Assembly (NCBI RefSeq): GCF_000427685.1
Contig: NZ_KE386573.1
Span: 1,534,938 to 1,598,937, forward strand
Reading direction: 5' to 3'
Origin: Haloplanus natans DSM 17983
Lineage (GTDB): Archaea; Halobacteriota; Halobacteria; Halobacteriales; Haloferacaceae
Length of the DNA: 64,000 bases
Position numbers and translations under genes: made by a program. Under the pieces are notes generated by a model that saw only the letters and a list, made by a program, of their open reading frames with translations, did no database searches and was not told where the DNA came from. Positions 1 through 64,000 of the stretch are shown in pieces (positions within the stretch are counted from its first letter, which is position 1; each line of letters opens with the position of its first letter).

Positions 1-280
1 CACACAGGACCCGCGACCCGGTCGCCTCGGCGACGGCGAGAACGTCGTCCGCGTACGCTGACAGGGTCTCGTAGCCGGGTTCGGCCGTCACGTCCTCACT
101 CTCCCCGTGGCCGCTCAGGTCCACGGTGATCACGGGCCGGTCGTCGGCGAGTCTGGCCTGGGACTTCCAGACTGCGTGCGATCCCCCGCTCCCGTGGACG
201 AACAGGACGGGGTCGGCCTCGCCGCCGCGGTCGTGCCGGCGGTACGACGTCTTCCGCCCGTGGTGGGTTACGGTCTCCAT
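1..280 (-). CDS. alpha/beta hydrolase, 3' end cut off by window edge
   Basis: The first 93 codons of an alpha/beta-fold hydrolase read leftwards off the window. Near residues 28-33 there is the oxyanion-hole motif HGSGG after a hydrophobic strand (VLFV). About 30 residues on comes the strand VITVDLSGHGES, typical of the HG-containing strand region of this superfamily. The catalytic Ser, Asp and His would lie beyond the edge, so the substrate cannot be inferred. The start is the ATG at 280; no in-frame upstream start looks better. The gene diverges from the HSP20-like/cdc48 operon. Confidence 0.8.
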   Translation of the reverse strand, partial: METVTHHGRKTSYRRHDRGGEADPVLFVHGSGGSHAVWKSQARLADDRPVITVDLSGHGESEDVTAEPGYETLSAYADDVLAVAEATGSRVLC

Positions 281-398
281 ACGCTCGGTAGCGTGGGGAG
301 AGATATAAAGCCGACCGACGGCCAGATGGTGACTGTGAACCGCAATGTGGCTTATTTTTGTGGTACCCGCTTGCGTACTGCGATTTGCTGAAGAAAGA

Positions 399-410
399 TT
401 TATATACTTA
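399..410 (+). promoter_or_regulatory. TATA box of the HSP20-like/cdc48 operon
   Basis: The stretch tttatatactta is preceded by a purine-rich BRE-like aagaaaga and lies in an otherwise GC-rich intergenic region. Its centre is about 35 nt before the ATG at 439, so transcription should start a few nt upstream of that codon, with at most a very short leader. Confidence 0.6.
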
Positions 411-438
411 GATAACTAACTTGGGGTTAGGAATTGAT

Positions 439-678
439 ATGGTGAGACAGCAATACGCTGGTGAGGACGAGCGGTTCGTCCGCCGGTACGACTACGACGA
501 CGAGTGGGTGATCGCCGCAGACCTGGGCGTCGACGGCGATCGTCTCGACGTCGACGTCGTCGGCGAGACGGCCATCGTCCTTGTCGACGAGGAGACTGCG
601 ATGGAGTTCGATCTCCCCGGTACGGTCGAAAGTGTTGACACGAACAACGGCGTACTCGTGGTGAGGGGTAGCCAATGA
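439..678 (+). CDS. small HSP20/CS-like beta-sandwich protein upstream of Cdc48
   Basis: 79 residues, acidic. The pattern resembles a minimal HSP20/alpha-crystallin (CS) domain: strand '[10 protein letters not shown]', strand '[14 protein letters not shown]', the FDLPGTV turn, and a terminal 'NNGVLVVRG' matching the family's NGVL(T/E)V signature. The ORF is open from a TTG at 421, but the ATG at 439 fits the TATA box spacing better. Its stop overlaps the start of cdc48 (ATGA), so translation is likely coupled. I infer a client-binding or adaptor role for the Cdc48 unfoldase; the family (tentatively haloarchaeal DUF7127) has no function I can recall. Confidence 0.75.
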
Positions 679-2942
679 AACTCGTAGTCAAACCACTGAA
701 ACAGAAAGACGCCGGCCGCGGACTGGCCGCCATCGACCGCGCCGCGGTCTCGGAGATGGGCCTGGAGGTCGGCGATTATATTCGCATCGAAGGAAAAGAG
801 GGCACCGCCATCGCGCGCGTCTGGCCCGGTCATCCCGAGGATCAGGGTGCGGGCGTCATTCGCATCGACGGTCAGCTTCGTCAGCAGGCGAACGTCGGCA
901 TCGACGACCGGGTCGAGGTCGAGAAAGCCGACGTGAAGCCGGCCGAGCGGGTGACGGTCGCGCTCCCCCAGCAGATCGGTATCCGGGGCGACATCGGTCA
1001 CTACCTCCGTGACAAACTCACGGACAAGCCGATCACGAAAGGACAGACCCTCCGCGTCCCGTTCGGGTTCGGCTTCATGAGCGGTCGTCAGAGCCAGGCG
1101 CTCCCGCTGAAGGTGGCCGATACGTCGCCGTCGGGGACCGTCGTCGTCACCGACTCGACCGAGATCACGGTGAGCGAGAAGCCCGCAGAGCAGATCCGCG
1201 AGACCGGCGGCGAGGGCGGAGCCGAGACGCCCGACGTGACCTACGAGGACATCGGCGGCCTCGACCGCGAACTCGAACAGGTCCGCGAGATGATCGAACT
1301 GCCGATGCGCCACCCCGAACTGTTCCGGCGCCTCGGCATCGACCCGCCCAAGGGCGTCCTCCTGCACGGCCCGCCCGGCACGGGGAAGACGCTGATCGCC
1401 AAGGCGGTGGCGAACGAAATCGACGCCCACTTCCACACCATCTCCGGCCCGGAGATCATGTCGAAATACTACGGCGAGAGCGAGGAGCAACTCCGCGACG
1501 CCTTCGAGGAGGCCGAGGAGAACGCCCCCGCCATCGTCTTCATCGACGAGATCGACTCCATCGCGCCCAAGCGGGGCGAGGCCGGCGGTGACGTGGAACG
1601 TCGCGTCGTCGCCCAACTCCTCTCGCTGATGGACGGGCTAGAGGAACGCGGCGAAGTCGTGGTCATCGGCGCGACCAACCGCGTCGACGCTATCGACCCC
1701 GCGCTCCGCCGCGGCGGTCGCTTCGACCGCGAGATCGAAATCGGCGTCCCCGACCGCGACGGGCGCCGCGAGATCCTGCAGGTCCACACCCGTAACATGC
1801 CGCTCACCGACGACGTGGACATCGACGCCTTCGCCGAGTCGACCCACGGCTTCGTCGGTGCCGACATCGAGGGACTCGCCAAGGAGGCCGCGATGAACGC
1901 GCTCCGGCGCATCCGGCCCCAGATCGACCTCGAGGAAGAGGAGATCGACGCCGAGATCCTCGAGAACTTGGAGGTCGACCAGGACGACTTCCAAGAGGCG
2001 ATGAAGGGAATCGAGCCCTCCGCGCTACGGGAGGTGTTCGTCGAAGTCCCCGACGTGACCTGGGAGGACGTGGGCGGTCTGGAGGACACGAAAGAGCGCC
2101 TCCGCGAGACGATCCAGTGGCCGCTCGACTACCCCGAGGTGTTCGAAGCGATGGACATGGAGTCCGCGAAGGGCGTCCTCATGTACGGGCCGCCCGGAAC
2201 CGGGAAGACCCTGCTCGCCAAGGCGGTGGCGAACGAGGCCGAGTCAAACTTCATCTCGATCAAAGGCCCCGAACTCCTCGATAAGTACGTCGGGGAGAGC
2301 GAGAAGGGGGTCCGCGAGATATTCAGCAAGGCCCGCGAGAACGCGCCGACGGTGATCTTCTTCGACGAGATCGACGCCATCGCGACCGAGCGCGGCCGTA
2401 ACACCGGCGACTCGGGCGTCTCCGAGCGCGTCGTCTCGCAGCTCCTGACCGAACTCGACGGGCTGGAGACCCTAGAGGACGTGGTCGTGATCGCCACCTC
2501 GAACCGGCCCGACCTCATCGACTCCGCGCTGCTGCGTCCCGGCCGACTCGACCGGCACGTCCACGTGCCCGTCCCCGACGAGGAGGCCCGGCGCGCCATC
2601 TTCGAGGTGCACACCCGCGGCAAACCGCTCGCGGACGACGTGGACCTCGACAGTCTCGCCCGGCGGACGGAGAACTACGTCGGCGCCGATGTCGAAGCCG
2701 TCTGTCGCGAGGCTTCGATGGCCGCCAGCCGCGAGTTCATCAACAGCGTCTCGCCCGAGGAGATCGGCGAGTCCCTGGGGAACGTCCGCATCACGATGGA
2801 CCACTTCGAGCAGGCGCTCGACGAGGTGACCGCGAGCGTCACCGACGACACCCGCGAGCGCTACCGCGAGATAGAGAAGCGCTTCACGAACGAGGACCCC
2901 GAGGTGGGTCCCGAGACCGAAGCCAGCCGGACGTTCCACTAG
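675..2942 (+). CDS. cdc48: Cdc48/p97-type AAA+ ATPase
   Basis: 755 residues, the usual length of archaeal Cdc48 (VCP/p97). The N-terminal double-psi-barrel substrate/cofactor domain spans about residues 1-185. The D1 ring has Walker A GPPGTGKT at about 232-239 and Walker B with FIDEID near 290. D2 has a second GPPGTGKT at about 505-512 and Walker B FFDEID near 563. The hexamer unfolds protein substrates with ATP and can feed the 20S proteasome. The C-terminus ends in Thr-Phe-His, so the penultimate residue is Phe rather than the Tyr of a canonical HbYX proteasome-docking tail. The start overlaps the preceding HSP20-like gene by four bases. Confidence 0.97.
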
Positions 2943-3016
2943 CGCCGGCTCCCGCGGCAGTTTTCACCTCCGAGCGGTTCCAACACGCTATTCACCCACC
3001 CCCGTAACCCGTTTGT

Positions 3017-4318
3017 ATGTCCCTCTCGATCCGGCAGCGCCGGGCCGCCCTGTGGACGCTTCTCGCGGCCGGCTTCCTCTTTGTCAACTTCCACCGGACC
3101 GCGACGGCCGTCCTCGCCGACTCCCTCGCCCGGACGTTCGACGCCACCGGCTCCCAACTCGGTCTGCTGCACGCGTCCTTTTTTTACATCTACGCCGCGC
3201 TCCAGTTGCCGGCGGGGCTCGTCGTCGACCGCTACGGATCGCGGTGGGTGGGCGCGACTGGGCTGGCCGTGCTGAGCGTCGGCACCGTCTGGTTCGCGCG
3301 AACCGACACGCTCCTCGCCGCCTTCCTCGCCCGGGCGCTGGTCGGCTTCGGCGGGAGCGTCTGCTACATCGCCACCTTGCGGTTCTGTGCGAACTGGTTC
3401 CGGGCGGACGAGTACGCGACCATGACGGGCTACACCGTCGCCGCGGCGGGCGCGGGTGGGATTCTCGCGACGACGCCGCTGGCGCTCGCCATCGACCGGG
3501 TCGGCTGGCGACTCGCCATCCTCGCGACCGGGATGGTGACGGCCGTCGTCGCCGTCGGTATCGCGGGCGCGGTGCGCGATACGCCGGCCAGGGCGGGGTA
3601 TGCGGACGCGTCGGGGGTCGACACCGGGCGCTCGACCGCCTCGCTCGCCGATATCGCCGCCAACACCCGTGCCGTCCTCCGCGAGGCCGAGACGTGGTTG
3701 ATGGGACTGCTCCTCTTCGTCGTACTCGGCGTCAACTTCACCGTCCTCGGCCTGTGGGGCGTGCCCTTCATCGCCGACACCTACGGCGTTTCGGTGGCGC
3801 GGGCGTCGACGTATCTCCTCGTCGGTAACGTCGGGTTCGTCCTCGGCTCGCCCGCCATCGGCGCGCTCTCCGACCGGACCGGCCGGCGGACGGAGCTCAT
3901 CGTCGTGACCGTCGCCGCCTTCGCGCTGTCCTACGCCGCGCTGGTCACCGTCCCGCCCCTCCCCGTCGTCGGCGTCGCGCTCTTCGTCGCTCTGCTCGCC
4001 AACGGCGGCGTCTCCCTCGTGTTCACCGTCGGCAAGGAGCGACACGAACCGGCCGTCGCCGGCACCGTCACCGGCGTGATCAACAGCCTCGGCTACGTCG
4101 GCGCGGCGACGCTGCCGGCGGTCATGGGGGTGGTCCTCGACGCCTACTGGACGGGAGAGATCATCAACGGCGCGCGGGTCTACACCGTCGCCGGCTACCG
4201 CGTCGCCTTCGGCATCGCGACGGCTGTTGCTCTCCTCGCCGTCCTCGCCGCGCTCTGGCTCCACCGCCGCGAAACGCGGACGGCGGGCGGGCCGACGTCC
4301 GTCGTGGGCGACGACTGA
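3017..4318 (+). CDS. MFS transporter
   Basis: 433 residues with about 12 hydrophobic segments and the major-facilitator loop motif after TM2 (DRYGSRWVG, residues about 73-81) and its echo in the second half (GALSDRTGRRTE). The substrate is unknown; secondary carriers of this type move small solutes by uniport, symport or antiport. The TGA stop at 4316-4318 is formed by the first bases of a dispersed palindromic repeat that immediately follows. Monocistronic by spacing. Confidence 0.9.
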   Translation: MSLSIRQRRAALWTLLAAGFLFVNFHRTATAVLADSLARTFDATGSQLGLLHASFFYIYAALQLPAGLVVDRYGSRWVGATGLAVLSVGTVWFARTDTLLAAFLARALVGFGGSVCYIATLRFCANWFRADEYATMTGYTVAAAGAGGILATTPLALAIDRVGWRLAILATGMVTAVVAVGIAGAVRDTPARAGYADASGVDTGRSTASLADIAANTRAVLREAETWLMGLLLFVVLGVNFTVLGLWGVPFIADTYGVSVARASTYLLVGNVGFVLGSPAIGALSDRTGRRTELIVVTVAAFALSYAALVTVPPLPVVGVALFVALLANGGVSLVFTVGKERHEPAVAGTVTGVINSLGYVGAATLPAVMGVVLDAYWTGEIINGARVYTVAGYRVAFGIATAVALLAVLAALWLHRRETRTAGGPTSVVGDD

Positions 4319-4399
4319 TAGTGTTTATTGGAAGTCATTACCGGTGGCTCGCCGAAACGGGTCAGCGACCAACCGGTAACCAGTTACAGTAAACACTAT
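4318..4399. repeat. 82-bp dispersed imperfect palindrome, copy A
   Basis: The outer arms atagtgttta (4318-4327) and taaacactat (4390-4399) are perfect inverted complements. Inside are an interrupted second arm pair (accggtggctcgc / gcgaccaaccggt) and a gttac box. The same layout recurs at 5460, 37149, 37830 and 56906. This copy begins inside the stop codon of the MFS gene and lies between two convergent genes. Confidence 0.85.
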
Positions 4400-4416
4400 G
4401 GGCCGGGACGGCGACA

Positions 4417-4787
4417 CTACCTCTCCGAGGCGCCCCGGTGATACCGTCGCCAGCCCGTGAGCAGGACGCCCGCGACGAGGAGGACGAGTCCGAGGCCACG
4501 GGGCGCGAGTCCGACGAACAGCGCCGCGACGTTGACCCCCGCGCTCTCCCGTTCGGTCCGGAGCGAGTAGAGCGTCCCCCTGTACCGGATCGAGTAGAGC
4601 CCCTCGCCGACGGCGACGTGGTCGCTCGTGTAAGCGAAGTCGGGGGCGGTCGCCGACTCGTTCTCGACGACGTACGCCGAGTCGGCCCGGGGCCGGCCGG
4701 ACCCCCGCCGCCGACGAGAGTGGCGGCGAGAGGACAGAGCACACCGACCCCGAGTAGTGCGTGCTGGAGGGCTGGACGAGGCGCCAT
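4417..4787 (-). pseudogene. small membrane protein gene with an apparent frameshift
   Basis: From the ATG at 4787 the reading begins like a signal/membrane segment (LLGVGVLCPLAATLVGGGG). The credible continuation is in another frame: ADSAYVVENESATAPDFAY and a C-terminal transmembrane helix (LGLVLLVAGVLLTGW) ending at a TAG (4417-4419). The interval is 371 bp, so one extra base would restore a 123-residue ORF. The shift falls near the G/C homopolymers around 4690-4705. Either a real single-base deletion or an assembly error. I do not recognise the family; the topology is N-terminal TM, extracellular domain, C-terminal TM. Confidence 0.55.
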
Positions 4788-4860
4788 ACCTCGACGTGTT
4801 TCGCCGGCACCATGTATCGGTAGGTCGGCCTCCCCGTGACGCGTTCGGCCCTCCTCGTCC

Positions 4861-4995
4861 GGCGATATAAAAATAAAAGGAATTTTTATTGATGAGGAGA
4901 AAGTTACAAAATACTGGAAATTAATGGCCAAAATATCGGATGATTGATTTAAAAAATCGGATTTAGCTGGAATTTGTTACAAAACTATTAGTGGC
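4861..4995. other. AT-rich tract ahead of the CBS gene
   Basis: About 135 bp at roughly 30% GC in a region otherwise near 65-70% GC. It contains ataaaaataaaa, a near-direct repeat (atcggatgattgattt / aatcggattt) and poly-A tracts. It sits between the divergent starts of the frameshifted membrane gene and the CBS gene, so it may serve as a double promoter, but it is far longer than a normal TATA/BRE. Confidence 0.6.
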
Positions 4996-5015
4996 CTCGG
5001 CGACACTACCGAGCC

Positions 5016-5462
5016 ATGATCGACGTACCCGTCTCCGCGGTCATGACCGAGGCCGCCCCGACCGTCCCCCCGGACACGACTGCCACCGATGCCGCGTGTC
5101 GGCTCCGGCGGGCGGACGTTCACGCTGTCGTCGTGTGCAACGGCGACGGCATCGTCGGCATCGTGACCGAGTCTGACATCGTCGCCGTCGTCGCCGAAGG
5201 GGGCGAGAATCCACCCGTGCGGTCGTTCATGTCGGCGCCGGTGGTGACGGTCGGGCCGAACACGCCGGTCGGCCTCGCTGCCGACCGGATGCGCGACGCG
5301 GGCGTGGCCCGGCTCCCGGTCGTCGAGGACGGGACGTACCGGGGGCTCGTCACGGGAGCCGACGTGGCGCCGTACCTCTCGCGACACCGCCTCGACGTGG
5401 ACTGGCAGGGCGACCCACTCTCGCTCGACGGCGCGGGGACGCCGGAGCGGTCGGCGGAGTGA
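5016..5462 (+). CDS. two-CBS-domain protein
   Basis: 148 residues forming one Bateman module: CBS1 at about residues 5-60 (VSAVMTEAAPTVPPDTTATDA..., GIVGIVTESDI) and CBS2 at about 68-125 (VRSFMSAPVVTVGPNTP..., GLVTGADVA). Such modules bind adenosyl ligands (AMP, ATP, SAM) and regulate partner proteins; stand-alone versions in haloarchaea have no assigned partner. The start is the ATG at 5016. The stop TGA at 5460-5462 is the first three bases of a palindromic repeat. Confidence 0.88.
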   Translation: MIDVPVSAVMTEAAPTVPPDTTATDAACRLRRADVHAVVVCNGDGIVGIVTESDIVAVVAEGGENPPVRSFMSAPVVTVGPNTPVGLAADRMRDAGVARLPVVEDGTYRGLVTGADVAPYLSRHRLDVDWQGDPLSLDGAGTPERSAE

Positions 5463-5539
5463 TACGGAATACCGTGTACCGGTGGGTCACCGACCCGTCC
5501 TGGCGACCCACCGGTGAACAGTTACACTAATCCGTATCA
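5460..5539. repeat. 80-bp dispersed imperfect palindrome, copy B
   Basis: The outer arms tgatacgga and tccgtatca are a perfect 9-bp inverted pair. The inner core taccggtgggtcaccg / tggcgacccaccggt is also nearly perfect, with the shared gacccgtcctgg loop seen in copy E. The left arm starts exactly at the CBS gene's TGA stop codon. Confidence 0.85.
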
Positions 5540-5584
5540 GTCGTCGCCCCCGGCTTTTTCCACCCCCGGCGCCGGTGTGTGGAT

Positions 5585-6532
5585 ATGCGACACACCGGCC
5601 CGCTCGCACTCGTCGCCGCCGCCGTCCTCTACGCGGGGTCACGCGTCGTGCGTCGCTTTGGCGTCGACGAGACGCTTTTCGGCGTGGCGCTCGGTCCGCC
5701 GACGCTCCTCGTCCTGACCGTCGCCGCGACCGTTCTGGCCACCTACGGCGCCTACCGACTCGTCGCAGGCGTTCTCCTCGGTCACACCGCGAGCAAGCGC
5801 CGCCGTCACGACGTGCGGAACGTCCTCCGTCTCGCCTTCGGGGTGCTCGGTCTGATCGCCGGCTTCGGCGTCGTCACCCGTGACTGGGTGAGCGTCCTGT
5901 TCTCGCTGGGGGTCGTCGGCTTCGCGATCACCTTCGCCCTCCAAGGAGCGCTCGCCTCCCTCATCGGCTGGCTCTACATCGTGACCAAGCGGCCGTACGG
6001 CGTGGGCGACCGGATCGCCATCGAGGACACTCGCGGCGACGTGGCCGCCATCGACCTCTTCGTGACGGAGGTGTGGGAAATCGACGGCGATCTGGTCTCC
6101 AGCAACCAGCCATCGGGGCGTATCATCACGGTGCCGAACAGCGTGGTGCTCTCCTCGCACGTCGTCAACTTCCACGGCGAGGGCGTCCCGCACGTCTGGA
6201 ACGAACTCTCGATACAGGTGGCCTACGAGACGGACCTCGATTTCGCCGCCGCGGTGATGGAGGAGGTGGCGGAGGAGTATCTCGGCGACGAGATGGCGGC
6301 GGGGGTCGCCGAGTACCGCGAGCGACTCGCCGAGACGCCCGTCGAACTCGACGTGACCGACCGGCCGACGGTCAACGTCGTCCAGAAGGAGTCGTGGGTC
6401 GAACTCCACCTGCGCTATCTCGTCCACCCGCGGCGCGGGACGCGGACGCGCAACGCCCTCTACCGGACGATACTCGACCGCTTCAACGACAACCCCGATC
6501 GGGTTGCCTTCCCCGTCAGTCGTAACCGTTAG
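5585..6532 (+). CDS. MscS-type mechanosensitive channel
   Basis: 315 residues. Three N-terminal hydrophobic segments precede the pore-lining helix and MscS beta-domain signature: GVVGFAITFALQGALASLIG, then KRPYGVGDRIAIED and SNQPSGRIITVPNSVVLSSHVVNF. MscS proteins open under membrane tension and release osmolytes on hypo-osmotic shock. The ATG at 5585 is chosen over a GTG two codons earlier. The last four bases overlap the end of the convergent permease gene. Confidence 0.9.
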   Translation: MRHTGPLALVAAAVLYAGSRVVRRFGVDETLFGVALGPPTLLVLTVAATVLATYGAYRLVAGVLLGHTASKRRRHDVRNVLRLAFGVLGLIAGFGVVTRDWVSVLFSLGVVGFAITFALQGALASLIGWLYIVTKRPYGVGDRIAIEDTRGDVAAIDLFVTEVWEIDGDLVSSNQPSGRIITVPNSVVLSSHVVNFHGEGVPHVWNELSIQVAYETDLDFAAAVMEEVAEEYLGDEMAAGVAEYRERLAETPVELDVTDRPTVNVVQKESWVELHLRYLVHPRRGTRTRNALYRTILDRFNDNPDRVAFPVSRNR

Positions 6533-7767
6533 TGGGTGTGGCCCTCGTCGACCGCCTCCACATCCACGTCGCTCACGTAGCCGACGTACACCTGTCCCAA
6601 AAAGATGAGCGTGAAGGCGGTGTTGAGGTAGGTGGTGTAGTCGCCCGGTGCGGTGCCGCCCGCCTCGCCAGCGGGCGGGATCAACCCTGCGCCCGCCCAT
6701 ATGTAGTGAATGGCGACGCCCGACACCACGGCGGTGACGAAGATGCTCACGAACAGGACGGCCGCCATCCGGAGGCCGTAGTAGCGGCGGTAGGCGTCGA
6801 CGATGGTCGGCACGATCAGATCGGCGAAGATGAAGCTCATGACGCCGCCGAAGGCGATGCCGTTCGACCAGAGGATCAGGGCGAACGGAACGTTCCCAAC
6901 CGAACAGACGAAGGTGATCACGCCGACGGCGACGCCGACGACGGCGCTGGCGACGACCCACGTCAGGGTTCCCTCGGCGCCGACGCCGAACAGCGTCGTC
7001 CACCACGCCCGCGGGACGGCGGCGCCGATGAGACCGGCGATCAGGAAGCCCGCCACGATATCCGTCCACAGCATACCCCACTCGCCGAGGGCGTTCTTCG
7101 AGGCGAGTCGCCAGCCGTCGCGGGTGAGCAGACGGTCGCGCCACGTCGCGTCGAACTGTCGCCGGGATTCCGCGTAGGCCGCTTTGCACGACTCCGAGCA
7201 GAAGTACTCCCTGCCGCGCTCCGTCTCAAGCGTCACGGTGTCGTCGTCGGTAGGGTCGACTTCCATCCCACAGGACGGGTCGCGGACGCCCTCGGAGGCG
7301 TGCAGGTGCTCTCGCGCCCGGTCGAACCACGCGTCCGGGACGACGGACTCGAAGGTGAGTGCGAGGAGGCCGATGAGAAGCAGGCCCGCGACGTAGTCGG
7401 CGAGGACGAACTCCCAGCCGAGCAGAATCCACATCACCAGGCCGAGTTCGATCACGAGGTTGGTCGAGGCGAACTGGAAGGCTGCGAGGCTAGCGATCGG
7501 CGACGCACCCTTCTTGAACAGGGACTTCGTGGTCGCGACGGCACCGAACGAACACGAGGAGGAGGCGGCGCCAAAGAGGGTCCCGAGGCCGAGTTCGCGC
7601 CACCCGCTCCCGCCGAGGACGGCCGACATCCGCTCCTCGCTCACGAACGTCTCGACGGCACCCGCGATAGTGAACCCGAGGACGAGCGCCCACCACGTCT
7701 CCCAGCCCATCTCGGCGGCGAATCGAATCCCCTCGGTTAGCGTCCCGACGACCGTCACGGATACCAC
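6529..7767 (-). CDS. SO_0444/DUF318-type metal permease with an embedded YHS/TRASH domain
   Basis: 412 residues. Two hydrophobic halves flank a soluble segment. The first half carries FGAASSSCSFGAVA (Cys72) and the second CSVGNVPFALILW, as in the permease family linked to Cu/Zn efflux. Between them, at about residues 160-200, is a compact YHS/TRASH-like domain: DPSCGMEVDP (Cys166) with YFCSESCKAAY (Cys190, Cys194). I infer metal binding on the cytoplasmic loop that gates or loads the carrier. The start is taken as the GTG at 7767. Divergent from the DoxX gene across a region with an inverted repeat. Confidence 0.85.
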   Translation of the reverse strand: MVSVTVVGTLTEGIRFAAEMGWETWWALVLGFTIAGAVETFVSEERMSAVLGGSGWRELGLGTLFGAASSSCSFGAVATTKSLFKKGASPIASLAAFQFASTNLVIELGLVMWILLGWEFVLADYVAGLLLIGLLALTFESVVPDAWFDRAREHLHASEGVRDPSCGMEVDPTDDDTVTLETERGREYFCSESCKAAYAESRRQFDATWRDRLLTRDGWRLASKNALGEWGMLWTDIVAGFLIAGLIGAAVPRAWWTTLFGVGAEGTLTWVVASAVVGVAVGVITFVCSVGNVPFALILWSNGIAFGGVMSFIFADLIVPTIVDAYRRYYGLRMAAVLFVSIFVTAVVSGVAIHYIWAGAGLIPPAGEAGGTAPGDYTTYLNTAFTLIFLGQVYVGYVSDVDVEAVDEGHTH

Positions 7768-7908
7768 CTCCCCGTAGTTGTCGCTCTCGGAGCCATCGTA
7801 TGCTTCCTACGGGCCCTCGACTCAACTGGGTTGTGGGCACGATTCCGGTGTCTGTGCCAACCGGAATTTTGGAATCGAAAACGAACGGCAGCCACCCCCG
7901 GATCGTCC

Positions 7909-7929
7909 GATTCCCCGATACTGGGAATC
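7909..7929. promoter_or_regulatory. inverted repeat between permease and DoxX genes
   Basis: GATTCCC, seven spacer bases, then GGGAATC: a perfect 7-bp inverted repeat. A related ggaatttt-ggaatc stretch lies 45 bp upstream. The position 55 bp before the DoxX start and 140 bp before the permease start suits a shared operator, which is inference. Confidence 0.4.
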
Positions 7930-7983
7930 GACGCCCCCGTCTATGCATCGTGGCCGACGATGCTTACACGTGAGGTGTCCACT

Positions 7984-8508
7984 ATGGCGTACGACCTTTC
8001 GAACCCGCTGGCTGGCGAGTTCGAATTCGGCCGTGTCGGCTCGGTTGCGCCCGTCTGGATCGCACTCCTTCGGGCCGTCGTCGGCTGGTGGTTCTTCCAC
8101 GCCGGCGTGACGAAGCTCATCGAGTCGGGACTGCAGTTCACGTTCGGCCCGGCGTACCTCCGTGGGATGAGTGACACCGTCCTCGGGCCGCTCGCGGTGT
8201 GGATGGGGACCGCCATCCCCGGCGTCATCGAGGCCGTCGTCCCCCTCGCGGAGACGCTGATCGGCCTCGCGTTGCTCGTCGGTGTCCTCGTCCGCCTCGC
8301 GGCGTTCGGAGGCGCCGTCTTCATGGCGTTCTTCTGGGTCGGCAACGCGGCCTTCGGCCACGGCGTCGTCAACGGCGACCTGATGGGCCTGCTGTTGTTC
8401 GTGACGCTGATGGTCCTCGACGCTGGCCGGTACTACGGCCTCGACGGCGTAATCGAGCGACTGGCACCCGTCGAGAACCACCCGCGGCTCGGATATCTGC
8501 TCGGCTGA
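7984..8508 (+). CDS. DoxX-family membrane protein
   Basis: 174 residues, four transmembrane helices. DoxX features include the early 'RAVVGWWFFHAGVTKL' helix and two Gly-rich central helices (VPLAETLIGLALLVGVLVRLAAFGG split across them). DoxX-type subunits occur in quinone oxidation and in redox or thiosulfate systems; the exact role here is unknown. The start is the ATG at 7984; another in-frame ATG at 7960 would add eight residues. It forms a two-gene unit with the following small membrane protein. Confidence 0.85.
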   Translation: MAYDLSNPLAGEFEFGRVGSVAPVWIALLRAVVGWWFFHAGVTKLIESGLQFTFGPAYLRGMSDTVLGPLAVWMGTAIPGVIEAVVPLAETLIGLALLVGVLVRLAAFGGAVFMAFFWVGNAAFGHGVVNGDLMGLLLFVTLMVLDAGRYYGLDGVIERLAPVENHPRLGYLLG

Positions 8509-8522
8509 CGAGGTGACAGTCC

Positions 8523-8810
8523 ATGACTGACATCATCGACACGGCGGCGATGGTGCTGAGTAGCACTCTGCTGCTCGCCGGCATCGTCGTCCTCGGCGTG
8601 GTAGAGATTCTCGACGGGGCGCCGTACGGTGCGGCCCCGACGACGAACGACGCGGGCGAGGTCATCGCACAGCCCGGTGTCGACCCGGCCGTCCGAGTCG
8701 GCCTCGTCCTCGCCGGGCTGGCGGTCCTCGGGCTCTGGGGCCTGTACCGGCTGGCCGTCCCGGCCAGGAAGGCCGAGCGACGGGCGGCTGCCGACACGAC
8801 CGCGGGGTAG
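8523..8810 (+). CDS. two-TM small membrane protein co-transcribed with DoxX
   Basis: 95 residues with two hydrophobic helices (residues about 12-29 and 62-79) separated by an acidic external-type loop, and a basic/Ala-rich tail. It starts 14 bp after the DoxX stop with no room for a separate promoter. Probably a partner subunit of the DoxX protein; I do not recognise a named family. Confidence 0.8.
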   Translation: MTDIIDTAAMVLSSTLLLAGIVVLGVVEILDGAPYGAAPTTNDAGEVIAQPGVDPAVRVGLVLAGLAVLGLWGLYRLAVPARKAERRAAADTTAG

Positions 8811-8862
8811 TCGGTCGCCCCCTCCCGAAGGATTATGCGGTCGGCGCACCCGGTGAGTGGAT

Positions 8863-10173
8863 ATGCACGCCGACCCTCAGCCGCTCGTCCCGCTCGCTCG
8901 CTCGCTCCGGGTAGGCGACCGGCGACCGACCGCGCTGGTCGACGACCTGTGTGACCGGCTCGACGCCGTCGACGACGAGGTGTCCGCCTTCCTCCCCGAA
9001 CCCGGCCGCCGCAACCGGCTGATCCGGGAGGCAACCGCACTCGACGCCCGCCACGACAACCCCGCCGGCCGGCCGCCGCTGTTCGGCGTCCCCGTCGGTG
9101 TCAAAGACATCTTCCACGTCGACGGCTACCTCACCGAGGCGGGGTCGTCGGTGCCGCCGGCGGCCATCACCGGCGCCGAGTCGACGGCTGTCACCCGCCT
9201 CCGCGACGCCGGCGCGCTCCACATGGGCAAGGCCCACACCACCGAATTCGCGTACTTCGACCCGCCACCGACCCGGAACCCGAACGACCTCGAGCACACA
9301 CCGGGCGGCTCCTCGAGCGGGTCGGCCGCCGCCGTCGCCGCCGGGTGCTGTCCGCTCGCGCTCGGCTCCCAGACCATCGGCTCCGTGATCCGGCCGGCGG
9401 CGTTCTGCGGTGTCGTCGGCTACAAACCCAGCTACGGTCGGATTCCGATGGACGGCGTCGTCCCCTTCGCGCCCTCCGTCGATCACGTCGGTACTTTCAC
9501 CGCCGACGTGGCCGGCGCGGCCCGCGCCGCGAGCGTGCTCTGTGACGGCTGGGAACCGGTCGCTCCCGACGACCCGCCGGTCGTTGGCGTGGTCGAAGGG
9601 CCGTACGTCGAGCAGGCGACTCCGGCGGGGCGGGCGGGTGTCGACGTCGGCGCCGACGCCCTCGACGCGGCGGGCTACGAGGTTCGGCGCGTCCCGATGC
9701 TTTCGGATATCGACGACGTGAACGAGAGTCATAACGCGCTCGCGGCGGCGGAGTTCGCGCTCACGCACGCGGAGTGGCATGCCGAGTACGGCGAGGCGTA
9801 CGCTCCGGAGACGGTTGGACTGATCGAGGAGGGTCGGTCGGTCGGCGTCGACGAACTCGCCGACGCCCGCGCCGCCCGTCTCGAACTTCGCGACCGGATC
9901 GGCGAGCGCGCTCGCGAGGCGGGGGTCGACCTGCTGTGTTCGCCCGCCGCCCCCGGTCCGGCGCCCGAGAGCATCGACGACACCGGCGATCCGATCATGA
10001 ACTTGCCGTGGACCAACGCCGGCGTCCCCGCGCTGACGGTCCCGTGCGGTCGGGTGGGAGACCTGCCGCTTGGCCTGCAGGTTCTCGCGCCCTTCGGCGG
10101 CGACGAGTCGTTGCTGGCGTGGGGAGAGGATATCGCCGCCGCCGTCGCCGACATCGGCGACTTAAGTGGCTGA
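8863..10173 (+). CDS. amidase signature family enzyme
   Basis: 436 residues. The Ser-cisSer-Lys catalytic set is visible: Lys81 in GVKDIF, cis-Ser in GGSSSGSAA (about 149-156) and the nucleophile Ser174 in QTIGSVIRPAA. These enzymes hydrolyse C-N amide bonds, and the family includes GatA. There are no gatB/gatC genes beside it and the C-terminal half is divergent, so this is more likely a small-amide hydrolase than the tRNA amidotransferase. The ATG at 8863 is preferred to the GTG at 8857. It ends one base from the convergent lipoprotein gene. Confidence 0.9.
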   Translation: MHADPQPLVPLARSLRVGDRRPTALVDDLCDRLDAVDDEVSAFLPEPGRRNRLIREATALDARHDNPAGRPPLFGVPVGVKDIFHVDGYLTEAGSSVPPAAITGAESTAVTRLRDAGALHMGKAHTTEFAYFDPPPTRNPNDLEHTPGGSSSGSAAAVAAGCCPLALGSQTIGSVIRPAAFCGVVGYKPSYGRIPMDGVVPFAPSVDHVGTFTADVAGAARAASVLCDGWEPVAPDDPPVVGVVEGPYVEQATPAGRAGVDVGADALDAAGYEVRRVPMLSDIDDVNESHNALAAAEFALTHAEWHAEYGEAYAPETVGLIEEGRSVGVDELADARAARLELRDRIGERAREAGVDLLCSPAAPGPAPESIDDTGDPIMNLPWTNAGVPALTVPCGRVGDLPLGLQVLAPFGGDESLLAWGEDIAAAVADIGDLSG

Positions 10174-10665
10174 TTACGCCGTTTCCGTTCCGGTGCCGCC
10201 CGCCGTCCCCGTCCCGGCCTGGGCCTGCGCTTGCTCGAACGTCGCCGCCGGGAAGAGGCCGCTCACCTCCTCGAACGCGAGCGTCTCGATCAGCGCGGCC
10301 GGGTCGCCCGAGACGAGCAAGACGCCGAACTGTGCAACGGTGTTGTCGACGCTGACCGAGACGTTGCCCGTCCGGTTTCGGAACGTGTCGACGGCGTTCC
10401 GGGTCAGTTCGGTCCGCCGGCGCTGAAACTGGGCCTGTGCCTGCTGTGGGTCGAGTTCACCCGACTGGACCTGCGACTGAATCTCGGACTGGAGCTCTTG
10501 GAGCGACTGCCGGTCGGGCCGGACCGCGAGTGTCACCGTCGCCGGCTCCGCACCGCCGCCACCCTCGCCTTGATGGTTCGAGAGCGCGCTACAGCCAGCC
10601 AACGAGGCGGCAGTCCCCGTGCCGGCGAGTTGGAGAAACTGTCGTCGGCCCGTATCGTCGAACAT
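10174..10665 (-). CDS. Tat-exported lipoprotein of unknown function
   Basis: 163 residues. A twin-arginine signal (TGRRQFLQLAG) is followed by a hydrophobic stretch and the lipobox LAGC, so the mature protein is likely lipid-anchored outside the cell. A Gln-rich helical middle segment (about residues 55-95) is followed by a compact domain (VSVSVDNTVAQFGVLLVSGDP) and a Gly/Thr linker-like tail. No enzyme motif is seen. Confidence 0.85.
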   Translation of the reverse strand: MFDDTGRRQFLQLAGTGTAASLAGCSALSNHQGEGGGGAEPATVTLAVRPDRQSLQELQSEIQSQVQSGELDPQQAQAQFQRRRTELTRNAVDTFRNRTGNVSVSVDNTVAQFGVLLVSGDPAALIETLAFEEVSGLFPAATFEQAQAQAGTGTAGGTGTETA

Positions 10666-11098
10666 GCCCCGGATGTTAGTGACGAGGAATAAAATCCCCC
10701 GGCTCTTGGGTTCGTGGCCGTGTCGAACCCCGGTTTGGACCCGGACGGGAGACGTTTTCCACGACCCTTACGGCTGTGCTGGGGGTACCAGGTTCCCGAA
10801 CCCCGTTCATACGAGGTCCGGTAGTTGGCCTTCACGCCCTCCCGCAGATGGCGGTCGGGTAGTGGGTCGCTGCGGTTCTCCGTCGAGGCGTGTTCCTCGG
10901 CCCCGTGTTACCGGGACTTCGGTCGTACCTCTCGTCCGATCCGCTCCGTTCGGAGCGGGCCGGTCGTCCGGTGAGTCCCCGTGGCTCTCCCCGTACAGCG
11001 GTGTACGTTACCGAATATCATAACCGTTTCGACGGTCGATCCCGGCGACGGAAAATCGGTGGCTTGAACCCCGGTGGTCGTCTACGACCGCAGTGCGT
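10666..11098. other. 433-bp stretch without a convincing gene
   Basis: No ORF here has haloarchaeal codon character. It contains a near-perfect hairpin ccgctccg-tt-cggagcgg (10941-10958) and tatcataacc (11016-11025), which could be the tRNA-Leu promoter. RNase P RNA was considered, but its conserved core was not found. It could hold an unannotated stable RNA. Confidence 0.5.
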
Positions 11099-11182
11099 GC
11101 GAGGGTAGCCAAGCCTGGAAACGGCGGCGGACTCAAGATCCGCTCCTGTAGAGGTCCAAGGGTTCAAATCCCTTCCCTCGCA
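11099..11182 (+). tRNA. tRNA-Leu (anticodon CAA)
   Basis: 84 nt, class II. The acceptor stem gcgaggg/ccctcgc is perfect with discriminator A. The anticodon stem gcgga/tccgc encloses loop ctcaaga with CAA at 11134-11136, which reads UUG. A long variable arm precedes the T arm with ggttcaaatcc. CCA is not encoded and there is no intron. A 23-bp copy of its 3' end (11161-11183) recurs at 11259-11281. Confidence 0.95.
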
Positions 11183-11258
11183 TGTTGGACGCGAGCGATA
11201 CGCGAGCGCCCCGCTGCGACGAGGGGATTTGAAGCAGGGAGGACGCACGTCCGACCGT

Positions 11259-11281
11259 GGTTCAAATCCCTTCCCTCGCAT
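11259..11281 (+). repeat. duplicated 3' end of tRNA-Leu (att-like)
   Basis: An exact copy of 11161-11183, the T-arm 3' half, acceptor strand and first downstream base of tRNA-Leu. A partial inverted copy (gaggggatttgaa, 11221-11233) lies between the two, and an 11-bp match (cttccctcgca, 11329-11339) follows. Typical of scars left by tRNA-targeting integrases, but no integrase is present. Confidence 0.75.
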
Positions 11282-11387
11282 CGCTCCGGTCCACACCGGA
11301 AGATGCGGAAGACCGCCCTCGGAGCGCTCTTCCCTCGCAACACTCTACCAGACACCCTCCGAGCGGCGACGCCGAACAGCCCCCCGA

Positions 11388-11397
11388 TTCATACTTT
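11388..11397 (+). promoter_or_regulatory. TATA box of the CetZ gene
   Basis: ttcatacttt is centred about 28 nt before the ATG at 11420, which predicts a leaderless transcript and supports that start over the longer open frame beginning inside tRNA-Leu. Confidence 0.5.
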
Positions 11398-11419
11398 CCG
11401 CATCCGTACGCGTCAGGTG

Positions 11420-12586
11420 ATGAAATTCGCGCTCGTCGGCGTCGGCCAGGCTGGAGGGAAAGTGATGGAGGCGATCATGGCGTACGACGACCGGACGGGG
11501 GTGGGCTTCGTCGCCGACGCCATCGCCGTCAACACCGCCCGGGCGGACCTGATCGGCCTCGAAACGACGCCGCTCGACCGTCGAATCCTCGTCGGCGGCA
11601 CCCGTCTCAAGGGCCACGGCACGGGCGCGGACAACGAACTCGGCGCCGACGTGGCGAGCGAGGATCTGGACGAGGTGATGCGCGCCGTCGATGGCGTCGC
11701 GGTCCACGACATCGACGCCTTTCTGGTCGTCGCCGGCCTCGGGGGCGGGACGGGAAGCGGCGCGGCACCCGTCATCGCGCGCGAACTGCGGCGCCGATAC
11801 ACCGAACCCGTCTACGGTCTCGGCATCCTCCCCGGTCGCACCGAGGGGAGCATCTACTCGCTCAACGCCGCCCGCTCGTTCGTGACGTTCGTCGATCAGG
11901 TGGACAACCTGCTGTTGTTCGACAACGACGCCTGGCGCGAGGGCGGCGAGAGCCTTCGGACGGGCTACGACCGACTCAACGACGAACTCGCCCGTCGGTT
12001 GGGCGTCCTCTTCTCCGCGGGCGAGGTGCGCGAAGGGCAGGCGGTCGGCGAGTCGGTCGTCGACGCCAGCGAGATCATCAACACGCTGGGAAGCGGCGGG
12101 ATCTCGACGATCGGCTACGCCGCGACGGCAGTCGATCGCCCGAAGGCGCGCCTGTTCGCCCGACGGACGCCGGCACCCGACGTTGGCGACGCGACCAACC
12201 GAGTGCTCTCGACGGTCCGCCGGGCGGCGCTCGGCCGCCTGACACTGCCCTGTGAACTCGCGGGGGCCGAACGCGCCCTTCTCGTCGTCGCCGGCCCGCC
12301 GGAGTATCTGGACCGTCGCGGCATCGAACGCGCGCGCCGCTGGATCGAGGAGACGACAGGGAGCATGGAGGTTCGGGGCGGCGACTACCCCCTCGACTCG
12401 GACTACGTCGCAGCCGTCGTGCTGTTCTCGGGGCTCTCCAACGTGCCACGGATCGAGGAACTGAAAGGCGTCGCCGTCGAGACGCAGCGCCGAATGCGCG
12501 AAATCGAGGCCGAGGCGCCCGAAGGGTTGCGTGACCTCACCTGGAGCGGCGACGGCGACGAGGGGGACCTCGATCCCCTGTTCTGA
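11420..12586 (+). CDS. cetZ: CetZ-family tubulin-like GTPase
   Basis: 388 residues. The N-terminus FALVGVGQAGGKVMEAI has the CetZ form of the first nucleotide loop. The tubulin/FtsZ signature GGGTGSG is at residues 108-114. Segment NDELARRLG and the catalytic-loop region follow. CetZ proteins assemble with GTP and control haloarchaeal cell shape and motility rather than division itself. The ORF is open far upstream through the tRNA and its repeats, but the ATG at 11420 matches the family start and a TATA box 28 nt upstream. Which CetZ paralogue this is cannot be decided here. Confidence 0.92.
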   Translation: MKFALVGVGQAGGKVMEAIMAYDDRTGVGFVADAIAVNTARADLIGLETTPLDRRILVGGTRLKGHGTGADNELGADVASEDLDEVMRAVDGVAVHDIDAFLVVAGLGGGTGSGAAPVIARELRRRYTEPVYGLGILPGRTEGSIYSLNAARSFVTFVDQVDNLLLFDNDAWREGGESLRTGYDRLNDELARRLGVLFSAGEVREGQAVGESVVDASEIINTLGSGGISTIGYAATAVDRPKARLFARRTPAPDVGDATNRVLSTVRRAALGRLTLPCELAGAERALLVVAGPPEYLDRRGIERARRWIEETTGSMEVRGGDYPLDSDYVAAVVLFSGLSNVPRIEELKGVAVETQRRMREIEAEAPEGLRDLTWSGDGDEGDLDPLF

Positions 12587-12707
12587 CACGGTTGTCAGTC
12601 GTCGGTCCCGGCTATCGTCGACCACGGGACCGGCGTCCGCCGGGACGCAGTCACCACGATCAGTCCGAGGGGAAGGGCTATGCCCTCAAATGTCATTGTA
12701 TTGGTGT

Positions 12708-13733
12708 ATGAGGGACGGGGACGTGAGCAAGACGGACGGTCGTCTCCCGGAGGGGTGCAATCCCCGGGAGACGCCAGGAATCAAGACGCGGGTAGTGAAC
12801 TGGTGGCACGACCGCGGCAGTAGCGGAGCGTACGATCGTCTCGACGGCGCGCTGACGGCGTACTGTGTGGAGTTCGGCGCGTTGCTGGACGACCTGGATC
12901 GGCTCGAAGCGGCGTCGGACGGCGGGTCGACGGCGGTCGACCGGGACTTCGCGGCGCACGTCGAGGCGTTGCTCGACCAGTCGTCGCGGAACCTCCAGCG
13001 GGGACACGTCGATCAGGCGTGGGTCTGCTTTCACGCCGCACGACGGGTCGATCTCTACGGCTACGCGGCGTGTGACCGACTGAGCGACGGGGAGACGACG
13101 CTGGTTCGGGAGCGAGCGATGGAGATCAACCGCGAGGCGACCGAGCGCCTGAGCGGCTGGCGGGCAAGGGCCGTCTCGGACCTCCTGCTCGACCGGAGCG
13201 GACAGGTTCGGCGGGACCCGTCGATCCACGCGGTGATGTGGGCCCGCCGGCTCGTCGACGAGGCGAATCAGGCAAACCACGCGAAGCGACGCTATCTCCA
13301 GCGGCAGTTGCGCTACTTGCTCGGGTTCGGCATCGTCGCGCTGACGGCGTTCATGTCCGGCGTGACGCGGGTGAACCCCTTCGTGTCGCCGGATGTGACG
13401 CTTCCGGTCTTTGCGCTCTACATCCCGCTGGTCGGTGCGCTCGGCGCGTCCCTGTTCGGCGTGCGCTCGGCATCGAAGACCGCCACGTCGGCGAACGTTC
13501 CCCAGAATTTCACGCCGCTCGGAGTGGTGTTAGCCCGCGTGTTCATCGGCAGCCTCTCGGCTGTCGCGCTGTATCTGGGACTGACGGCGGGGATCATCGA
13601 CGTGGTCGACGGCGGGACGCTCTCTCCCGCGCTCCTGTTGCTCGTGGCGTTCGCCGCGGGCTACTCCGAGCGGCTGGCGCCGCAGGCGGTCGAGCGGGTG
13701 GCGGGGATCACCGGTCGCACGGAGTCCACCTGA
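12708..13733 (+). CDS. membrane protein with a helical soluble domain
   Basis: 341 residues. Residues about 25-190 are soluble and helix-rich, with regular Glu/Arg and repeated Leu (ALTAYCVEFGALLDDLDRLE...). Residues about 200-330 contain four hydrophobic helices (YLLGFGIVALTAFMSGV, LPVFALYIPLVGALGASLFGV, ARVFIGSLSAVALYLGL, ALLLLVAFAAGYSE). I do not recognise the family. An in-frame ATG at 12690 would add six residues. Confidence 0.8.
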   Translation: MRDGDVSKTDGRLPEGCNPRETPGIKTRVVNWWHDRGSSGAYDRLDGALTAYCVEFGALLDDLDRLEAASDGGSTAVDRDFAAHVEALLDQSSRNLQRGHVDQAWVCFHAARRVDLYGYAACDRLSDGETTLVRERAMEINREATERLSGWRARAVSDLLLDRSGQVRRDPSIHAVMWARRLVDEANQANHAKRRYLQRQLRYLLGFGIVALTAFMSGVTRVNPFVSPDVTLPVFALYIPLVGALGASLFGVRSASKTATSANVPQNFTPLGVVLARVFIGSLSAVALYLGLTAGIIDVVDGGTLSPALLLLVAFAAGYSERLAPQAVERVAGITGRTEST

Positions 13734-13781
13734 CGCCCCCGAAGCGCGGGTCTTAACCTCCCACGCCGGTAACGGTGGATA

Positions 13782-14816
13782 ATGAGTCAGGACGCGTCTA
13801 CCGAGGGGGACCTCCGGAATACGGGGATGTCGCTCAAACACGACCGGGAGTGGGACTACGAACTCGACCGCATCGTGGAGGCGGTCGAGGAGCGCAACGC
13901 CACGAAGGTCGGCCTGCAGTTCCCGGAGGGCCTGAAGCGTCGCGGCCCCGCCGTCGCCGACGACCTTCGGGCGCTCACCGACGACGACGTGACCTACATG
14001 CTCTCGGGCCAGCCCTGTTACGGCGCCTGCGATCTTGACACCTACCTCATGCGCCGGACGGACGTGTTCGTCCACTTCGGCCACTCGCCGATGAAGGAGT
14101 CGGACAAGATCATCTACGTCCCCCTGTTCTCGAACGTCGATCCGTTCCCGATGATGGAAGACGCCGTCGCGGAACTCCCCGAGGACGACGTGGGTCTGGT
14201 CACGACGGCCCAGCACATGAACCTCTTCGGTGACATGAAGGCGTGGCTGGAAGACGAGGGCTACACCGTCCACACCCGCAAGGGAGACGACCGGCTCACC
14301 CACGAGGGTCAGGTACTCGGCTGTAACTACGCCTCCGCCGACATCGACGCCGATCAGGTGCTCTACGTCGGCGGCGGGAAGTTCCACCCGCTCGGACTGG
14401 CGATGGAACATCCAGACAAGAAAGTCGTCATCTGTGATCCCGTCAACAACGTCGTCACCGTCGCGGACACGGAGAAGTTCATGAAACAGCGCTACGGCGC
14501 CGTCCACCGCGCGATGGACGCCGAGAAGTGGGGCGTCATCTTCTGTACGAAGATCGGGCAGGGCCGCTGGGACATGGCGGAGGAGATCGTCGACGACAAC
14601 GACGACGCCTACCTCATCACGATGGACGAGGTGACGCCGGATCGCCTGCGCAACTTCGATATGGACGCCTTCGTCAACACCGGCTGTCCACGCATCACGA
14701 CCGACGACGGCCCGCAGTTCCACAAGCCGATGCTCACGCCGGGCGAGTACCGCATCGCCGTCGGCGACGAACCCCTCGACTCCCTCTCGTTCGATACGTT
14801 CCACGGCACCTGGTGA
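13782..14816 (+). CDS. dph2: diphthamide synthase subunit Dph2
   Basis: 344 residues. Archaeal Dph2 is a homodimeric [4Fe-4S] enzyme that transfers the 3-amino-3-carboxypropyl group of SAM to a histidine of translation factor EF-2, the first step of diphthamide synthesis. The three cluster cysteines expected from the three-domain fold are visible at Cys79 (with Cys83) in GQPCYGACD, Cys181 in LGCNYAS and Cys302 in NTGCPRI. N-terminal KVGLQFPEGL is also a family hallmark. Start from the ATG at 13782. Confidence 0.95.
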   Translation: MSQDASTEGDLRNTGMSLKHDREWDYELDRIVEAVEERNATKVGLQFPEGLKRRGPAVADDLRALTDDDVTYMLSGQPCYGACDLDTYLMRRTDVFVHFGHSPMKESDKIIYVPLFSNVDPFPMMEDAVAELPEDDVGLVTTAQHMNLFGDMKAWLEDEGYTVHTRKGDDRLTHEGQVLGCNYASADIDADQVLYVGGGKFHPLGLAMEHPDKKVVICDPVNNVVTVADTEKFMKQRYGAVHRAMDAEKWGVIFCTKIGQGRWDMAEEIVDDNDDAYLITMDEVTPDRLRNFDMDAFVNTGCPRITTDDGPQFHKPMLTPGEYRIAVGDEPLDSLSFDTFHGTW

Positions 14817-14856
14817 GCGCGGCCACGCTTTTTAGGTCACTGTCCTTCCTTCCGGT

Positions 14857-15270
14857 ATGGAGTGTGACCCCATCGGCACCGTGTCCACCCCCTTCGAGAC
14901 GACGAGCGAGGCACCCCGGCAGGGATTTCGCGACGCGGCCGAGGGCGTCGTCACTATCGACCCCGCGTACCGCGAGGGACTGAGCGGCTTCGACGGCGAC
15001 CGGATCGTGGTGGTGTGGTGGGCCGACCGCGCCGATCGATCGGTGTTGACGCTCGACCGGAACCCCGTCCGCGGCGTCTTCACATCGCGCTCGCCGGCCC
15101 GGCCGAACCCGGTCTGTATCACCGAGTGTGCCGTCGAGACGGTCGACCCAGCGGCCGGCCGTCTCCGCCTTCGTGGCGTCGACATGGCCGACGGCAGTCC
15201 CGTGATCGATCTGAAAGTCCCCGTCGACGTTCAGTGTTGGGCAGCCGACGGGGCCGACGACTCCACGTAG
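14857..15270 (+). CDS. trmO: TrmO/TsaA-type tRNA methyltransferase
   Basis: 137 residues, a single TsaA beta-barrel domain. PIGTVSTPFE at the start, VFTSRSPARPNPV (about 70-82) and DGSPVIDLKVPV (near 110) match the family. TrmO N6-methylates t6A37 in threonine tRNAs using SAM. The C-terminal extension of bacterial TrmO is absent, as in many archaeal versions. The last 40 bp overlap the convergent LOG-like gene. Confidence 0.85.
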   Translation: MECDPIGTVSTPFETTSEAPRQGFRDAAEGVVTIDPAYREGLSGFDGDRIVVVWWADRADRSVLTLDRNPVRGVFTSRSPARPNPVCITECAVETVDPAAGRLRLRGVDMADGSPVIDLKVPVDVQCWAADGADDST

Positions 15271-15689
15271 TCGACGGCGTCCCCCGGCGTGTCGACGGCT
15301 TCGACGCCGGGCGCGTCGTGGGTTCCCAGGCCCGCCACGGGCCGGTCGAAGACGCCCGCGAACCCGAGTTCCGAGAGCGTCCCCGCACCGCCGTCGATGG
15401 CGATGACCGCGTCGCCGTTCATGACCACGAGCGCGTTCCGGGCGTGGCCCAGCCCCGTCGCCACCGCGGTGTCGACGTACTCGTTGGCGTCGCTCCGGTC
15501 CGCCGTCGGGAGGATGCCGATCGTCTCGCCACCGGCGTCGTGAGCCCCCGCACAGACCGTCTCCATGACGCCGCCGAGGCCGCCACAGACGACGACGTGC
15601 CCCCGCTCTGCGAGCAGGCGACCGACCGTCCGGGCGCGCTCGGCCGTCGGTTCGTCGATGCGACTCCCGCCGATGACGCTGACGCGCAT
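15231..15689 (-). CDS. TIGR00725/LOG-like Rossmann protein
   Basis: 152 residues. MRVSVIGGS begins a Rossmann-like fold, followed by VVCGGLGGVMETVCAGAHDAGG (split here) and AIDGGAGTLSEL. The last resembles the PGGxGTxxE nucleotide site of LOG/MoCo-carrier proteins but lacks its usual first Pro. Members bind nucleotides, and some are cytokinin-type phosphoribohydrolases. The ATG at 15689 is chosen because translation upstream is Arg/Pro-rich and unlike the family. Confidence 0.8.
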   Translation of the reverse strand: MRVSVIGGSRIDEPTAERARTVGRLLAERGHVVVCGGLGGVMETVCAGAHDAGGETIGILPTADRSDANEYVDTAVATGLGHARNALVVMNGDAVIAIDGGAGTLSELGFAGVFDRPVAGLGTHDAPGVEAVDTPGDAVDYVESSAPSAAQH

Positions 15690-15780
15690 GGGTGGTCGTC
15701 GCCGAGCGTCGGGGTATAGCTTTGGCCCTCCGTCCGGTCGTCTCACCACTTTTATCCGTTCGGTGCGCCCCTCGTTGGGT

Positions 15781-16677
15781 ATGTCAGCGGTTCAGTCCCT
15801 CCGGACGGCGGTCGACGCGCTCTCGCGCAACCCCGTCCTCTTCCTCGGTGGCCTCGTCTACGCGCTCGTCGTCCTGCCACAGCGCGCCCTCCAGCTCGCG
15901 TCGGTTCCGCTCGCGCCCGCCGCGCTCCAGTTACTCACCTTCTTGATGACGCCCTTCGTCGTCGCCGGGGTGGTCGGACTGGCCCGTGAGGCACTCGACG
16001 GCGACGCGTCGTTCGGGACGCTCACCGAGACGGGGACGGCCCGGTACGTCGACCTCCTGCTCGGCACCCTCGTCGAGTTCGGCATCCAGTTGCTCTTCGG
16101 CGTCGCGTTCGTCGTGCTTGCCCTCCTCGTCGTCGCCGCCGGCGGGGGATCGGTCGGTCCGGTCGGCATCCTCGGCGCGGTCCTCGGGGTCCTTCTCGCG
16201 CTCGCGTACCTCGTCGTCCTCTTTCTCATCCAGTTTTACCCCGTCCTCGTCGTCGTCGACGGCGCGGGTCCCGCCGACGCGGTCACCGGGAGCGTCGGGT
16301 TCGTCCGGAGCAACGTCGTGAGCACGCTCGGCTACAGTGTGATCACGGTCGTCCTGGGTGGCCTCGCGGCCCTCCCCGTCTCCGGTTTCGCCGCCTATCG
16401 CTTCCTGACGACAGGGCCGGGTGCGGGGGACAGCCCCGGCCCCATCGGCGGCGGGATGAGCCCCGGCGGGCCTGGAGCGGACGGGACGCCGGAGCTAGCC
16501 GAACTGTTCGCCGGCGGGGGGCTCGGTCTCTCGACGCCCGAGGTGGTTGCGCTCGCTCTCGTCTCCGCGGCGACGACGACGCTGTTTTTCGCCCTCCGAC
16601 ACACCTACGCCACGGCGTTTTACCGGCGACACGGGCGCTCGGTAGAAGAGCGGGTACTCGACGACGACTGGGACTAA
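15781..16677 (+). CDS. multi-pass membrane protein, haloarchaeal family
   Basis: 298 residues with about six hydrophobic segments, and a Gly/Pro-rich extramembrane loop at about residues 215-245. N-terminal 'ALSRNPVLFLGGLVYALVV' and a mid-protein 'FVRSNVVSTLGYSVITVVLGGL' resemble haloarchaeal DUF7847-type proteins (tentative). Ends SVEERVLDDDWD. The stop overlaps the convergent NYN gene by three bases. Function unknown. Confidence 0.8.
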   Translation: MSAVQSLRTAVDALSRNPVLFLGGLVYALVVLPQRALQLASVPLAPAALQLLTFLMTPFVVAGVVGLAREALDGDASFGTLTETGTARYVDLLLGTLVEFGIQLLFGVAFVVLALLVVAAGGGSVGPVGILGAVLGVLLALAYLVVLFLIQFYPVLVVVDGAGPADAVTGSVGFVRSNVVSTLGYSVITVVLGGLAALPVSGFAAYRFLTTGPGAGDSPGPIGGGMSPGGPGADGTPELAELFAGGGLGLSTPEVVALALVSAATTTLFFALRHTYATAFYRRHGRSVEERVLDDDWD

Positions 16678-17213
16678 AGCAGGAACGTCTCCTCGCGCTC
16701 CGCGAGGTCGAGAAAGGAGTCAGCGGCGTCGACGAGTTCGTCGGCGGTCGAGGAGCCGAAGGCCATCACCTCGACCCGGACGCCCTCGTGGCGGAGGTGT
16801 GAACAGAGCCGCGAGAAGTCGCCGTCGCCGGTACACAACACCACGACGTCGGCGTGGTTCGCGAGCGTTACGGCGTCGAGGCTGATCCCCACGTCCCAGT
16901 CGGCTTTTTTGCTGCCGTCGCCGAAGGTTTTGATGTCCTTGATCTTCGTCTCGAAGCCGATCTCCTGGAGTGCCTCGAAGAAGCGCTCCTCCTCGGGGGA
17001 GTCGGCGCGGATGACGTAAGCGATGGCGCGCACGAGTTCGCGGTCGGAGACGCCTTTCGAGAGGAGCGCGGAGTAGTCGATGTTTCGGGAGTAGAGACTC
17101 TGGGCGGAGTGATAGAGGTTCTGCGCGTCCGCGAGCATCGCGACGCGCTGATTCTGGTGTATCTCGGTCACGTTGGCCTCAGTGGACGGCGCGCGACTAA
17201 ATTCCTTGCTCAT
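16674..17213 (-). CDS. NYN-domain (LabA/DUF88-like) putative RNase
   Basis: 179 residues. The PIN-like NYN fold is recognisable: VAMLADAQNLYHSAQ, DWDVGISLDAVTLANHADVVVLCTGDGDFSRLC (acidic residues of the active site, quoted across two segments) and GVRVEVMAFGSSTADELVDAADSFLDL. NYN proteins are metal-dependent ribonucleases. The ATG at 17213 follows an in-frame Arg-rich stretch that is not family-like. Strand opposite to both neighbours. Confidence 0.88.
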   Translation of the reverse strand: MSKEFSRAPSTEANVTEIHQNQRVAMLADAQNLYHSAQSLYSRNIDYSALLSKGVSDRELVRAIAYVIRADSPEEERFFEALQEIGFETKIKDIKTFGDGSKKADWDVGISLDAVTLANHADVVVLCTGDGDFSRLCSHLRHEGVRVEVMAFGSSTADELVDAADSFLDLAEREETFLL

Positions 17214-17267
17214 CGATCCGCAGGGCGATACGAGCGATTTAACCCGGCGGCGGCGACAGGACGGTGT

Positions 17268-17675
17268 ATGCGCACCGATCAGGCCGCCCCCGCGCTGGGC
17301 ATCCTCGGCTGTCTCGCGGTCGTCGTCACGCTCGCCCTCCCCTATCTCGTCTCGACCGGCTGGGGGAGCCAACTCGGGCGGTACTACGCCGCCGGTCCCC
17401 TCGGCGTCGGCGCGGTGCTCTTTTTCGCCCTCCTCGGGGTCGTGGTCTTTTCCGCGGGCGCGCGCGGTCGAACCGACGCGACGACGGCGGCGGGTATCTC
17501 GCTCGCTCTCGGCGTCGTTGCCCTCCTCGTCGCGCTCCTGTGGGCGGTGTCGGTGTCGCTCCAGCCCCTCTTCGGGTTTCCGGCGTCGTGGATCACCGAT
17601 CACCGCTGGTACGTCGTCGCCGTGACGGCGATCATACCCGCCGCCGCCGCCCTCTACGCGCGGTCGGTGCTCTAG
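17268..17675 (+). CDS. four-TM small membrane protein
   Basis: 135 residues with four predicted helices: LGILGCLAVVVTLALPYLV, VGAVLFFALLGVVVFSAGA, LALGVVALLVALLWAVSVSL and YVVAVTAIIPAAAALYA. The topology and N-terminus resemble a haloarchaeal family I recall as DUF7548 (tentative). No catalytic residues are evident. Starts 54 bp after the divergent NYN gene. Confidence 0.75.
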   Translation: MRTDQAAPALGILGCLAVVVTLALPYLVSTGWGSQLGRYYAAGPLGVGAVLFFALLGVVVFSAGARGRTDATTAAGISLALGVVALLVALLWAVSVSLQPLFGFPASWITDHRWYVVAVTAIIPAAAALYARSVL

Positions 17676-17797
17676 TGTCGTCGGGTATTGCCCGTTCCAT
17701 CGCCAGACGAGGTTCGATCGGGCGTGCGAGCCGTTCCAAACGCGACGATAGCATCGGCCCGGTTAACCCGGCGCCGACGGACCACCGAGTCGAAAGG

Positions 17798-17805
17798 CCC
17801 TTAAG
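17798..17805 (+). promoter_or_regulatory. 7S RNA promoter element
   Basis: cccttaag, preceded by cgaaagg, resembles the CTTAAG-type promoters of haloarchaeal stable RNAs. It lies about 25 nt upstream of the predicted 7S RNA 5' end. Confidence 0.55.
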
Positions 17806-17820
17806 AAGAACCGGCATACG

Positions 17821-18142
17821 GTAGGATGGACTAGGTCGGGCAGTTAGGCCCTGCTCTTTCACCCGCACTACGGTCTTGAGCGGGGACCGAACCCGGGGGC
17901 GTCCGGTCAGACCGGTTCGGGCCTCGGGAGCCAACGTGGAAGCCTCGTCCTTCGGGGACAGCGGTCCGCGGCGCGCGTCCGCAGGGACGCTCCGTCGCGG
18001 TTCGTCGACGGCACCGGGCCAGGCGCGGAAGCGAGCAGCCCACCGCCGAACGCCAGTCGCTCGAAGGATCGCGGGGTGGAGGAGGCGACCGGGATTCCCC
18101 GCACCGGAACGCCGGGCAATCCCGCTGTCCACATTCCTATCA
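17821..18142 (+). ncRNA. ffs: signal recognition particle 7S RNA
   Basis: About 320 nt with no codon structure. Near the 5' end is gggcagttaggccctgc. The domain-IV (helix 8) core gccagg...ggaagc...agcagcc, the SRP54-binding asymmetric loop, is at about 18018-18041. The 5' region gtaggatggac (17821-17831) can pair with gtccacattcctat (18127-18140) to form archaeal helix 1. The RNA scaffolds SRP19 and SRP54 for membrane targeting. The ends are estimated from pairing, so allow about 10 nt. Confidence 0.88.
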
Positions 18143-18228
18143 TCCAAGAGCCCCGGCAGTGGCCAGCGTTGCCTCATAGCAAAATATGAATATCATGCGA
18201 ACCGATATCATGTATGAGGTTAACACTC

Positions 18229-18360
18229 ATGGTACGAGACGACGCGATACTCCTGAAACTCCGCGAGAAGTGTAGCGAGGGAAGCGACAACGCCTGCCGG
18301 ACGCTCGAACGACTCTGTGACGACGGCCGAGACGACGCCTGCGAGTACGTTCTGAAGTAA
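18229..18360 (+). CDS. 43-residue protein with two Cys-x7-Cys repeats
   Basis: A short ORF with good codon use, from the ATG at 18229 to TAA. It holds a tandem motif CSEGSDNAC and CDDGRDDAC, i.e. C-[SD]-[ED]-G-x-D-x-AC, each at the end of an amphipathic helix. The spacing resembles a single cysteine-stapled helix-turn-helix (Sel1-like Cys pattern) or a tiny metal knuckle. An AT-rich promoter-like stretch (aaaatatgaatatcat) lies 40 bp upstream. Family unknown; possibly functionally linked to the metal-type operator 280 bp downstream, which is inference. Confidence 0.6.
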   Translation: MVRDDAILLKLREKCSEGSDNACRTLERLCDDGRDDACEYVLK

Positions 18361-18508
18361 CCGACGACGTTTCTCGGCGCTCTCACCCGATCAGCCGTGG
18401 CCGTAGATGTCGGTACCGGCCGCCCCCCCATCGTCTCCGATCCAACTCCGCCGTCGCGTCCGGGCGAGCACTCGTCACGTTTTAGGCCGACCGAAAAAAC
18501 TTTTATTC

Positions 18509-18524
18509 TTTAGGCTAGCCTAAA
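18509..18524. promoter_or_regulatory. perfect 16-bp palindrome, DtxR/IdeR-type operator
   Basis: TTTAGGCTAGCCTAAA is an exact palindrome and matches the TTAGG-N4-CCTAA form bound by DtxR-family metalloregulators (IdeR, SirR, haloarchaeal Idr). A half site ttttaggc lies at about 18479-18486. It overlaps the region just downstream of an AT-rich TATA-like stretch (aaaacttttattc) and ends five bases before the leader ORF, so repression by steric block is plausible. Confidence 0.65.
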
Positions 18525-18528
18525 CAAT

Positions 18529-18591
18529 ATGCCAATCGATACGATCCACGCCGGACCCGTCGGCCGCCCATCCGCTACGGCTGGGAGGTAG
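18529..18591 (+). CDS. 20-residue leader peptide ORF
   Basis: ATG at 18529 to TAG at 18589-18591 encodes MPIDTIHAGP... followed by ten residues rich in Gly/Ala/Arg. It begins five bases after the palindromic operator and ends two bases before the ATG of the next gene, an arrangement suited to translational coupling or attenuation. Too short for family assignment. Confidence 0.5.
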   Translation: MPIDTIHAGPVGRPSATAGR

Positions 18592-18593
18592 GG

Positions 18594-19502
18594 ATGGTTG
18601 GACGAACGCTCGGCGACCTCCGGGAACGGATCGACGCCCTCGCGAGCAGCGACGGGCCCTTCTATCTCCGTTGTGCGCGTACGGGCGACCGACCCGTTCC
18701 CGCGGCGGGACGCCGGTTCGCGGCGCGCACCGACGCCCGGAAGGCCGCCCACGTCGTCGAGCGATACCGAGAGACCCTCCGTCGGTACGATCCGAACGTA
18801 CCGTACTACGACGTGATCGTGTGTCAGGTCGTCGCGTCGGACTCGCTCGGCGTCCCCTCCGATCGAACGTTCGAGGCAACGCTCTCGACGCCCGTCCTCG
18901 ACGCCGCGACGCCGCAGTCGTCGAACCGTGCGCTGGTCGAGTTCTGCCACCGGGTGGCTGCGGCGGTCTTCGAGAGCCTATCGGCCGCCGGGCACGACGC
19001 CGTCGAGGCGTCGACTATGGATGCGTACGCCCACCTCGCGGACGCCGTCACCGATCCCGACCGACTCTGTCTTCAACTGCTCGAACGGCTAGCGGCGGAC
19101 GTGGACGCGAGGCTGACCGCCGACGAACAGGCGGCGCTTCTCGATGCCGCCGCAACGCGTCTCGGGTCCCACCGATCAGCGACGGCGGAGCCGGTTTCGG
19201 CGACACTCAGCCACCTCGAAGACCACGGGGTGGTCGGAGCGCATCTCCGCTCCCCGTGGTCGATCGACCTCGACGACGGACGACGAGCCGTCGACGTTCG
19301 GCTCTCGGGATACGCGCTCTCACCTCGCGACGGCCGACTGCCCGTGCTTCCGCTGGCGGTCGACCTCTACCGCCGCCGGCCGGACTGGCCCCTGTCGTCG
19401 ATTCGTGTCGTCGACATCGGCGACGCGTGGCGAGTGTCGTTCGTCTTCCGACAGGCGTCCGATCCCGATGGCCTGGCGACGGCCCCGATCGACGAGGGGT
19501 AA
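18594..19502 (+). CDS. first large gene of a metal-operator operon, unknown function
   Basis: 302 residues. The N-terminal part (about 1-90) has GDLRERIDALASSDGPFYLRCARTGDRPVP (quoted across strands), then 'RRYDPNVPYYDVIV'. The middle is helical; the C-terminal part (about 195-295) reads as an alpha/beta domain ending in a DAWRVSFVF strand. It resembles haloarchaeal hypothetical families I recall as DUF7551/DUF7552 (unverified). It lies behind a DtxR-like palindrome and a leader peptide, and runs into the next gene with no gap, pointing to a shared metal-regulated function. Confidence 0.75.
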   Translation: MVGRTLGDLRERIDALASSDGPFYLRCARTGDRPVPAAGRRFAARTDARKAAHVVERYRETLRRYDPNVPYYDVIVCQVVASDSLGVPSDRTFEATLSTPVLDAATPQSSNRALVEFCHRVAAAVFESLSAAGHDAVEASTMDAYAHLADAVTDPDRLCLQLLERLAADVDARLTADEQAALLDAAATRLGSHRSATAEPVSATLSHLEDHGVVGAHLRSPWSIDLDDGRRAVDVRLSGYALSPRDGRLPVLPLAVDLYRRRPDWPLSSIRVVDIGDAWRVSFVFRQASDPDGLATAPIDEG

Positions 19503-19503
19503 C

Positions 19504-20286
19504 GTGGCGGTGAACACGATCGTTCGGCAGGCCCGAACGCGGGTGCGTGCCGAACGCGAGGCGGTCGACGCCAAGGCCGACGCGGTCGAGGCGTTTGCCG
19601 ACCGTATCGCCGATCTCACGGCGACGCCCCCATCGCCGCCACCGCTCGCCGCCACGGTAACCGCGGGCACGCCCCGCTCCCGCCAGTCCGACGACCGCTG
19701 TCGCGCGGTCCGGCAGGCGTTCGCCGACACGATCCGTCCCCACAGCGTCGCCGACGTGGCCGACGACGAACCCCTCCTCGAAACCGTTCGCGCCGAACTG
19801 TCCGACTCGATCGCCGTGGCGCTCGCTCCGACGACCGACCGATCGTTCTCGCCCGGCCTCAAGCGAGCAATCGTCTCGGCCACGAGCGACCGGCGGACCG
19901 AACTCGCGACCCTGGCCCGGGCGCTCGAACGCGAACGGACCGCCCTCGACGACGCCCAAGCGACCGTCGAAACCGTCACCGACTGGCTCCTCGACGCCGA
20001 CGAAACGCCGCTGACCGGCCTCGGGTTCGACGCGCTCCGGACGCGACACGAGACGCTCGCGACACACCGCAACCGGTGTACCGACCTCACCGACCGGCGG
20101 CAGGCGTTCCTCCGGGCAGCCACAGAGCGCTCCACGGGAACGCGGATCTCCCACCGCTCGCTCGGCCACTATCTCTACGAGGACTTCCCGGTCGACCATC
20201 CCGTTCTGGCTACCGCCACCCGCCTCGACTCGGTGTGTGTGTCGTGTCAACGAGCCGTCCGCGACCATCTCGTACGGAGGGCCTGA
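19504..20286 (+). CDS. coiled-coil-rich protein with a C-terminal CxxC, second gene of the operon
   Basis: 260 residues from the GTG at 19504 (GTG 19510 is an alternative). Nearly all helical: basic/acidic N-terminal coil (QARTRVRAEREAVDAKADAVEAF), a central segment with SFSPGLKRAIVSATSDRRTELA, a second coil, and C-terminal VCVSCQRAVRDHLVRR with a CxxC pair. It resembles the haloarchaeal family I recall as DUF7260 (tentative). It begins one base after the previous stop and overlaps the next gene (TGATG). Confidence 0.72.
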   Translation: MAVNTIVRQARTRVRAEREAVDAKADAVEAFADRIADLTATPPSPPPLAATVTAGTPRSRQSDDRCRAVRQAFADTIRPHSVADVADDEPLLETVRAELSDSIAVALAPTTDRSFSPGLKRAIVSATSDRRTELATLARALERERTALDDAQATVETVTDWLLDADETPLTGLGFDALRTRHETLATHRNRCTDLTDRRQAFLRAATERSTGTRISHRSLGHYLYEDFPVDHPVLATATRLDSVCVSCQRAVRDHLVRRA

Positions 20287-20396
20287 TGCGGCGACGACGA
20301 GGGTGTCTGTGGGCGGGTGTCTACGTCGGCCTCTTCGGGGCTCCGGACGACGACACGGACTCCGAAACGGAGCCGGCGGCGGAGTCGTCCGAGTGA
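20286..20396 (+). CDS. 36-residue protein, third gene of the operon
   Basis: The ATG shares its A with the TGA of the preceding gene. The protein has a basic start (MRRRRGC), a short hydrophobic segment (LWAGVYVGLFG) and a strongly acidic tail (DDDTDSETEPAAESSE), so it may be a small membrane-associated peptide. The tight coupling is the main support. Confidence 0.5.
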   Translation: MRRRRGCLWAGVYVGLFGAPDDDTDSETEPAAESSE

Positions 20397-20540
20397 GCGG
20401 TGTCACCGGTGCCGGGCGGGTTCGTGAGTGCACGTCGCGAGTGGGACGACATCGTGTCCACTGGCCTGTACGAGCGACGCGAGCGCAGTCGGAGTCCGCT
20501 GGCTGGGATACATTCGCTCATCACACCCGTTCCTCAAAGG

Positions 20541-20563
20541 ATGCGCCGGCCGGGATTTGAACC
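20541..20563 (-). repeat. duplicated 3' end of tRNA-Gly (att-like)
   Basis: 23 bp identical to 20665-20687, the T-arm 3' part and acceptor strand of tRNA-Gly, 124 bp downstream in the gene's own direction. Between them lies a partial inverted echo (ctcaaatc, 20613-20620). The rest of the 269 bp between 20397 and 20665 holds no gene I can support. Confidence 0.75.
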
Positions 20564-20665
20564 AAAACCAGACGTGCTCGCTCCCTACGGTCGCTGCGCG
20601 CGACTGGTAGGGCTCAAATCGCCAGCGTCGCGCATACACGTCTCTCACGTCCGTTCGAGACGGTA

Positions 20666-20736
20666 TGCGCCGGCCGGGATTTGAACCCGGGCCATGAGCT
20701 TGGAAGGCTCAGGTCCTACCACTAGACCACCGGCGC
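20666..20736 (-). tRNA. tRNA-Gly (anticodon TCC)
   Basis: 71 nt. The acceptor stem gcgccgg/ccggcgc is perfect with discriminator A. The D arm contains tctagtggtaggac. The anticodon stem tgagc/gctca has loop cttccaa, giving anticodon TCC for GGA codons. The T arm ccggg-ttcaaat-cccgg is canonical. CCA is not encoded. Confidence 0.95.
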
Positions 20737-20776
20737 GCAACGACCGATTCAGGATGCGGGGATAAGGCAGTTACGT

Positions 20777-21817
20777 TTAGTCGTCCGCGGCCGACTCCGC
20801 CGCCTCCGCCTCCCGGAACGCCCGTGCCGTCTCCCGCAGCGACTGCGAGATACCGGGCACCTCGTCGGCGTCGACCGGGCCCCGTGCCTCGATCTCCTCG
20901 ACGCTCCGCGGGAACGGCCGCAGGTCCATGTGGATGGCGATGCCGGCCTTCGCGCCCTGACCCATGGCGACGGGAATCTGGTTGTGTCCCTGTACGAGGT
21001 CGCCAACGGCGTAGACGCCGTCGACGCTCGTCCGACCGTGGTCGTCGGCGACGACGGTGCCGTCGTCGTTCAGGTCACAGCCCAGGTCGGCCGCGAGGGC
21101 GTTGTTGTACTCCGAACCGTACATCGGAAAGCCGCCGCGGTACTCGCGAACGCGGCCGTCCTCGAACTCGAAACTCTCCAGCCAGCCGTCGGGGCCGCGG
21201 TTCATGCCCGTGATCTCCTCGTGGATCACGTCGATGGGATGGGCCCGGAGCATGCGGTCGGTCTCGTCACTCCAGGTCGGTTCGTCGCCCCGGGTGAGCA
21301 GGTCAACCTCGTCGGTGAAGTTGAGCATAATCATGGCGACGTAGGCGGCGCTGTCGCCGTGGCCCATCACGTACACCGACTCGTCGACGAACATGTAGGC
21401 GTCACAGTGGAGACAGTAGTGGAGGCCACGACCCGTGGGTGGGAGCGGCGGGTCGGGACGCGCGTCGCTGAACCCCGTCGCGAGGACGACTCGTTCGACC
21501 AACAGGTCGTCCTCGCCGTCGACGGTGAGGTAGAAGCGACTGTCCGCGCGGTCGATGTCGCTCACGAACCCGCGTCGGTAGGTGGCGCCGTAGTCCTGCA
21601 CCTGTTGCTGAGCGGTCTGGAGGAACTCGCCCCCGGAGACGTCCTCGGTGATTCCGATGACGTTGTGAGTGTCCTGCATCATCGCGGCCCGACCACCGCC
21701 GCGGTTCACGATCACGGTGTCGTGGCCGAGGCGGGTCGTATAGAGGGCGGCGGTCAGGCCGGCCGGTCCCCCGCCGACGACGGCGACGTCGTACGTAGTC
21801 CGATCGCTGTCGGTCAT
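20777..21817 (-). CDS. thioredoxin-reductase-like FAD/NAD(P) oxidoreductase
   Basis: 346 residues. An FAD Rossmann motif (VAVVGGGPAGLTAALY) is near the start, CLHC is at residues 135-138 in the position of the TrxB active-site disulfide, and a second GHGDSA nucleotide site is near 155. A C-terminal 'GVYAVGDLVQGHNQIPVAMGQGAKAG' holds the second FAD contact. Likely a dithiol/disulfide reductase; the partner is not in the window. The ATG at 21817 is chosen because the open frame upstream is the shadow of the methyltransferase gene. Confidence 0.88.
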   Translation of the reverse strand: MTDSDRTTYDVAVVGGGPAGLTAALYTTRLGHDTVIVNRGGGRAAMMQDTHNVIGITEDVSGGEFLQTAQQQVQDYGATYRRGFVSDIDRADSRFYLTVDGEDDLLVERVVLATGFSDARPDPPLPPTGRGLHYCLHCDAYMFVDESVYVMGHGDSAAYVAMIMLNFTDEVDLLTRGDEPTWSDETDRMLRAHPIDVIHEEITGMNRGPDGWLESFEFEDGRVREYRGGFPMYGSEYNNALAADLGCDLNDDGTVVADDHGRTSVDGVYAVGDLVQGHNQIPVAMGQGAKAGIAIHMDLRPFPRSVEEIEARGPVDADEVPGISQSLRETARAFREAEAAESAADD

Positions 21818-21852
21818 CGGTGTGACGTAACGGCTCCGGCGGGTTAAGTGTA

Positions 21853-22512
21853 CTACGTCTGTGCGCTCCGATGCCCGGACCGCCGGGCGCCGACGACGGC
21901 ATAACAGTTCCCACTCGACCGGAACCGCTCGTGGACGGCGAGGGCGCTGGCCGCCAGGTCGCGGTCGAACTCCGCGGGATCGTAGATGTGGTAGTATCGC
22001 GGCACCGTCTCGCCGTCCGGGAGCGTCCAGTCGACGGTCGTATCGAACCCCGTCTCCGCGTCGAAGCGGTCGTGGATCGTGCTCCAGACGCCGACGAGCG
22101 CCCGCCCACCGGGTTCGAGGACGCGCGCGAGTTCGCCGAGGCTCGCGATCCGTCGCTCCCGTGACCGGAGGTGGTGGAGCGTCGCGACGTAGACGGCGAG
22201 GCCGACCCGCCCGTCCCGGACGGGCAACGCTCCGGCGTCGCCCTGAACGAGGTCGGCGTCGAACCCGCCGTCGGCGCCACGCTCGCGGGCGGTGCCGAGG
22301 AGGCCGCGGCTCGCGTCGAGGGCGACGACGCGGTCCGCACGCGTCGCGAGCACCTCGGCGTGGCGCCCGTTGCCACAGCCCACGTCGAGCGCGATGGCGG
22401 CCCGCTCGGCGTCGGCGACGAACGACTCGACTTCGGGCCACGGATACGCCCGCGTCTTGGCGAAGTGGTCCGCGATGCGGTCGTAGGTCGTCCGTGGATT
22501 TGGCCGATCCAT
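21853..22512 (-). CDS. Trm9/ALKBH8-like SAM methyltransferase
   Basis: 219 residues. Motif I is ALDVGCGNGRHAEVL (about 41-55), followed by VVALDASRGLL and VATLHHLRSRERR. The N-terminus TYDRIADHFAKTR...WPEVESF and late VPRYYHIYDPAEF are the flanks seen in tRNA wobble-uridine carboxymethyl methyltransferases (Trm9/ALKBH8). I infer a tRNA substrate, but small-molecule methylation cannot be excluded. Located 35 bp downstream of the pilus gene region and on the same strand as its neighbours. Confidence 0.82.
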   Translation of the reverse strand: MDRPNPRTTYDRIADHFAKTRAYPWPEVESFVADAERAAIALDVGCGNGRHAEVLATRADRVVALDASRGLLGTARERGADGGFDADLVQGDAGALPVRDGRVGLAVYVATLHHLRSRERRIASLGELARVLEPGGRALVGVWSTIHDRFDAETGFDTTVDWTLPDGETVPRYYHIYDPAEFDRDLAASALAVHERFRSSGNCYAVVGARRSGHRSAQT

Positions 22513-22553
22513 AGCTTCCCTCGGTAGTCCGGGGGTTTAGGTGTCGGTGTCGA

Positions 22554-24662
22554 TCACAGCAGCGCGAACGTGAAGACGAGGTAGGTGAGCGCCAGGAGGC
22601 CGGTCGCGTGTTTGACGCCGTCGGCGACGCCGCCCTCGGCGAGTTGCCCGGCGATGAGGCCGGAGCAGACGGCCTGGACGGTCGAGATGTGGAAAAAGAG
22701 GAGTTCGTAGGCGTCGGTGTCGACGTCCGTGCCGGTGAACGCGCCCGCGACGCCGCTCCCGGGGGTCCCACCGGGCGTCGCCGCCCCGCCCGCCCCCGCT
22801 TCCTGTACGGCGGGGATGAACGCGACGGTCAGCGCGGCGATGATACCGAGGAAGACGAACACCGAGATGTAGATGACGAGGATGTAGGTGAGCATCTCTT
22901 GGCGTCGCTCGCGTCGGAGGCGGCGGGTCTCCTGGGCCTCGTCGGCGGCGATGCGGAGGACGGGCGCGATGTCGCCGCTCGCGCTCATGGCGTTCGTGAC
23001 GAGCGTGACCGCCTGGGCGACCATCCGGACGCGGGTCCGAGCGGCGAACCGCCGGAACGCGGTGCCAACGTCCGCCCCCCAGCGCACGTCCTGCCAGGTG
23101 CGGTCGACCTCCGCCTCGAGCCCCCCGAGGTCGGTGTCGGCGACTCGCTTCAGGCTCTCGACGACGCTCATCCCGGCCTCGTTGACGCTAGCGAGTCGGT
23201 CGAGGAAGTCGGGGACCGCGCGTTCGATGGTCCGTACCCGTCGCTTGTGCACCTCGTGGAGGACGGCGAAGGTCGTCATGGCGACGATGGCGGCCTCGAT
23301 GACGGGCGTATCGAGCGTGCCGAGCGCCGAGGGGCCCAGCGGAATCGGGACGGCACGGTAGAGCACCCAGACGACGCCGAGCGGAACCGTGACGACGAAG
23401 CTAATCCACGGCCGTTCGAGGACGCTCCGGAGCGGTTCGTTCAGCCACGCCCGCACGGCCCGGAGTCGGTCGTAGGCCGCGAGGCGTTCGGCGTTGTGGC
23501 GCCACGCGGCGCCGTCGACGGCCGTCCCGCCGTCGGCACGGGGCAGCGCCGAGCCCGCCGCGTCGTCCCCACCGTCGGGGACGCCGATCACGTCCCCCAC
23601 GTCGCGGCTCACGTCCGTCAGCGCCGTCTCGTGCTGGGTCAGGCTGTCGATGTAGACGACAAAGCCGGCACTCGCCAGCGGGATGCCGGCGTATCCGACG
23701 ACCCGGACGACGGTGATGGTGTCCTCGATGACGAGACCGATGACGACGAGGACGGTGATAAAAAAGAGCGGCCCCGCGACGAGGATGGTTACGTACACCT
23801 CGGCGAGCGTCGCGACGAGTTCGAGATACTGCTCCTGCTGGGCCTCCGCCTCCTCCTGGTACCGTTCGTACTGATCCCGCAGGAACGAGGAGAGGTTGCG
23901 GCCGCTCCCGAGGACGCTGGCGAGGTTGTCGGCGAACTCCGCCAGCCCCTCGCTCGGCGTCCGCTCGGCGGTCCGCTCGACGGCCGTCAGGATGTCGGTG
24001 GAGAAGGCGTCCATATCCCGAACCGCGACCCCGACTTCGCGGGCGGCTTCGCCGTAGATGGCGTCGTTGCGTGCGAGCGTGTCGAGCACCTTCGGGAACG
24101 GCATACCGCTTCGAGAGAGCGCGTAGACGAAGGCGATGGTCCGCGGGAGCGTCGCCTCGATTTCGCTCGCTCGCGCGTTCGACAACTGGTCGAGATACGC
24201 CCACCGAGCCCAGTAGGTGCCGAGAGCGAGCGTCGTTCCGACGGTCGCCCCGAAAAACAGGAAGAGGACGAACAGGCCGAGGAGGGTCAGATCCTGCAGG
24301 CGCGTGAGGCCGGCGAGAAAGGAGAGCGCCGGGGGGACGATTTCCAGGATCGACGCCCGGCTGATCGAGAGGAGATCGACCAGCCAGACGGCGACGTAGA
24401 CGCCGAGGATGGCGCCGACGACGCCCGCGACTCCGCTGATGAGGAGGGTTCGAGAGGCGAACACGCGGTGGGTGGTGCCGACGTGGGTCGCGCGCAGCCG
24501 CTCCAGTTGCCAGCTCCGCCGGTCGCTCCGGCCGACGTAGTCGCCGAAGGTGGGGACGGCCAGCCGCGAGAGGAGGAGGTCGGCTCGGGGGCTGATCGGC
24601 GCGAGGAGAACCGGGAGCGCGAGGACGACGACCAACAGCAGGGGCAACAGGGGCCCGATCAC
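22554..24662 (-). CDS. archaeal pilus platform protein (TadC/PilC-like, two T2SF domains)
   Basis: 702 residues from a GTG that overlaps the ATPase stop (GTGA). Two T2SF-type modules are fused. The first (about 140-360) has 'LPRTIAFVYALSRSGMPFPKVL' and a long coil EEAEAQQEQYLELVATLAEVY. The second (about 480-620) has 'VPDFLDRLASVNEAGMSVVESL' and RRLRRERRQEMLTYILV. Around nine hydrophobic helices are present. It anchors the type IV pilus motor in the membrane; in haloarchaea such pairs are called pilB/pilC. The much longer upstream frame is an artefact of the overlapping ATPase. Confidence 0.9.
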   Translation of the reverse strand: MIGPLLPLLLVVVLALPVLLAPISPRADLLLSRLAVPTFGDYVGRSDRRSWQLERLRATHVGTTHRVFASRTLLISGVAGVVGAILGVYVAVWLVDLLSISRASILEIVPPALSFLAGLTRLQDLTLLGLFVLFLFFGATVGTTLALGTYWARWAYLDQLSNARASEIEATLPRTIAFVYALSRSGMPFPKVLDTLARNDAIYGEAAREVGVAVRDMDAFSTDILTAVERTAERTPSEGLAEFADNLASVLGSGRNLSSFLRDQYERYQEEAEAQQEQYLELVATLAEVYVTILVAGPLFFITVLVVIGLVIEDTITVVRVVGYAGIPLASAGFVVYIDSLTQHETALTDVSRDVGDVIGVPDGGDDAAGSALPRADGGTAVDGAAWRHNAERLAAYDRLRAVRAWLNEPLRSVLERPWISFVVTVPLGVVWVLYRAVPIPLGPSALGTLDTPVIEAAIVAMTTFAVLHEVHKRRVRTIERAVPDFLDRLASVNEAGMSVVESLKRVADTDLGGLEAEVDRTWQDVRWGADVGTAFRRFAARTRVRMVAQAVTLVTNAMSASGDIAPVLRIAADEAQETRRLRRERRQEMLTYILVIYISVFVFLGIIAALTVAFIPAVQEAGAGGAATPGGTPGSGVAGAFTGTDVDTDAYELLFFHISTVQAVCSGLIAGQLAEGGVADGVKHATGLLALTYLVFTFALL

Positions 24663-26278
24663 GGCGTGGCTCCGTCGGTAGCGATGCGTTCGAGGACCCG
24701 TTCCGGATCGGCGTAGTACTCGTTGACCAGCGCGGTGAACTGCCGGTAGTCGGTAATACCGCGGTCCTGAAGCGTGGTCAGGAACTGCCGGCGGTTCCGA
24801 AGCTCTTCGAGGAGCTCCGATCGGGTCCACCCGCGGTCGTCCTGAATCTCGTCGAGGAGGGAGCTGTCCTGTCGTTCGAAAGTGTCGGTGTCGGCGTCCC
24901 ACTTGAACGCGTTCGAGTAGTCGAGTTCGCCCGTCCGCTGGTCGATGTCGCCGACTTCGCTGATGGCGCTGGTGCGGCGCACCCGCTCGCCGTCGAGACG
25001 AGTGAGTCGCTGGATCGAGAGCAAGTCGAGCGACTGGATCATCGCCCGGGGGACGTTGATGGGTTCGTTCTCCAGCCGGTTGATCACCGTCTCGATGCTG
25101 TCGGCGTGCATCGTCGAGAACGTGGTGTGGCCGGTGTTCATCGCCTGAAAGAGCGTCACCGCCTCGTCGCCACGCACCTCGCCGACGATGATGTACTCCG
25201 GCCGGTGGCGGAGCGCCGAGCGCAACAGGTCGTACATGTCGATGTCGGCGCCCTCGTGGAGGCGTTCGCGCGTGACACTGGAGAGCCAGTTGTCGTGGTA
25301 CAGGGAAAGTTCGCGGGTGTCCTCGATGGAGAGTACCTTCGAACGCGGGGGGATGAACATCGACACCGCGTTCATCGAGGTGGTCTTCCCCGAGGCTGTC
25401 CCGCCGGCGAAGATGAGCGACTTGTTGTGCTCGATGGCGAGCCACAGGTACGCCATCTGCTCGACGTTGAACGTACCGTAGTTCAGGAGGTCGATGGGGG
25501 TGAACGGCTCGTCGGCGTACTGGCGGATGGTGAAAGCCGAGCCACGAGGCGTCACTTCCTCGCCAAGCGCGAGTTCGATCCGGGAGCCGTCGGACAGCGT
25601 CGTCCCGATGACGGGGTCGCCGACGCTGATGTGGCGGCCGGACTGCTGGGCCAACCGGACCACGTAGTTGTCGAGTTCGTCCGCGTCCTCGAAGACGACG
25701 TTCGTTTCGATATCCGTGTACTCGTCGTGATAGACGAAGATGGGCAGATCGTAGCCGTCACACGACACGTCCTCGATGTGTGGGTCGTGCATCAGCGGGT
25801 CGATACGGCCGAACCCGCGAAACCCCCGGATCAGGTAGTAGAGGAGCTTGTAGAACGTGTGCATATCCACGTCGACGCCGTACTCCTCCAGGAGGGACTC
25901 GAGTTCCGTCGCGAGCACGGACTCGTCGGCCGGGTCGTCGTCGCGCCGGTAGAGCAAGGGGTCGCGGATATCCTCGAGCACCCGGTTGCGGAGGGTGGCC
26001 TCGAAGTCGTTCAGGTCGGGTTCGACGGCGTGGTACTTGTTCGTACTCTCCGCGATGTCGCGCGTGATGACGACGTAGGCGAATGGAGCGTTCACCCAGT
26101 AGCGGTCGAGTTCGTCGTGGTCGGCCGGAACGTCGAAACTCGCGAGTGGCCCGTCCTCGCCCGGCCGGAACGGACGCACGTCGAGAGTCGACCCTCGGAG
26201 CATCTCGTAGGTCCGGACGAGTCGTCGACGGAGGCCGTCGAACGTCCCGTCGCTTCCCGACGCCGCGTCCTCGGACAT
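24659..26278 (-). CDS. type IV pilus/secretion ATPase (PilB/TadA-like)
   Basis: 539 residues. The N-terminal domain is followed by the secretion-ATPase core: Walker A GGTASGKTT at 292-300, the Asp box SIEDTRELSL, Walker B-region IIVGEVRGDEAV and the His box MNTGHTTFSTMHADS. It powers pilus assembly with the overlapping membrane platform gene. No pilin with a class III signal peptide is seen nearby, so the pair may serve pilins encoded elsewhere. A TATA-like gtttaagtt 30 nt upstream predicts a leaderless mRNA. Confidence 0.93.
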   Translation of the reverse strand: MSEDAASGSDGTFDGLRRRLVRTYEMLRGSTLDVRPFRPGEDGPLASFDVPADHDELDRYWVNAPFAYVVITRDIAESTNKYHAVEPDLNDFEATLRNRVLEDIRDPLLYRRDDDPADESVLATELESLLEEYGVDVDMHTFYKLLYYLIRGFRGFGRIDPLMHDPHIEDVSCDGYDLPIFVYHDEYTDIETNVVFEDADELDNYVVRLAQQSGRHISVGDPVIGTTLSDGSRIELALGEEVTPRGSAFTIRQYADEPFTPIDLLNYGTFNVEQMAYLWLAIEHNKSLIFAGGTASGKTTSMNAVSMFIPPRSKVLSIEDTRELSLYHDNWLSSVTRERLHEGADIDMYDLLRSALRHRPEYIIVGEVRGDEAVTLFQAMNTGHTTFSTMHADSIETVINRLENEPINVPRAMIQSLDLLSIQRLTRLDGERVRRTSAISEVGDIDQRTGELDYSNAFKWDADTDTFERQDSSLLDEIQDDRGWTRSELLEELRNRRQFLTTLQDRGITDYRQFTALVNEYYADPERVLERIATDGATP

Positions 26279-26680
26279 CGTTCGTCGGCGCTATGCGAGG
26301 CGCTAACTTAAACGTGCGCCCGTGGTTAGCGTTCCTGATAACCACAGCTTGAACATTCGGCGTCGGCACGGGCACCGACAACGATACGTTTGTGCCACCG
26401 TCGGCGGACGAGGCTCGCCCCGCGGCCGTCACCACCGATTGTGTTGTACTGGTGTGACAATATCGGTTGCGACGACTGTCCAGGACGATACGGACGGTGA
26501 CGCCGTCGCCGCCGCCGATGGCACACGGAAGCGAGGCGGTCACCGCCCTTCCCCTGCGCAGGGCGTCGCGCGACGGCGTCGCCGGGAGGACCGGCTCCTG
26601 GGCCGGCCGGCTGCGGTCGAAATTGTGAACTGTCCACACAAATATTTTAAGTACGTAGTGCCTACCTCCTACGGATACCA
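26279..26680. other. 402-bp divergent intergenic region
   Basis: No gene is supported with confidence. It carries the pilB promoter (gtttaagtt on the minus strand near 26305) and, at 26643-26654, aatattttaagt for the rightward regulator. On the minus strand a possible 43-codon reading from a TTG near 26457 ends in ECSSCGYQER; one CxxC and a TTG start are too little to call a gene. Confidence 0.5.
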
Positions 26681-27082
26681 ATGCCGGATTCGATGTCCGA
26701 ACAGCTCCAGCGGGATATGGAGTGTGAAGGACTCCTCGAGTGTTTCCACGGGCTCAAGCAACTGGATAAGGCGTGTTTCCGGGCACTCGTCGAGGCGAAC
26801 GAACCGCTGACCGTCGACGAAATCGCCGCCGCGGTCGATCGCGAGCGGTCGACGGCGTACCGCTCCGTCCAGCGGCTGCTCCAGACGGGCTTTATCGGGA
26901 AAGAGCAGGTCAACTACGAGCAGGGCGGCTACTACCACGTCTACTCCCCGACCGATCCCTCGAAGATTGCCGACGACATGCAGCGTATGCTCAACGATTG
27001 GTACGCGAAGATGGGCCAGCTCATCCAGGAGTTCGAGGACAAGTACGACCCCGTCGAGACGAACGCGGCGGCCGAAGGCTGA
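26681..27082 (+). CDS. TrmB-like winged-helix transcriptional regulator
   Basis: 133 residues. A winged helix-turn-helix spans about residues 25-90: 'KACFRALVEANEPLTVDEIAAAVDRERSTAYRSVQRLLQTGFI' (read in short segments), followed by a wing 'YYHVYSPTDPSK' and a C-terminal amphipathic helix (MQRMLNDWYAKMGQLIQEFED) suited to dimerisation. This fits small TrmB-type regulators of haloarchaea. An alternative start is the ATG at 26693. It precedes a TFB gene but with its own promoter and 144 bp between. Confidence 0.8.
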   Translation: MPDSMSEQLQRDMECEGLLECFHGLKQLDKACFRALVEANEPLTVDEIAAAVDRERSTAYRSVQRLLQTGFIGKEQVNYEQGGYYHVYSPTDPSKIADDMQRMLNDWYAKMGQLIQEFEDKYDPVETNAAAEG

Positions 27083-27195
27083 CGCGAACGGGACCGGTGA
27101 CCCGGCCGTGCCGACGGTCGACGATCCTCTCGTTTCTCCAATAGTTACCGGACGGCGGCGACCTTGATGGTTTTTCGACACCGATTAGCCAAAGG

Positions 27196-27203
27196 TTTAA
27201 ATA
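27196..27203 (+). promoter_or_regulatory. TATA box of the first TFB gene
   Basis: tttaaata, with BRE-like aaagg upstream, is centred about 27 nt before the ATG at 27227. This indicates a leaderless mRNA and argues against the upstream in-frame start at 27164. Confidence 0.65.
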
Positions 27204-27226
27204 AGAGGTTCGCCACGACACTTATA

Positions 27227-28180
27227 ATGGAACGTCCGAGCCGCCAACGCCAGCGGAGCCAGGAAACGGAACAGGAAGCGGACGAATCCGTCGACTGCCC
27301 CGAGTGCGGGTCAGACAACATCGTCACGGACGCCGACCAGGGTGAACTCGTCTGTGACGACTGCGGACTGGTCATCGACGAACGCCAGATCGATCGCGGG
27401 CCGGAGTGGCGGGCGTTCAACCACTCCGAGCGACAGAGCAAGTCCCGCGTCGGCGCGCCGATCACCGAGACGATGCACGACCGCGGGTTGACGACGACCA
27501 TCGACTGGAAGGACAAGGACGCCTACGGCCGGTCGCTCTCCTCCGAGAAACGCTCGCAGATGCACCGCCTGCGGAAGTGGCAAGAGCGGATTCGGACGAA
27601 GGACGCGGGCGAGCGCAACCTGCAGTTCGCGTTGAGCGAAATCGACCGGATGGCCTCCGCGCTGGGCGTTCCCCGTTCGGTGCGGGAGGTGGCGTCCGTG
27701 ATCTATCGGCGCGCGCTCAACGAGGACCTGATCCGCGGGCGGTCCATCGAGGGCGTCGCCACCGCCGCCCTCTACGCCGCCTGCCGCAAGGAGGGCATCC
27801 CCCGATCGCTAGAAGAGATATCCGAGGTCTCACGCGTCGAACGCAAGGAGATCGGTCGCACCTACCGTTACATCTCCCAGGAACTCGGACTGGAGATGAA
27901 GCCCGTCGATCCGAAAAAGTACGTTCCGCGCTTCTGTTCCGAACTCGACCTGACCGAGGAAGTGCAGGCGAAAGCCAACGAAATCATCGAGGAGACCGCG
28001 GAGAAGGGTCTGCTCTCGGGCAAGTCGCCGACGGGGTACGCGGCCGCCGCCATCTACGCCGCCTCCCTGCTCTGTAACGAAAAGAAGACTCAGCGCGAGG
28101 TGGCCGACGTGGCCCAGGTGACCGAAGTCACCATCCGGAATCGGTATCAAGAACAGATCGAGGCGATGGGCTTTCGCTAG
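27227..28180 (+). CDS. tfb: transcription initiation factor B (TFB), copy 1
   Basis: 317 residues. The N-terminal zinc ribbon has CPEC (Cys24/Cys27) and CDDC, followed by the B-finger/linker segment [15 protein letters not shown]. Two cyclin folds follow (about 125-210 and 220-310), ending with [21 protein letters not shown] bridges TBP-bound promoters and RNA polymerase. A second, clearly different TFB lies at 61278-62258, consistent with the expanded TFB sets of haloarchaea. The convergent membrane protein gene overlaps its end by four bases. Confidence 0.95.
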
Positions 28181-29847
28181 CGGACGAAGACGACGACTTC
28201 TCGGTTCCAGAGCGACAGGCGGTACGTGCTCGACTCGTACCCGTTTAGCCTCGCCGCCAGCGCGGACCGCTGGCTCGCGTCCGCGACGATCACCGGCGGG
28301 CGCGACGCCAGGTTCGACAGTTCGGCCTCGCCCCGGACGCCGTCCGTCTCCGCGCCCATCCGCTCCAGATACCACGGCAACGGGAGGCGGTTGCCCCACG
28401 TGTCGCTCACGGGCGGTCGGGCCGGCGTGTCGTCGTAGGTCGGCACGAACGCCGGACCGTAGAAGAGCACGTCGACGCCGTCGTTACCGTCGATGGCCGC
28501 GGCCACGTCGGAAACGAACGGGTCGAGGTCGTCACCCGGTTGCGCGTGGTGGACGAGCGGATTTTCGGGCGTCGTCGGGCCGTAGGCCGTCCCCATCACC
28601 GCGACGCCGAGTTGGCCGCCGACCGCGAGCGCGACCAGAACCGCGACGGCGACGCCAACCGCGTCGTCGCGCGCGAGCGACCGCGACGCGTAGCGAGCGA
28701 GGAGTCCGAGCGCCGCGGCCGCGGGCACGACGGCCGGCGCGACGGTGTGGACGGTCAGCCACGCCGCGCTCTCCTCCGTGATCATCGGAACGACGAGCAG
28801 TGACGCCCCCGCCCAGTAGGCGTGGAAGGCGATCACCGGCCGCGTCGGTCCCCGGCCGTATCGGTCGGCGAGGAAGCCGACCGCCGCCAGTCCGACGACG
28901 ACGGCCGACGCCGCCAGTAGCGTCTCCGCGTGTGCGCTCAGGTAGGGAAGCAGTTGATGTTCGCCGCCCTGTCGACGGCCGACGACGCGCACGCCGTAGA
29001 ACGCCCGCGCCGCGCCGAGAAACGCCGTCTCGACCGTCGCGACCGACGGGCGGATCGAGCCATCGACACGCGGAGCGTAAAAAAACAGGTGGCCGACGAG
29101 GAAGACGCTGACGGCGCCGAGCGCGGAGCGGGCGGTCCCGCGGAGGCGGTCGATCGCCGCGTCGATGTGGCCCCGGGCGTCGCGCCCCGTGCCGACGAGG
29201 CGTCGCTGATCGACGGTGAGCGCGGCCGCGATCAGCCAGCAGACGAGGTAGCCGACGGCGAAAGCCGACGTGGCAACCGCGCAGGCGAGCGCCGCCGCGC
29301 CGAGATAGCGGTACGGACGGGCGCCGGCCTCGGTGTCGGCATCCAGCACGCGGCGCCCACACCCGACGACGACGAGGCCGAAAACCGCGAGCGGCAGGTC
29401 GCCCCGCAGGAAGCGGCCGTAGTAGAGAAGTACGGGGCTGACGGCGAGGAGGCCGGCCATCGCGACCGTCTCGGCGTCGGTCAGACCGAAGCGGGGCGGC
29501 GCCGCATCGGCCGGTTCCCGGCGACGGAACAGCAGGGCGACGAGCGGCGAGAGTCCTCCGACGACGGCGACGACGCCGCGGGCCGTCGCGTCCGTCGCGC
29601 CGACGACGCCGAGGACTGACCGCTCGACGACATAGAGGAAGGGGCCGCCGGCGATGGGGCGGTACTCGAAAGTTCCGGTGTCGAGGAATCGGAGGCTCCA
29701 GTAGCCGACGCGGGCCTCGTCCCAGTGGAAGGGGCGGTCGCCGAGGCCGACGAGGCGGGCAGCCAGGGCGAGGAGGGTGACGACGACGACGGCGAGCGTG
29801 ACGAGGGTCGGTCGCCGGAGGCCGTCGGACGAATCGGCCGCGGACAT
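28177..29847 (-). CDS. TIGR03663/Agl23-like multi-pass membrane protein
   Basis: 556 residues, about 11-12 hydrophobic helices. The N-terminal helix is followed by '[20 protein letters not shown]', the acidic first-loop motif shared with PMT/ArnT-type glycosyltransferases (GT-C fold) and with the haloarchaeal 'flippase activity-associated' family. A C-terminal soluble domain (about 440-556) is extracellular. Likely acts on lipid-linked sugars in the N-glycosylation/S-layer pathway; inference. The ATG at 29847 is selected, upstream sequence being the antisense of the mutase gene. Confidence 0.8.
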
Positions 29848-29929
29848 ATCGGTCCATCCCCCGGTGTCCCGGTGAAACTTTCGATACCGCCACCGACCGA
29901 TACAAACCGCTGGGGGTCGGAGCACCGGT

Positions 29930-31303
29930 ATGGATCTCTTCGGGACTGCGGGGGTTCGTGGCGACGTACGGACGGCGGTGACGCCCGAACTCGCGGTGGC
30001 AGTGGGGCGAGCGGTCGCCCGCGACGCCGTGGACCGGGCATCGGCGACGCCGCGGGACGGGGTGGTGGTCGGCCGCGACGGTCGGACGACCGGCGGGGCG
30101 CTCGCCGCCGCCGTCGAGGCGGGCGCTCGCTCCGGCGGGGCGTCGGTCCGCCGTCTCGGCGTCGTCCCCACGCCCGCGCTCGCTTTCGCCTCCCGCGGGC
30201 GCCACGGCGTGATGCTCACCGCCTCGCACAATCCGCCGGGCGACAACGGCATCAAATGCTTCGTCGACGGCGTGGAGTACGACCGAGCGGCGGAGGCGGC
30301 AGTCGAACGGCGCGTCGACGCCGACACCCCACCCGTCGACTGGGACGCGTGGGGCGGGCGTCGGGACGAATCGGTACTCGACGCCTATCGCGCGGCCGTC
30401 GTCGACTACGCCCGCGGGTTCGGCGCCCCCCTCGACGGCCTCGCCGTCGCCGTCGACTGCGGCAACGGGGTGGGGGCGCTCGCGACGCCGACGGTCCTCC
30501 GCGAACTCGGCGCGTCGGTCGAGACGCTGGAGGGAAACGTCGACGGGCACTTCCCCGGCCGCGAGAGCAAGCCGACGCCCGAATCGCTCACCGCGCTCCG
30601 CCGGTTCGTCGCCGACGGCGACGCCGCCCTCGGGATCGGACACGACGGCGACGCCGACCGCATCGTGATCGTCGACGGCGACGGCGAGGTGATCCACGAG
30701 GACACCGTCCTCGCGGTCCTCGCCGAGCGCTACGTTCGCGCGAGCGACGCCGCCGACCCGGTGGTCGTGACGACGCCGAACGCCTCCGCGCGGATCGACG
30801 AACGCGTCGCCGCGGCCGGCGGGCGGGTCGAACGCGTCCGCCTCGGCGCTCTCCACGAGGGAGTGGCTCGCGTCCGCGACGGCGCGGGGACCGTCGTCTT
30901 CGCGGCCGAACCGTGGAAACACCTCCACCCCGCCTTCGGCGGGTGGATCGACGCCGTCGTCAGCGCGGCCGTCTTCGCCCGCCACGTCGCTAGCGAGGGG
31001 CTCGACGGTCTGTGTGATCCCGTTACGGAACGGCCCTATCGGAAGGTGAGCGTCCCCTGCCCCGACGACGCGAAAACCGGGGCGATGGAGCGACTGACGA
31101 CGACGCTTCCCGAGGCGTTCCCGGACGCGAGTGTCGACACCGACCACGGCGTTCGCCTCGAACGCCCCGACGGCTCGTGGCTCCTCGTCCGTCCGAGCGG
31201 CACCGAACCCTACGTCCGCCTCTACGCCGAGAGCGGGGACGTGGACGCCCTGGTGGCGACGGCCCGAACGGTCATCGAACGGGCGGTCGAGGCGGCGGAC
31301 TGA
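29930..31303 (+). CDS. glmM: phosphohexomutase (phosphoglucosamine/phosphomannomutase type)
   Basis: 457 residues, the alpha-D-phosphohexomutase fold. Start MDLFGTAGVRG; catalytic phosphoserine Ser99 in TASHNPPGDNG; metal loop GHDGDADRIVI (about 240-250); sugar loop and terminal phosphate-binding RPSGTEPYVRLYAES. It interconverts hexose 1- and 6-phosphates for UDP-sugar supply. The glucosamine versus mannose preference cannot be read from sequence alone. It diverges from the Agl23-like gene, which fits a glycan link. A cgatacaaac box 27 nt upstream suggests a leaderless mRNA. Confidence 0.88.
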   Translation: MDLFGTAGVRGDVRTAVTPELAVAVGRAVARDAVDRASATPRDGVVVGRDGRTTGGALAAAVEAGARSGGASVRRLGVVPTPALAFASRGRHGVMLTASHNPPGDNGIKCFVDGVEYDRAAEAAVERRVDADTPPVDWDAWGGRRDESVLDAYRAAVVDYARGFGAPLDGLAVAVDCGNGVGALATPTVLRELGASVETLEGNVDGHFPGRESKPTPESLTALRRFVADGDAALGIGHDGDADRIVIVDGDGEVIHEDTVLAVLAERYVRASDAADPVVVTTPNASARIDERVAAAGGRVERVRLGALHEGVARVRDGAGTVVFAAEPWKHLHPAFGGWIDAVVSAAVFARHVASEGLDGLCDPVTERPYRKVSVPCPDDAKTGAMERLTTTLPEAFPDASVDTDHGVRLERPDGSWLLVRPSGTEPYVRLYAESGDVDALVATARTVIERAVEAAD

Positions 31304-31395
31304 CGGTGCGTACACCGACCGCTTCGACTTCCGTCGTCGCGTTCCCGACGAAACGGGGATAAAGAGTTTTCCCACCGCGGGAGCGACACCAATCA

Positions 31396-32763
31396 ATGAC
31401 CACCCACGAGTGCGATGTCGTCGTCGTCGGGGCGGGCACCGCCGGGTGTTACGCCGCGGCCAGCGCCGCCCGCGCCGGCCTCGATGTCGTCGTCGTCGAG
31501 CGGAAAGACGAGGCGGAGGCGGGCCACATCGCGTGTGGCGACGCGCTGAAGGGCGCGAACACGTTCCCGGACGCCATCCCGAAATCGAAAATCGAGGACT
31601 CCTTTACCAACACCGGAGTCGACCACGGCCGGTTCGAACTCCCACAGCACGATACGGTGCTCGACATTCCCGTGCCCGGCGAACTCGCCGTCATCGACCG
31701 CCACGCGTTCGGCCGGCGCATCATCGAGGGTGCGGCGGACGCGGGCGCCGACTTCCACTACGACACCGTCGTGCAGGACGTGTTGCAGGACGGCGCCCGC
31801 GTCACCGGCGTCCGCGGGGTTCGAAACGGTGACCCCGTCACCTACGACGCCGACGTGACCGTCGACGCCGCCGGCGCCCTCTCGATCCTGCAGGATAAGA
31901 CCGACTTCGACGACACCACCTTCGACACCAACGTCTCCTACTCCCAGTTCTGTTCCGCGTACCGCGAAATCGTCGAGGTGCCCGAGGCAGTCGAGTGGGA
32001 CGACGCTCTCGTCTTCAAGCCCACCCAGCGCGCCGCCGGCTACCTCTGGTATTTCCCGCGGACCAGCACCACGATCAACGCCGGTCTCGGCTTCCAGATG
32101 ACCGAGGAGCCGATGAAACTGGTCGACGACTTACGGCGTGACCTCCAGCGCCGCCCCGAGTTTCAGGGGGCCGAGGTCACGGACAAACTCGGCGCCGCGC
32201 TCCCGACTCGCCGCCCGTACGACTCGGCCGTCGCGCCGGGGTTCGTCGCCGTCGGCGACGCCGCCGGCCACGTCAACCCCACGACCGGGGGCGGTATCGC
32301 GGGCGCCGCCTACGCCGGCACCTACGCCGCCGAGGCCATCGTCGACGCCCTCGGGGACGGCGGCCCCACCGAGGCCGCGCTCTGGGAGTACAACGAGCGC
32401 GTCATGGACCACTTCGGCGGCCGCTACGCCGGCCTCGACGTGTACAACGTCCTTTCGACCGCGGTCGACGTCGACGACTTGATGGGCCTTCTGGCATCGC
32501 TCCCCGGCGAGAAACTCGCTGAGGCCCTGTATTCGGGATCGACCTCGATGAGCCTCGGTCTGAAGCTCAAAAGCGCAATCAAGAGCTTCGGTTACTGGGG
32601 GACCATCCTCGATTTCTACCGGACCAAGCAACTCGCCGAAGAGCTGATCGGGCGGTACGAGGCGTATCCGTCCTCGCCGTCCGGCCTCGACGTGTGGCAA
32701 GCCGAGCGCGACGGCCTGATGGAGCGGGTGTACGAGACGACTGGCGCGGAGCCGAAGTACTGA
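31396..32763 (+). CDS. geranylgeranyl reductase family flavoprotein
   Basis: 455 residues. FAD Rossmann motif CDVVVVGAGTAGCYAAASAARAG at the start (split), conserved CGDALKG, mid-protein 'YLWYFPRTSTTINAGLGFQ' (PxxxW/YxFP-type substrate motif) and GDAAGHVNPTTGGGI (about 292-306). The family saturates geranylgeranyl chains of archaeal diether lipids or of menaquinone. A longer C-terminal domain (about 370-455) is normal for digeranylgeranylglycerophospholipid reductases. Confidence 0.9.
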   Translation: MTTHECDVVVVGAGTAGCYAAASAARAGLDVVVVERKDEAEAGHIACGDALKGANTFPDAIPKSKIEDSFTNTGVDHGRFELPQHDTVLDIPVPGELAVIDRHAFGRRIIEGAADAGADFHYDTVVQDVLQDGARVTGVRGVRNGDPVTYDADVTVDAAGALSILQDKTDFDDTTFDTNVSYSQFCSAYREIVEVPEAVEWDDALVFKPTQRAAGYLWYFPRTSTTINAGLGFQMTEEPMKLVDDLRRDLQRRPEFQGAEVTDKLGAALPTRRPYDSAVAPGFVAVGDAAGHVNPTTGGGIAGAAYAGTYAAEAIVDALGDGGPTEAALWEYNERVMDHFGGRYAGLDVYNVLSTAVDVDDLMGLLASLPGEKLAEALYSGSTSMSLGLKLKSAIKSFGYWGTILDFYRTKQLAEELIGRYEAYPSSPSGLDVWQAERDGLMERVYETTGAEPKY

Positions 32764-32805
32764 CCGACGGCGCATCGCCGTCATCGAACGCGCCGGGCGG
32801 GTCGG

Positions 32806-33240
32806 TCACTCCGGGTGGTATGGATCGGTCGCGGTATCGAGGCGGTAGATGTCCTCGGCAACGTCGAAGTCGTCGTCGAACGCGTAGAGGTAGCCGAGTC
32901 CTTCGGTCCGCATGTAGGCGACGATGCAGGCATCGACGAAGGAGAGCGGCCCGTACTGCCGGAAGAGCGCTTTTCCCGTAGCGAAGGCATCCCCAGTTAG
33001 GGAGTCGATGTGGAACCGAGCGTTCTCCTCGATTCGGTCGAGGAAATCGGTCGCGGCAGCGTGGCTTGCGTGAGCCGTCAACCCGTTCAGTGTCTCCGCG
33101 AGGACGTGATCGAGGATCACCCCCTCTGGGAGGTCGGCAGTATCGATGCCCCGGAGAATCGGGAACGCGTCGTCGTGTGCACCGTTGCGACGATACGCCG
33201 CTGCAAAGAGGACCGTCGTATCGACGAGTGCCCGCGGCAT
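32806..33240 (-). CDS. vapC: PIN-domain toxin (VapC-like)
   Basis: 144 residues. PIN-fold acidic residues are in place: LVDTTVLFAA (Asp7), the mid Glu of HVLAETLNGL, SFVDACIVAYM and the last FDDDFD. VapC toxins are Mg-dependent RNases that cleave tRNA or rRNA loops. The gene follows the AbrB-type antitoxin with no intergenic base between stop and start. Confidence 0.9.
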   Translation of the reverse strand: MPRALVDTTVLFAAAYRRNGAHDDAFPILRGIDTADLPEGVILDHVLAETLNGLTAHASHAAATDFLDRIEENARFHIDSLTGDAFATGKALFRQYGPLSFVDACIVAYMRTEGLGYLYAFDDDFDVAEDIYRLDTATDPYHPE

Positions 33241-33492
33241 CTATTCGACGTCTACGCCCCACGCGTCGTGCTCGGCCGTGACCGCCGTTTCTCGATCACC
33301 GTCGTAGCCGTCGAACTCGTCGAACGTGTCGCGACGCTGTTGGACGACGTGGACGCGGATCGTTCCGTCGTCCTCGATGCGCCAGCGGAGTTTGTCGCCG
33401 TCGTCGATATCGAGCTCTCGGCGGATGTGAGCGGGAATATTCGCCTGATTTCCCGACACTTTGCTCTCGGAGTCGACGCGCTCACTACTCAC
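33241..33492 (-). CDS. vapB: AbrB/MazE-type antitoxin (VapB-like)
   Basis: 83 residues from a GTG at 33492. The swapped-hairpin AbrB domain is at about 8-45: SKVSGNQANIPAHIRRELDI, then GDKLRWRIEDDG; the acidic C-terminal tail (about 55-83) would wrap the toxin. A TATA-like aatttat at 33517-33523, about 28 nt upstream of the GTG, supports this start and a leaderless message. Confidence 0.88.
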   Translation of the reverse strand: MSSERVDSESKVSGNQANIPAHIRRELDIDDGDKLRWRIEDDGTIRVHVVQQRRDTFDEFDGYDGDRETAVTAEHDAWGVDVE

Positions 33493-33524
33493 ACTCGGCA
33501 GTACACGACCGTCCCTGATAAATT

Positions 33525-33544
33525 GTAGTGTGAGCGCACACTAC
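33525..33544. promoter_or_regulatory. probable VapB operator
   Basis: gtagtgtg-agcg-cacactac, an exact 8-bp inverted repeat directly upstream of the TATA-like element of vapBC, overlapping where the BRE should be. This suits autorepression by the AbrB-type antitoxin. Confidence 0.6.
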
Positions 33545-33630
33545 TCTGGCTGGCGTGGTGCACACTCCGATCGATTCGGCGCGCCGTTGGTCCCGACTCA
33601 CGACGACTCCGAGGGCGTCGACGGCCCGTC

Positions 33631-34902
33631 TCACACCGCCTCCCGCCCCAACCGCTCGATCGTCCCCGTGAACACGTCGATAGCGATGCGGATCGTCTCC
33701 TCGTCCACGTCGAAGGTGGGGGTGTGGTGGCCGCCGGGGTGGTCGGTGCCGACGCCGACGTAGGCGGCGAGGCCGCCCCGTTCCTGGACGTGACGCATGA
33801 GGTAGGTGGCGTCCTCGCTGCCGCCGAGGTCGTCGCTGTCGAGGACGGAGTCGACGCCCGCGACGCCGCCGGCCACGTCCGCGACCACCGCGGCGAGTTC
33901 GTCGTCGCTCTGGCCGCCCGGTGCCCGGCCCGCGTACTCCACGTCGACCTCGCAGTCGTGCATCTCGGCGGCTGACCGGAGAACCCGCCCCGCGTGGTCG
34001 TCCATGTACTCCATCAACTCGGTCGTGTCGCCGCGCACCTCGCCCTCGATGAACGCCTCCTCGGGGACGATGTTCGAGGCGGTGCCCCCGCCGACGAGGC
34101 CGGCGTTCACGCGGGTGGCTCCCTCGTCGTGACGGGGAATGGAGTAGAGGTTCTGTACGGCCGTCGCCATCGCCTGCACCGCGTTGCGGCCGCGTTCGGG
34201 GTGGCCGCCGGCGTGGGCCGACGCCCCCGAAAAGTCGGCGCGGAAGTGACTCACGGCGAGGAAGCCGTCGACGCCCGCCACCACCTCGCCGGTCGGGTGA
34301 TCGAGGCCGACGTGGAGCGCGAGGAGGTGGTCCACGTCGTCCAGATGTCCACCTTCGGCCATCGGTTCGCCGCCCGACACCGTCTCCTCGCCTGGCTGGA
34401 AAAACACCTTGAGCGTGCCGGTGAAGTCGCTCTCGGCGATGGCGTCGACGACGCCGACGCCGACGGTCGCGTGGGCGTCGTGCCCACAGGCGTGCATGAA
34501 GCCCTCGTTCTCGGAGCGAAAGCCCCCGTGGGCGGGCGCGTGATCGTCGCCGTCGGCCTCGGTGATCGGGAGGGCGTCGATGTCGACCCGGAGGCCGACG
34601 GTCGGCCCCTCGCCCCGGCGGAGTACCGCGACGAGGCCGGTGTAGCCGCCAGTTAGTTTCTCGATCACGTCCTCGCGGGCGCCGGCCTCGATCGCCCGGC
34701 GTGCCCACTCGTCGAGTTCGGCGTCGTCCGGGACGCCTCGGCGATCGTCGGCGAGGACTTCGGGACCGACGTGGAGTTCGTCCAGCGGCCGGGTCTCCAG
34801 TTCGTCGACGAGGCGGGCGGTGGTGTAGAACTCCCGCCACGCGGGTTCGGGGTGTCGGTGAAGGTCGCGACGCAGATCGAGCAACTCGTCGGTGACGCTC
34901 AT
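33631..34902 (-). CDS. M20-family amidohydrolase
   Basis: 423 residues. Metal-binding motifs of the M20D aminoacylase/amidohydrolase branch: GLRVDIDALPI, then FMHACGHDAHATVG, and QPGEETVSGG, with a dimerisation lid domain in the middle (about 190-310). Members hydrolyse N-acyl or hippurate-like amino acids. Start MSVTDELLDLRRDLHRHPEPAWRE is the family N-terminus and gives ATG 34902; the longer open frame is unlikely. Confidence 0.9.
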   Translation of the reverse strand: MSVTDELLDLRRDLHRHPEPAWREFYTTARLVDELETRPLDELHVGPEVLADDRRGVPDDAELDEWARRAIEAGAREDVIEKLTGGYTGLVAVLRRGEGPTVGLRVDIDALPITEADGDDHAPAHGGFRSENEGFMHACGHDAHATVGVGVVDAIAESDFTGTLKVFFQPGEETVSGGEPMAEGGHLDDVDHLLALHVGLDHPTGEVVAGVDGFLAVSHFRADFSGASAHAGGHPERGRNAVQAMATAVQNLYSIPRHDEGATRVNAGLVGGGTASNIVPEEAFIEGEVRGDTTELMEYMDDHAGRVLRSAAEMHDCEVDVEYAGRAPGGQSDDELAAVVADVAGGVAGVDSVLDSDDLGGSEDATYLMRHVQERGGLAAYVGVGTDHPGGHHTPTFDVDEETIRIAIDVFTGTIERLGREAV

Positions 34903-34996
34903 ATCCTCCCCAAGGTGTGGCGGGTGGGATAAGTTGTCGCCCCGGTCGGGCGCGTTTCGGTTCCTTTTACTCAGTCCATCGGGCAGGTGCGACTGC

Positions 34997-36535
34997 ATGA
35001 GCGAACACGACCTCCCTGATGATCCGCCCGACGCCTCGCGCGTCCGATTTTACGGTGGCCGGGGCATGAGTGCCCTCCCACTGGCCGTCTTCATCGTCTG
35101 GGCTATCGTCCAGAGCGGCCTCCTCGGTATCGGCGACACGTCCGGACTCGTCATCGGGATGCTCGTCGGCCTCGTCGTCGGGATGCTGTTCGTAAAGGGT
35201 AACTGGAAGAGCTATGCCGACGTCATCTTCGACGGGATGACCCAGCGCGTGGCGGCGACGGCCGTCGTGGCGTGGCTCTGGGCCGGCATGTTCGCCGACA
35301 CCATCCAGGCCGGCGGCTTCGTCGACGGCCTCGTCTGGGCGTCGGCCGCCGCCAACGTCGGCGCGGGACTGTTCCCCGCACTGACCTTCATTTTCGCCGC
35401 CCTGCTGGCGACGGGCATCGGCACCGGCTACGGCACCGCCGTCGCCTTCACCAGCCTCGTCTTCCCCGCGGGCGTCCTGCTGGGCGCCGACCCCGTTCTC
35501 CTGTTCGGCGCCATCCTCTCCGGCGCCGTCTTCGGCGACAACCTCGCGCCCGTCTCCGACACCACCATCGTGAGCGCGGTGACCCAGGACGCCGACATCG
35601 GCGGGGTCGTCGCCTCGCGGTTCAAATACGCCCTCGTCGCCGCCGTCCTCGCGCTGGCGAGTTACGTCGTCGCCGGGCAGTCGATGGCGGGCGAACCGCT
35701 CGATGTGGGCACGAACGCCGCCGCGGGCGTCGGTCCCCTCGGCCTCGTCCACCTCCTCTCCATCGCCGTCGTCATCGTCACCGCCGTCCAGGGCCGTCAC
35801 ATCATCGAAGCCGTCTCGTGGGGGCTGATCGTCTCTATCGCGCTCAACCTCGTCCTCGGCCTCGCGCCGGCCTCTGCGATGCTCGTCTTTCGCACCACGT
35901 CCGAGTCGGGTATCGCGGCGACGCTTTCCGGACTGCCCGTCCTCGGCGCGCTGATCGAGGTGTCGCCCGACGCGTCGGCGACGGTCGGCGGCAGCCTCTA
36001 CACCGGCGCGCTCGGCTTTTTCCCGCTGATCGTGCTCGTCCTCCTCATCGTCGGCGCGGCGCAGGTGATGCGCGCCGGCGGTGGCTTCGCCGCCATCGAG
36101 GAGTGGCTCCTCGACAACGTGGCGACGACGGTCCGTCGGGCCGAGACGACGATGGTCATCGGCACCGCCATCGTCAACGCGACCATCACGATCAACACGG
36201 CGGCCGAAATCGCCATCGCGCCCTTCATCCGGACGCTCGGCCAGCGGTTCAACATCAACGGCTACCGCCGCGCCAACATCCTCGACGCCAACACCTCCGC
36301 GCTCGGCTACATCTTCCCGTGGGGCGGCGGCGTCCTCGCGGGCTACGCGGCCATGATCCAACTGCCCCAGCAGTTCGACTGGTTCACCGAGGCGATGCTC
36401 GCCAACCCCGCCGCGGTGTGGCCCTACGTCTTCCACGGCTGGTTCCTCGTCGCCGTTTTCCTCGTCGCGGCGTGGACCGGCTACGGGCTGGAGTACGTCC
36501 CCGACCGGCAGAGCGAGGAGGTGGCGCGGGTATGA
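34997..36535 (+). CDS. NhaC-family Na+/H+ antiporter
   Basis: 512 residues, about 11-12 helices. The family signatures GTGYGTAVAFTSLVFPAG (residues about 150-168) and AVFGDNLAPVSDTTIVSA are clear, and ANILDANTSALGYIFPWGG occurs in the second half. Exchanges cytoplasmic Na+ for H+, or a related substrate as in malate-Na+/lactate NhaC members. The ATG at 34997 is chosen over an upstream in-frame methionine. It overlaps the next small gene (ATGA). Confidence 0.92.
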   Translation: MSEHDLPDDPPDASRVRFYGGRGMSALPLAVFIVWAIVQSGLLGIGDTSGLVIGMLVGLVVGMLFVKGNWKSYADVIFDGMTQRVAATAVVAWLWAGMFADTIQAGGFVDGLVWASAAANVGAGLFPALTFIFAALLATGIGTGYGTAVAFTSLVFPAGVLLGADPVLLFGAILSGAVFGDNLAPVSDTTIVSAVTQDADIGGVVASRFKYALVAAVLALASYVVAGQSMAGEPLDVGTNAAAGVGPLGLVHLLSIAVVIVTAVQGRHIIEAVSWGLIVSIALNLVLGLAPASAMLVFRTTSESGIAATLSGLPVLGALIEVSPDASATVGGSLYTGALGFFPLIVLVLLIVGAAQVMRAGGGFAAIEEWLLDNVATTVRRAETTMVIGTAIVNATITINTAAEIAIAPFIRTLGQRFNINGYRRANILDANTSALGYIFPWGGGVLAGYAAMIQLPQQFDWFTEAMLANPAAVWPYVFHGWFLVAVFLVAAWTGYGLEYVPDRQSEEVARV

Positions 36536-36789
36536 ACGTCCGCAAACTGCTCGCGGGCTTGACGTTCCGGACGAATCGGCCGTCCTACAGCGCCGGCGAC
36601 GAACTCACGGCGTTCGTCACGGGGTACGAGGACGGTGTCGCGCAGGTGCGGGTCGGCGATACGATCATCACGCTCCCGGACGCGGAGGGAGGATTGGCGG
36701 ACCGACTCGTTCGCCTTCGAGTCACCGACTTCGACGCCACGGACGCGACGGGCAGTGGCGAGTTGCTGGGCGTCGTCGACGAGAACTAG
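36532..36789 (+). CDS. small beta-rich protein coupled to the NhaC gene
   Basis: 85 residues. 'LLAGLTFRTNRPSYSAGDELTAFV' opens a predicted small beta-barrel, with 'VAQVRVGDTIITLPDA' and 'RLVRLRVTDFDATDATGSGELLGVV' following; the layout resembles a TRAM/OB-like barrel. I recall this as haloarchaeal DUF7513 (tentative). It overlaps the NhaC stop by four bases and the convergent uS10-like gene by four. Confidence 0.78.
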   Translation: MNVRKLLAGLTFRTNRPSYSAGDELTAFVTGYEDGVAQVRVGDTIITLPDAEGGLADRLVRLRVTDFDATDATGSGELLGVVDEN

Positions 36790-37118
36790 TCCTTCCGGTG
36801 GCCGAGTGGCTTCTTGCGGTCGACTTCGATTTCGACGTGGACGTGGTCCGGGAAGTCCATGTGGCCGACGCGCCCGGCAACCTCGTCGTTGCCGTGGATC
36901 TCCAGTCGGCGGGTGTAGGTGGTGTAGGTCCACGACGGAAACTGGTCGCCGGGGCCGAGCGTGCGATACTGCGGGACGGTGAGTCGATCCGGCGGCGCGG
37001 AGTGGGGACCCTTGCATTCGGCGCCTTTTCGTTCGACCATCCGCTTGATGTCGGTGACGAGGGCTTCGAGGGCGTCCCGGTCGCCGCTCTGGAAGCTGAG
37101 TTTCGTGACGAAGGCCAT
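36786..37118 (-). CDS. uS10/mL48-like protein (ribosomal protein S10 paralogue)
   Basis: 110 residues. The ferredoxin-like pattern of ribosomal S10 is visible: 'KLSFQSGDRDALEALVTDIKRMVERKGAECKGPHSAPPDRLTVPQY' in outline, then YTRRLEIHG, and HVEIEVDRK at the end. It is not the rpsJ gene, which lies in translation-factor operons. The start MAFVTKLSF is taken at ATG 37118. Confidence 0.8.
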   Translation of the reverse strand: MAFVTKLSFQSGDRDALEALVTDIKRMVERKGAECKGPHSAPPDRLTVPQYRTLGPGDQFPSWTYTTYTRRLEIHGNDEVAGRVGHMDFPDHVHVEIEVDRKKPLGHRKD

Positions 37119-37148
37119 GGTTACCCCTCCCTGCGCGCTCGACACTCA

Positions 37149-37217
37149 TACGGTTTGCTGTAAGTCGGTACCGGGGAGTCCCGTCGATCCACCGGTACGC
37201 AATTACAGCAATCCGTA
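37149..37217. repeat. 69-bp dispersed imperfect palindrome, copy C (shortened)
   Basis: The outer arms tacggtttgctgtaa and ttacagcaatccgta match at 14 of 15 positions. The centre (taccgggga...tccaccggta) is about 12 bp shorter than in the other copies. It lies upstream of the uS10-like gene start, so unlike its relatives it is not directly at a stop codon. Confidence 0.75.
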
Positions 37218-37332
37218 CAGTGGGGGTCTCGTCCCGATCCGTCGTTTCTCGCCGACCCGTCACGGTGAGAATCGATGACCACCTCGGAGCAAAAGCGCAC
37301 CCGCTCGGCCGGGCGCGGTCCAGCTTGAAATC

Positions 37333-37338
37333 TTTATA
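37333..37338 (+). promoter_or_regulatory. TATA box of the Nudix gene
   Basis: tttata, in gaaatctttatacgtta, is centred 27 nt before the ATG at 37363 and gives a leaderless transcript. Confidence 0.65.
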
Positions 37339-37362
37339 CGTTATGACCGTTTACTGCCGGTA

Positions 37363-37827
37363 ATGACGGTCGAAGCGACCAGTGCTGGAGCCATCCTCTT
37401 CCGCGACACCCGCGGCCACCGGGAGTATTTGCTCCTGAAGAGCCGACCGGGGGACTGGGAGTTCCCCAAAGGCGGGGTCGAAGGCGACGAGGAGCTTCAG
37501 CAGACTGCGATCAGAGAGGTTAGCGAGGAGGCTGGCATCGAGGACTTCCGACTCATCGACGGCTTCCGCGAGGAGTACGACTACGTCTTCGAGGCCGGTG
37601 GCAACACCATCCACAAGACGGTGCATCTGTTCATCGCCCGTTCGTTCGAGGCCAGTGCCGAACTCTCGAACGAACACCGCGACCTGCAGTGGCGCGACTA
37701 CGACCAGGCGATCAACACCATCACGCAGGACGGCCCCCGCGACATCCTCGAACAGGCCCACGACTACCTCGACGAACTCGTCGACGAGGCCGAGGCCGCC
37801 GAGGGCGGACGGACGTATCTCGGGTAG
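37363..37827 (+). CDS. Nudix hydrolase (Ap4A-type)
   Basis: 154 residues. The Nudix box GGVEGDEELQQTAIREVSEEAG (GX5EX7REUXEEXGU, residues about 39-60, quoted in part as GGVEGDEELQ and REVSEEAG) is complete. N-terminal SAGAILFRD and EFPKGGVE fit bis(5'-nucleosyl)-tetraphosphatases, which cleave Ap4A into ATP and AMP. The C-terminal Glu-rich helix is typical. Directly followed by repeat copy D. Confidence 0.9.
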   Translation: MTVEATSAGAILFRDTRGHREYLLLKSRPGDWEFPKGGVEGDEELQQTAIREVSEEAGIEDFRLIDGFREEYDYVFEAGGNTIHKTVHLFIARSFEASAELSNEHRDLQWRDYDQAINTITQDGPRDILEQAHDYLDELVDEAEAAEGGRTYLG

Positions 37828-37829
37828 CG

Positions 37830-37911
37830 ATAGTGGTTATTGTAACTGCGTACCGGTGGTTCGCCGCCCCGTTCTGGCGAACCACCGGTCCTGAATTACA
37901 ATACTCACTAT
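37830..37911. repeat. 82-bp dispersed imperfect palindrome, copy D
   Basis: Outer arms atagtg...attgtaa and ttacaat...cactat; inner arms taccggtggttcgccg and tggcgaaccaccggt. The core is nearly identical to copy E. It begins two bases after the TAG of the Nudix gene. Confidence 0.85.
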
Positions 37912-37989
37912 GAGACGGGTGGCCGTCCCGTCCCCGTGGGCCGCCGAACAGCCGTCCCGACCCGTCGGGACCGGCCGACGACCCACCGT

Positions 37990-38982
37990 ATGACCGCTCC
38001 CGGCGACACCGAGTTCGGCTTCGAACTCGTCACCTGCCGCTGGGCGGAGCGCGCGTGGCCGCCGGACCGCGAGTCGACTGCGGTACCAGTCGTCGCCCAC
38101 CAACTCGGCACGCAGCGGCGGCGCTGGGACACCATCGTCGTCGAGGCCGACCCCGACGCACTCGACGCCCGCGCCGCCTTCGGCGAACGAGCGCTCGATT
38201 CCGACCTCCTGCACGTCGTCCGCAACGCCCCCACCGGGTGGGCCTGGTATCGTGACGCTCTCCCCGACCCCGGCTATCCGTGGCGCTACGTCCGCGCCGC
38301 CGTCCACCGTGCCGACGCCCGTGGCGTCGTCGAGACGCGCCGTGACGGCAACCGAATCGAGATTCGGCGGGTGGCGCCCTACCCCGACTGGGTGCGACGG
38401 ATCGTCGCGATAGAGAACAAACCCGACCTATCGGCGAGCGCGGCGCGAGCGCTCGCCGACCAGCTCGCTCACGACGTGACGACGGCGCTCGCCGACGAGG
38501 TGTGGGTCGCCACCGCCGCCACGGGCGCGACGGTCGAACCCGCCCTCCTGGAGGACCTCCCCGTCGAGGCCGGCGTGTTGGCGCTCGATTTCGGCGACGC
38601 CAGCGCCGGCGACGTGCCCGAAGCGCGGGTGGCGTGGCATCCCGCGCGGCTCGACCCGACGAGCGACACGTCGCTCTCGGCCGAGGAGAAGGCCGCCAAA
38701 CGCCTCGAAATCGCCGAGCGCGCGTACGGCTCCGGGTGGCGATCCTACGTCGACACGATGCGTCCGGACTGCCGGTGGTTCGAGCTCCGGGACCGGGCCG
38801 GAGCGTTCGTCCCCTGGTGTGCGGCGAAGGCCCGTCACCAGACGGCCGCGGAGTGTGCGGGCTCCTGTCCCGAGTTCCAGCCCGAACCCCCGGCGTGGCG
38901 CACCCGCGGCTGGCCCATCGAGGGCGGGCCGGGCAAGGGACTCAAGCGGCTGCTGGCGGCGCGACGACGACGACGTCGTTAG
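37990..38982 (+). CDS. DUF5787-type haloarchaeal protein
   Basis: 330 residues. 'FGFELVTCRWAERAWPPD' near the start and 'DWVRRIVAIENKPDLSASAARALADQL' (about 135-160, with an acidic/Lys pattern IENKPD reminiscent of a PD-(D/E)xK core) are present. A Cys-containing tail follows: DCRWFELR, PWCAAKARHQTAAECAGSCPE, whose cysteines could bind metal. The family name DUF5787 is from memory. A nuclease-like fold is inference. Stop overlaps the convergent DUF5797-like gene. Confidence 0.75.
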   Translation: MTAPGDTEFGFELVTCRWAERAWPPDRESTAVPVVAHQLGTQRRRWDTIVVEADPDALDARAAFGERALDSDLLHVVRNAPTGWAWYRDALPDPGYPWRYVRAAVHRADARGVVETRRDGNRIEIRRVAPYPDWVRRIVAIENKPDLSASAARALADQLAHDVTTALADEVWVATAATGATVEPALLEDLPVEAGVLALDFGDASAGDVPEARVAWHPARLDPTSDTSLSAEEKAAKRLEIAERAYGSGWRSYVDTMRPDCRWFELRDRAGAFVPWCAAKARHQTAAECAGSCPEFQPEPPAWRTRGWPIEGGPGKGLKRLLAARRRRRR

Positions 38983-39470
38983 ACGACTTCTACGTCCACG
39001 TCGTCGCGCTCGACGGCGAGTTTGAACGTCGGGACCGTTCGGTAGACCACCTCGACGACACCTTTCCGCCGGAGGCTCTGGAGCGCCTCGCGTACCGCGT
39101 CGACCTCGGGGTCGGCGTCGAACGCCGAGCGCACCTTCTGGAGGACGCTCACGACGCTCTCGGACCGTTCGTCGGGGCCCGCCACCACCTCGAACACCTG
39201 TGCTTCGAGTTCGGGGACGCGGATGATTTCGACGCCGTTCTCGTCGCCTTCGAGGCCGGGGTCGGCGCCCGTTAGCTCCGCCGCCTCCGGCGTCGCGCAG
39301 ATGTAGCTGTCATCGTTGCGGTAGTAGTAGTCGGCCAGGTGATCCTCCAGATAGGAGTGGACCTCGCTACCGCTCTCCATCCCCCACCGCTCCTGTAGTT
39401 CCTTGTTCTTCGTCGGCTGGAGGCGGACGATGTCCGCCAGCCGCTCGCGTTCCTCCTCCGACAGTATCAT
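38979..39470 (-). CDS. DUF5797-type protein with winged-helix look
   Basis: 163 residues. The N-terminal part reads as a helix-turn-helix: 'RERLADIVRLQPTKNKELQERWGMESGSEVHSYLEDHL' in outline, then YYYRNDDSYICATPEAAEL. The C-terminal part has a second small helical domain and strand pairs (VVEVVYRTVPTFKL). Likely a DNA-binding or adaptor protein; tentative DUF5797. It overlaps the stop of the upstream RND gene (ATGA), so the two are probably co-translated. Confidence 0.78.
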   Translation of the reverse strand: MILSEEERERLADIVRLQPTKNKELQERWGMESGSEVHSYLEDHLADYYYRNDDSYICATPEAAELTGADPGLEGDENGVEIIRVPELEAQVFEVVAGPDERSESVVSVLQKVRSAFDADPEVDAVREALQSLRRKGVVEVVYRTVPTFKLAVERDDVDVEVV

Positions 39471-41950
39471 CGGCCGGCGGTTCGGGCGTCCCCCATATCG
39501 GTGTTCCGCTCCGCCGCCCAGTCGACGTATCGCGCCCAGAGGACGAGGATCGACGGCAGAACGAGAATCGAGGTGAGGTAGGCGTACAGCACGCTCAGGG
39601 CGATCAACACCCCGAAGACGCCGACGGCCGGATTGAGCGCGAGCGCCAGAACGCCGACACCGAACACGGTGGTCAGCATGCTGCCGGTGAGCGCCCCGCC
39701 CGTGCCGACGACCGTCCGCCGGAGCGCGGGGTAGAGAGCGCGCTCCTCGTACTCGTCGACGAACCGGTGGACGACGTGGACGGAGTAGTCGACGCCGAGG
39801 CCGACGGCGATGGCGAGGATGGTTCCGTTGATCGCATTGAAACTGATGCCGAACGCGCGCATCGACGCGACGAGCGCGACGACGGTGACGAGAATCGGGA
39901 CGACGTTGGCGACGCCGAGCGACGGCCGACCCTCCACGACCCAGTAGACGAACACCAAGAACAGCGCCGCCCCGACGAGCGTCAGGACGAGGCTCTGGAT
40001 CACGGTTTCGAGGACGAGCGATAGCGCTTCGTCGAAGATGACGGCGTTACCCGTCGGCTGGGCCTCGTACGCCAGGTCCTCGGCCACGCGGTACGCGTCG
40101 TCGGTGATGGCGTCGTTCGGTTCGTCGCCGTCGACGGTGTAGACGACGAGCGCGCTGCGTCGATCCTCGCTCAGAAAGCCCGAGAGGTCGTCCTCGCCGG
40201 TCGACTCCTCCATCGCGTCGTACACCTGCGGAAGGTCGTCGTCGGGGATGCCGTTTCCGTTTCGGTCGTTGCGCTCGACGACCCGTCGCACGTCCGGGTC
40301 GGTCCGCGTCCGCGACCGGATCAGCGTCGCGATGCTCTGGGAGTCGGCGTACCGCCCGTCGCGCTCGAACGTGGGCGGGGGATCGCGCCCCGCCCGGTAG
40401 AGGCGTTCGAGGGCGGTGTCCTCCCGCATCGGCCCCTCGACGTACAGCAAGACCCTGTCCTCCTGTTCGAAGTTCTCCTCCCGGAAGTCGTCGATTTTCA
40501 CGTATTCGAACTCCGCCGGTGGCCGGATGGGTTCGGGGAGGGACTGGAGATAGCCCGGCGTCTCCGCCGCGGGCTGGAAGTCGTCGGGGCTGAAGCCGGT
40601 GTCGACGCCCGTGGCGTAGACGCCGCCACCGACCGTCACGAGGAGCACGAACACCACGAACAGCGCCGGCGCGCGCTCCGCGACCGTGACGCCGCCGGCG
40701 AGGACGCGTCCCAGCGGCGACGACGCCGACCCGAACGGCGTCTGTGTGATCGTGGGGATCGGATACCGTTCCCGGAGGCGGTCGACGGTCACCTTCGTCG
40801 CCGGGACGAAGACGCCGAAGATGAGGGCGGTGAAGACGATCCCCGCCGCCGCGGTGACGCCGAAATCCCGCGTCGGCGGGAAGGCGCTGACGACGTTCGA
40901 GAGGAAGCCGATAGCGGAGGTACCCATCACGATAACGAAGGCGACGCTCACCTGGTCGGTGGTCCGTCGCATCGACTCTTCGACGCTCCGGCCCTCGACG
41001 CGCTCCTCGCGGTAGCGGTTGATCGCGTGGATGCCGAAGTCGATACCCACCGCGATCAGGATGGGAGGAACGGCGATCAGCAGGACCGCGAAGGGAATAC
41101 CGACGAGGCCGATGAAGCCGAACGTCCAGATCAGCGTCATGACGATGCCCGTGAGGCCGATCAGCAGGTCGACGAGGTCACGGTACGCGACGGCCAGCAT
41201 GACGACGATCAGGACGAGGGCGATGGGCAACACCACCGTCAGCGTCGTCGTCGTCGTGTCGGGCGGCGTCCCCTGGACGCGAATCGTCGACGCCGTCGCC
41301 GCACTCCCCACGAGTCGTTTCATACGATCCTCCTTGTTCGGGGGGAACTCCGACGCCCCGCCGGGGCCGCCCTCGCTGCCGGCGCCCGGCCCGGCGCGAT
41401 GGGTGACCGTCGCCTCCATCGCCGACGCCGACGCCGACCCCCGGTTGAAATCCGTGCTCAGCCGCGACCGGAAGGTGCCGCGCCCGCTCTCGGCCGCCCG
41501 GCGGACGGCAGCGTCGATTTCGCCCGGAGTCGCCCGTTCGACCGCCCGAATCTGCTCGTCGAGCGTCCGCGCGCCGGGGTCGAGGCTTCGGGCCACCCGT
41601 CGGGCCGGGCTCTCCGTCTCTTCGACCCGGAGGGGGTCGCTCTCGCGGATTCGCTCCTGTGCGCGGAGCATATCGAGCAGAGCCGAGCGGGAGAGGACGT
41701 TCTGATCGCTCTGGACCAGCGTCGTCGTCGTGTTCACCCGTGAGAAACTCGTGTCGAAATCCTCCTGCACCCGCTCCAGCGCCTGGAAGGAGGGGAGTTC
41801 CTCGACGAACTGCTGTTGGCCGCTCTCGGTTTCGATGCCGCCGAGGCCGCCGGCGAACACCATCGTCGCGACGAGAAAGAGGAGGATAACCCGCCGCGAG
41901 TGATCGACGATATACCCGTCGATGCGGTCGATCAGCCACTGATAGTTCAT
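39467..41950 (-). CDS. RND-superfamily exporter (MMPL/HAE3-like)
   Basis: 827 residues, twelve-helix RND layout. A first TM (residues about 20-38) and large external loop are followed by five helices ('IALVLIVVMLAVAYRDLVDLLIGL', 'ILIAVGIDFGIHAINRYREE'). The pattern then repeats, with GLGVDYSVHVVHRFVDEYEE in the second half. Proton-driven export of lipids or other hydrophobic compounds is typical; the substrate is unknown. The start at ATG 41950 is preferred over an upstream frame rich in Arg. Upstream lies the MITE-like element. Confidence 0.9.
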   Translation of the reverse strand: MNYQWLIDRIDGYIVDHSRRVILLFLVATMVFAGGLGGIETESGQQQFVEELPSFQALERVQEDFDTSFSRVNTTTTLVQSDQNVLSRSALLDMLRAQERIRESDPLRVEETESPARRVARSLDPGARTLDEQIRAVERATPGEIDAAVRRAAESGRGTFRSRLSTDFNRGSASASAMEATVTHRAGPGAGSEGGPGGASEFPPNKEDRMKRLVGSAATASTIRVQGTPPDTTTTTLTVVLPIALVLIVVMLAVAYRDLVDLLIGLTGIVMTLIWTFGFIGLVGIPFAVLLIAVPPILIAVGIDFGIHAINRYREERVEGRSVEESMRRTTDQVSVAFVIVMGTSAIGFLSNVVSAFPPTRDFGVTAAAGIVFTALIFGVFVPATKVTVDRLRERYPIPTITQTPFGSASSPLGRVLAGGVTVAERAPALFVVFVLLVTVGGGVYATGVDTGFSPDDFQPAAETPGYLQSLPEPIRPPAEFEYVKIDDFREENFEQEDRVLLYVEGPMREDTALERLYRAGRDPPPTFERDGRYADSQSIATLIRSRTRTDPDVRRVVERNDRNGNGIPDDDLPQVYDAMEESTGEDDLSGFLSEDRRSALVVYTVDGDEPNDAITDDAYRVAEDLAYEAQPTGNAVIFDEALSLVLETVIQSLVLTLVGAALFLVFVYWVVEGRPSLGVANVVPILVTVVALVASMRAFGISFNAINGTILAIAVGLGVDYSVHVVHRFVDEYEERALYPALRRTVVGTGGALTGSMLTTVFGVGVLALALNPAVGVFGVLIALSVLYAYLTSILVLPSILVLWARYVDWAAERNTDMGDARTAGR

Positions 41951-42030
41951 CGGTTGGGGAGTGTCGGTCCGGTGTCGACGCCAGTGTCGCATAGTCAATC
42001 CCGAGACGGATAACTGCGACGGCGCTCGCG

Positions 42031-42410
42031 ACAGTAGTGTTTAGATAAGCCTGTGAAACTGGGACCACCTCGAAAGCCCCGACTCCCTGGAGTCGGGGGC
42101 CTCGCTGCGGTCCTCGGCCTCCGGCCTGCGGTCCTTGCGTTGGCCGCCTTCCTCCAGCAGCGAGGGAGCAAAGCTCCCTCGGGCAATCGGGCGGCTCCGC
42201 CGCCCGATGACGAGTCGCCCCTTTCAGTCCCGCCCGGCGGCGGCCGGTTGGCCAGCCGATGCGGGTGGGACTGAAAGGGGCCGGCGTCTCGGCGAACCCG
42301 GACGACGCAAGCACCGCAACGCAGTGAGGAGCGCAGCGAGTCCTGGGAGCCGAGACGCCGGGGGCTTTCGAGGTGGTCCCGGTTTCACAGGCTTATCTAA
42401 ACACTACTGT
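42031..42410. mobile_element. 380-bp MITE-like element with 50-bp terminal inverted repeats
   Basis: The ends 42031-42080 and 42361-42410 are inverted complements at 49 of 50 positions (acagtagtgtttagataagc...). Inside are further hairpins: gagggagc-aaa-gctccctc, gggcggc-tcc-gccgccc, and an 18-bp pair cccctttcagtcccgccc / gggtgggactgaaagggg. No transposase ORF. No clear target duplication was found. It sits between the divergent RND and DJ-1 genes. Confidence 0.75.
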
Positions 42411-42456
42411 CGGGTGGCGGCCACAGGTTGAAGCCCGGCCGCGCCAAGCGTGAACT

Positions 42457-43050
42457 ATGGCGACGACGATCGACATACTCTGTTTCGACGGGGTCGAGGA
42501 ACTGGACGCCGTCGGCCCGTACGAGGCGTTCGGGATCGCGGCGGCACAAGGCGCCCCGTTCGACGTATCGCTGGTGACGACGGAGGCGCGTGATCGGGTG
42601 ACTGCCGCCCACGGTCTCCGTTTCGAACCCGACGGCGTCCTCTCGGTCGCGGCGCCCCCGGATCTGGTCGTCGTCCCCGGCGGCGGGTGGAACGACCGCG
42701 ATTCGGCGGGCGCGTGGGCCGAGGCGGAGCGCGGCGCGATCCCGACGGCGCTTGCCGACCTTCACGACGCCGGGACGACGGTCGCCGCCGTCTGCACCGG
42801 CGGGATGTTGCTGGCGCGGGCTGGCTTGCTCGACGGCAGACGGGCGGTCACACACGCCGGCGCTCTCGACGACCTTCGCGAGGCGGGCGCCGAGGTGGTC
42901 GACGCCCGGTACGTCGACGACGGTGACGTGCTCACCGCCGGCGGCATCACCGCGGGATTGGATCTGGCGCTCCACCTGATCGAGCGACTGGCGGGCGCCG
43001 AGGCGGCCGCCGACGTGGCGACCCACATGGAGTACGACCGGCAGGCGTAG
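42457..43050 (+). CDS. DJ-1/PfpI-family protein
   Basis: 197 residues. The class I glutamine-amidotransferase-like fold has its reactive cysteine at Cys113 in AAVCTGGMLLARAGLL, with the acidic partner in FDGVEELDAVGPYE. Members include isonitrile hydratase-like enzymes and glyoxalase-type deglycases; the DAVGPYEAF start and CTGG elbow favour the AraC-amidase/isonitrile-hydratase-like branch. No regulator domain is attached. Confidence 0.88.
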   Translation: MATTIDILCFDGVEELDAVGPYEAFGIAAAQGAPFDVSLVTTEARDRVTAAHGLRFEPDGVLSVAAPPDLVVVPGGGWNDRDSAGAWAEAERGAIPTALADLHDAGTTVAAVCTGGMLLARAGLLDGRRAVTHAGALDDLREAGAEVVDARYVDDGDVLTAGGITAGLDLALHLIERLAGAEAAADVATHMEYDRQA

Positions 43051-43118
43051 TCGTCCGCGGACGGGCCGGCGTACCTGCACGGTGGGCGGTGACGGCCGGA
43101 ACTGAGTTCTGGCGGTCG

Positions 43119-43217
43119 TCTCACACCCGCGTCAGCATCGCCAGCCGCCCAGCAAAGCGCCGCGACGGCGACGCCAGCGGCGCCCATGACGAACAGCAGG
43201 AGGGTGTAGCCGAGCAT
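43119..43217 (-). pseudogene. remnant of a small membrane protein gene
   Basis: The ATG at 43217 opens MLGYTLLLFVMGAAGVAVAALCW, a clean transmembrane helix, then AAGDADAGV. Downstream the frame runs on without a stop deep into the antisense of the DJ-1 gene; a shift of one base at the Gly-Val codons would give TGA at once. So the original gene was probably about 32 residues and has lost its stop. It starts two bases after the preceding small gene. Confidence 0.4.
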
Positions 43218-43219
43218 CG

Positions 43220-43363
43220 TCACGGTGTGGCGACGCCGACGAGGGTTCGCGAGAGGTCGAATTCGGCGCGAAGAAACGCCGTCGCGACGAAGATAGCCTA
43301 AAAACAGAGGCTGGCGACCGTCCGCCACCCGGCGACCAGTCCCACGCCGTGCCAACCACGCAT
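43220..43363 (-). pseudogene. small membrane protein gene with an in-frame amber codon
   Basis: From the ATG at 43363: MRGWHGVGLVAGWRTVASLCF, then TAG at codon 22, then AIFVATAFLRAEFDLSRTLVG and TGA at 43220-43222. Both parts look like one continuous two-helix protein of 47 residues interrupted only by the stop. It is followed after two bases by a second small membrane ORF. Either a nonsense mutation or a base error; stop readthrough is possible but there is no pylT or related gene in the window. Confidence 0.45.
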
Positions 43364-43491
43364 TCGTCGAGTGATCCGCCGGCCCAACGGAAGACCCTAG
43401 CCATCCGCTCGCTCCGGTGTGGGAGCCGTTATCGTACGGTTCCTCAAAGCTTAACAGCGTCCCGATACATCCTACGTGTGGAGGTTATATC

Positions 43492-44091
43492 ATGAGCTAC
43501 GAACTCGATCCACTGCCGTACGACTACGACGCTCTCGAACCGCACATCTCCGAGCAGGTGCTGACCTGGCATCACGACACCCACCATCAGGGCTACGTGA
43601 ACGGCTGGAACAGCGCCGAGGAGACGCTCGAGGAGAACCGCGAGTCGCACGACTTCGGCTCCTCCGCCGGCGCCATCCGGAACGTAACCCACAACGGCTG
43701 TGGGCACATCCTGCACGACCTGTTCTGGAACTGCATGTCGCCGGAGGGTGGCGACGAGCCGAGCGGTGCCCTCGCCGACCGGATCGAGGAGGACTTCGGC
43801 TCCTACGAGGCCTGGAAGGGTGAGTTCGAAGCCGCGGCGGGTGCGGCCAGCGGCTGGGCACTCCTGGTGTACGACAGCTTCTCCAATCAGCTTCGCAACG
43901 TCGTCGTCGACAAGCACGACCAGGGCGCGCTCTGGGGTAGCCACCCCATCCTCGCGCTCGACGTCTGGGAGCACTCGTACTACCACGACTACGGTCCGGC
44001 CCGCGGCGACTTCGTCGATAACTACTTCGATGTCGTCGACTGGTCCGAGCCGAGCGCCCGCTACGAGCAGGCCGTCGAACTCTTCGAGTAA
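43492..44091 (+). CDS. sod: Fe/Mn superoxide dismutase
   Basis: 199 residues. Metal ligands are His27 (TWHHDTHH), His75 (NGCGHILHDLFW), Asp157 and His161 (ALDVWEHSYYHDY). It dismutates superoxide to oxygen and peroxide in the cytoplasm; haloarchaeal enzymes usually take Mn. A Shine-Dalgarno-like ggaggt (43480-43485) lies six bases before the ATG at 43492, unusual next to the many leaderless genes here. Confidence 0.96.
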   Translation: MSYELDPLPYDYDALEPHISEQVLTWHHDTHHQGYVNGWNSAEETLEENRESHDFGSSAGAIRNVTHNGCGHILHDLFWNCMSPEGGDEPSGALADRIEEDFGSYEAWKGEFEAAAGAASGWALLVYDSFSNQLRNVVVDKHDQGALWGSHPILALDVWEHSYYHDYGPARGDFVDNYFDVVDWSEPSARYEQAVELFE

Positions 44092-44234
44092 CTGCGGCCG
44101 TCGGCACGCGACGACTCGGCCGATCCGACATTTCTTTCGCACCTACCCGACAGCGGTGCTGATGCCGGTATCCACCCGTCCGTTTCGACGTGCCAACCAG
44201 ACGGCACAAGCCGGTCAACCGCGTATCGCGTGGC

Positions 44235-44816
44235 GTGACCCCCCGACTCTCCCGTCGCCGCTTCGTCGCCGTCGCGAGCGTCCTGACCGCCGGCCTTGCG
44301 GGCTGTGCAGGTGGTGACAGTGACGCGACGCCGACGGCAACGCCAACCGCATCGGCGACGGCTACCGCCGCCCGCACCGACCCCGCGTCAGTCCCCGACG
44401 ACGCCTCCTGTGCGGTCTGTAACATGGTTCCCGCGAACTTCGCCGACTACAACGCCCAGTTGACCGTCGAGGGGGGCGGTCGCGTCTTTTTTTGTTCGTC
44501 GGGCTGTCTGGGCGCGTACTACGTCGATCCAGGTCACTTCGCGCCGTCCCACGAAGGGGCGACGTTCGCGGGAATCTGGGTGCACGATCACGAAACGACG
44601 GACCTGATCGACGCTACGGCGGCGTGGTTCGTCCGCGAGACGAACGCCGACCGGGTGGACGATCCGATGCGACGCAACCCGCTTCCTTTCGCCGACCGGG
44701 CCGACGCCGAGGCGTACGTCGCCGAGTACGACGGCCTCACCGACGCGGCCATCCTCCGGTTGACCGACTTCGATATGGAACTGGCGGGGTTCTACCGCGG
44801 TCGCTTCTTCGAGTAG
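44235..44816 (+). CDS. Tat-lipoprotein with a NosL-type copper-binding domain
   Basis: 193 residues from a GTG at 44235 (another GTG at 44190 gives 15 more). Twin-arginine signal SRRRFVAVAS and lipobox LAGC, then a Thr/Ala linker. The NosL-like domain begins with CAVCNMVPANF and continues with VFFCSSGCLGAYY. NosL family members bind Cu(I) and help metallate nitrous oxide reductase. No nos genes are nearby, so it may be a general copper chaperone of the cell surface. Confidence 0.85.
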   Translation: MTPRLSRRRFVAVASVLTAGLAGCAGGDSDATPTATPTASATATAARTDPASVPDDASCAVCNMVPANFADYNAQLTVEGGGRVFFCSSGCLGAYYVDPGHFAPSHEGATFAGIWVHDHETTDLIDATAAWFVRETNADRVDDPMRRNPLPFADRADAEAYVAEYDGLTDAAILRLTDFDMELAGFYRGRFFE

Positions 44817-44855
44817 TTCGACACCGTTTACGTGCGTCCCCGCCTACCGGCGCCC

Positions 44856-45125
44856 ATGCCCCGACCGAAAGACGCGTTCGACGGGATCTACCCCTGTGAC
44901 TTCTATACGCCCGAGGAGTTGCTCGACGCCGACCAGATGTACACCATCTACGAAATCGCCCGGCTGTTACAGGGCCTCGAACCGGACGCCGACGTCGACG
45001 AGGGGACCGAGGCCGTCCTCGTCGACTGGGCGGTTCCCTGGGTGATGAAAAACGCCGCCGATCTGGTGGTCGGCGAACCGCCGACCGACGAGGACCCGGG
45101 CTACTACGGGTTGAAAACGGACTAG
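44856..45125 (+). CDS. conserved haloarchaeal small protein
   Basis: 89 residues, acidic: 'FDGIYPCDFYTPEELLDADQMYTIYEIARLLQ', a probable helical bundle, then 'VDWAVPWVMKNAADLVV' and an end DPGYYGLKTD. I recall it as DUF5827 (tentative); function unknown. The ATG at 44856 is chosen over a GTG eight codons upstream. Overlaps the end of the convergent MBL gene by four bases. Confidence 0.75.
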   Translation: MPRPKDAFDGIYPCDFYTPEELLDADQMYTIYEIARLLQGLEPDADVDEGTEAVLVDWAVPWVMKNAADLVVGEPPTDEDPGYYGLKTD

Positions 45126-45700
45126 GACTGCCGCGCCGCCCGCGCCGCGTACTCGACCGTCTCGTACGCGCCGTCGGTCACGCTCGGCCCGTGACCGGTG
45201 TGGAGGGCGGCGAGATCAGAGTCGAGGCGTTCGAGAAGTCGGTCGATGCTCCGGATCAGCGTCGCCCGGTCCCCTTCATCCAGATCCGTCCGACCGAACG
45301 AGCCTCCGGCGAAGACCAGGTCACCCGCGAAACAGACCTTCGCGTCGGCCGCGTAGAGACAGACGTGGTCGTCCTTGTGGCCGGGCGTGTGGAGGACCCG
45401 GTAGTCGTCGTCGCCCAGTCGGACCGTCCCGCCGAGTTCGTCGTCGACGGCGGGGTGGCTGGGGTCGTAGCCGACCGTCTCGACGCCGAACGACTCGCGG
45501 ACTGCGTCGACGTTGCCGACGTGGTCGCGGTGGGTGTGGGTGAGGACGACGGTGTCGAGGCCGTCGACCCGTTCCTCGATCCGCGAGACGACGTCGAAGT
45601 TGGCGCCGGTGTCGACGAGCGCCGTCCGGTCGCCGGTCACGAGGAAGACGTTGCTCGTAAATGCCTGCACGCCGGCTGCGAGATTCCCGATGGTGTCCAT
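45122..45700 (-). CDS. metallo-beta-lactamase-fold hydrolase
   Basis: 192 residues. The Zn motif THTHRDHVGN is present, with His at TPGHKDDHVCL, Asp in CFAGDLVFAGG and the final His in ALHTGHGPS. This is the glyoxalase II-like branch, which hydrolyses thioesters or similar. The ATG at 45700 gives the family's IGNLAAGVQAFTSNVFLV start. Divergent from thyX, 73 bp apart. Confidence 0.88.
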   Translation of the reverse strand: MDTIGNLAAGVQAFTSNVFLVTGDRTALVDTGANFDVVSRIEERVDGLDTVVLTHTHRDHVGNVDAVRESFGVETVGYDPSHPAVDDELGGTVRLGDDDYRVLHTPGHKDDHVCLYAADAKVCFAGDLVFAGGSFGRTDLDEGDRATLIRSIDRLLERLDSDLAALHTGHGPSVTDGAYETVEYAARAARQS

Positions 45701-45773
45701 ACGCGGACCTATCGGCGCGGAGGGCTTTACATTGTCCAATACGTTTAGGTGGGCCGGCGCCCCCGTCGAACGC

Positions 45774-46517
45774 ATGGAGGTCACACTACTGGAAGCGACG
45801 CCCGATCCGGAGCGAGTGGTCTGTTCGGCGGCGCGAAACGACTATCTCACGGAGTTCGTCGGCGACATCCCGTTCGCGGAGGCGATGGACGGTATCGAGG
45901 GGGAGGACATCGAGGAAAAAAAGCGGACGCTCATCGGCCACCTGCTCGATCACGGTCACTTCGGGCCGTTCGAACACCCGCAGGCCACGTTCGCGATCGA
46001 GGGCGTCAGCCGGTCGTGTATGGCCCAGATCACCCGACACAGACACGTCAGCTTCGATATTCAGAGTATGCGCTACGTCTCCTTCGACGACGTGGACCCC
46101 GACGACGTGGAGGACGGCACGATGGTCGTGACGCCGCCCTCGGCGATAGATCCCGACTGGATCGGCCGGAACCAGTCGAGCGGCGCCGTCGACGAGGAGA
46201 CGGTCGCGGAGCGCGAACGGGTCTTCCGCGAGTCGGTGCGGGAGTCCGTCGAATCGTATCAGGAACTCCTCGATCTGGGAATGCCGCCCGAAGACGCCCG
46301 CTTCGTCCTCCCCATCGGCACCGAGGTCAACATCGTCATGTCGCTGAACGCCCGGATGCTGATGCACGTCGCCGACATGCGCGCCGCCGCCGACAGCCAG
46401 TGGGAGATACGCGAGATGACCGAGGACATCCTCGACCTGGCCGCCGAGTGGTGCCCACTCACCTTCGAACACTACGAGAAGCACATGAAAGGCCGGAAGA
46501 ACCGCCTCGCGCCGTAG
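45774..46517 (+). CDS. thyX: flavin-dependent thymidylate synthase ThyX
   Basis: 247 residues. The ThyX signature RHRHVSFDIQSMRY (consensus RHRxxSxxxxSxRY) is at about residues 89-102. FGPFEHPQATFAIEGVSR (split) and NARMLMHVADMRAAADSQWEIR are also conserved. It methylates dUMP to dTMP using methylene-tetrahydrofolate and FADH2. The ATG at 45774 is the family start; the upstream open frame is antisense to the MBL gene. Confidence 0.95.
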   Translation: MEVTLLEATPDPERVVCSAARNDYLTEFVGDIPFAEAMDGIEGEDIEEKKRTLIGHLLDHGHFGPFEHPQATFAIEGVSRSCMAQITRHRHVSFDIQSMRYVSFDDVDPDDVEDGTMVVTPPSAIDPDWIGRNQSSGAVDEETVAERERVFRESVRESVESYQELLDLGMPPEDARFVLPIGTEVNIVMSLNARMLMHVADMRAAADSQWEIREMTEDILDLAAEWCPLTFEHYEKHMKGRKNRLAP

Positions 46518-46568
46518 CGACCTGTCACTACCACAACTACTATCCATCCATGTGTGGTACTGTCAAGC

Positions 46569-46778
46569 ATGGCCGAACGACCCGTTACGACCGGCGAAAC
46601 ACACGTCGTCGCAATCGAGGAGCTCGGTTCGGAGGGCGACGGCGTCGGCTACGTCGACGACTTCGCGGTCCTCGTCGGTGACGCGACCCTTGGGGAGACG
46701 GTGCAGGTGAAGATCACGGACGTGGACTCGACCTTCGCGCGCGGCGAGGTGGTCGGCGCCGAGTTCGGCTACGAGTAG
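46569..46778 (+). CDS. TRAM-domain protein
   Basis: 69 residues, a single TRAM barrel: VVAIEELGSEGDGVGYVDDFAVLV, then LGETVQVKITDVDSTFARGEVV (split). Stand-alone TRAM proteins are abundant in haloarchaea and methanogens and act as RNA chaperones resembling cold-shock proteins. The ATG at 46569 is selected. Confidence 0.9.
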   Translation: MAERPVTTGETHVVAIEELGSEGDGVGYVDDFAVLVGDATLGETVQVKITDVDSTFARGEVVGAEFGYE

Positions 46779-46817
46779 CACCCGAACGACTTTGACCGCC
46801 GGCGCCACATCCCCGCT

Positions 46818-47564
46818 ATGCGTCTCACCTTCCTCGGGACGGGAAGCGCCATGCCCCTCCCGGAACGGGCACAGACCGGTCTGTTGCTCGAACGCGACGA
46901 CCGTCGGCTACTGGTCGACTGCGGCGCGGGCGTTCTCGGCCGCCTCGCCGCCACCGACGCGGGCTACGAGGGGGTCTCCACGGTCCTGCTCACCCACCAC
47001 CATCTCGACCACGTCTCGGATCTCCTTCCCCTGGTGAAAGCGCGATGGCTGGCCGGGGCGGGCGGCCTCGAAGTCGTCGGTCCCACGGGGACGAAAGCGC
47101 TCGTCGACGACCTGTTCGGGGTCTTCGACTACCTCGACGGCCGGGCCGAAATCCGTATCCGCGAGGTCGGCACCCACGACTTCTCGGTCGCCGGCTTCGA
47201 CGTGCGCGCCCACGAGACGCGCCACTCCGTTCACGGCCTCGCCTATCGGTTCGCCGGCGACGACGGCGAGGGCGACCTGACGATCAGCAGCGACACCGAG
47301 GCGTTCGAAGGGCTCGCCACTTTCGCCGACGGCTCCGCCATCTTCGTCCACGACTGCTCGTTCCCGGACGACGTCGACGTGTCGAACCACCCGACGCCGA
47401 CGACACTCGCGGCGGCCCTCGACGGTCACGACTACGGTCGGGTCTATCTCACCCACCTCTACCCGCACACCGAGGGGCGCCACGGGGAGATGCTCGACGC
47501 CGTCGAGGCGCGATACGACGGCGACGTGCGGTTCGCGCGCGACGGGTTGCGGGTGGAGTGCTGA
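46818..47564 (+). CDS. RNase Z-like metallo-beta-lactamase protein
   Basis: 248 residues. FLGTGSAMPLPERAQTGLLLE and LLVDCGAGVLGRL open the tRNase Z/AtsA-type MBL fold. THHHLDHVSDL is the HxHxDH motif, with later His in HETRHSVHGL and Asp in ISSDTEAF, and THLYPHTEG at the end. It lacks the long exosite arm of true tRNase Z, so the substrate is uncertain. Confidence 0.88.
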   Translation: MRLTFLGTGSAMPLPERAQTGLLLERDDRRLLVDCGAGVLGRLAATDAGYEGVSTVLLTHHHLDHVSDLLPLVKARWLAGAGGLEVVGPTGTKALVDDLFGVFDYLDGRAEIRIREVGTHDFSVAGFDVRAHETRHSVHGLAYRFAGDDGEGDLTISSDTEAFEGLATFADGSAIFVHDCSFPDDVDVSNHPTPTTLAAALDGHDYGRVYLTHLYPHTEGRHGEMLDAVEARYDGDVRFARDGLRVEC

Positions 47565-47608
47565 TCGATCGTTGTCCGCACGGCCGATCACGAGAGATCG
47601 ACCGTGCA

Positions 47609-47739
47609 ACGACTTACAGATACTCATGTCGATAATAGCGGCGTGCGAGATACAGAGGGTGTATGCAGCAAATAGAGAACAACCTGACCGAGGTTGGAGA
47701 GTCGAACCCCCTCACAGAGAAAACGATTTACAGATACGT
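47609..47739 (+). repeat. pair of 17-bp near-identical direct repeats before a toxin-antitoxin locus
   Basis: aacgacttacagatact (about 47609-47625) and aacgatttacagatacg (about 47723-47739) match at 15 of 17 positions. They border a 190-bp, lower-GC stretch with no supported gene. Confidence 0.4.
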
Positions 47740-47754
47740 CCGCAACGATCAGCA

Positions 47755-47907
47755 ATGGGTGGCTACGCAACACCACCGAATTGGACGGACGGCTCGTCCG
47801 ACGATGACGAACCACGACCACGGCTTGGCGACCTACTTTCAGGCCGACTTGCAGACGTGGATGTCGACTCTGTTGCAGCGGTACGTGACGAACGAAGACG
47901 AGAATGA
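47755..47907 (+). CDS. short acidic antitoxin
   Basis: 50 residues from the ATG at 47755: GGYATPPNWTDGSSDDDEPR, then LGDLLSGRLADVDVDSVAAVRDERRRE. No DNA-binding fold is evident. The C-terminal helix resembles the toxin-wrapping tail of VapB-like antitoxins. It overlaps the PIN gene start (ATGA). The frame is open further upstream to 47572, so a longer protein is possible. Confidence 0.65.
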   Translation: MGGYATPPNWTDGSSDDDEPRPRLGDLLSGRLADVDVDSVAAVRDERRRE

Positions 47908-48296
47908 AGGTCTTCGTCGATACAAGCGTCTTCATCGCTAGTTTGACTGATGAACCGGGTCGTAGCAAAATCGCGACACGGTTGCTCAACGAGGACCACG
48001 AGTTCTGTACGTCCATTCTAAACCTCATGGAGATTCGATCAGTGATGACGAAAAAGAAGCGCGTCGAGCAAGACCGAGTCGAGACGGTGTTATCGGACAT
48101 CTACAGTAGTGTGGATATCTACGCGCCCGAAATCAGCGACCAGATTGCCGCGTATGAATTACAGCGAGACAATCTACTCTATACAATGGACTGTGTGCTT
48201 CTCGCATTAGCGAACGATGTTGATGCGACCATGATCACCTTCGACGGAGAGTTGCTTGATCACGGTGGCGTTGCACCGGAAGAACTGATTGGCTGA
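47904..48296 (+). CDS. vapC: PIN-domain toxin (VapC-like)
   Basis: 130 residues. KVFVDTSVFIASL holds the first PIN Asp, NLMEIRSVM the Glu, TMDCVLLALANDVD the third acidic residue and TFDGELL the fourth. Codon use is clearly more A/T-ended than in the neighbours, a sign of transfer. With the preceding short acidic protein it forms a type II toxin-antitoxin pair unrelated in antitoxin type to the one at 32.8-33.5 kb. Confidence 0.9.
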   Translation: MKVFVDTSVFIASLTDEPGRSKIATRLLNEDHEFCTSILNLMEIRSVMTKKKRVEQDRVETVLSDIYSSVDIYAPEISDQIAAYELQRDNLLYTMDCVLLALANDVDATMITFDGELLDHGGVAPEELIG

Positions 48297-48482
48297 CCGC
48301 ACAGACGAAGTTCTCCGACCTCGATGCCAACCACTGTTCCTCCGAGAATGAAAGAGCAACGGAGGACAGCGACTGGCTCAAAAACGAGACTGAATCCTGA
48401 ACTCCCCGTTTGGTCTCAAAAAATACATTATATCTACTAGAAAATTTCTCGTGCTACCGAGTAGAGGTTGTTGCTCTGCTGA

Positions 48483-48755
48483 CTATATCACGTCGCCGGG
48501 GTCGTGTTCGGCCGCCATGCGCCGCGCCTCGGCCGCGTACGCCTCGCGGTCGTCGGGGTCCGTCGTTCCCAGGTTCCCGGGGTCGGCGTCGACGGCGGCA
48601 ATCGTGTCACGAACGTCCGAAAAGGAGGTTAGCGACCGTTCTTTCCGGAAGTACCGCTTCCCGTCCGGCGTCGCGTAGGTGAGGATGATGATGTTCTGTT
48701 CGTCGTCGGAGTAGGTTCGTTCGACCAGCCAGACGCGCACGGTGTCGTCGGTCAT
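48483..48755 (-). CDS. conserved hypothetical protein
   Basis: 90 residues. An N-terminal beta-rich part (VRVWLVERTYSDDEQNIIILTYATPDGKRYF, read in segments) is followed by a helical, acidic C-terminal part ending AAEHDPGDVI. Codon use is typical of the genome. Family not recognised. It is 39 bp downstream of the lipoprotein gene on the same strand and may be part of the mvk-ipk transcript. Confidence 0.7.
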   Translation of the reverse strand: MTDDTVRVWLVERTYSDDEQNIIILTYATPDGKRYFRKERSLTSFSDVRDTIAAVDADPGNLGTTDPDDREAYAAEARRMAAEHDPGDVI

Positions 48756-48794
48756 CGCCGTGAAGTAGACGCGAGCGCCGTTTGAGTTGCGGGG

Positions 48795-49160
48795 CTACGC
48801 GGCCCGCCCGCGGTTCAGCGCGGCCAGGCCGTCGGCGCGGACGACCACGTCGAATTGGTTGAACCACTCCTCGGAGACGAACGCCGTCTCGACGACCGGC
48901 TCCCCATCGACGCCGGCCGTCACCCGGTAGCGCCCCCGACGCCACGGAGCCGTCCCGAGTTCCGCGACGCCTTCGGCCTCGGCAGTGACGGTGTTCTCGA
49001 TCACCCTCTGCCCGTCGCGGACGATTCGCACCGCGACGGTGTGGCTCGTGTCGTCCCGGTTGACAGCGAGCGACGTGATCGGGTCCCCCGGCCCGCCGGT
49101 ACAGCCGGCGACGGGGAGCGCCACCAGAAGGCCCAGCAGACGGCGCCGGCGCACCGTCAC
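48795..49160 (-). CDS. lipoprotein with an immunoglobulin-like domain
   Basis: 121 residues. Signal RRRRLLGLLVALPVAGC ends in a lipobox. The remainder is a beta-sandwich pattern (SLAVNRDDTSHTVAVRIVRDG, RYRVTAGVDGEPVVETAFV read in segments) as in haloarchaeal extracellular Ig-like lipoproteins. It overlaps the stop of ipk by four bases. Confidence 0.8.
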   Translation of the reverse strand: MTVRRRRLLGLLVALPVAGCTGGPGDPITSLAVNRDDTSHTVAVRIVRDGQRVIENTVTAEAEGVAELGTAPWRRGRYRVTAGVDGEPVVETAFVSEEWFNQFDVVVRADGLAALNRGRAA

Positions 49161-49900
49161 CCGATCCGCGTCCCCGGTTCGCCGCCGGCGAGGAAATCCG
49201 CGAGGCCGTCGGCGCCGAAGACGTACGCCGGCGCGTCCAGGTCGAGGAGCGTCCGCACCTTCCCGGCCATCCCGCCGGTCACGTCGGTGGCGTCGCTCCC
49301 GCCGAGGACGTCGGCGACGGCGTCGAACGACTCGATCCGGTCGATCACGTCGCCGTCGGCGTCGTAGACGCCGTCGACGGTCGAACAGAGGCCCACGCGG
49401 CCGGCGTCGAGGCTCTCGACGAACCGAACGACCACCTCGTCGCCCGAGATGATGGTCGTCCCGTGGCCCTCGTGGGCGAGCACATCGCCGTGGCTCACGG
49501 GGACGAAGCCCTCACCGAGCATCGTCCGGACGGCCGGAATCGGCATATCGAGCGTCGCGCCGGCGTCGCGCGCGCCCGCCGAGAGCGGATGGACCGGCAG
49601 GGCCGGCACGTCGCGGTCGTGGAGCCGCGAGAGGACGAAGCGGTTCAGGGTCGTCATCGATCCGTGGATTTCGAGGGCGGCGCCCGCGTCGGTCGTCCCC
49701 TCGCGGACGCTCACGCCGTGTTTCTCGGCGTAGTGGTGGCCGAAGCTCCCGGCGCCGTGGACGAGGGCGAGCGGATCGGCGCCGCCACCGACCGCGCCGG
49801 CGACGGCGTCGGCCGCCACCGACAGCGCCGCGTCGTCGAGTGTCTCCCGGCGCTCCTTGTTGGTGATGAGGCTCCCGCCGAGTTTGAGGACGGTCGTCAT
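49157..49900 (-). CDS. ipk: isopentenyl phosphate kinase
   Basis: 247 residues, amino-acid-kinase fold. VLKLGGSLITNK at the start binds nucleotide. The catalytic His is in GAGSFGHHYAEKHG, the hallmark separating IPK from other AAK enzymes. Later HGDVLAHEGHGTTIISGDE and DVTGGMAGKVR fit. It phosphorylates isopentenyl phosphate to IPP in the archaeal mevalonate pathway. Overlaps mvk upstream by four bases. Confidence 0.95.
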   Translation of the reverse strand: MTTVLKLGGSLITNKERRETLDDAALSVAADAVAGAVGGGADPLALVHGAGSFGHHYAEKHGVSVREGTTDAGAALEIHGSMTTLNRFVLSRLHDRDVPALPVHPLSAGARDAGATLDMPIPAVRTMLGEGFVPVSHGDVLAHEGHGTTIISGDEVVVRFVESLDAGRVGLCSTVDGVYDADGDVIDRIESFDAVADVLGGSDATDVTGGMAGKVRTLLDLDAPAYVFGADGLADFLAGGEPGTRIG

Positions 49901-50919
49901 TCGAGCCTCCGGACGCCGTCGGCCGCCAGTTCGGCGCGGAACGCCTCCTCACAGCCCGGCGTGAACCGGAGCGCGGTCAGCGTCTCCGGCGTCGGGTCGA
50001 GGGCGGCGATACAGCCACCGCCGCCCGCGCCGGTGAGTTTCGCGCCGTGGGCACCCGCCTCCCGCGCCGCCCACACCATGCTGTCGAGGGAGCGCGAGGA
50101 GACGCCGAGCGACTCCAGCAGTCCGTGGTTGAAATCCATCAGTCGACCGATCTCTTCGATCCGCTCGGTCTCGTCGAGGGTCGCCGCGGGGCCCTCGGGG
50201 TCGGGGTCGAGGTAGCGCTCGCCCGTCCGGACGATGTCGCCGATAGTGCCGATCGTGTCGTTCGCGAAGCCGTACTGCTCTTTGAGCGCGCGGACGCCGG
50301 CGACGAGTTCGCCGGTGTCGCCCGCGCCGCCGTCGAACCCGACGACGATGGGGAGATCGGGCGCGTCGATCCGCCGGCAGTCGTCGCCCTCGACGCGGAC
50401 GGCGCCGCCGACGGCCGAACAGAAGGTGTCCGCGCGCGACGCCTGGCCCTCCTGGACGTTCGACTCGGCGCGGTAGGCGCGGTCCGCGATCTCCTCGATT
50501 GGGATGGCGTGACCGAGTTCGCGCGTCGCGGCGTCGATACCCGCCACCGTCACCGCAGCCGAGGAGCCCAGGCCGGCGCCGAGGGGTATCTCGCTTTCGA
50601 CGGTGATGTCGAAGCCGGCGTCGGGGGCGTCGGCGGCGTCGCGGGCCTGTTCGACCGCGGCGTCGATATACCCCATCGCCGCCTCGACCAGCGACGCCGG
50701 CACGTCCACGTCCGGGCGGTCGTCGGTCGATCCCGCGTACTCGACGGTGAAGCCATCGAGGCTGAGATCCGTCGCCGAGACGCGTACGTGGTCGTCGTCG
50801 CGGGCCTCGACGCGCACCGTCGCCCGGCGCTCGATGGCACAGGGCACGGCTGGTTCGCCGTAGACGACGGCGTGTTCGCCGAACAGGTACACCTTGCCCG
50901 GGGCGCTCGATACCGTCAT
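49897..50919 (-). CDS. mvk: mevalonate kinase
   Basis: 340 residues, GHMP kinase. APGKVYLFGEHAVVYGEPA at the N-terminus, the ATP loop PLGAGLGSSAAVTVA (about 110-124), catalytic Asp in the VVGFDGGAGDTGELV region and the C-terminal GAKLTGAGGGGCIAAL are diagnostic. It phosphorylates mevalonate, committing carbon to archaeal isoprenoid lipids. First gene of the mvk-ipk-lipoprotein overlap chain. Confidence 0.95.
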   Translation of the reverse strand: MTVSSAPGKVYLFGEHAVVYGEPAVPCAIERRATVRVEARDDDHVRVSATDLSLDGFTVEYAGSTDDRPDVDVPASLVEAAMGYIDAAVEQARDAADAPDAGFDITVESEIPLGAGLGSSAAVTVAGIDAATRELGHAIPIEEIADRAYRAESNVQEGQASRADTFCSAVGGAVRVEGDDCRRIDAPDLPIVVGFDGGAGDTGELVAGVRALKEQYGFANDTIGTIGDIVRTGERYLDPDPEGPAATLDETERIEEIGRLMDFNHGLLESLGVSSRSLDSMVWAAREAGAHGAKLTGAGGGGCIAALDPTPETLTALRFTPGCEEAFRAELAADGVRRLE

Positions 50920-50960
50920 ACGAGGTTCATGCCACGGCCGTCGCTTAAGCGGTCCGGATA

Positions 50961-51239
50961 CTAGGCCTCGTCCTCGTCGAGTTCGGCGAGGTCTTCGAGT
51001 TCGTCGAGGTCCTCGCCGCCGCCGAGTACTTTCTTGAGTCCCAGCACGAGGAGGGCAAAGACGAGGACGACGACGAGGAGTGTGCCCGCCTTGCGAGCGG
51101 GGCAGCCACAGCCGTCGGTGTCGTCTTCGGGCCCCGGTTCGGTGCTCTCGTCGTCCCCGGTGCCGAGGACCGACGGGCCGACCTGAACCGATCCGTCGTC
51201 GAGGTGGAGTTCTAGGAGGGTGAACTTCTTGTCTGCCAT
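50961..51239 (-). CDS. small single-TM acidic protein
   Basis: 92 residues. N-terminal beta-like part (KKFTLLELHLDDGSVQVGPSV), an acidic linker, GCGCPARK, one transmembrane helix (AGTLLVVVLVFALLVLGL) and an acidic coil tail (EDLDELEDLAELDEDEA). The CGC pair before the helix may be lipidated or metal-bound; inference. The ATG at 51239 excludes an upstream ATG in frame. Confidence 0.75.
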   Translation of the reverse strand: MADKKFTLLELHLDDGSVQVGPSVLGTGDDESTEPGPEDDTDGCGCPARKAGTLLVVVLVFALLVLGLKKVLGGGEDLDELEDLAELDEDEA

Positions 51240-51296
51240 ACCGACTGTAGCCCGAGCGGCGACTTTACCGTTGTGTCTCCCCGTGGCCATCCACAA

Positions 51297-52034
51297 TCAG
51301 GCGTGGCGTTCGACGACCCGCTCCAGATCCGCCCGCACCGTCTTCCGGTCGGCCGACTCGATCGATGTCCGCGTCTTGCGCTCGTCGGTTTCGGCCATCT
51401 CGCTCAGGAGGCCGCCGCGGCGGTCCACCTCGACGAAGAGGTCGAGTTCGTCGGCTCCCGGGAGCGCAACGAGTTCCACCTCGTCGAGTTCGTCCCGAAA
51501 GCGTCCGGCAGTAGCCCGGAACTCGAACTCCTGGACGAACCGCCGTCCGCTCGCGTACCGGCCGTAGGGATCGGCTTCGCAGGCAGCACCGTGGAGCGAG
51601 AAGCCGAGGTCGTCCATCGCGTCGAAGACGGCCTGCAGACGTGGCGTCGGGCGCACGTCGAGGTAGTCCGTATCCTCCGGATCGACGGCCATCTCGATGT
51701 CGAGTTCCGTCTCGATCCAGACCTCCACCTCCCCGGTCGTGACGGGCGTCCCGTAGGGTACGTCGAACGACACCGAGCGCGTCTCCTCCTGTCCGGGTTC
51801 GATGGTGAGCCCCTCGGCGAGGGTGAACCGGTCGATGTCAGCCGTCTCGTAGCCCTCTTCGGTTCGATAGCGGGTCTCGATTTCGAAGCGGACGGTTCCG
51901 ACCTCCTGCTCGGCGTCGCCGCCGGTGATCTGTACGTCGGCGTCGACGGTGTCGCCGGGGCGGACGGTCTCCGACGGCAGGACGGTGTCGACGCTGGCGT
52001 TACCGATGCCGATGCTCGCGAGGACCTTCTTCAT
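51297..52034 (-). CDS. Spo0M-family arrestin-fold protein
   Basis: 245 residues. MKKVLASIGIGNASVDTVLP and GDTVDADVQITGGDAEQEV match the Spo0M (sporulation control) family with its two-lobed arrestin-like N-domain. The DLGFSLHGAACEAD helix and a C-terminal polar-beta domain follow. In bacteria Spo0M modulates sporulation and phospholipid binding; in archaea the function is unknown. ATG at 52034, with another two codons upstream. Confidence 0.85.
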   Translation of the reverse strand: MKKVLASIGIGNASVDTVLPSETVRPGDTVDADVQITGGDAEQEVGTVRFEIETRYRTEEGYETADIDRFTLAEGLTIEPGQEETRSVSFDVPYGTPVTTGEVEVWIETELDIEMAVDPEDTDYLDVRPTPRLQAVFDAMDDLGFSLHGAACEADPYGRYASGRRFVQEFEFRATAGRFRDELDEVELVALPGADELDLFVEVDRRGGLLSEMAETDERKTRTSIESADRKTVRADLERVVERHA

Positions 52035-52136
52035 ATGCATCCGGCGTCTCAGCCGCGAGAACAATAACGGTGGTGTGGGACTCGTACACACGACCCGGAC
52101 ACAACCCACTTGGTCGTCCGCACCAACCTCCAGTCG

Positions 52137-54851
52137 ATGGATGGGGACGCCGACGCTCCGGCCGGTCTGCCCCTCCCCGACGGCGTCGATGCGTCCGACG
52201 CCGCCGACGCCGACGTACTCTCGCTTCTGGACCCCGCCGTCCGGGAGTGGTGGGTCGACCAGTTCGGCGCCTTCGTCCCCCAGAACGGCGGCTTCTTCAC
52301 GCCGCCACAGCGCGAGGCCATCCCCCTCGTCCACGAGGGCGAGAACACCCTCGTCTGCGCACCGACGGGGAGCGGCAAGACACTCGCCGCCCACATCGCC
52401 ATCATCAACGAACTGTTCCGGCGGGAGCGACGCGACGTCTTGGACAACGCGGTGTACTGCCTTTACGTCTCGCCGCTGAAGGCGCTCGCCAACGACGTAC
52501 ACCGAAATCTCGCCGACCCGCTCGACGGCATCCGGGAGCGACTGGCCGAACGTGGCGAGTCGACGGAGGTGCGCCACGCCATCCGCCACGGCGACACCGA
52601 CGACGCGGCGCGTCGGAAGATGCTCGACGAGACCCCACACATCCTCAACACGACACCCGAGACGCTCGCCATCCTGCTCAACTCGCCGAAGTTCCGGGAG
52701 AAACTTCGAAGCGTCGAGTACGTCGTCGTCGACGAGATTCACGCGCTCGCGGCGAACAAGCGCGGCACGCACCTGTCGGTGTCGCTGGAACGGCTCGAAC
52801 GTCTCGCGGACGGTTCACCGACCCGTATCGGCTGTTCGGCGACGGTCGACCCTCTCTCGACGATGGCCGACTTCCTCGTCGGCCGTGACGGCGGCGAGGC
52901 GCGCGACTGCGAACTCGTCGACGCCCGCTTCGCCCGCGAGTTCGACCTGCAGGTGGACTGCCCGGTCGACGATCTCGTTGGGACGCCGGGCGAGGCCGTC
53001 CGGGATCGGTTCTACGCGGCGTTGGACGACCTGATCGAGGACCACACCAACACGCTGGTCTTTACGAACACCCGATCGGGCGCGGAGCGCACCCTCCAGG
53101 CCCTTCGCGAGCGGTTCGGCTACGACGAGTCGAACTCGGGCTGTCACCACGGGAGCCTCTCGGCCGACCGCCGGAACGCGGTCGAGGCGGGACTCAAACG
53201 CGGCGACCTCGACGTGGTCACCACCTCGACCAGCCTCGAACTCGGCGTCGACATGCCCCACGTCGATCTGGTGGTGCAAGTCGGCTCTCCGAAGTCCGTC
53301 GCGGCGCTTCTCCAGCGGGTCGGGCGCGCGGGCCACCAGGTCGGCCAGGTGGTCGAGGGCCGGGTGGTCGCACTCGACCGCGACGACTTAGTCGAGGCGG
53401 CGGTGATGGTCCGCAAGGCCGAATCGGGCTTCGTCGACCGCGTGTTCGTCCCCGAGAACGCCTACGACGTGGCCGCACAGCACGTCTACGGCATGGCGAT
53501 CAACGCCGTGCGTCGGGAGAGCGAGGTGAAGTCGATCCTCCGTGGCGCCTACCCCTACCGCGACTTCGACGACGACCAGTTCGAGACCCTGTTTCGCTAC
53601 CTCACCGCCGACTACGAGGGGTTGGAGGAACGCAACGTCTACGCCAAAATCTGGCGGGACACGAACGACCCGCCCGAAGGCGAGCACCACCACCCCGACT
53701 TTCCCGTGGGCGAGCCACTGATCGGCAAGCGCGGCCGCCTCGCGCGGATGATCTACCTGACGAACGTGGGCACCATCCCCGACTCGTTCTCGTGTACCGT
53801 GGTCGTCCGCGGCGGCGACGAGTGGGTGGGCGAACTCGACGAGGACTACCTCGACACGCTGGAGCCCGGCGACGTGTTCGTCATCGGGGGCGAGCGCTTC
53901 GAGTTCGTCTACCGCCGCGGGTCGAAGGTGTACGTCGATCGGACGAGCGCCCGCCCGACGGTGCCGTCGTGGTACTCCGAGCGCCTGCCGCTCGCCTACG
54001 ACCTCGCCCGGGAGATACTCGCCTTCCAGCGCGACCTGCTGGATCGCCTCGATTCGGGCGGCGCGCCGGCCGTCAGGGTGTGGCTCCGCGAGTCGTCGCT
54101 CTCGGAACGGGCGGTGCGGGCGCTGACCCGCCTCTACGACCAGCAGGTCGCCTTCGCCGGCGCCGAGAGCGTGTCGACGCCGACTCGGATCGCGGTCGAG
54201 GAGGAGCGCGACCGCGAGGAGTACCGCCGGCGCTACTACGTCCACACCCTCTACGGTCGCCGGTTCAACGACGGCCTCTCCCGACTGCTGGCCGCCGCCT
54301 GTGCGAGCGAGTCGAACGCGAGCGTCACCGTCGCCGTCGCGGACAACGGGTTCGTCCTCTCGATGCCGCTGAACCGCCGGGTCGACGCCGCGGGGCTGCT
54401 CAGGGGACTGGACCCCGACGACGCCCGCGCGGACCTCCGGGCGGCGCTCCGGGGGACCGACCTCCGCCAGCGCTACTTCCGCATCGACGCCACGCGCTCG
54501 CTCATGATCCTGAAACGGTACAAGGGAACGGAGAAGTCGGCGGCGCGCCAGCAGGTCGAAAGCGAGACGCTCCTCTCGCTCGCGGACAACCTGGACGACT
54601 TCGCGGTCGTCGAGGAGACGGACCGCGAGTTGCTGGAGGACAAACTCCACGTCGCGGGGATCGAAGCGGTGCTCGAACGGATTCGCGACGGCGAGGTCGA
54701 CGTGGTCGAACACACGGTGGAGACGCCGACGCCCCGGGCGTTCGGGCTAGCGACGCTCGCGGCCACCGACACCGTCCTCGCCGAGGACGAAAGCACCGCC
54801 CTCCGCGAGTTCCACGAGCGGGTGGTGGCCGAAATCGAGGGCGAGGACTAA
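52137..54851 (+). CDS. lhr: Lhr-type superfamily 2 helicase
   Basis: 904 residues. Motif Q/I APTGSGKTLAAHIAI, Ia YVSPLKALANDV, II VVDEIHAL (DEIH), III GCSATVDPL, IV-VI in the second RecA domain (VFTNTRSGAERTLQ, TTSTSLELGVDMPHVDL, QRVGRAGHQ). A large C-terminal region (about 420-900) holds the winged helix, beta-barrel and Lhr-specific domains. It is a 3'-5' DNA/RNA-DNA helicase in repair. The ATG at 52137 is preferred to the TTG at 52110. Confidence 0.92.
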   Translation: MDGDADAPAGLPLPDGVDASDAADADVLSLLDPAVREWWVDQFGAFVPQNGGFFTPPQREAIPLVHEGENTLVCAPTGSGKTLAAHIAIINELFRRERRDVLDNAVYCLYVSPLKALANDVHRNLADPLDGIRERLAERGESTEVRHAIRHGDTDDAARRKMLDETPHILNTTPETLAILLNSPKFREKLRSVEYVVVDEIHALAANKRGTHLSVSLERLERLADGSPTRIGCSATVDPLSTMADFLVGRDGGEARDCELVDARFAREFDLQVDCPVDDLVGTPGEAVRDRFYAALDDLIEDHTNTLVFTNTRSGAERTLQALRERFGYDESNSGCHHGSLSADRRNAVEAGLKRGDLDVVTTSTSLELGVDMPHVDLVVQVGSPKSVAALLQRVGRAGHQVGQVVEGRVVALDRDDLVEAAVMVRKAESGFVDRVFVPENAYDVAAQHVYGMAINAVRRESEVKSILRGAYPYRDFDDDQFETLFRYLTADYEGLEERNVYAKIWRDTNDPPEGEHHHPDFPVGEPLIGKRGRLARMIYLTNVGTIPDSFSCTVVVRGGDEWVGELDEDYLDTLEPGDVFVIGGERFEFVYRRGSKVYVDRTSARPTVPSWYSERLPLAYDLAREILAFQRDLLDRLDSGGAPAVRVWLRESSLSERAVRALTRLYDQQVAFAGAESVSTPTRIAVEEERDREEYRRRYYVHTLYGRRFNDGLSRLLAAACASESNASVTVAVADNGFVLSMPLNRRVDAAGLLRGLDPDDARADLRAALRGTDLRQRYFRIDATRSLMILKRYKGTEKSAARQQVESETLLSLADNLDDFAVVEETDRELLEDKLHVAGIEAVLERIRDGEVDVVEHTVETPTPRAFGLATLAATDTVLAEDESTALREFHERVVAEIEGED

Positions 54852-56065
54852 CCGAGCAACGTGTTCAGCGCGTCCGGGACCACCAACACGTCGCTGCCCG
54901 GTTCCACCGCGTCGTCCACCCGTTCGGCGGCGTGGAGCAGACACTCCTCGACCACTGCGGGATGCTCGCTGTTCGTGATCCACAGGTCGGCTTCGCGGAG
55001 GGCGCGGGCGACGACGAACGCCCGCTGGGCGCCGGGGTCGTAGCCGGCACGCATCGCCTCGTACAGCGACTCCGCGCTCGTCGCCGTCCGCAGGCGCTCG
55101 TAGAATCGGCGCTCGCCCGTCCCCTCGCCCGCGCCCTCGGTCAAGCGCGCGGGGGTGATCACCCGCCCGCCGGACCGGACGGGGTTGTGCTCGCCGAGGA
55201 CGAGATAGGTGGCACCCCGGGTCGCCTGGTAGAGGGTCGCGTCTTTCGGCGCGCCGACGCCGCCGACGACGGCGTCGAAGGTGTCCTCAAGGGGCACGGA
55301 GAGCGCCTCACGCGCCGTCTCGGCGAGGTCGGCGACGACCGCACGGGGACGGCCGGCGCTCGCGCCGAGAAAGCCGTCCGGCCCCTTCGTCACGTTGAGG
55401 CAGAACTCGACGCCGACGGCGTCGCCCGCGCGGTCGACCGTCTCGCGGAAGGGGTTCCCGTCCACGCGGCCGAGGCGGACGTCCGGGTGTGAGAGCACGT
55501 CCGGGCCGTGGGTGTAGCCGATGAGCGAGCCGTCGCCCGCGCCGACGACGACCGTCTTGGAGCCGCCGGAGAAGCCCGCGTACTGGTGGGGTTCGACCAT
55601 GCCCGTCGAGAGCACGTGATCGGCCTCGGCGACGAGGGGGTGGACGCGTACAGGGACCCGGTCCGAACCGACTCCTCGAACCGTCCCCACCTCGACCGCC
55701 TCGTCGGGGTCGTGGTTGGTTGCCAGAGTGGCGTACTCGCCGAGCGCCGTCCGTAGCTCCGACTCGGTCATCGGGCGGTGCAGACCGAGGCCGACGAGGA
55801 TGGAGACGTTGCAGTCGGGGAGGCGCTCCAGCATCGCGGCGACGAGTACCTCGTCCGGGGTCGCCCGCGTCACGTCGGTGACGACGACCGTCACGTCGTC
55901 GCCGGGGTCGACGAGCGAAGGGAGCGCGGGGCCGTGCGGGTCGTCGAGCGCCGCCCGTGCCGCGACGGCCGGATCGACCGTCTCGCCGCCGGGGAGTTCG
56001 ACGGTCCGCACCGCACAGTCCGGGAGCGACACCTCGACCGTGCCGGTGCCGAGCGGGAGTTGCAT
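54848..56065 (-). CDS. LarA/lactate racemase-like protein
   Basis: 405 residues, DUF2088 fold. The N-domain contains LVGLGLHRPMTESEL, with the catalytic His of the LHRP motif, then LSTGMVEPHQYAGFSGGSK with the second His and the Lys region. LarA racemases need a nickel-pincer cofactor made by LarB/LarC/LarE; none is in the window. The substrate may be another 2-hydroxy acid. The stop overlaps the helicase stop (convergent). Confidence 0.82.
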   Translation of the reverse strand: MQLPLGTGTVEVSLPDCAVRTVELPGGETVDPAVAARAALDDPHGPALPSLVDPGDDVTVVVTDVTRATPDEVLVAAMLERLPDCNVSILVGLGLHRPMTESELRTALGEYATLATNHDPDEAVEVGTVRGVGSDRVPVRVHPLVAEADHVLSTGMVEPHQYAGFSGGSKTVVVGAGDGSLIGYTHGPDVLSHPDVRLGRVDGNPFRETVDRAGDAVGVEFCLNVTKGPDGFLGASAGRPRAVVADLAETAREALSVPLEDTFDAVVGGVGAPKDATLYQATRGATYLVLGEHNPVRSGGRVITPARLTEGAGEGTGERRFYERLRTATSAESLYEAMRAGYDPGAQRAFVVARALREADLWITNSEHPAVVEECLLHAAERVDDAVEPGSDVLVVPDALNTLLG

Positions 56066-56153
56066 ACCCCCGCTGGCGTGGCAACGTGCCTCAAGCTGTC
56101 GATCGGTGATCGCGTCGCCGAACGCTTTTGCGGGTCGGTGCCGGAGTCGACCC

Positions 56154-56891
56154 ATGCGACCGAAGACGTGCGTCGTTACGGGAGCATCGAAAGGGATCGG
56201 CCGGGGTATCGCCGAACGCTTCGGCGCGGACGGCTGCGAAGTGGTTGTCAACTACCGGAGTTCCGGGGAGGCGGCGGCGGAAACCGTCGACCGCGTCGAG
56301 CAGGCCGGCGGATCGGCACTCGCGGTCCAGGCCGACGTGACGGATCTCGCCGCAGTCGAGGCGATGCGCGACGAGGCCCGGGACGCGTTCGGGTCGGTGG
56401 ACGTGTTGGTGAACAACGCCGGCATCACGCAGGACGTGCAGTTCAAGGAGATGTCCCACGAGGAGTGGGACGTCGTCCTCGACGTCCACCTCGACGGGAC
56501 CTTCCACTGCACGCGGACGTTCTACGACGACCTGGCCGCGGCCGAGAGCGGCCGCCTCGTCAACATCTCCAGCATCATCGGGAAGGAGGGGAACTTCGGG
56601 CAGGCGAACTACGCGACGGCCAAAGCGGGGATTTTCGGATTCACGCGGACGCTCGCACAGGAACTCGCACGCACCGGATCGACCGCCAACTGCGTCGCCC
56701 CCGGGTTCGTCCGGACCGCGATGGTCGAGGAGCTCCCCGAGGAGATCAAAGAGACCATCCGCGGGGACACGCCGCTCGGCCGACTCGGGACCGTCGAGGA
56801 GATCGCCGAAGTCGTCGCCTTTCTCGCCAGCGACGGCTCCTCGTTCATCACGGGCGAGGTGATCGACGTGAACGGGGGCAAGGATCTGTGA
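56154..56891 (+). CDS. 3-oxoacyl reductase-type SDR (PhaB/FabG-like)
   Basis: 245 residues. The NADPH-binding TGASKGIGRGIAE, NNAG in VLVNNAGITQD, and the catalytic Ser-Tyr-Lys set SSIIGKEGNFGQANYATAK are present; C-terminal GEVIDVNGGKDL is typical. In haloarchaea this family reduces acetoacetyl-CoA for PHBV synthesis, so a PhaB-like role is plausible, but no pha cluster is near. Divergent from the LarA-like gene. Confidence 0.88.
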   Translation: MRPKTCVVTGASKGIGRGIAERFGADGCEVVVNYRSSGEAAAETVDRVEQAGGSALAVQADVTDLAAVEAMRDEARDAFGSVDVLVNNAGITQDVQFKEMSHEEWDVVLDVHLDGTFHCTRTFYDDLAAAESGRLVNISSIIGKEGNFGQANYATAKAGIFGFTRTLAQELARTGSTANCVAPGFVRTAMVEELPEEIKETIRGDTPLGRLGTVEEIAEVVAFLASDGSSFITGEVIDVNGGKDL

Positions 56892-56905
56892 CCGCGTGCG
56901 CCCTC

Positions 56906-56987
56906 ATAGTGATCGTTATAAGTCAGTACCGGTGGTTCGCCGACCCGTCCTGGCGAACCACCGGTAAACAGTTACAATAAGCACTAT
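56906..56987. repeat. 82-bp dispersed imperfect palindrome, copy E
   Basis: Outer arms atagtgatcgttat and ataagcactat; inner arms taccggtggttcgccg / tggcgaaccaccggt around gacccgtcc. Shares the core with copies B and D. On the minus strand its end supplies the TGA stop of the helicase-nuclease gene at 56987-56989. Confidence 0.85.
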
Positions 56988-59635
56988 CAGCGCCGTGCCC
57001 AGTCGAGCATCCGGGCGTAGAACGGCTCCGATCCCAGTGCGTCGGCGTCGCCGACGAGGACGAGCGCCCGCTTCGCCCGGGTGAGCGCGACGTTCACCCG
57101 GCGCGTGTCCTCGAAGATGGGGCCGTCCAGGTCGTCGGTGGCGACGAAGGAGACGACGACCACCTCGGCGCTCGACCCCTGGAACCGGTCCACGGTGTCG
57201 ACGGCCACGTCGACCCGACGGCCGATTTCGGCCACCTGCGCGCGGAAGGGGGCGATCACCACGATGTCGTCGGGGTCGACGCCGGCATCGAGATACTCCT
57301 CGACGACCGCGGCCACCCGGTCGGCCTCGATGGGGTTGGCGTTGCCCTCGCGCCGGCCGTCGGGGTCGACGAATCGGACGCCCCGACTGAGGTGGGTCGG
57401 AACTGGGTCGACCACCCCCGGCAGATCCGCGAGCGTCCCGCCCGCCACTTCGGGCGTGGCGGGGCGGAGCGCGCCGTCGTAGAACTCCCGCGAGGCGAAG
57501 GCCTGGATTCGCTGGCTCATGCGGTACTGCCGGTCGAGCATGACTGCTGCGTCGGGATGTTCGTCGTGGAGGCGTTCGAACAGCGACGTGGCGAGGCGCT
57601 CGTCGCCCGACTGGACGACCGGCGGAAGCTGTTGGTGGTCGCCGACGAGGACGAACCGCTCCGCGAGGTTGATGGCCGCGAGCGTCCCCGGCTCCGTCAA
57701 CTGCGACGCCTCGTCGACGACGGCGGTGTCGAACTCCGCCTCGCGGAGGACCCGGGAGCCACAGGTAGCGGTGGTGGCGGCGACGACGGGTGCCGACCGG
57801 AGCGCCGCCGCGCGTTCGTTTGGCTCCCCGCGCCGGTCGAGGCGCACGTCGAGCATGTCCTCGCGGACGCCCGTCGTCGTCCCGACACGCGCCACGTCCT
57901 CGAACCCCTGTTCCCGGAGGGCTTCGAGCGCGTTGTCGACGGCGCGGTTCGTAAACGCCGAGAGGAGGACTCGCTCGCCGCGTTCGACCAGGGCGCGGAC
58001 GAGGCGGGCGATGGTGTAGGTCTTGCCCGTCCCCGGCGGCCCGTGGATGAGCGCGAAATCGGCGGCGCCGACGGCCCGCTGGACGGCGGCGTTCTGGGAT
58101 TCGTTGTTGTCGATGAACGTCTCCGGGGTGTCGGAGAAAGTCGGCGCGCGCCGTCCGAAGAGCACGTCCTTCCGGTCGGAGTCGCCTTTCAGCAGGGCGT
58201 CGTGAAGCGCCGTCAGCTGGCGCGAGACGGAAATTTCGGAGGGGTAGACGTCGAGTCGGCGCAGGTCGAGGGGTTCGTCCACCGTGACGACCGCTTCGTC
58301 GTCGAGCGACCGGATACGGCCGAGTTCGGACTCGCCGTGAACCGGATCGCCCGAACTCGCGAGCGCCACGTCGCCCTCGCGGAGCTTCGACACCGCGCCG
58401 TCGGGCACCCGCGCCCGAAGTTCCCAGTCACCGCCCGACAGCTCCCGCCGACCGAGCGGTTCGAGGTCGATCAGCGCGCGGTCCGCGTCCGCCCGTTCCG
58501 TGGCGGTTTGCTCCCAGAGCTTCCGGTATTCGTCGTGGACGGCGCGGCGTTCGTCCTCGACGGCGCGGTAGAACTCCGCGAAGTAGTCACGCTCCACCTC
58601 GGGGAGGGTGGTGCCGACCTGCCCCGCCTTCGACTCCTGATCGAGGCGGCCGGAGACGACCATGCAGGTGTCCTGCTCGAAACACCACTCGCATTTGGCG
58701 TCGGCCTCGTAGCCCGTCGGCACGTCCCGACGCGCCTCCATCGCCGCGATTTCGTTTCGCGTGCGAACGACGAAGGCCAACAGGCCGCGCCCGACCGAGA
58801 ACTCCTTGGCCGGCGAGAGATCGCCGCTCGCCTCCGATCGGTCGAGCGCCGCGTTCTTCGTGTACAGCAACGTGCCCGTGTTCGGCGGGTCGCCCGACTC
58901 GCCGAGCAGGAGCGCGTACGTCGCCGCCTGAATCTTGTCGTGAAACCGGGGTTCGCGCTTCGTGTTCTTTCCCGTCTTGAGTTCGACGGGGCTGCCACGC
59001 CGGAGGGCGTCGGCGCGGCCCTTGATGCCGAAGGTGGGGCTGATGAGGGTGTACTCCGAGCGCCAGTCGTCTTCCTCGGTGAGCGTGCCCTGTTCGAGCC
59101 ACCCCTCGATGGCGGCGGCGTTGCGCCGCACCTCGTCGCGCACCTCGCTCGCCTCGCGGCCCAGCAGTCCGAGTTCGAGGCCGGCCGCCTCGACGTGGTC
59201 CGCGACGGCCGCGTCCAGGTCCCGCCCCCGCAACAGGTCGCCGAACACCTCGTGGACGATGGTCCCTTTCACCACCGGGTACGCGAGCGGCACCCCCGAG
59301 AGCTTGTTCAGGTAGTACATCCGCGGACACTGCACCCACGAGCGCACGTCGGTCACGTCGACGAGGAAGTCGGGTTCGATCACGACGTAGGAGTCGCCGG
59401 TGGTGGCGTACCCCTGCTCGCCCCGGAACTCCGTCTCCTCGGCGTCTGTCACGAGGAGGTCCATGCCCGCGGCCGCGTGGTCGGCGGTGTGGGTCCACTT
59501 GCCCCAGAGTGTGACGGTGACGCCGTCGGCGCCGTCGTCCGGTCGGACGGTCACCTCGACCAGGTCCCGGTTCCCGTGTCGTGTCGAGACGGACCGCACC
59601 TCGCCCACGTCCAGAATCGTCCCGCGGAGGTTCAC
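56987..59635 (-). CDS. Dna2-like helicase with Cas4-type iron-sulfur nuclease
   Basis: 882 residues. N-terminal OB-like strand region (1-80). A PD-(D/E)xK nuclease with Cas4/Dna2 Fe-S cysteines Cys103 and Cys315/Cys318/Cys324 surrounds the catalytic triad Asp209, Glu218, Lys220 (GRADALRRGSPVELKTGK). The SF1 helicase has Walker A GPPGTGKT at 532-539, AVVDEASQ (about 615), GDHQQLPP and a C-terminal RFQGSSAEVVVVSFV. It probably processes Okazaki flaps or broken ends. No cas genes are adjacent. Confidence 0.92.
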   Translation of the reverse strand: MNLRGTILDVGEVRSVSTRHGNRDLVEVTVRPDDGADGVTVTLWGKWTHTADHAAAGMDLLVTDAEETEFRGEQGYATTGDSYVVIEPDFLVDVTDVRSWVQCPRMYYLNKLSGVPLAYPVVKGTIVHEVFGDLLRGRDLDAAVADHVEAAGLELGLLGREASEVRDEVRRNAAAIEGWLEQGTLTEEDDWRSEYTLISPTFGIKGRADALRRGSPVELKTGKNTKREPRFHDKIQAATYALLLGESGDPPNTGTLLYTKNAALDRSEASGDLSPAKEFSVGRGLLAFVVRTRNEIAAMEARRDVPTGYEADAKCEWCFEQDTCMVVSGRLDQESKAGQVGTTLPEVERDYFAEFYRAVEDERRAVHDEYRKLWEQTATERADADRALIDLEPLGRRELSGGDWELRARVPDGAVSKLREGDVALASSGDPVHGESELGRIRSLDDEAVVTVDEPLDLRRLDVYPSEISVSRQLTALHDALLKGDSDRKDVLFGRRAPTFSDTPETFIDNNESQNAAVQRAVGAADFALIHGPPGTGKTYTIARLVRALVERGERVLLSAFTNRAVDNALEALREQGFEDVARVGTTTGVREDMLDVRLDRRGEPNERAAALRSAPVVAATTATCGSRVLREAEFDTAVVDEASQLTEPGTLAAINLAERFVLVGDHQQLPPVVQSGDERLATSLFERLHDEHPDAAVMLDRQYRMSQRIQAFASREFYDGALRPATPEVAGGTLADLPGVVDPVPTHLSRGVRFVDPDGRREGNANPIEADRVAAVVEEYLDAGVDPDDIVVIAPFRAQVAEIGRRVDVAVDTVDRFQGSSAEVVVVSFVATDDLDGPIFEDTRRVNVALTRAKRALVLVGDADALGSEPFYARMLDWARR

Positions 59636-59671
59636 GCCCGAGGCTAGTGGCCGGGAGCGAAAAACCCTGTG

Positions 59672-60196
59672 TTACTCCCCCTCGCGCACGTCGCGCAGAC
59701 GCTCGACCGCGTCGTCGTCCGCCGTCGACGCCGCGGTACGGCGGGCGTGTGCGGGGGTCCCTTCCTCCGCCTCGGACGGCGCGTCGGCGACGGGCACCAC
59801 GTCCGTCGACCGACAGAGCGGACAGGCTGCCGACGGGTCCTCGACCGTCGTACCACACACCGAACACGCGACGGCGGCGTCCGTCTCCGGGCCGTCCGCA
59901 GGCGGCGCCTCGGCGTCGTCGTGGCCGGCCGTCCCCGGCGCCTCGGCGCCCGGAATCGACGCGTCCGCCGGCGCCGGGCGGCCGTCCACGTGCGCCTCCG
60001 ACTCCGCCTCCGCGTCGGGCACCTCGACCCGCGCCGGCCGGTCCATCGTACTCGGCGTCTCCAGCGGGCGGTCGTCGCGGTGGACGACCCGCCGGTCGGG
60101 GGCGTCCGACTCCGCGGTGTCGCCGTCCGTATCCGTCGTTTCGCCGCCGAGGACGGTTCCCAGCCACGCCCGTAGCCGGTCGAACACGCCCGTCAT
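59672..60196 (-). CDS. disordered acidic protein with a C-terminal zinc ribbon
   Basis: 174 residues. After an N-terminal helix (FDRLRAWLGTVLGG) comes a long acidic, Pro/Ala-rich, likely disordered stretch, then a zinc ribbon CSVCGTTVEDPSAACPLC (residues about 112-129) and an end VERLRDVREGE. I recall this as haloarchaeal DUF7093 (tentative). Start overlaps the preceding gene by four bases. Confidence 0.75.
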   Translation of the reverse strand: MTGVFDRLRAWLGTVLGGETTDTDGDTAESDAPDRRVVHRDDRPLETPSTMDRPARVEVPDAEAESEAHVDGRPAPADASIPGAEAPGTAGHDDAEAPPADGPETDAAVACSVCGTTVEDPSAACPLCRSTDVVPVADAPSEAEEGTPAHARRTAASTADDDAVERLRDVREGE

Positions 60197-60639
60197 CGGT
60201 AGTGTTTGAATAGCAGTGCCTTCACGTCGTCTTTCGTTCGCACCTGCTCGGTCGAGCCGTCGGGCAGGTCGACCGCGTACCGTTCGTCGCCCGAGGCGTC
60301 GCCCCACTTGTCGCTGTGGGTGTCGAGGAGGCTCATCATCTCGTCCAGCATGGCGTCGTTGCCGTCGCCGTCGGCCGTGTCGGCCGCGTCGTCGTCCGCC
60401 GGGTCACCGTCGTCGGTCACGACGCGTGCCGTGGCGCCGTTCGTGGCCGCCGCGTCGTCGGGCGTCGTCTCCGTCTCACCTTCCGCCGGTTCCCCGTCGT
60501 CCTCGTACCGATCGAGGAGGTATTCGACGGCGTCGCGGGGGCGGACGTGGCCGTACTTCCCGACCACGTCGCGCGCGATGTCCTCTTGGAGGGCGCGCAG
60601 GCGCTCCTCCTGTTCGGGCGTGATCTCGATTTCGGGCAT
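60193..60639 (-). CDS. two-part acidic protein of unknown function
   Basis: 148 residues. The N-terminal helical part (ITPEQEERLRALQEDIARDVV, RPRDAVEYLLDRYED) resembles ribbon-helix-helix/CopG-like or coiled segments. A disordered acidic linker follows, and a C-terminal mini-domain (DERYAVDLPDGSTEQVRTKDDVKALLFKHYR, read in segments) ends the protein. Overlaps the zinc-ribbon gene, suggesting a shared function. Confidence 0.72.
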   Translation of the reverse strand: MPEIEITPEQEERLRALQEDIARDVVGKYGHVRPRDAVEYLLDRYEDDGEPAEGETETTPDDAAATNGATARVVTDDGDPADDDAADTADGDGNDAMLDEMMSLLDTHSDKWGDASGDERYAVDLPDGSTEQVRTKDDVKALLFKHYR

Positions 60640-60725
60640 GGTCGAGGATTGCGGCCCGCGGAGTATCAATGTGCGTCATCCGTGTGACCGACAGGCTCAC
60701 TTGGGCCGATGCCCAACGCCCGCCC

Positions 60726-61277
60726 ATGCGGGTCAGAGACTGGCAGGACATCCTCGACGACGTGACCGACGCGGGCGCCGACCCGGACGGCTGGCGGGCC
60801 ATCGCCGGGCAGCGACAGGGCGGCGTCGGCGAGGACCTCTATCTCGGCCACCCCGGCGTCGGGGTTTACCACCTCAAGACGTACGCCAAAAACCCATACG
60901 ACGTGCGCGGGGTCGGCGCGAGAGTCGCCCGAAAGATCGACGATGGGATCGATCCCCTCCTCCCGACCGAGGACGGCCGCGGGCGCTTTGCCGTCCAGTC
61001 GCCGCCCGAAGACGAAGCCGACGCCGAGTCGGCGGCCCGACGGCTGGCGGAGACGATCAAGGTCCACGCCGAGGCGCCGACCACGCCGGACGATCTGTTT
61101 CGGGACGTGATGGACGCCATCGACAGCCCCGCCTACGGGCCGATGGAGTTCGAACTCTCCGAGCGGCCGGACGACCTCGACGCGCTCTCGGAGACGTTCG
61201 AGGAGGCAGAGGAGTTGCTCTCGGCGGAACTCGACGACCTCATCGAACGCGACGACGTGGATCGCGGCTTCCAGTAG
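60726..61277 (+). CDS. conserved haloarchaeal protein of unknown function
   Basis: 183 residues. 'RDWQDILDDVTDAGADPDGWRAIAGQRQGGVGEDLYLGHPGVGVYHLKTYAKNPY' (read in segments) contains a strand-rich, Gly-containing N-domain. The C-terminal part is acidic and helical, with an alternating Glu pattern ending DDLIERDDVDRGFQ. The ATG at 60726 is chosen. No motif allows a function call. Ends abutting the convergent TFB gene. Confidence 0.75.
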   Translation: MRVRDWQDILDDVTDAGADPDGWRAIAGQRQGGVGEDLYLGHPGVGVYHLKTYAKNPYDVRGVGARVARKIDDGIDPLLPTEDGRGRFAVQSPPEDEADAESAARRLAETIKVHAEAPTTPDDLFRDVMDAIDSPAYGPMEFELSERPDDLDALSETFEEAEELLSAELDDLIERDDVDRGFQ

Positions 61278-62258
61278 CTACGCGTCCGCCGCGCCCTTCG
61301 CTTCCAGCAGTTCCTTGTAGCGGTTGCGGATCGTCACTTCGGAGATGTTGGCGACCGTCGACACCTCGCTTTGGGTCACCGTCTCGTTGGTGAGGAGGGC
61401 GGCGGCGTAGACGGCGGCGGCCGCGAGGCCGACGGGGCTCTTGCCGCTGTGGACGCCGGCCTCGCGCGACGCGCGGAGGAGTTCCCGTGCCTGGCGGGTC
61501 GCCTCCTCGGAGAGGCCGAGTTCGGAGGCGAAGCGGGGGACGTACTGTTCGGGGTCCGCGGGCTGAATCTCCAGTTTGAGTTCGCGGACGACGTAGCGGT
61601 ACGTCCGCGTCAGCTCCATCTTGTCGACGCGGGAGACGGTGGCGATTTCGTCGAGGCTCCGGGGCGTGCCGGCCTGTCGGGCCGCGGCGTACAGCGCCGC
61701 GGTGGCGACGCCCTCGATGGAGCGGCCGGGGAGGAGGTCCTCGCCCAGCGCACGGCGGTAGACGACACTCGCCGTCTCGCGGACGTTCTCGGGGAGGCCG
61801 AGCGCGGAGGCCATCCGGTCGATTTCGCCGAGCGCCTGCTTCAGGTTGCGCTCCTTGGAGTTGCGCGTCCGGAAGCGCTCGTTCCAGGTGCGCAGACGCT
61901 GCATCTTCTCGCGCTGGCGCGAGGAGAGCGTCCGCCCGTAGGCGTCCTTGTTCTGCCAGCCGATGTTGGTCGACAACCCCTTATCGTGCATCATCGTCGT
62001 CGTCGGCGCCCCGACGCGTGATTTCGAGTCGCGCTCGCTCGAATCGAAGGCGCGCCACTCGGGGCCGTGGTCGATTTCGTCTTCCTCGACCACGAGGCCG
62101 CAGTCGGCACACACCGTCTCGCCGTGTTCCTCGTCGGTAACGAGGCTGCCGGAACACTCGGGGCAGGTGGTCGTCTGCTCACTCTGTTCGCTCTCAGTCT
62201 CTACCCGCTCCTCTTCCCGTTCCGCCGTATCCGTTCGGTAGGTCGTGGTGTCGCTCAT
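61278..62258 (-). CDS. tfb: transcription initiation factor B (TFB), copy 2
   Basis: 326 residues. An acidic Glu/Thr-rich N-terminal tail precedes the zinc ribbon CPECSGSLVTDEEHGETVCADCG (split). The B-finger is RAFDSSERDSKSRVG, followed by two cyclin repeats and a terminal [16 protein letters not shown]. It differs throughout from copy 1 at 27.2 kb. The ATG at 62258 follows a GGAGGTG-like site, and a TATA (gtttataaat, minus strand, near 62344) suggests a leader of about 60 nt, unlike copy 1. Confidence 0.93.
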   Translation of the reverse strand: MSDTTTYRTDTAEREEERVETESEQSEQTTTCPECSGSLVTDEEHGETVCADCGLVVEEDEIDHGPEWRAFDSSERDSKSRVGAPTTTMMHDKGLSTNIGWQNKDAYGRTLSSRQREKMQRLRTWNERFRTRNSKERNLKQALGEIDRMASALGLPENVRETASVVYRRALGEDLLPGRSIEGVATAALYAAARQAGTPRSLDEIATVSRVDKMELTRTYRYVVRELKLEIQPADPEQYVPRFASELGLSEEATRQARELLRASREAGVHSGKSPVGLAAAAVYAAALLTNETVTQSEVSTVANISEVTIRNRYKELLEAKGAADA

Positions 62259-62392
62259 TGTGACTATCGAGGCACCTCCACCGAGAGAGAATAGCGAGAC
62301 GAACGGCGGAGGCGTCCTTACCATAGGTATGCGCGCGGCATTTATAAACTTTTTGATCGCAGTTCCGGAGTCTGTAACGGTTTTACGGGTTA

Positions 62393-62721
62393 TTACCGCG
62401 CGTTCCGGCCCGGAGCGGCGTCGGTGGAGTATTTAAATACGTTCCGGTGAACCACCGAGGCGTCGGGGTCGCCAGTATCGAACTCGGTCGTGTCCCCGAC
62501 GAAGGTACTCACGGGTTCGTGGACTGCGATGCTTCCGGCCAACCGACGGCGCAGTTGGAGACGGACCGTTCGAAGTCGTCGTGGCCGAGACGTGCGACAG
62601 GGTCGAAGACGACGTCCGCTTCCAGACCACCCAGCGGGGACTCGACGAGAGGCCGGCGACGCCGTCCGTCCTCGACGGGGGCGTCACGGACCGGGACGCC
62701 GACCGACGCGCGCCCCGTCAG
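62393..62721 (-). pseudogene. gene downstream of the 145-residue protein, apparently frameshifted
   Basis: The first half reads in one frame (ASVGVPVRDAPVEDG, PLVESPLGGLEADVVFDPVARLGHDDFERSV); the continuation reads in another (LQLRRRLAGSIAVHEPVSTFVG, DTTEFDTGDPDASVVHRNVF) to TAA at 62393-62395. The length of 329 bp needs one added base. There is no ATG/GTG/TTG at the head; a CTG overlapping the previous gene's TGA (CTGA) is the best start. Alternatively only a 39-residue ORF from the GTG at 62512 is real. Family not recognised. Confidence 0.45.
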
Positions 62722-63155
62722 CCGAGGCGTTTGACCGCGACGCGGTGTGGACCGTCGGCAGTCGGGAGCGCCACCGCATCGACGATACCCCGGCGGACGG
62801 CCGCCCGCCACTCTTCGACGGCCGCGGCGTGGCGTTCGTGGTGTCGGTCGGTCGTGTACTCGTCCGCCGCTCGCAGTCGGTCCGCCGTCTCGTCGGGATC
62901 GGGATACGGCGGTGGGTTGGACACGAGGTCCGCCGGGTCGACGTGGACGGCGTCCGTCGCCTCGTCGCCGGTCGGCCGGTGGAGGCGGGCGCGCATCCGC
63001 CCCGAAAAGGGCGGCGTGATTCGGAGGACGGTCCGGCGGCCACTCCGACGCGTCGCTTCGAGCGCGGTCACCACGTCGTCGACGGTCACGGCGATAGCGC
63101 GGATGGCCGTCGGATCGCGGTCGCTCGACGCCGCGCCGTTCCCGTGCGTGGTCAT
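62718..63155 (-). CDS. small haloarchaeal protein, tentative DUF8009
   Basis: 145 residues. 'IRAIAVTVDDVVTALEATRRSGRRTVLRITPPFSGRMRARLH' in outline, then ATDAVHVDPADLV, a Pro-rich turn and a helical tail ending VALPTADGPHRVAVKRLG. An alpha/beta fold with no visible catalytic set; family name from memory. It is followed, possibly with translational coupling, by a frameshifted gene. Confidence 0.72.
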   Translation of the reverse strand: MTTHGNGAASSDRDPTAIRAIAVTVDDVVTALEATRRSGRRTVLRITPPFSGRMRARLHRPTGDEATDAVHVDPADLVSNPPPYPDPDETADRLRAADEYTTDRHHERHAAAVEEWRAAVRRGIVDAVALPTADGPHRVAVKRLG

Positions 63156-63194
63156 CGCGTAAGCACAGGGCCGCCGCGGACGAAAGGGTGTCGC

Positions 63195-63311
63195 CTACTG
63201 TACCCGTCGACGGCGGAGCGTCCCGCCGCAGTCCGGGCACGCCGATCGGTACGAAATGGGGCTCACACGCTGGTCACAGGACTCACATTCGAACGACGGT
63301 CGTTCCGGCAT
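63195..63311 (-). CDS. 38-residue rubrerythrin-like zinc ribbon protein
   Basis: From the ATG at 63311: MPERPSFECESCDQRVSPIS, then a knuckle CPDCGG and a basic end. The paired CxxC motifs (Cys9/Cys12 and Cys25/Cys28) with the short spacing of rubredoxin/rubrerythrin tails indicate a single zinc-ribbon microprotein, common in haloarchaea but usually missed by length cut-offs. Confidence 0.8.
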   Translation of the reverse strand: MPERPSFECESCDQRVSPISYRSACPDCGGTLRRRRVQ

Positions 63312-63409
63312 CGACGAACAGTTCGACCCAATTCGTGTTAAATGTTACCGTGCCACGAATGTGTGGCCAGTACGGCGTCGGTGCTCGTATCCGGACGACA
63401 TGGGCAGAA

Positions 63410-64000
63410 TCAGTCGTCGAGGGAGGGGTCCGTAATCTCGAAGCGGGCGCCGCCGTCGTCGCTCTCGGCGACGGTGACCGTCCAGCCGTGTGCCTCGACG
63501 ATTTCGCGGACGATGTCGAGGCCGAACCCCGTCCCGTCCTCGTTCGTCGAGTAGCCCGCCTCGAATACGTCCGATCGCTCCGATTCGGGGATGCCCTGCC
63601 CGTCGTCGGCGACGTAGAAGCCGCCGTCCAAGTCGCCGACGGTGACGGTGACGCCGGGGTCCGCGTGGCCGTTCGTCGTCCCGCCAGTGGTGGCCCGGGG
63701 CTGGCCGTGTTCGACCGAATTCCGAAACAGGTTCTCGAACAGTTGTGTGAGTCGTCCATCGTCCGCCGTGACGGCCGTCGACGCGTCCACCCGGAGGTCA
63801 CTCGCCGGCGTCTCGACGTTTCGCCACGCCGAGCGGGCAATTTCGGCCACGTCGACCGACGCCGTCGCCTCGACTCGCTGCCCCTCCCGAGCCAGGGTGA
63901 GGAGGTCGTCGACGAGTTCTTCCATCCGGTCGAGGGCGTCGACGGTGGCGTCGAGGTGTTCGGCCGTTTCGCCGGCCTCGACGTGTCCTAGCCGTCCCTG
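63410..64000 (-). CDS. sensor histidine kinase, 5' part cut off by window edge
   Basis: About 196 C-terminal residues. A HisKA dimerisation helix end (MEELVDDLLTLAREGQ) is followed by the HATPase_c domain: N-box LFENLFRNSVEHG, G1 box VADDGQGIPESERSDVFEAGYSTN and G2 box GTGFGLDIVREIVEAHGW. The phosphorylated His and any PAS or GAF sensor domains lie outside the window. Haloarchaeal kinases of this kind often pair with unlinked receivers. Confidence 0.9.
   Translation of the reverse strand, partial: QGRLGHVEAGETAEHLDATVDALDRMEELVDDLLTLAREGQRVEATASVDVAEIARSAWRNVETPASDLRVDASTAVTADDGRLTQLFENLFRNSVEHGQPRATTGGTTNGHADPGVTVTVGDLDGGFYVADDGQGIPESERSDVFEAGYSTNEDGTGFGLDIVREIVEAHGWTVTVAESDDGGARFEITDPSLDD

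Follow-up and report, generated by a model that had tools for sequence, protein, structure and literature searches.

What acts at an archaeal promoter where a perfect palindrome is followed by a 20-codon open reading frame (ORF) and then by three further genes, and what do those 20 codons do? The question is raised by an operon of Haloplanus natans DSM 17983 lying in a 64,000-nucleotide stretch of contig NZ_KE386573.1 (positions 1,534,938 to 1,598,937, forward strand), which is referred to below as the window. A first-pass annotation, made from the letters of the window, described a perfect palindrome ahead of a leader ORF and an operon whose 302-residue, CxxC and 36-residue ORFs adjoin or overlap. 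All of these elements were located, with four bases between the palindrome and the leader ATG at 18529, together with a second, imperfect box which that annotation had overlooked:

18481-18496, no strand assigned: upstream imperfect box TTTAGGCCGACCGAAA, with one core mismatch, 28 bp before the proximal box.
18501-18506, plus strand: TATA-like element TTTTAT, at -28 to -23 from the leader ATG, read from the sequence.
18509-18524, no strand assigned: proximal perfect palindrome TTTAGGCTAGCCTAAA, a predicted DtxR-type operator (sequence, pattern search and conservation before orthologous operons).
18529-18591, plus strand: 20-codon leaderless leader ORF encoding MPIDTIHAGPVGRPSATAGR, stop codon included, a predicted ribosome on-ramp (position and coupling statistics, congener comparison).
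18594-19502, plus strand: 302-residue protein with DUF7552 (residues 5-79) and DUF7551 (residues 114-299) domains (Pfam 3.8e-32 and 9.3e-65).
19504-20286, plus strand: 260-residue all-helical DUF7260 protein with C245xxC248 near its C-terminus (Pfam 2.7e-76).
20286-20396, plus strand: 36-residue microprotein MRRRRGCLWAGVYVGLFGAPDDDTDSETEPAAESSE, whose start overlaps the DUF7260 stop (TGATG), found by profile search.

The archaeal SRP RNA gene is situated just upstream of the operon (17824-18134), and a 48-residue ORF with four cysteines, for which no family match was found, lies between it and the box (18214-18360). At the other end, a tRNA-Gly(TCC) gene is encoded on the minus strand; its end sequence, GCGCCGGCCGGGATTTGAAC, recurs as a 20-bp copy located 124 bp away and adjoining the end of the operon (20543-20562 and 20666-20736), an arrangement that looks like an integration scar.

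The frequency of the box was assessed by pattern searches. Sites matching TTAGGN4CCTAA with at most one mismatch occur twice in the window, both at the operon promoter, for an expectation of 0.16; perfect sites number 11 in the whole genome, where the reversed control gives 1. Across 40 genomes of the order, TTTAGGN4CCTAAA occurs perfectly 258 times and its reversed control 7 times, these last two figures being sums over a per-genome count table. A chance palindrome is ruled out by these counts, and TTTAGGN4CCTAAA is a haloarchaeal box distributed genome-wide. Within the fetched loci, a single box out of 211 lies inside a called gene with no gene start downstream. The first-pass annotation had given TTAGG-N4-CCTAA as the site of DtxR regulators in general, which is inexact. 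In bacteria the DtxR/IdeR box, TTAGGTTAGSCTAACCTAA, is 19 bp long and made up of four CCTAA repeats (PMC10317159), a consensus to which the operon box TTTAGGN4CCTAAA does not conform. The iron box of Actinobacteria and the one described here have in common an inverted TTAGG...CCTAA at the promoter or start region, the company of DtxR-family genes and iron-uptake targets; they differ in length (14-16 bp here, with an N4 spacer, against a four-repeat box of 19 bp), in the inner spacer (4 bp in the haloarchaeal box, 9 bp in bacterial IdeR boxes) and in the frequent presence here of two boxes 36 bp apart around an archaeal TATA element. The operon box is best described as a shorter haloarchaeal variant of the DtxR/IdeR box.

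Conservation of the palindrome was followed across 80 named DUF7551 loci, in about 75 of which a box heads the DUF7552-DUF7551 operon or lies upstream of it. In 49 of the 80 the gene has its own perfect box within 420 nt of its start; in 23 an iron-type gene precedes it, with a box no more than 5 kb upstream, and in 3 more it follows DUF5059 with a box. Lack of such conservation had been named in the first-pass annotation as grounds for rejecting its reading, and the reading withstands this check. Within the class, 168 of the 292 genomes sampled, covering 48 of 77 genera, encode DUF7551; DUF7260 follows it in at least 26 of the 80 loci and a DtxR gene is found downstream in at least 11, both counts being minima owing to limits of the clustering. 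Two of the loci, in Haladaptatus pallidirubidus, lie about 550 kb apart on one chromosome with identical operon layout and leader, which suggests either that a large region was duplicated recently or that the assembly produced the second copy.

The same box stands at the promoters of iron-uptake genes, and the genes linked to or neighbouring it are mainly Peripla_BP_2, SBP_bac_6/8, FecCD, ABC_tran, DUF5059, class-III aminotransferase, ferritin and Fe_dep_repress. In plasmid-borne copies, the two 'hypothetical proteins' have beside them genes that NCBI labels 'iron ABC transporter permease', 'ABC transporter substrate-binding protein', 'FAD-binding protein' and 'metal-dependent transcriptional regulator'. 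Versions of the operon in relatives include siderophore-binding proteins, FecCD and ABC genes and a DtxR-family (Idr-like) regulator, which makes control by an iron-type DtxR regulator a well-supported reading. The earlier suggestion of a metal regulator is thus supported, the box being kept before orthologous operons and also driving iron-uptake genes and operons that contain DtxR genes. A minority of box-linked genes has no obvious iron role, namely RGP and family-2 (GT2) glycosyltransferases in several genomes, and a gluconate dehydrogenase subunit gene whose iron role is likewise not obvious. The DtxR-family regulons described in haloarchaea (Idr1, Idr2 and SirR in Halobacterium; Idr, SirR and TroR in Haloferax volcanii; work cited in PMC11349517) resemble the present case in regulator family and in iron-uptake targets, siderophore ABC transporters included, and differ from it in that the module of DUF7552-DUF7551, DUF7260 and microprotein is not described in the parts of that literature available.

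Two DtxR-family homologues above the cut-off are encoded in the H. natans genome, and the names used for them here derive from reading of their sequences and from gene neighbours. The Idr-like gene adjoins Suf and ferritin-like genes; the SirR-like protein has an extended C-terminal part and its gene adjoins a membrane-protein gene. The presence of this second protein, together with the box-linked genes lacking a clear iron role, could be taken to mean that the box is bound by a manganese-type DtxR protein (SirR/MntR-like), or by an unrelated factor, and that the operon answers manganese or another signal. Such a reading is judged improbable, given that siderophore and iron-type transport genes, DUF5059 and ferritin-like genes dominate the company of the box, and that the regulator borne by the operon in relatives is 41% identical to the Idr-like protein and 31% to the SirR-like one. 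An Idr-like DtxR-family repressor responding to iron rather than manganese is the candidate favoured by the same observations.

An alignment of 129 box promoters, each with an ATG 3-6 nt past the box, served to place the boxes relative to the start. A T/A-rich TATA peak appears at -28 to -24 from the ATG and an A-rich element at -35 to -33, neither of which was selected for in making the alignment, the A-rich element partly overlapping the end of the distal box. A second upstream box is present in 65 of the 129, spaced by exactly 36 bp in 43 of those 65; the corresponding spacing in the window is 28 bp, where TTTTAT agrees in position with the TATA peak and is likewise flanked by TTTAGGCCGACCGAAA on one side and TTTAGGCTAGCCTAAA on the other. 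The TATA peak and the paired positions therefore put the distal box immediately before TATA and the proximal one after it, ahead of the start, a layout that would fit repression. A further 69 box-gene pairs have an ATG close to the end of the box, and in 49 of them it serves as the start codon of the gene, in frame; in 12 loci the start codon of DUF7551 lies no more than 6 nt from the box. These cases calibrate the start, indicating that transcripts from box promoters would be leaderless and that the leader ATG of the window would be a leaderless start.

Among 41 distinct DUF7551 loci with a spacer between box and gene, 25 carry an ATG 3-6 nt after the box (CCTAA), where 1.5 would be expected. 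The ORF opened by this ATG ends within -16 to +15 nt of the DUF7551 start in 16 of the 25 loci, compared with 7 of 50 other frames (Fisher p 2e-5), and none of 500 dinucleotide shuffles reached 16 (mean 4.8, maximum 10); as the loci are related these p-values are optimistic, the 16 coupled loci coming from some twelve genus-level lineages. The leader of the window terminates in the Shine-Dalgarno-like GGGAGGTAG, in a GGAGG context, with its stop 2 nt before the DUF7551 ATG. The coupled leaders range from 15 to 74 codons and their peptides do not align. What is constant is the position of the start and a stop beside the DUF7551 start, which argues for translational coupling. At five loci, coupled leaderless leaders were also seen ahead of box-bearing FAD-type or FecCD genes, and the on-ramp may be general to the box regulon.

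The first-pass annotation had proposed that the leader acts in attenuation, in which ribosome stalling within the 20 codons would sense an amino acid or metal and control transcription or translation of the operon. Its placement directly between operator and first gene invites this idea, but both sequence and length of the peptide are free to vary while start and stop positions are kept, the RNA fold is not unusual (z = 0.34) and no terminator-like site was found. An attenuator with a leader peptide, which calls for a conserved or biased peptide and a terminator or antiterminator, was rejected as a candidate, and attenuation is considered highly improbable. A second possibility is that the ATG is an accident of start-site context and that DUF7551 is translated independently from its own 5'-UTR. 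Leadered mRNAs can be translated in haloarchaea (PMC3986360), and some Haloferax loci and those of the Natrinema group keep the operon without a leader ORF; this account is nevertheless thought rather unlikely, as it fails to explain the enrichment of the ATG and the coupling of stop to start. Since loci, mainly of the Natrinema group, retain the box with no coupled leader ORF, the on-ramp is not obligatory.

Coupling of the kind proposed has precedents. In H. volcanii, Shine-Dalgarno sites are not used for de novo initiation (PMC3986360) and all 9 gene pairs tested showed strict termination-reinitiation (PMC6728339). The leader and DUF7551 resemble these pairs in their adjacent stop and start, the GGAGG before the downstream start and a translated upstream ORF as predicted, and depart from them in that the upstream 'gene' is a non-conserved leaderless ORF of 20 codons, apparently a stump, at a regulated promoter. 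Coupled leaderless uORFs are also known in mycobacteria (PMC4633059), where a short leaderless ORF likewise has its stop coupled to the next start and the coupling is kept more than the peptide; here the setting is archaeal and tied to one regulon, and a congener provides evidence for an origin by deletion of a first cistron.

The comparison covers three congeneric genomes, designated G101, G106 and G046. At the orthologous promoter of G101, in a near-identical GCGCTTTATTCTTTTAGG context, the ATG just past the box opens an intact, lipobox-bearing substrate-binding protein, and the gene order is this lipoprotein (its stop overlapping the DUF7551 start), DUF7551, DUF7260, microprotein, DtxR and a Dps/ferritin-like gene. 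In G106 the downstream genes are as in G101 and a 57-codon leader takes the place of the binding protein, whereas G046 and the window carry leaders of 27 and 20 codons, respectively, and no DtxR gene; neighbours common to G106, G046 and the window show that a single chromosomal site is involved. For the G106 leader, alignment to lipoprotein N-termini (MPN-DDTDGGPSTRWA against MPNGDDTPGGP-TRRA) gives a score matched by none of 300 shuffles and none of 600 other N-termini, and 20 of 26 bases are identical between G106 and G101 at equal distance from the box. For the window leader the similarity to lipoprotein N-termini is marginal (p about 0.05), and most other leaders have none, so that the stump origin is established for one congener and extended to the window by inference. 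On this basis the window leader is probably what is left of a siderophore-binding lipoprotein gene. The most economical history is a deletion that spared the beginning of the first gene, to which synteny points in the case of the window.

The domain assignments of the products are secure (Pfam bit scores of 218.6 for DUF7551, 110.8 for DUF7552 and 256.7 for DUF7260, against curated cut-offs of 52.6, 27 and 27), whereas NCBIfam gave no match for the operon proteins. DUF7260, DUF7551 and DUF7552 go unmentioned in the literature searched, and none of the three is named in the passages found of the H. volcanii iron proteome paper. In alignments, C27, C118, H119 and C159 of the DUF7552-DUF7551 protein are invariant and the CxxC of DUF7260 is near-invariant, residues that would allow both proteins to bind metal. 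AlphaFold2 models were obtained with pLDDT values of 87.6 and 82.4, respectively. No significant match that would point to what DUF7551 or DUF7260 does came from searches by sequence or fold; weak fold similarity was seen to H-NOX (best E 0.21, TM 0.31) and to V4R/MopR (MopR E 0.37), all fold matches having E > 0.03, so the resemblance to these sensor domains is treated as a lead. Six congeneric genomes also encode a PAS/HATPase histidine kinase with a DUF7551-like N-terminus, the ATG of which is abutted by a perfect TTTAGGN4CCTAAA box. Such a kinase makes a sensing role possible, and with the invariant Cys and His residues one might guess that the module senses or handles a metal or ligand. 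DUF7551 could accordingly be a sensor domain and not an uptake accessory, the operon forming the soluble arm of iron-response signalling alongside the kinase. The box-led kinase and the H-NOX and V4R/MopR similarities speak for such an arrangement, which is nonetheless considered unlikely: the kinase domain match covers about 75 residues and lies near the cut-off, the fold matches are weak, and the tie between kinase and operon is putative. A module accessory to siderophore-type iron uptake is preferred.

The 36-residue ORF was considered as a spurious call and this was ruled out, its relatives in the profile search all lying beside DUF7551 or DUF7260. Across all fetched loci about 25 distinct members were recovered, sharing a core RRxRxxxWxxxYLxLFG and an acidic tail; a few of the genes directly follow DUF7551, and in Halobacterium hubeiense and Halovenus salina the gene stands in front of DUF7551. 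Differences between congeners fall 18/21/50 over the three codon positions, a third-position bias consistent with selection on the protein. By these measures the ORF represents a real microprotein family, undescribed and unannotated until now.

Taken as a whole, the explanation that we regard as probable is an iron-regulon operon under Idr-like repression, with a leaderless on-ramp made from a lipoprotein-gene stump and a module induced by metal shortage. From the position and company of the boxes, a metal-loaded haloarchaeal DtxR-family (Idr-like) repressor would bind both boxes flanking TATA and block transcription, and would be released when metal is short. The transcript would then start at, or a few bases from, the leader ATG, on which ribosomes would load and translate 20 dispensable codons; termination 2 nt before the DUF7551 start, in the GGAGG context, would lead to reinitiation there, as the conserved architecture suggests. 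A leader working by such loading and reinitiation would be a translational on-ramp and not an attenuator, and it most likely descends from a first-cistron siderophore-binding lipoprotein gene deleted except for its start. The DUF7552-DUF7551 protein, the DUF7260 protein and the microprotein would constitute a conserved cytoplasmic module, induced by metal shortage and accessory to siderophore-type iron uptake. A bolder proposal, put forward tentatively and with more doubt than confidence, is that deleted first cistrons of regulated haloarchaeal operons persist as leaderless stump ORFs selected only for ribosome delivery, in an iron regulon where they serve translation of a new three-protein metal-responsive module (DUF7552-DUF7551, DUF7260 and the WxxxY-LFG microprotein), its fold serving also as input domain in a histidine kinase under iron-box control.

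The analysis links the iron regulon to three haloarchaeal families that lack annotation, among them a microprotein not listed before. The locus also lends itself to direct testing of how translation of an archaeal operon survives the loss of its first gene. As Shine-Dalgarno sites do not work de novo in H. volcanii, a leftover leaderless start could persist purely as a ribosome entry point and, if this is true, many of the 'leader peptides' seen in archaeal operons could be stumps of genes and not regulators.
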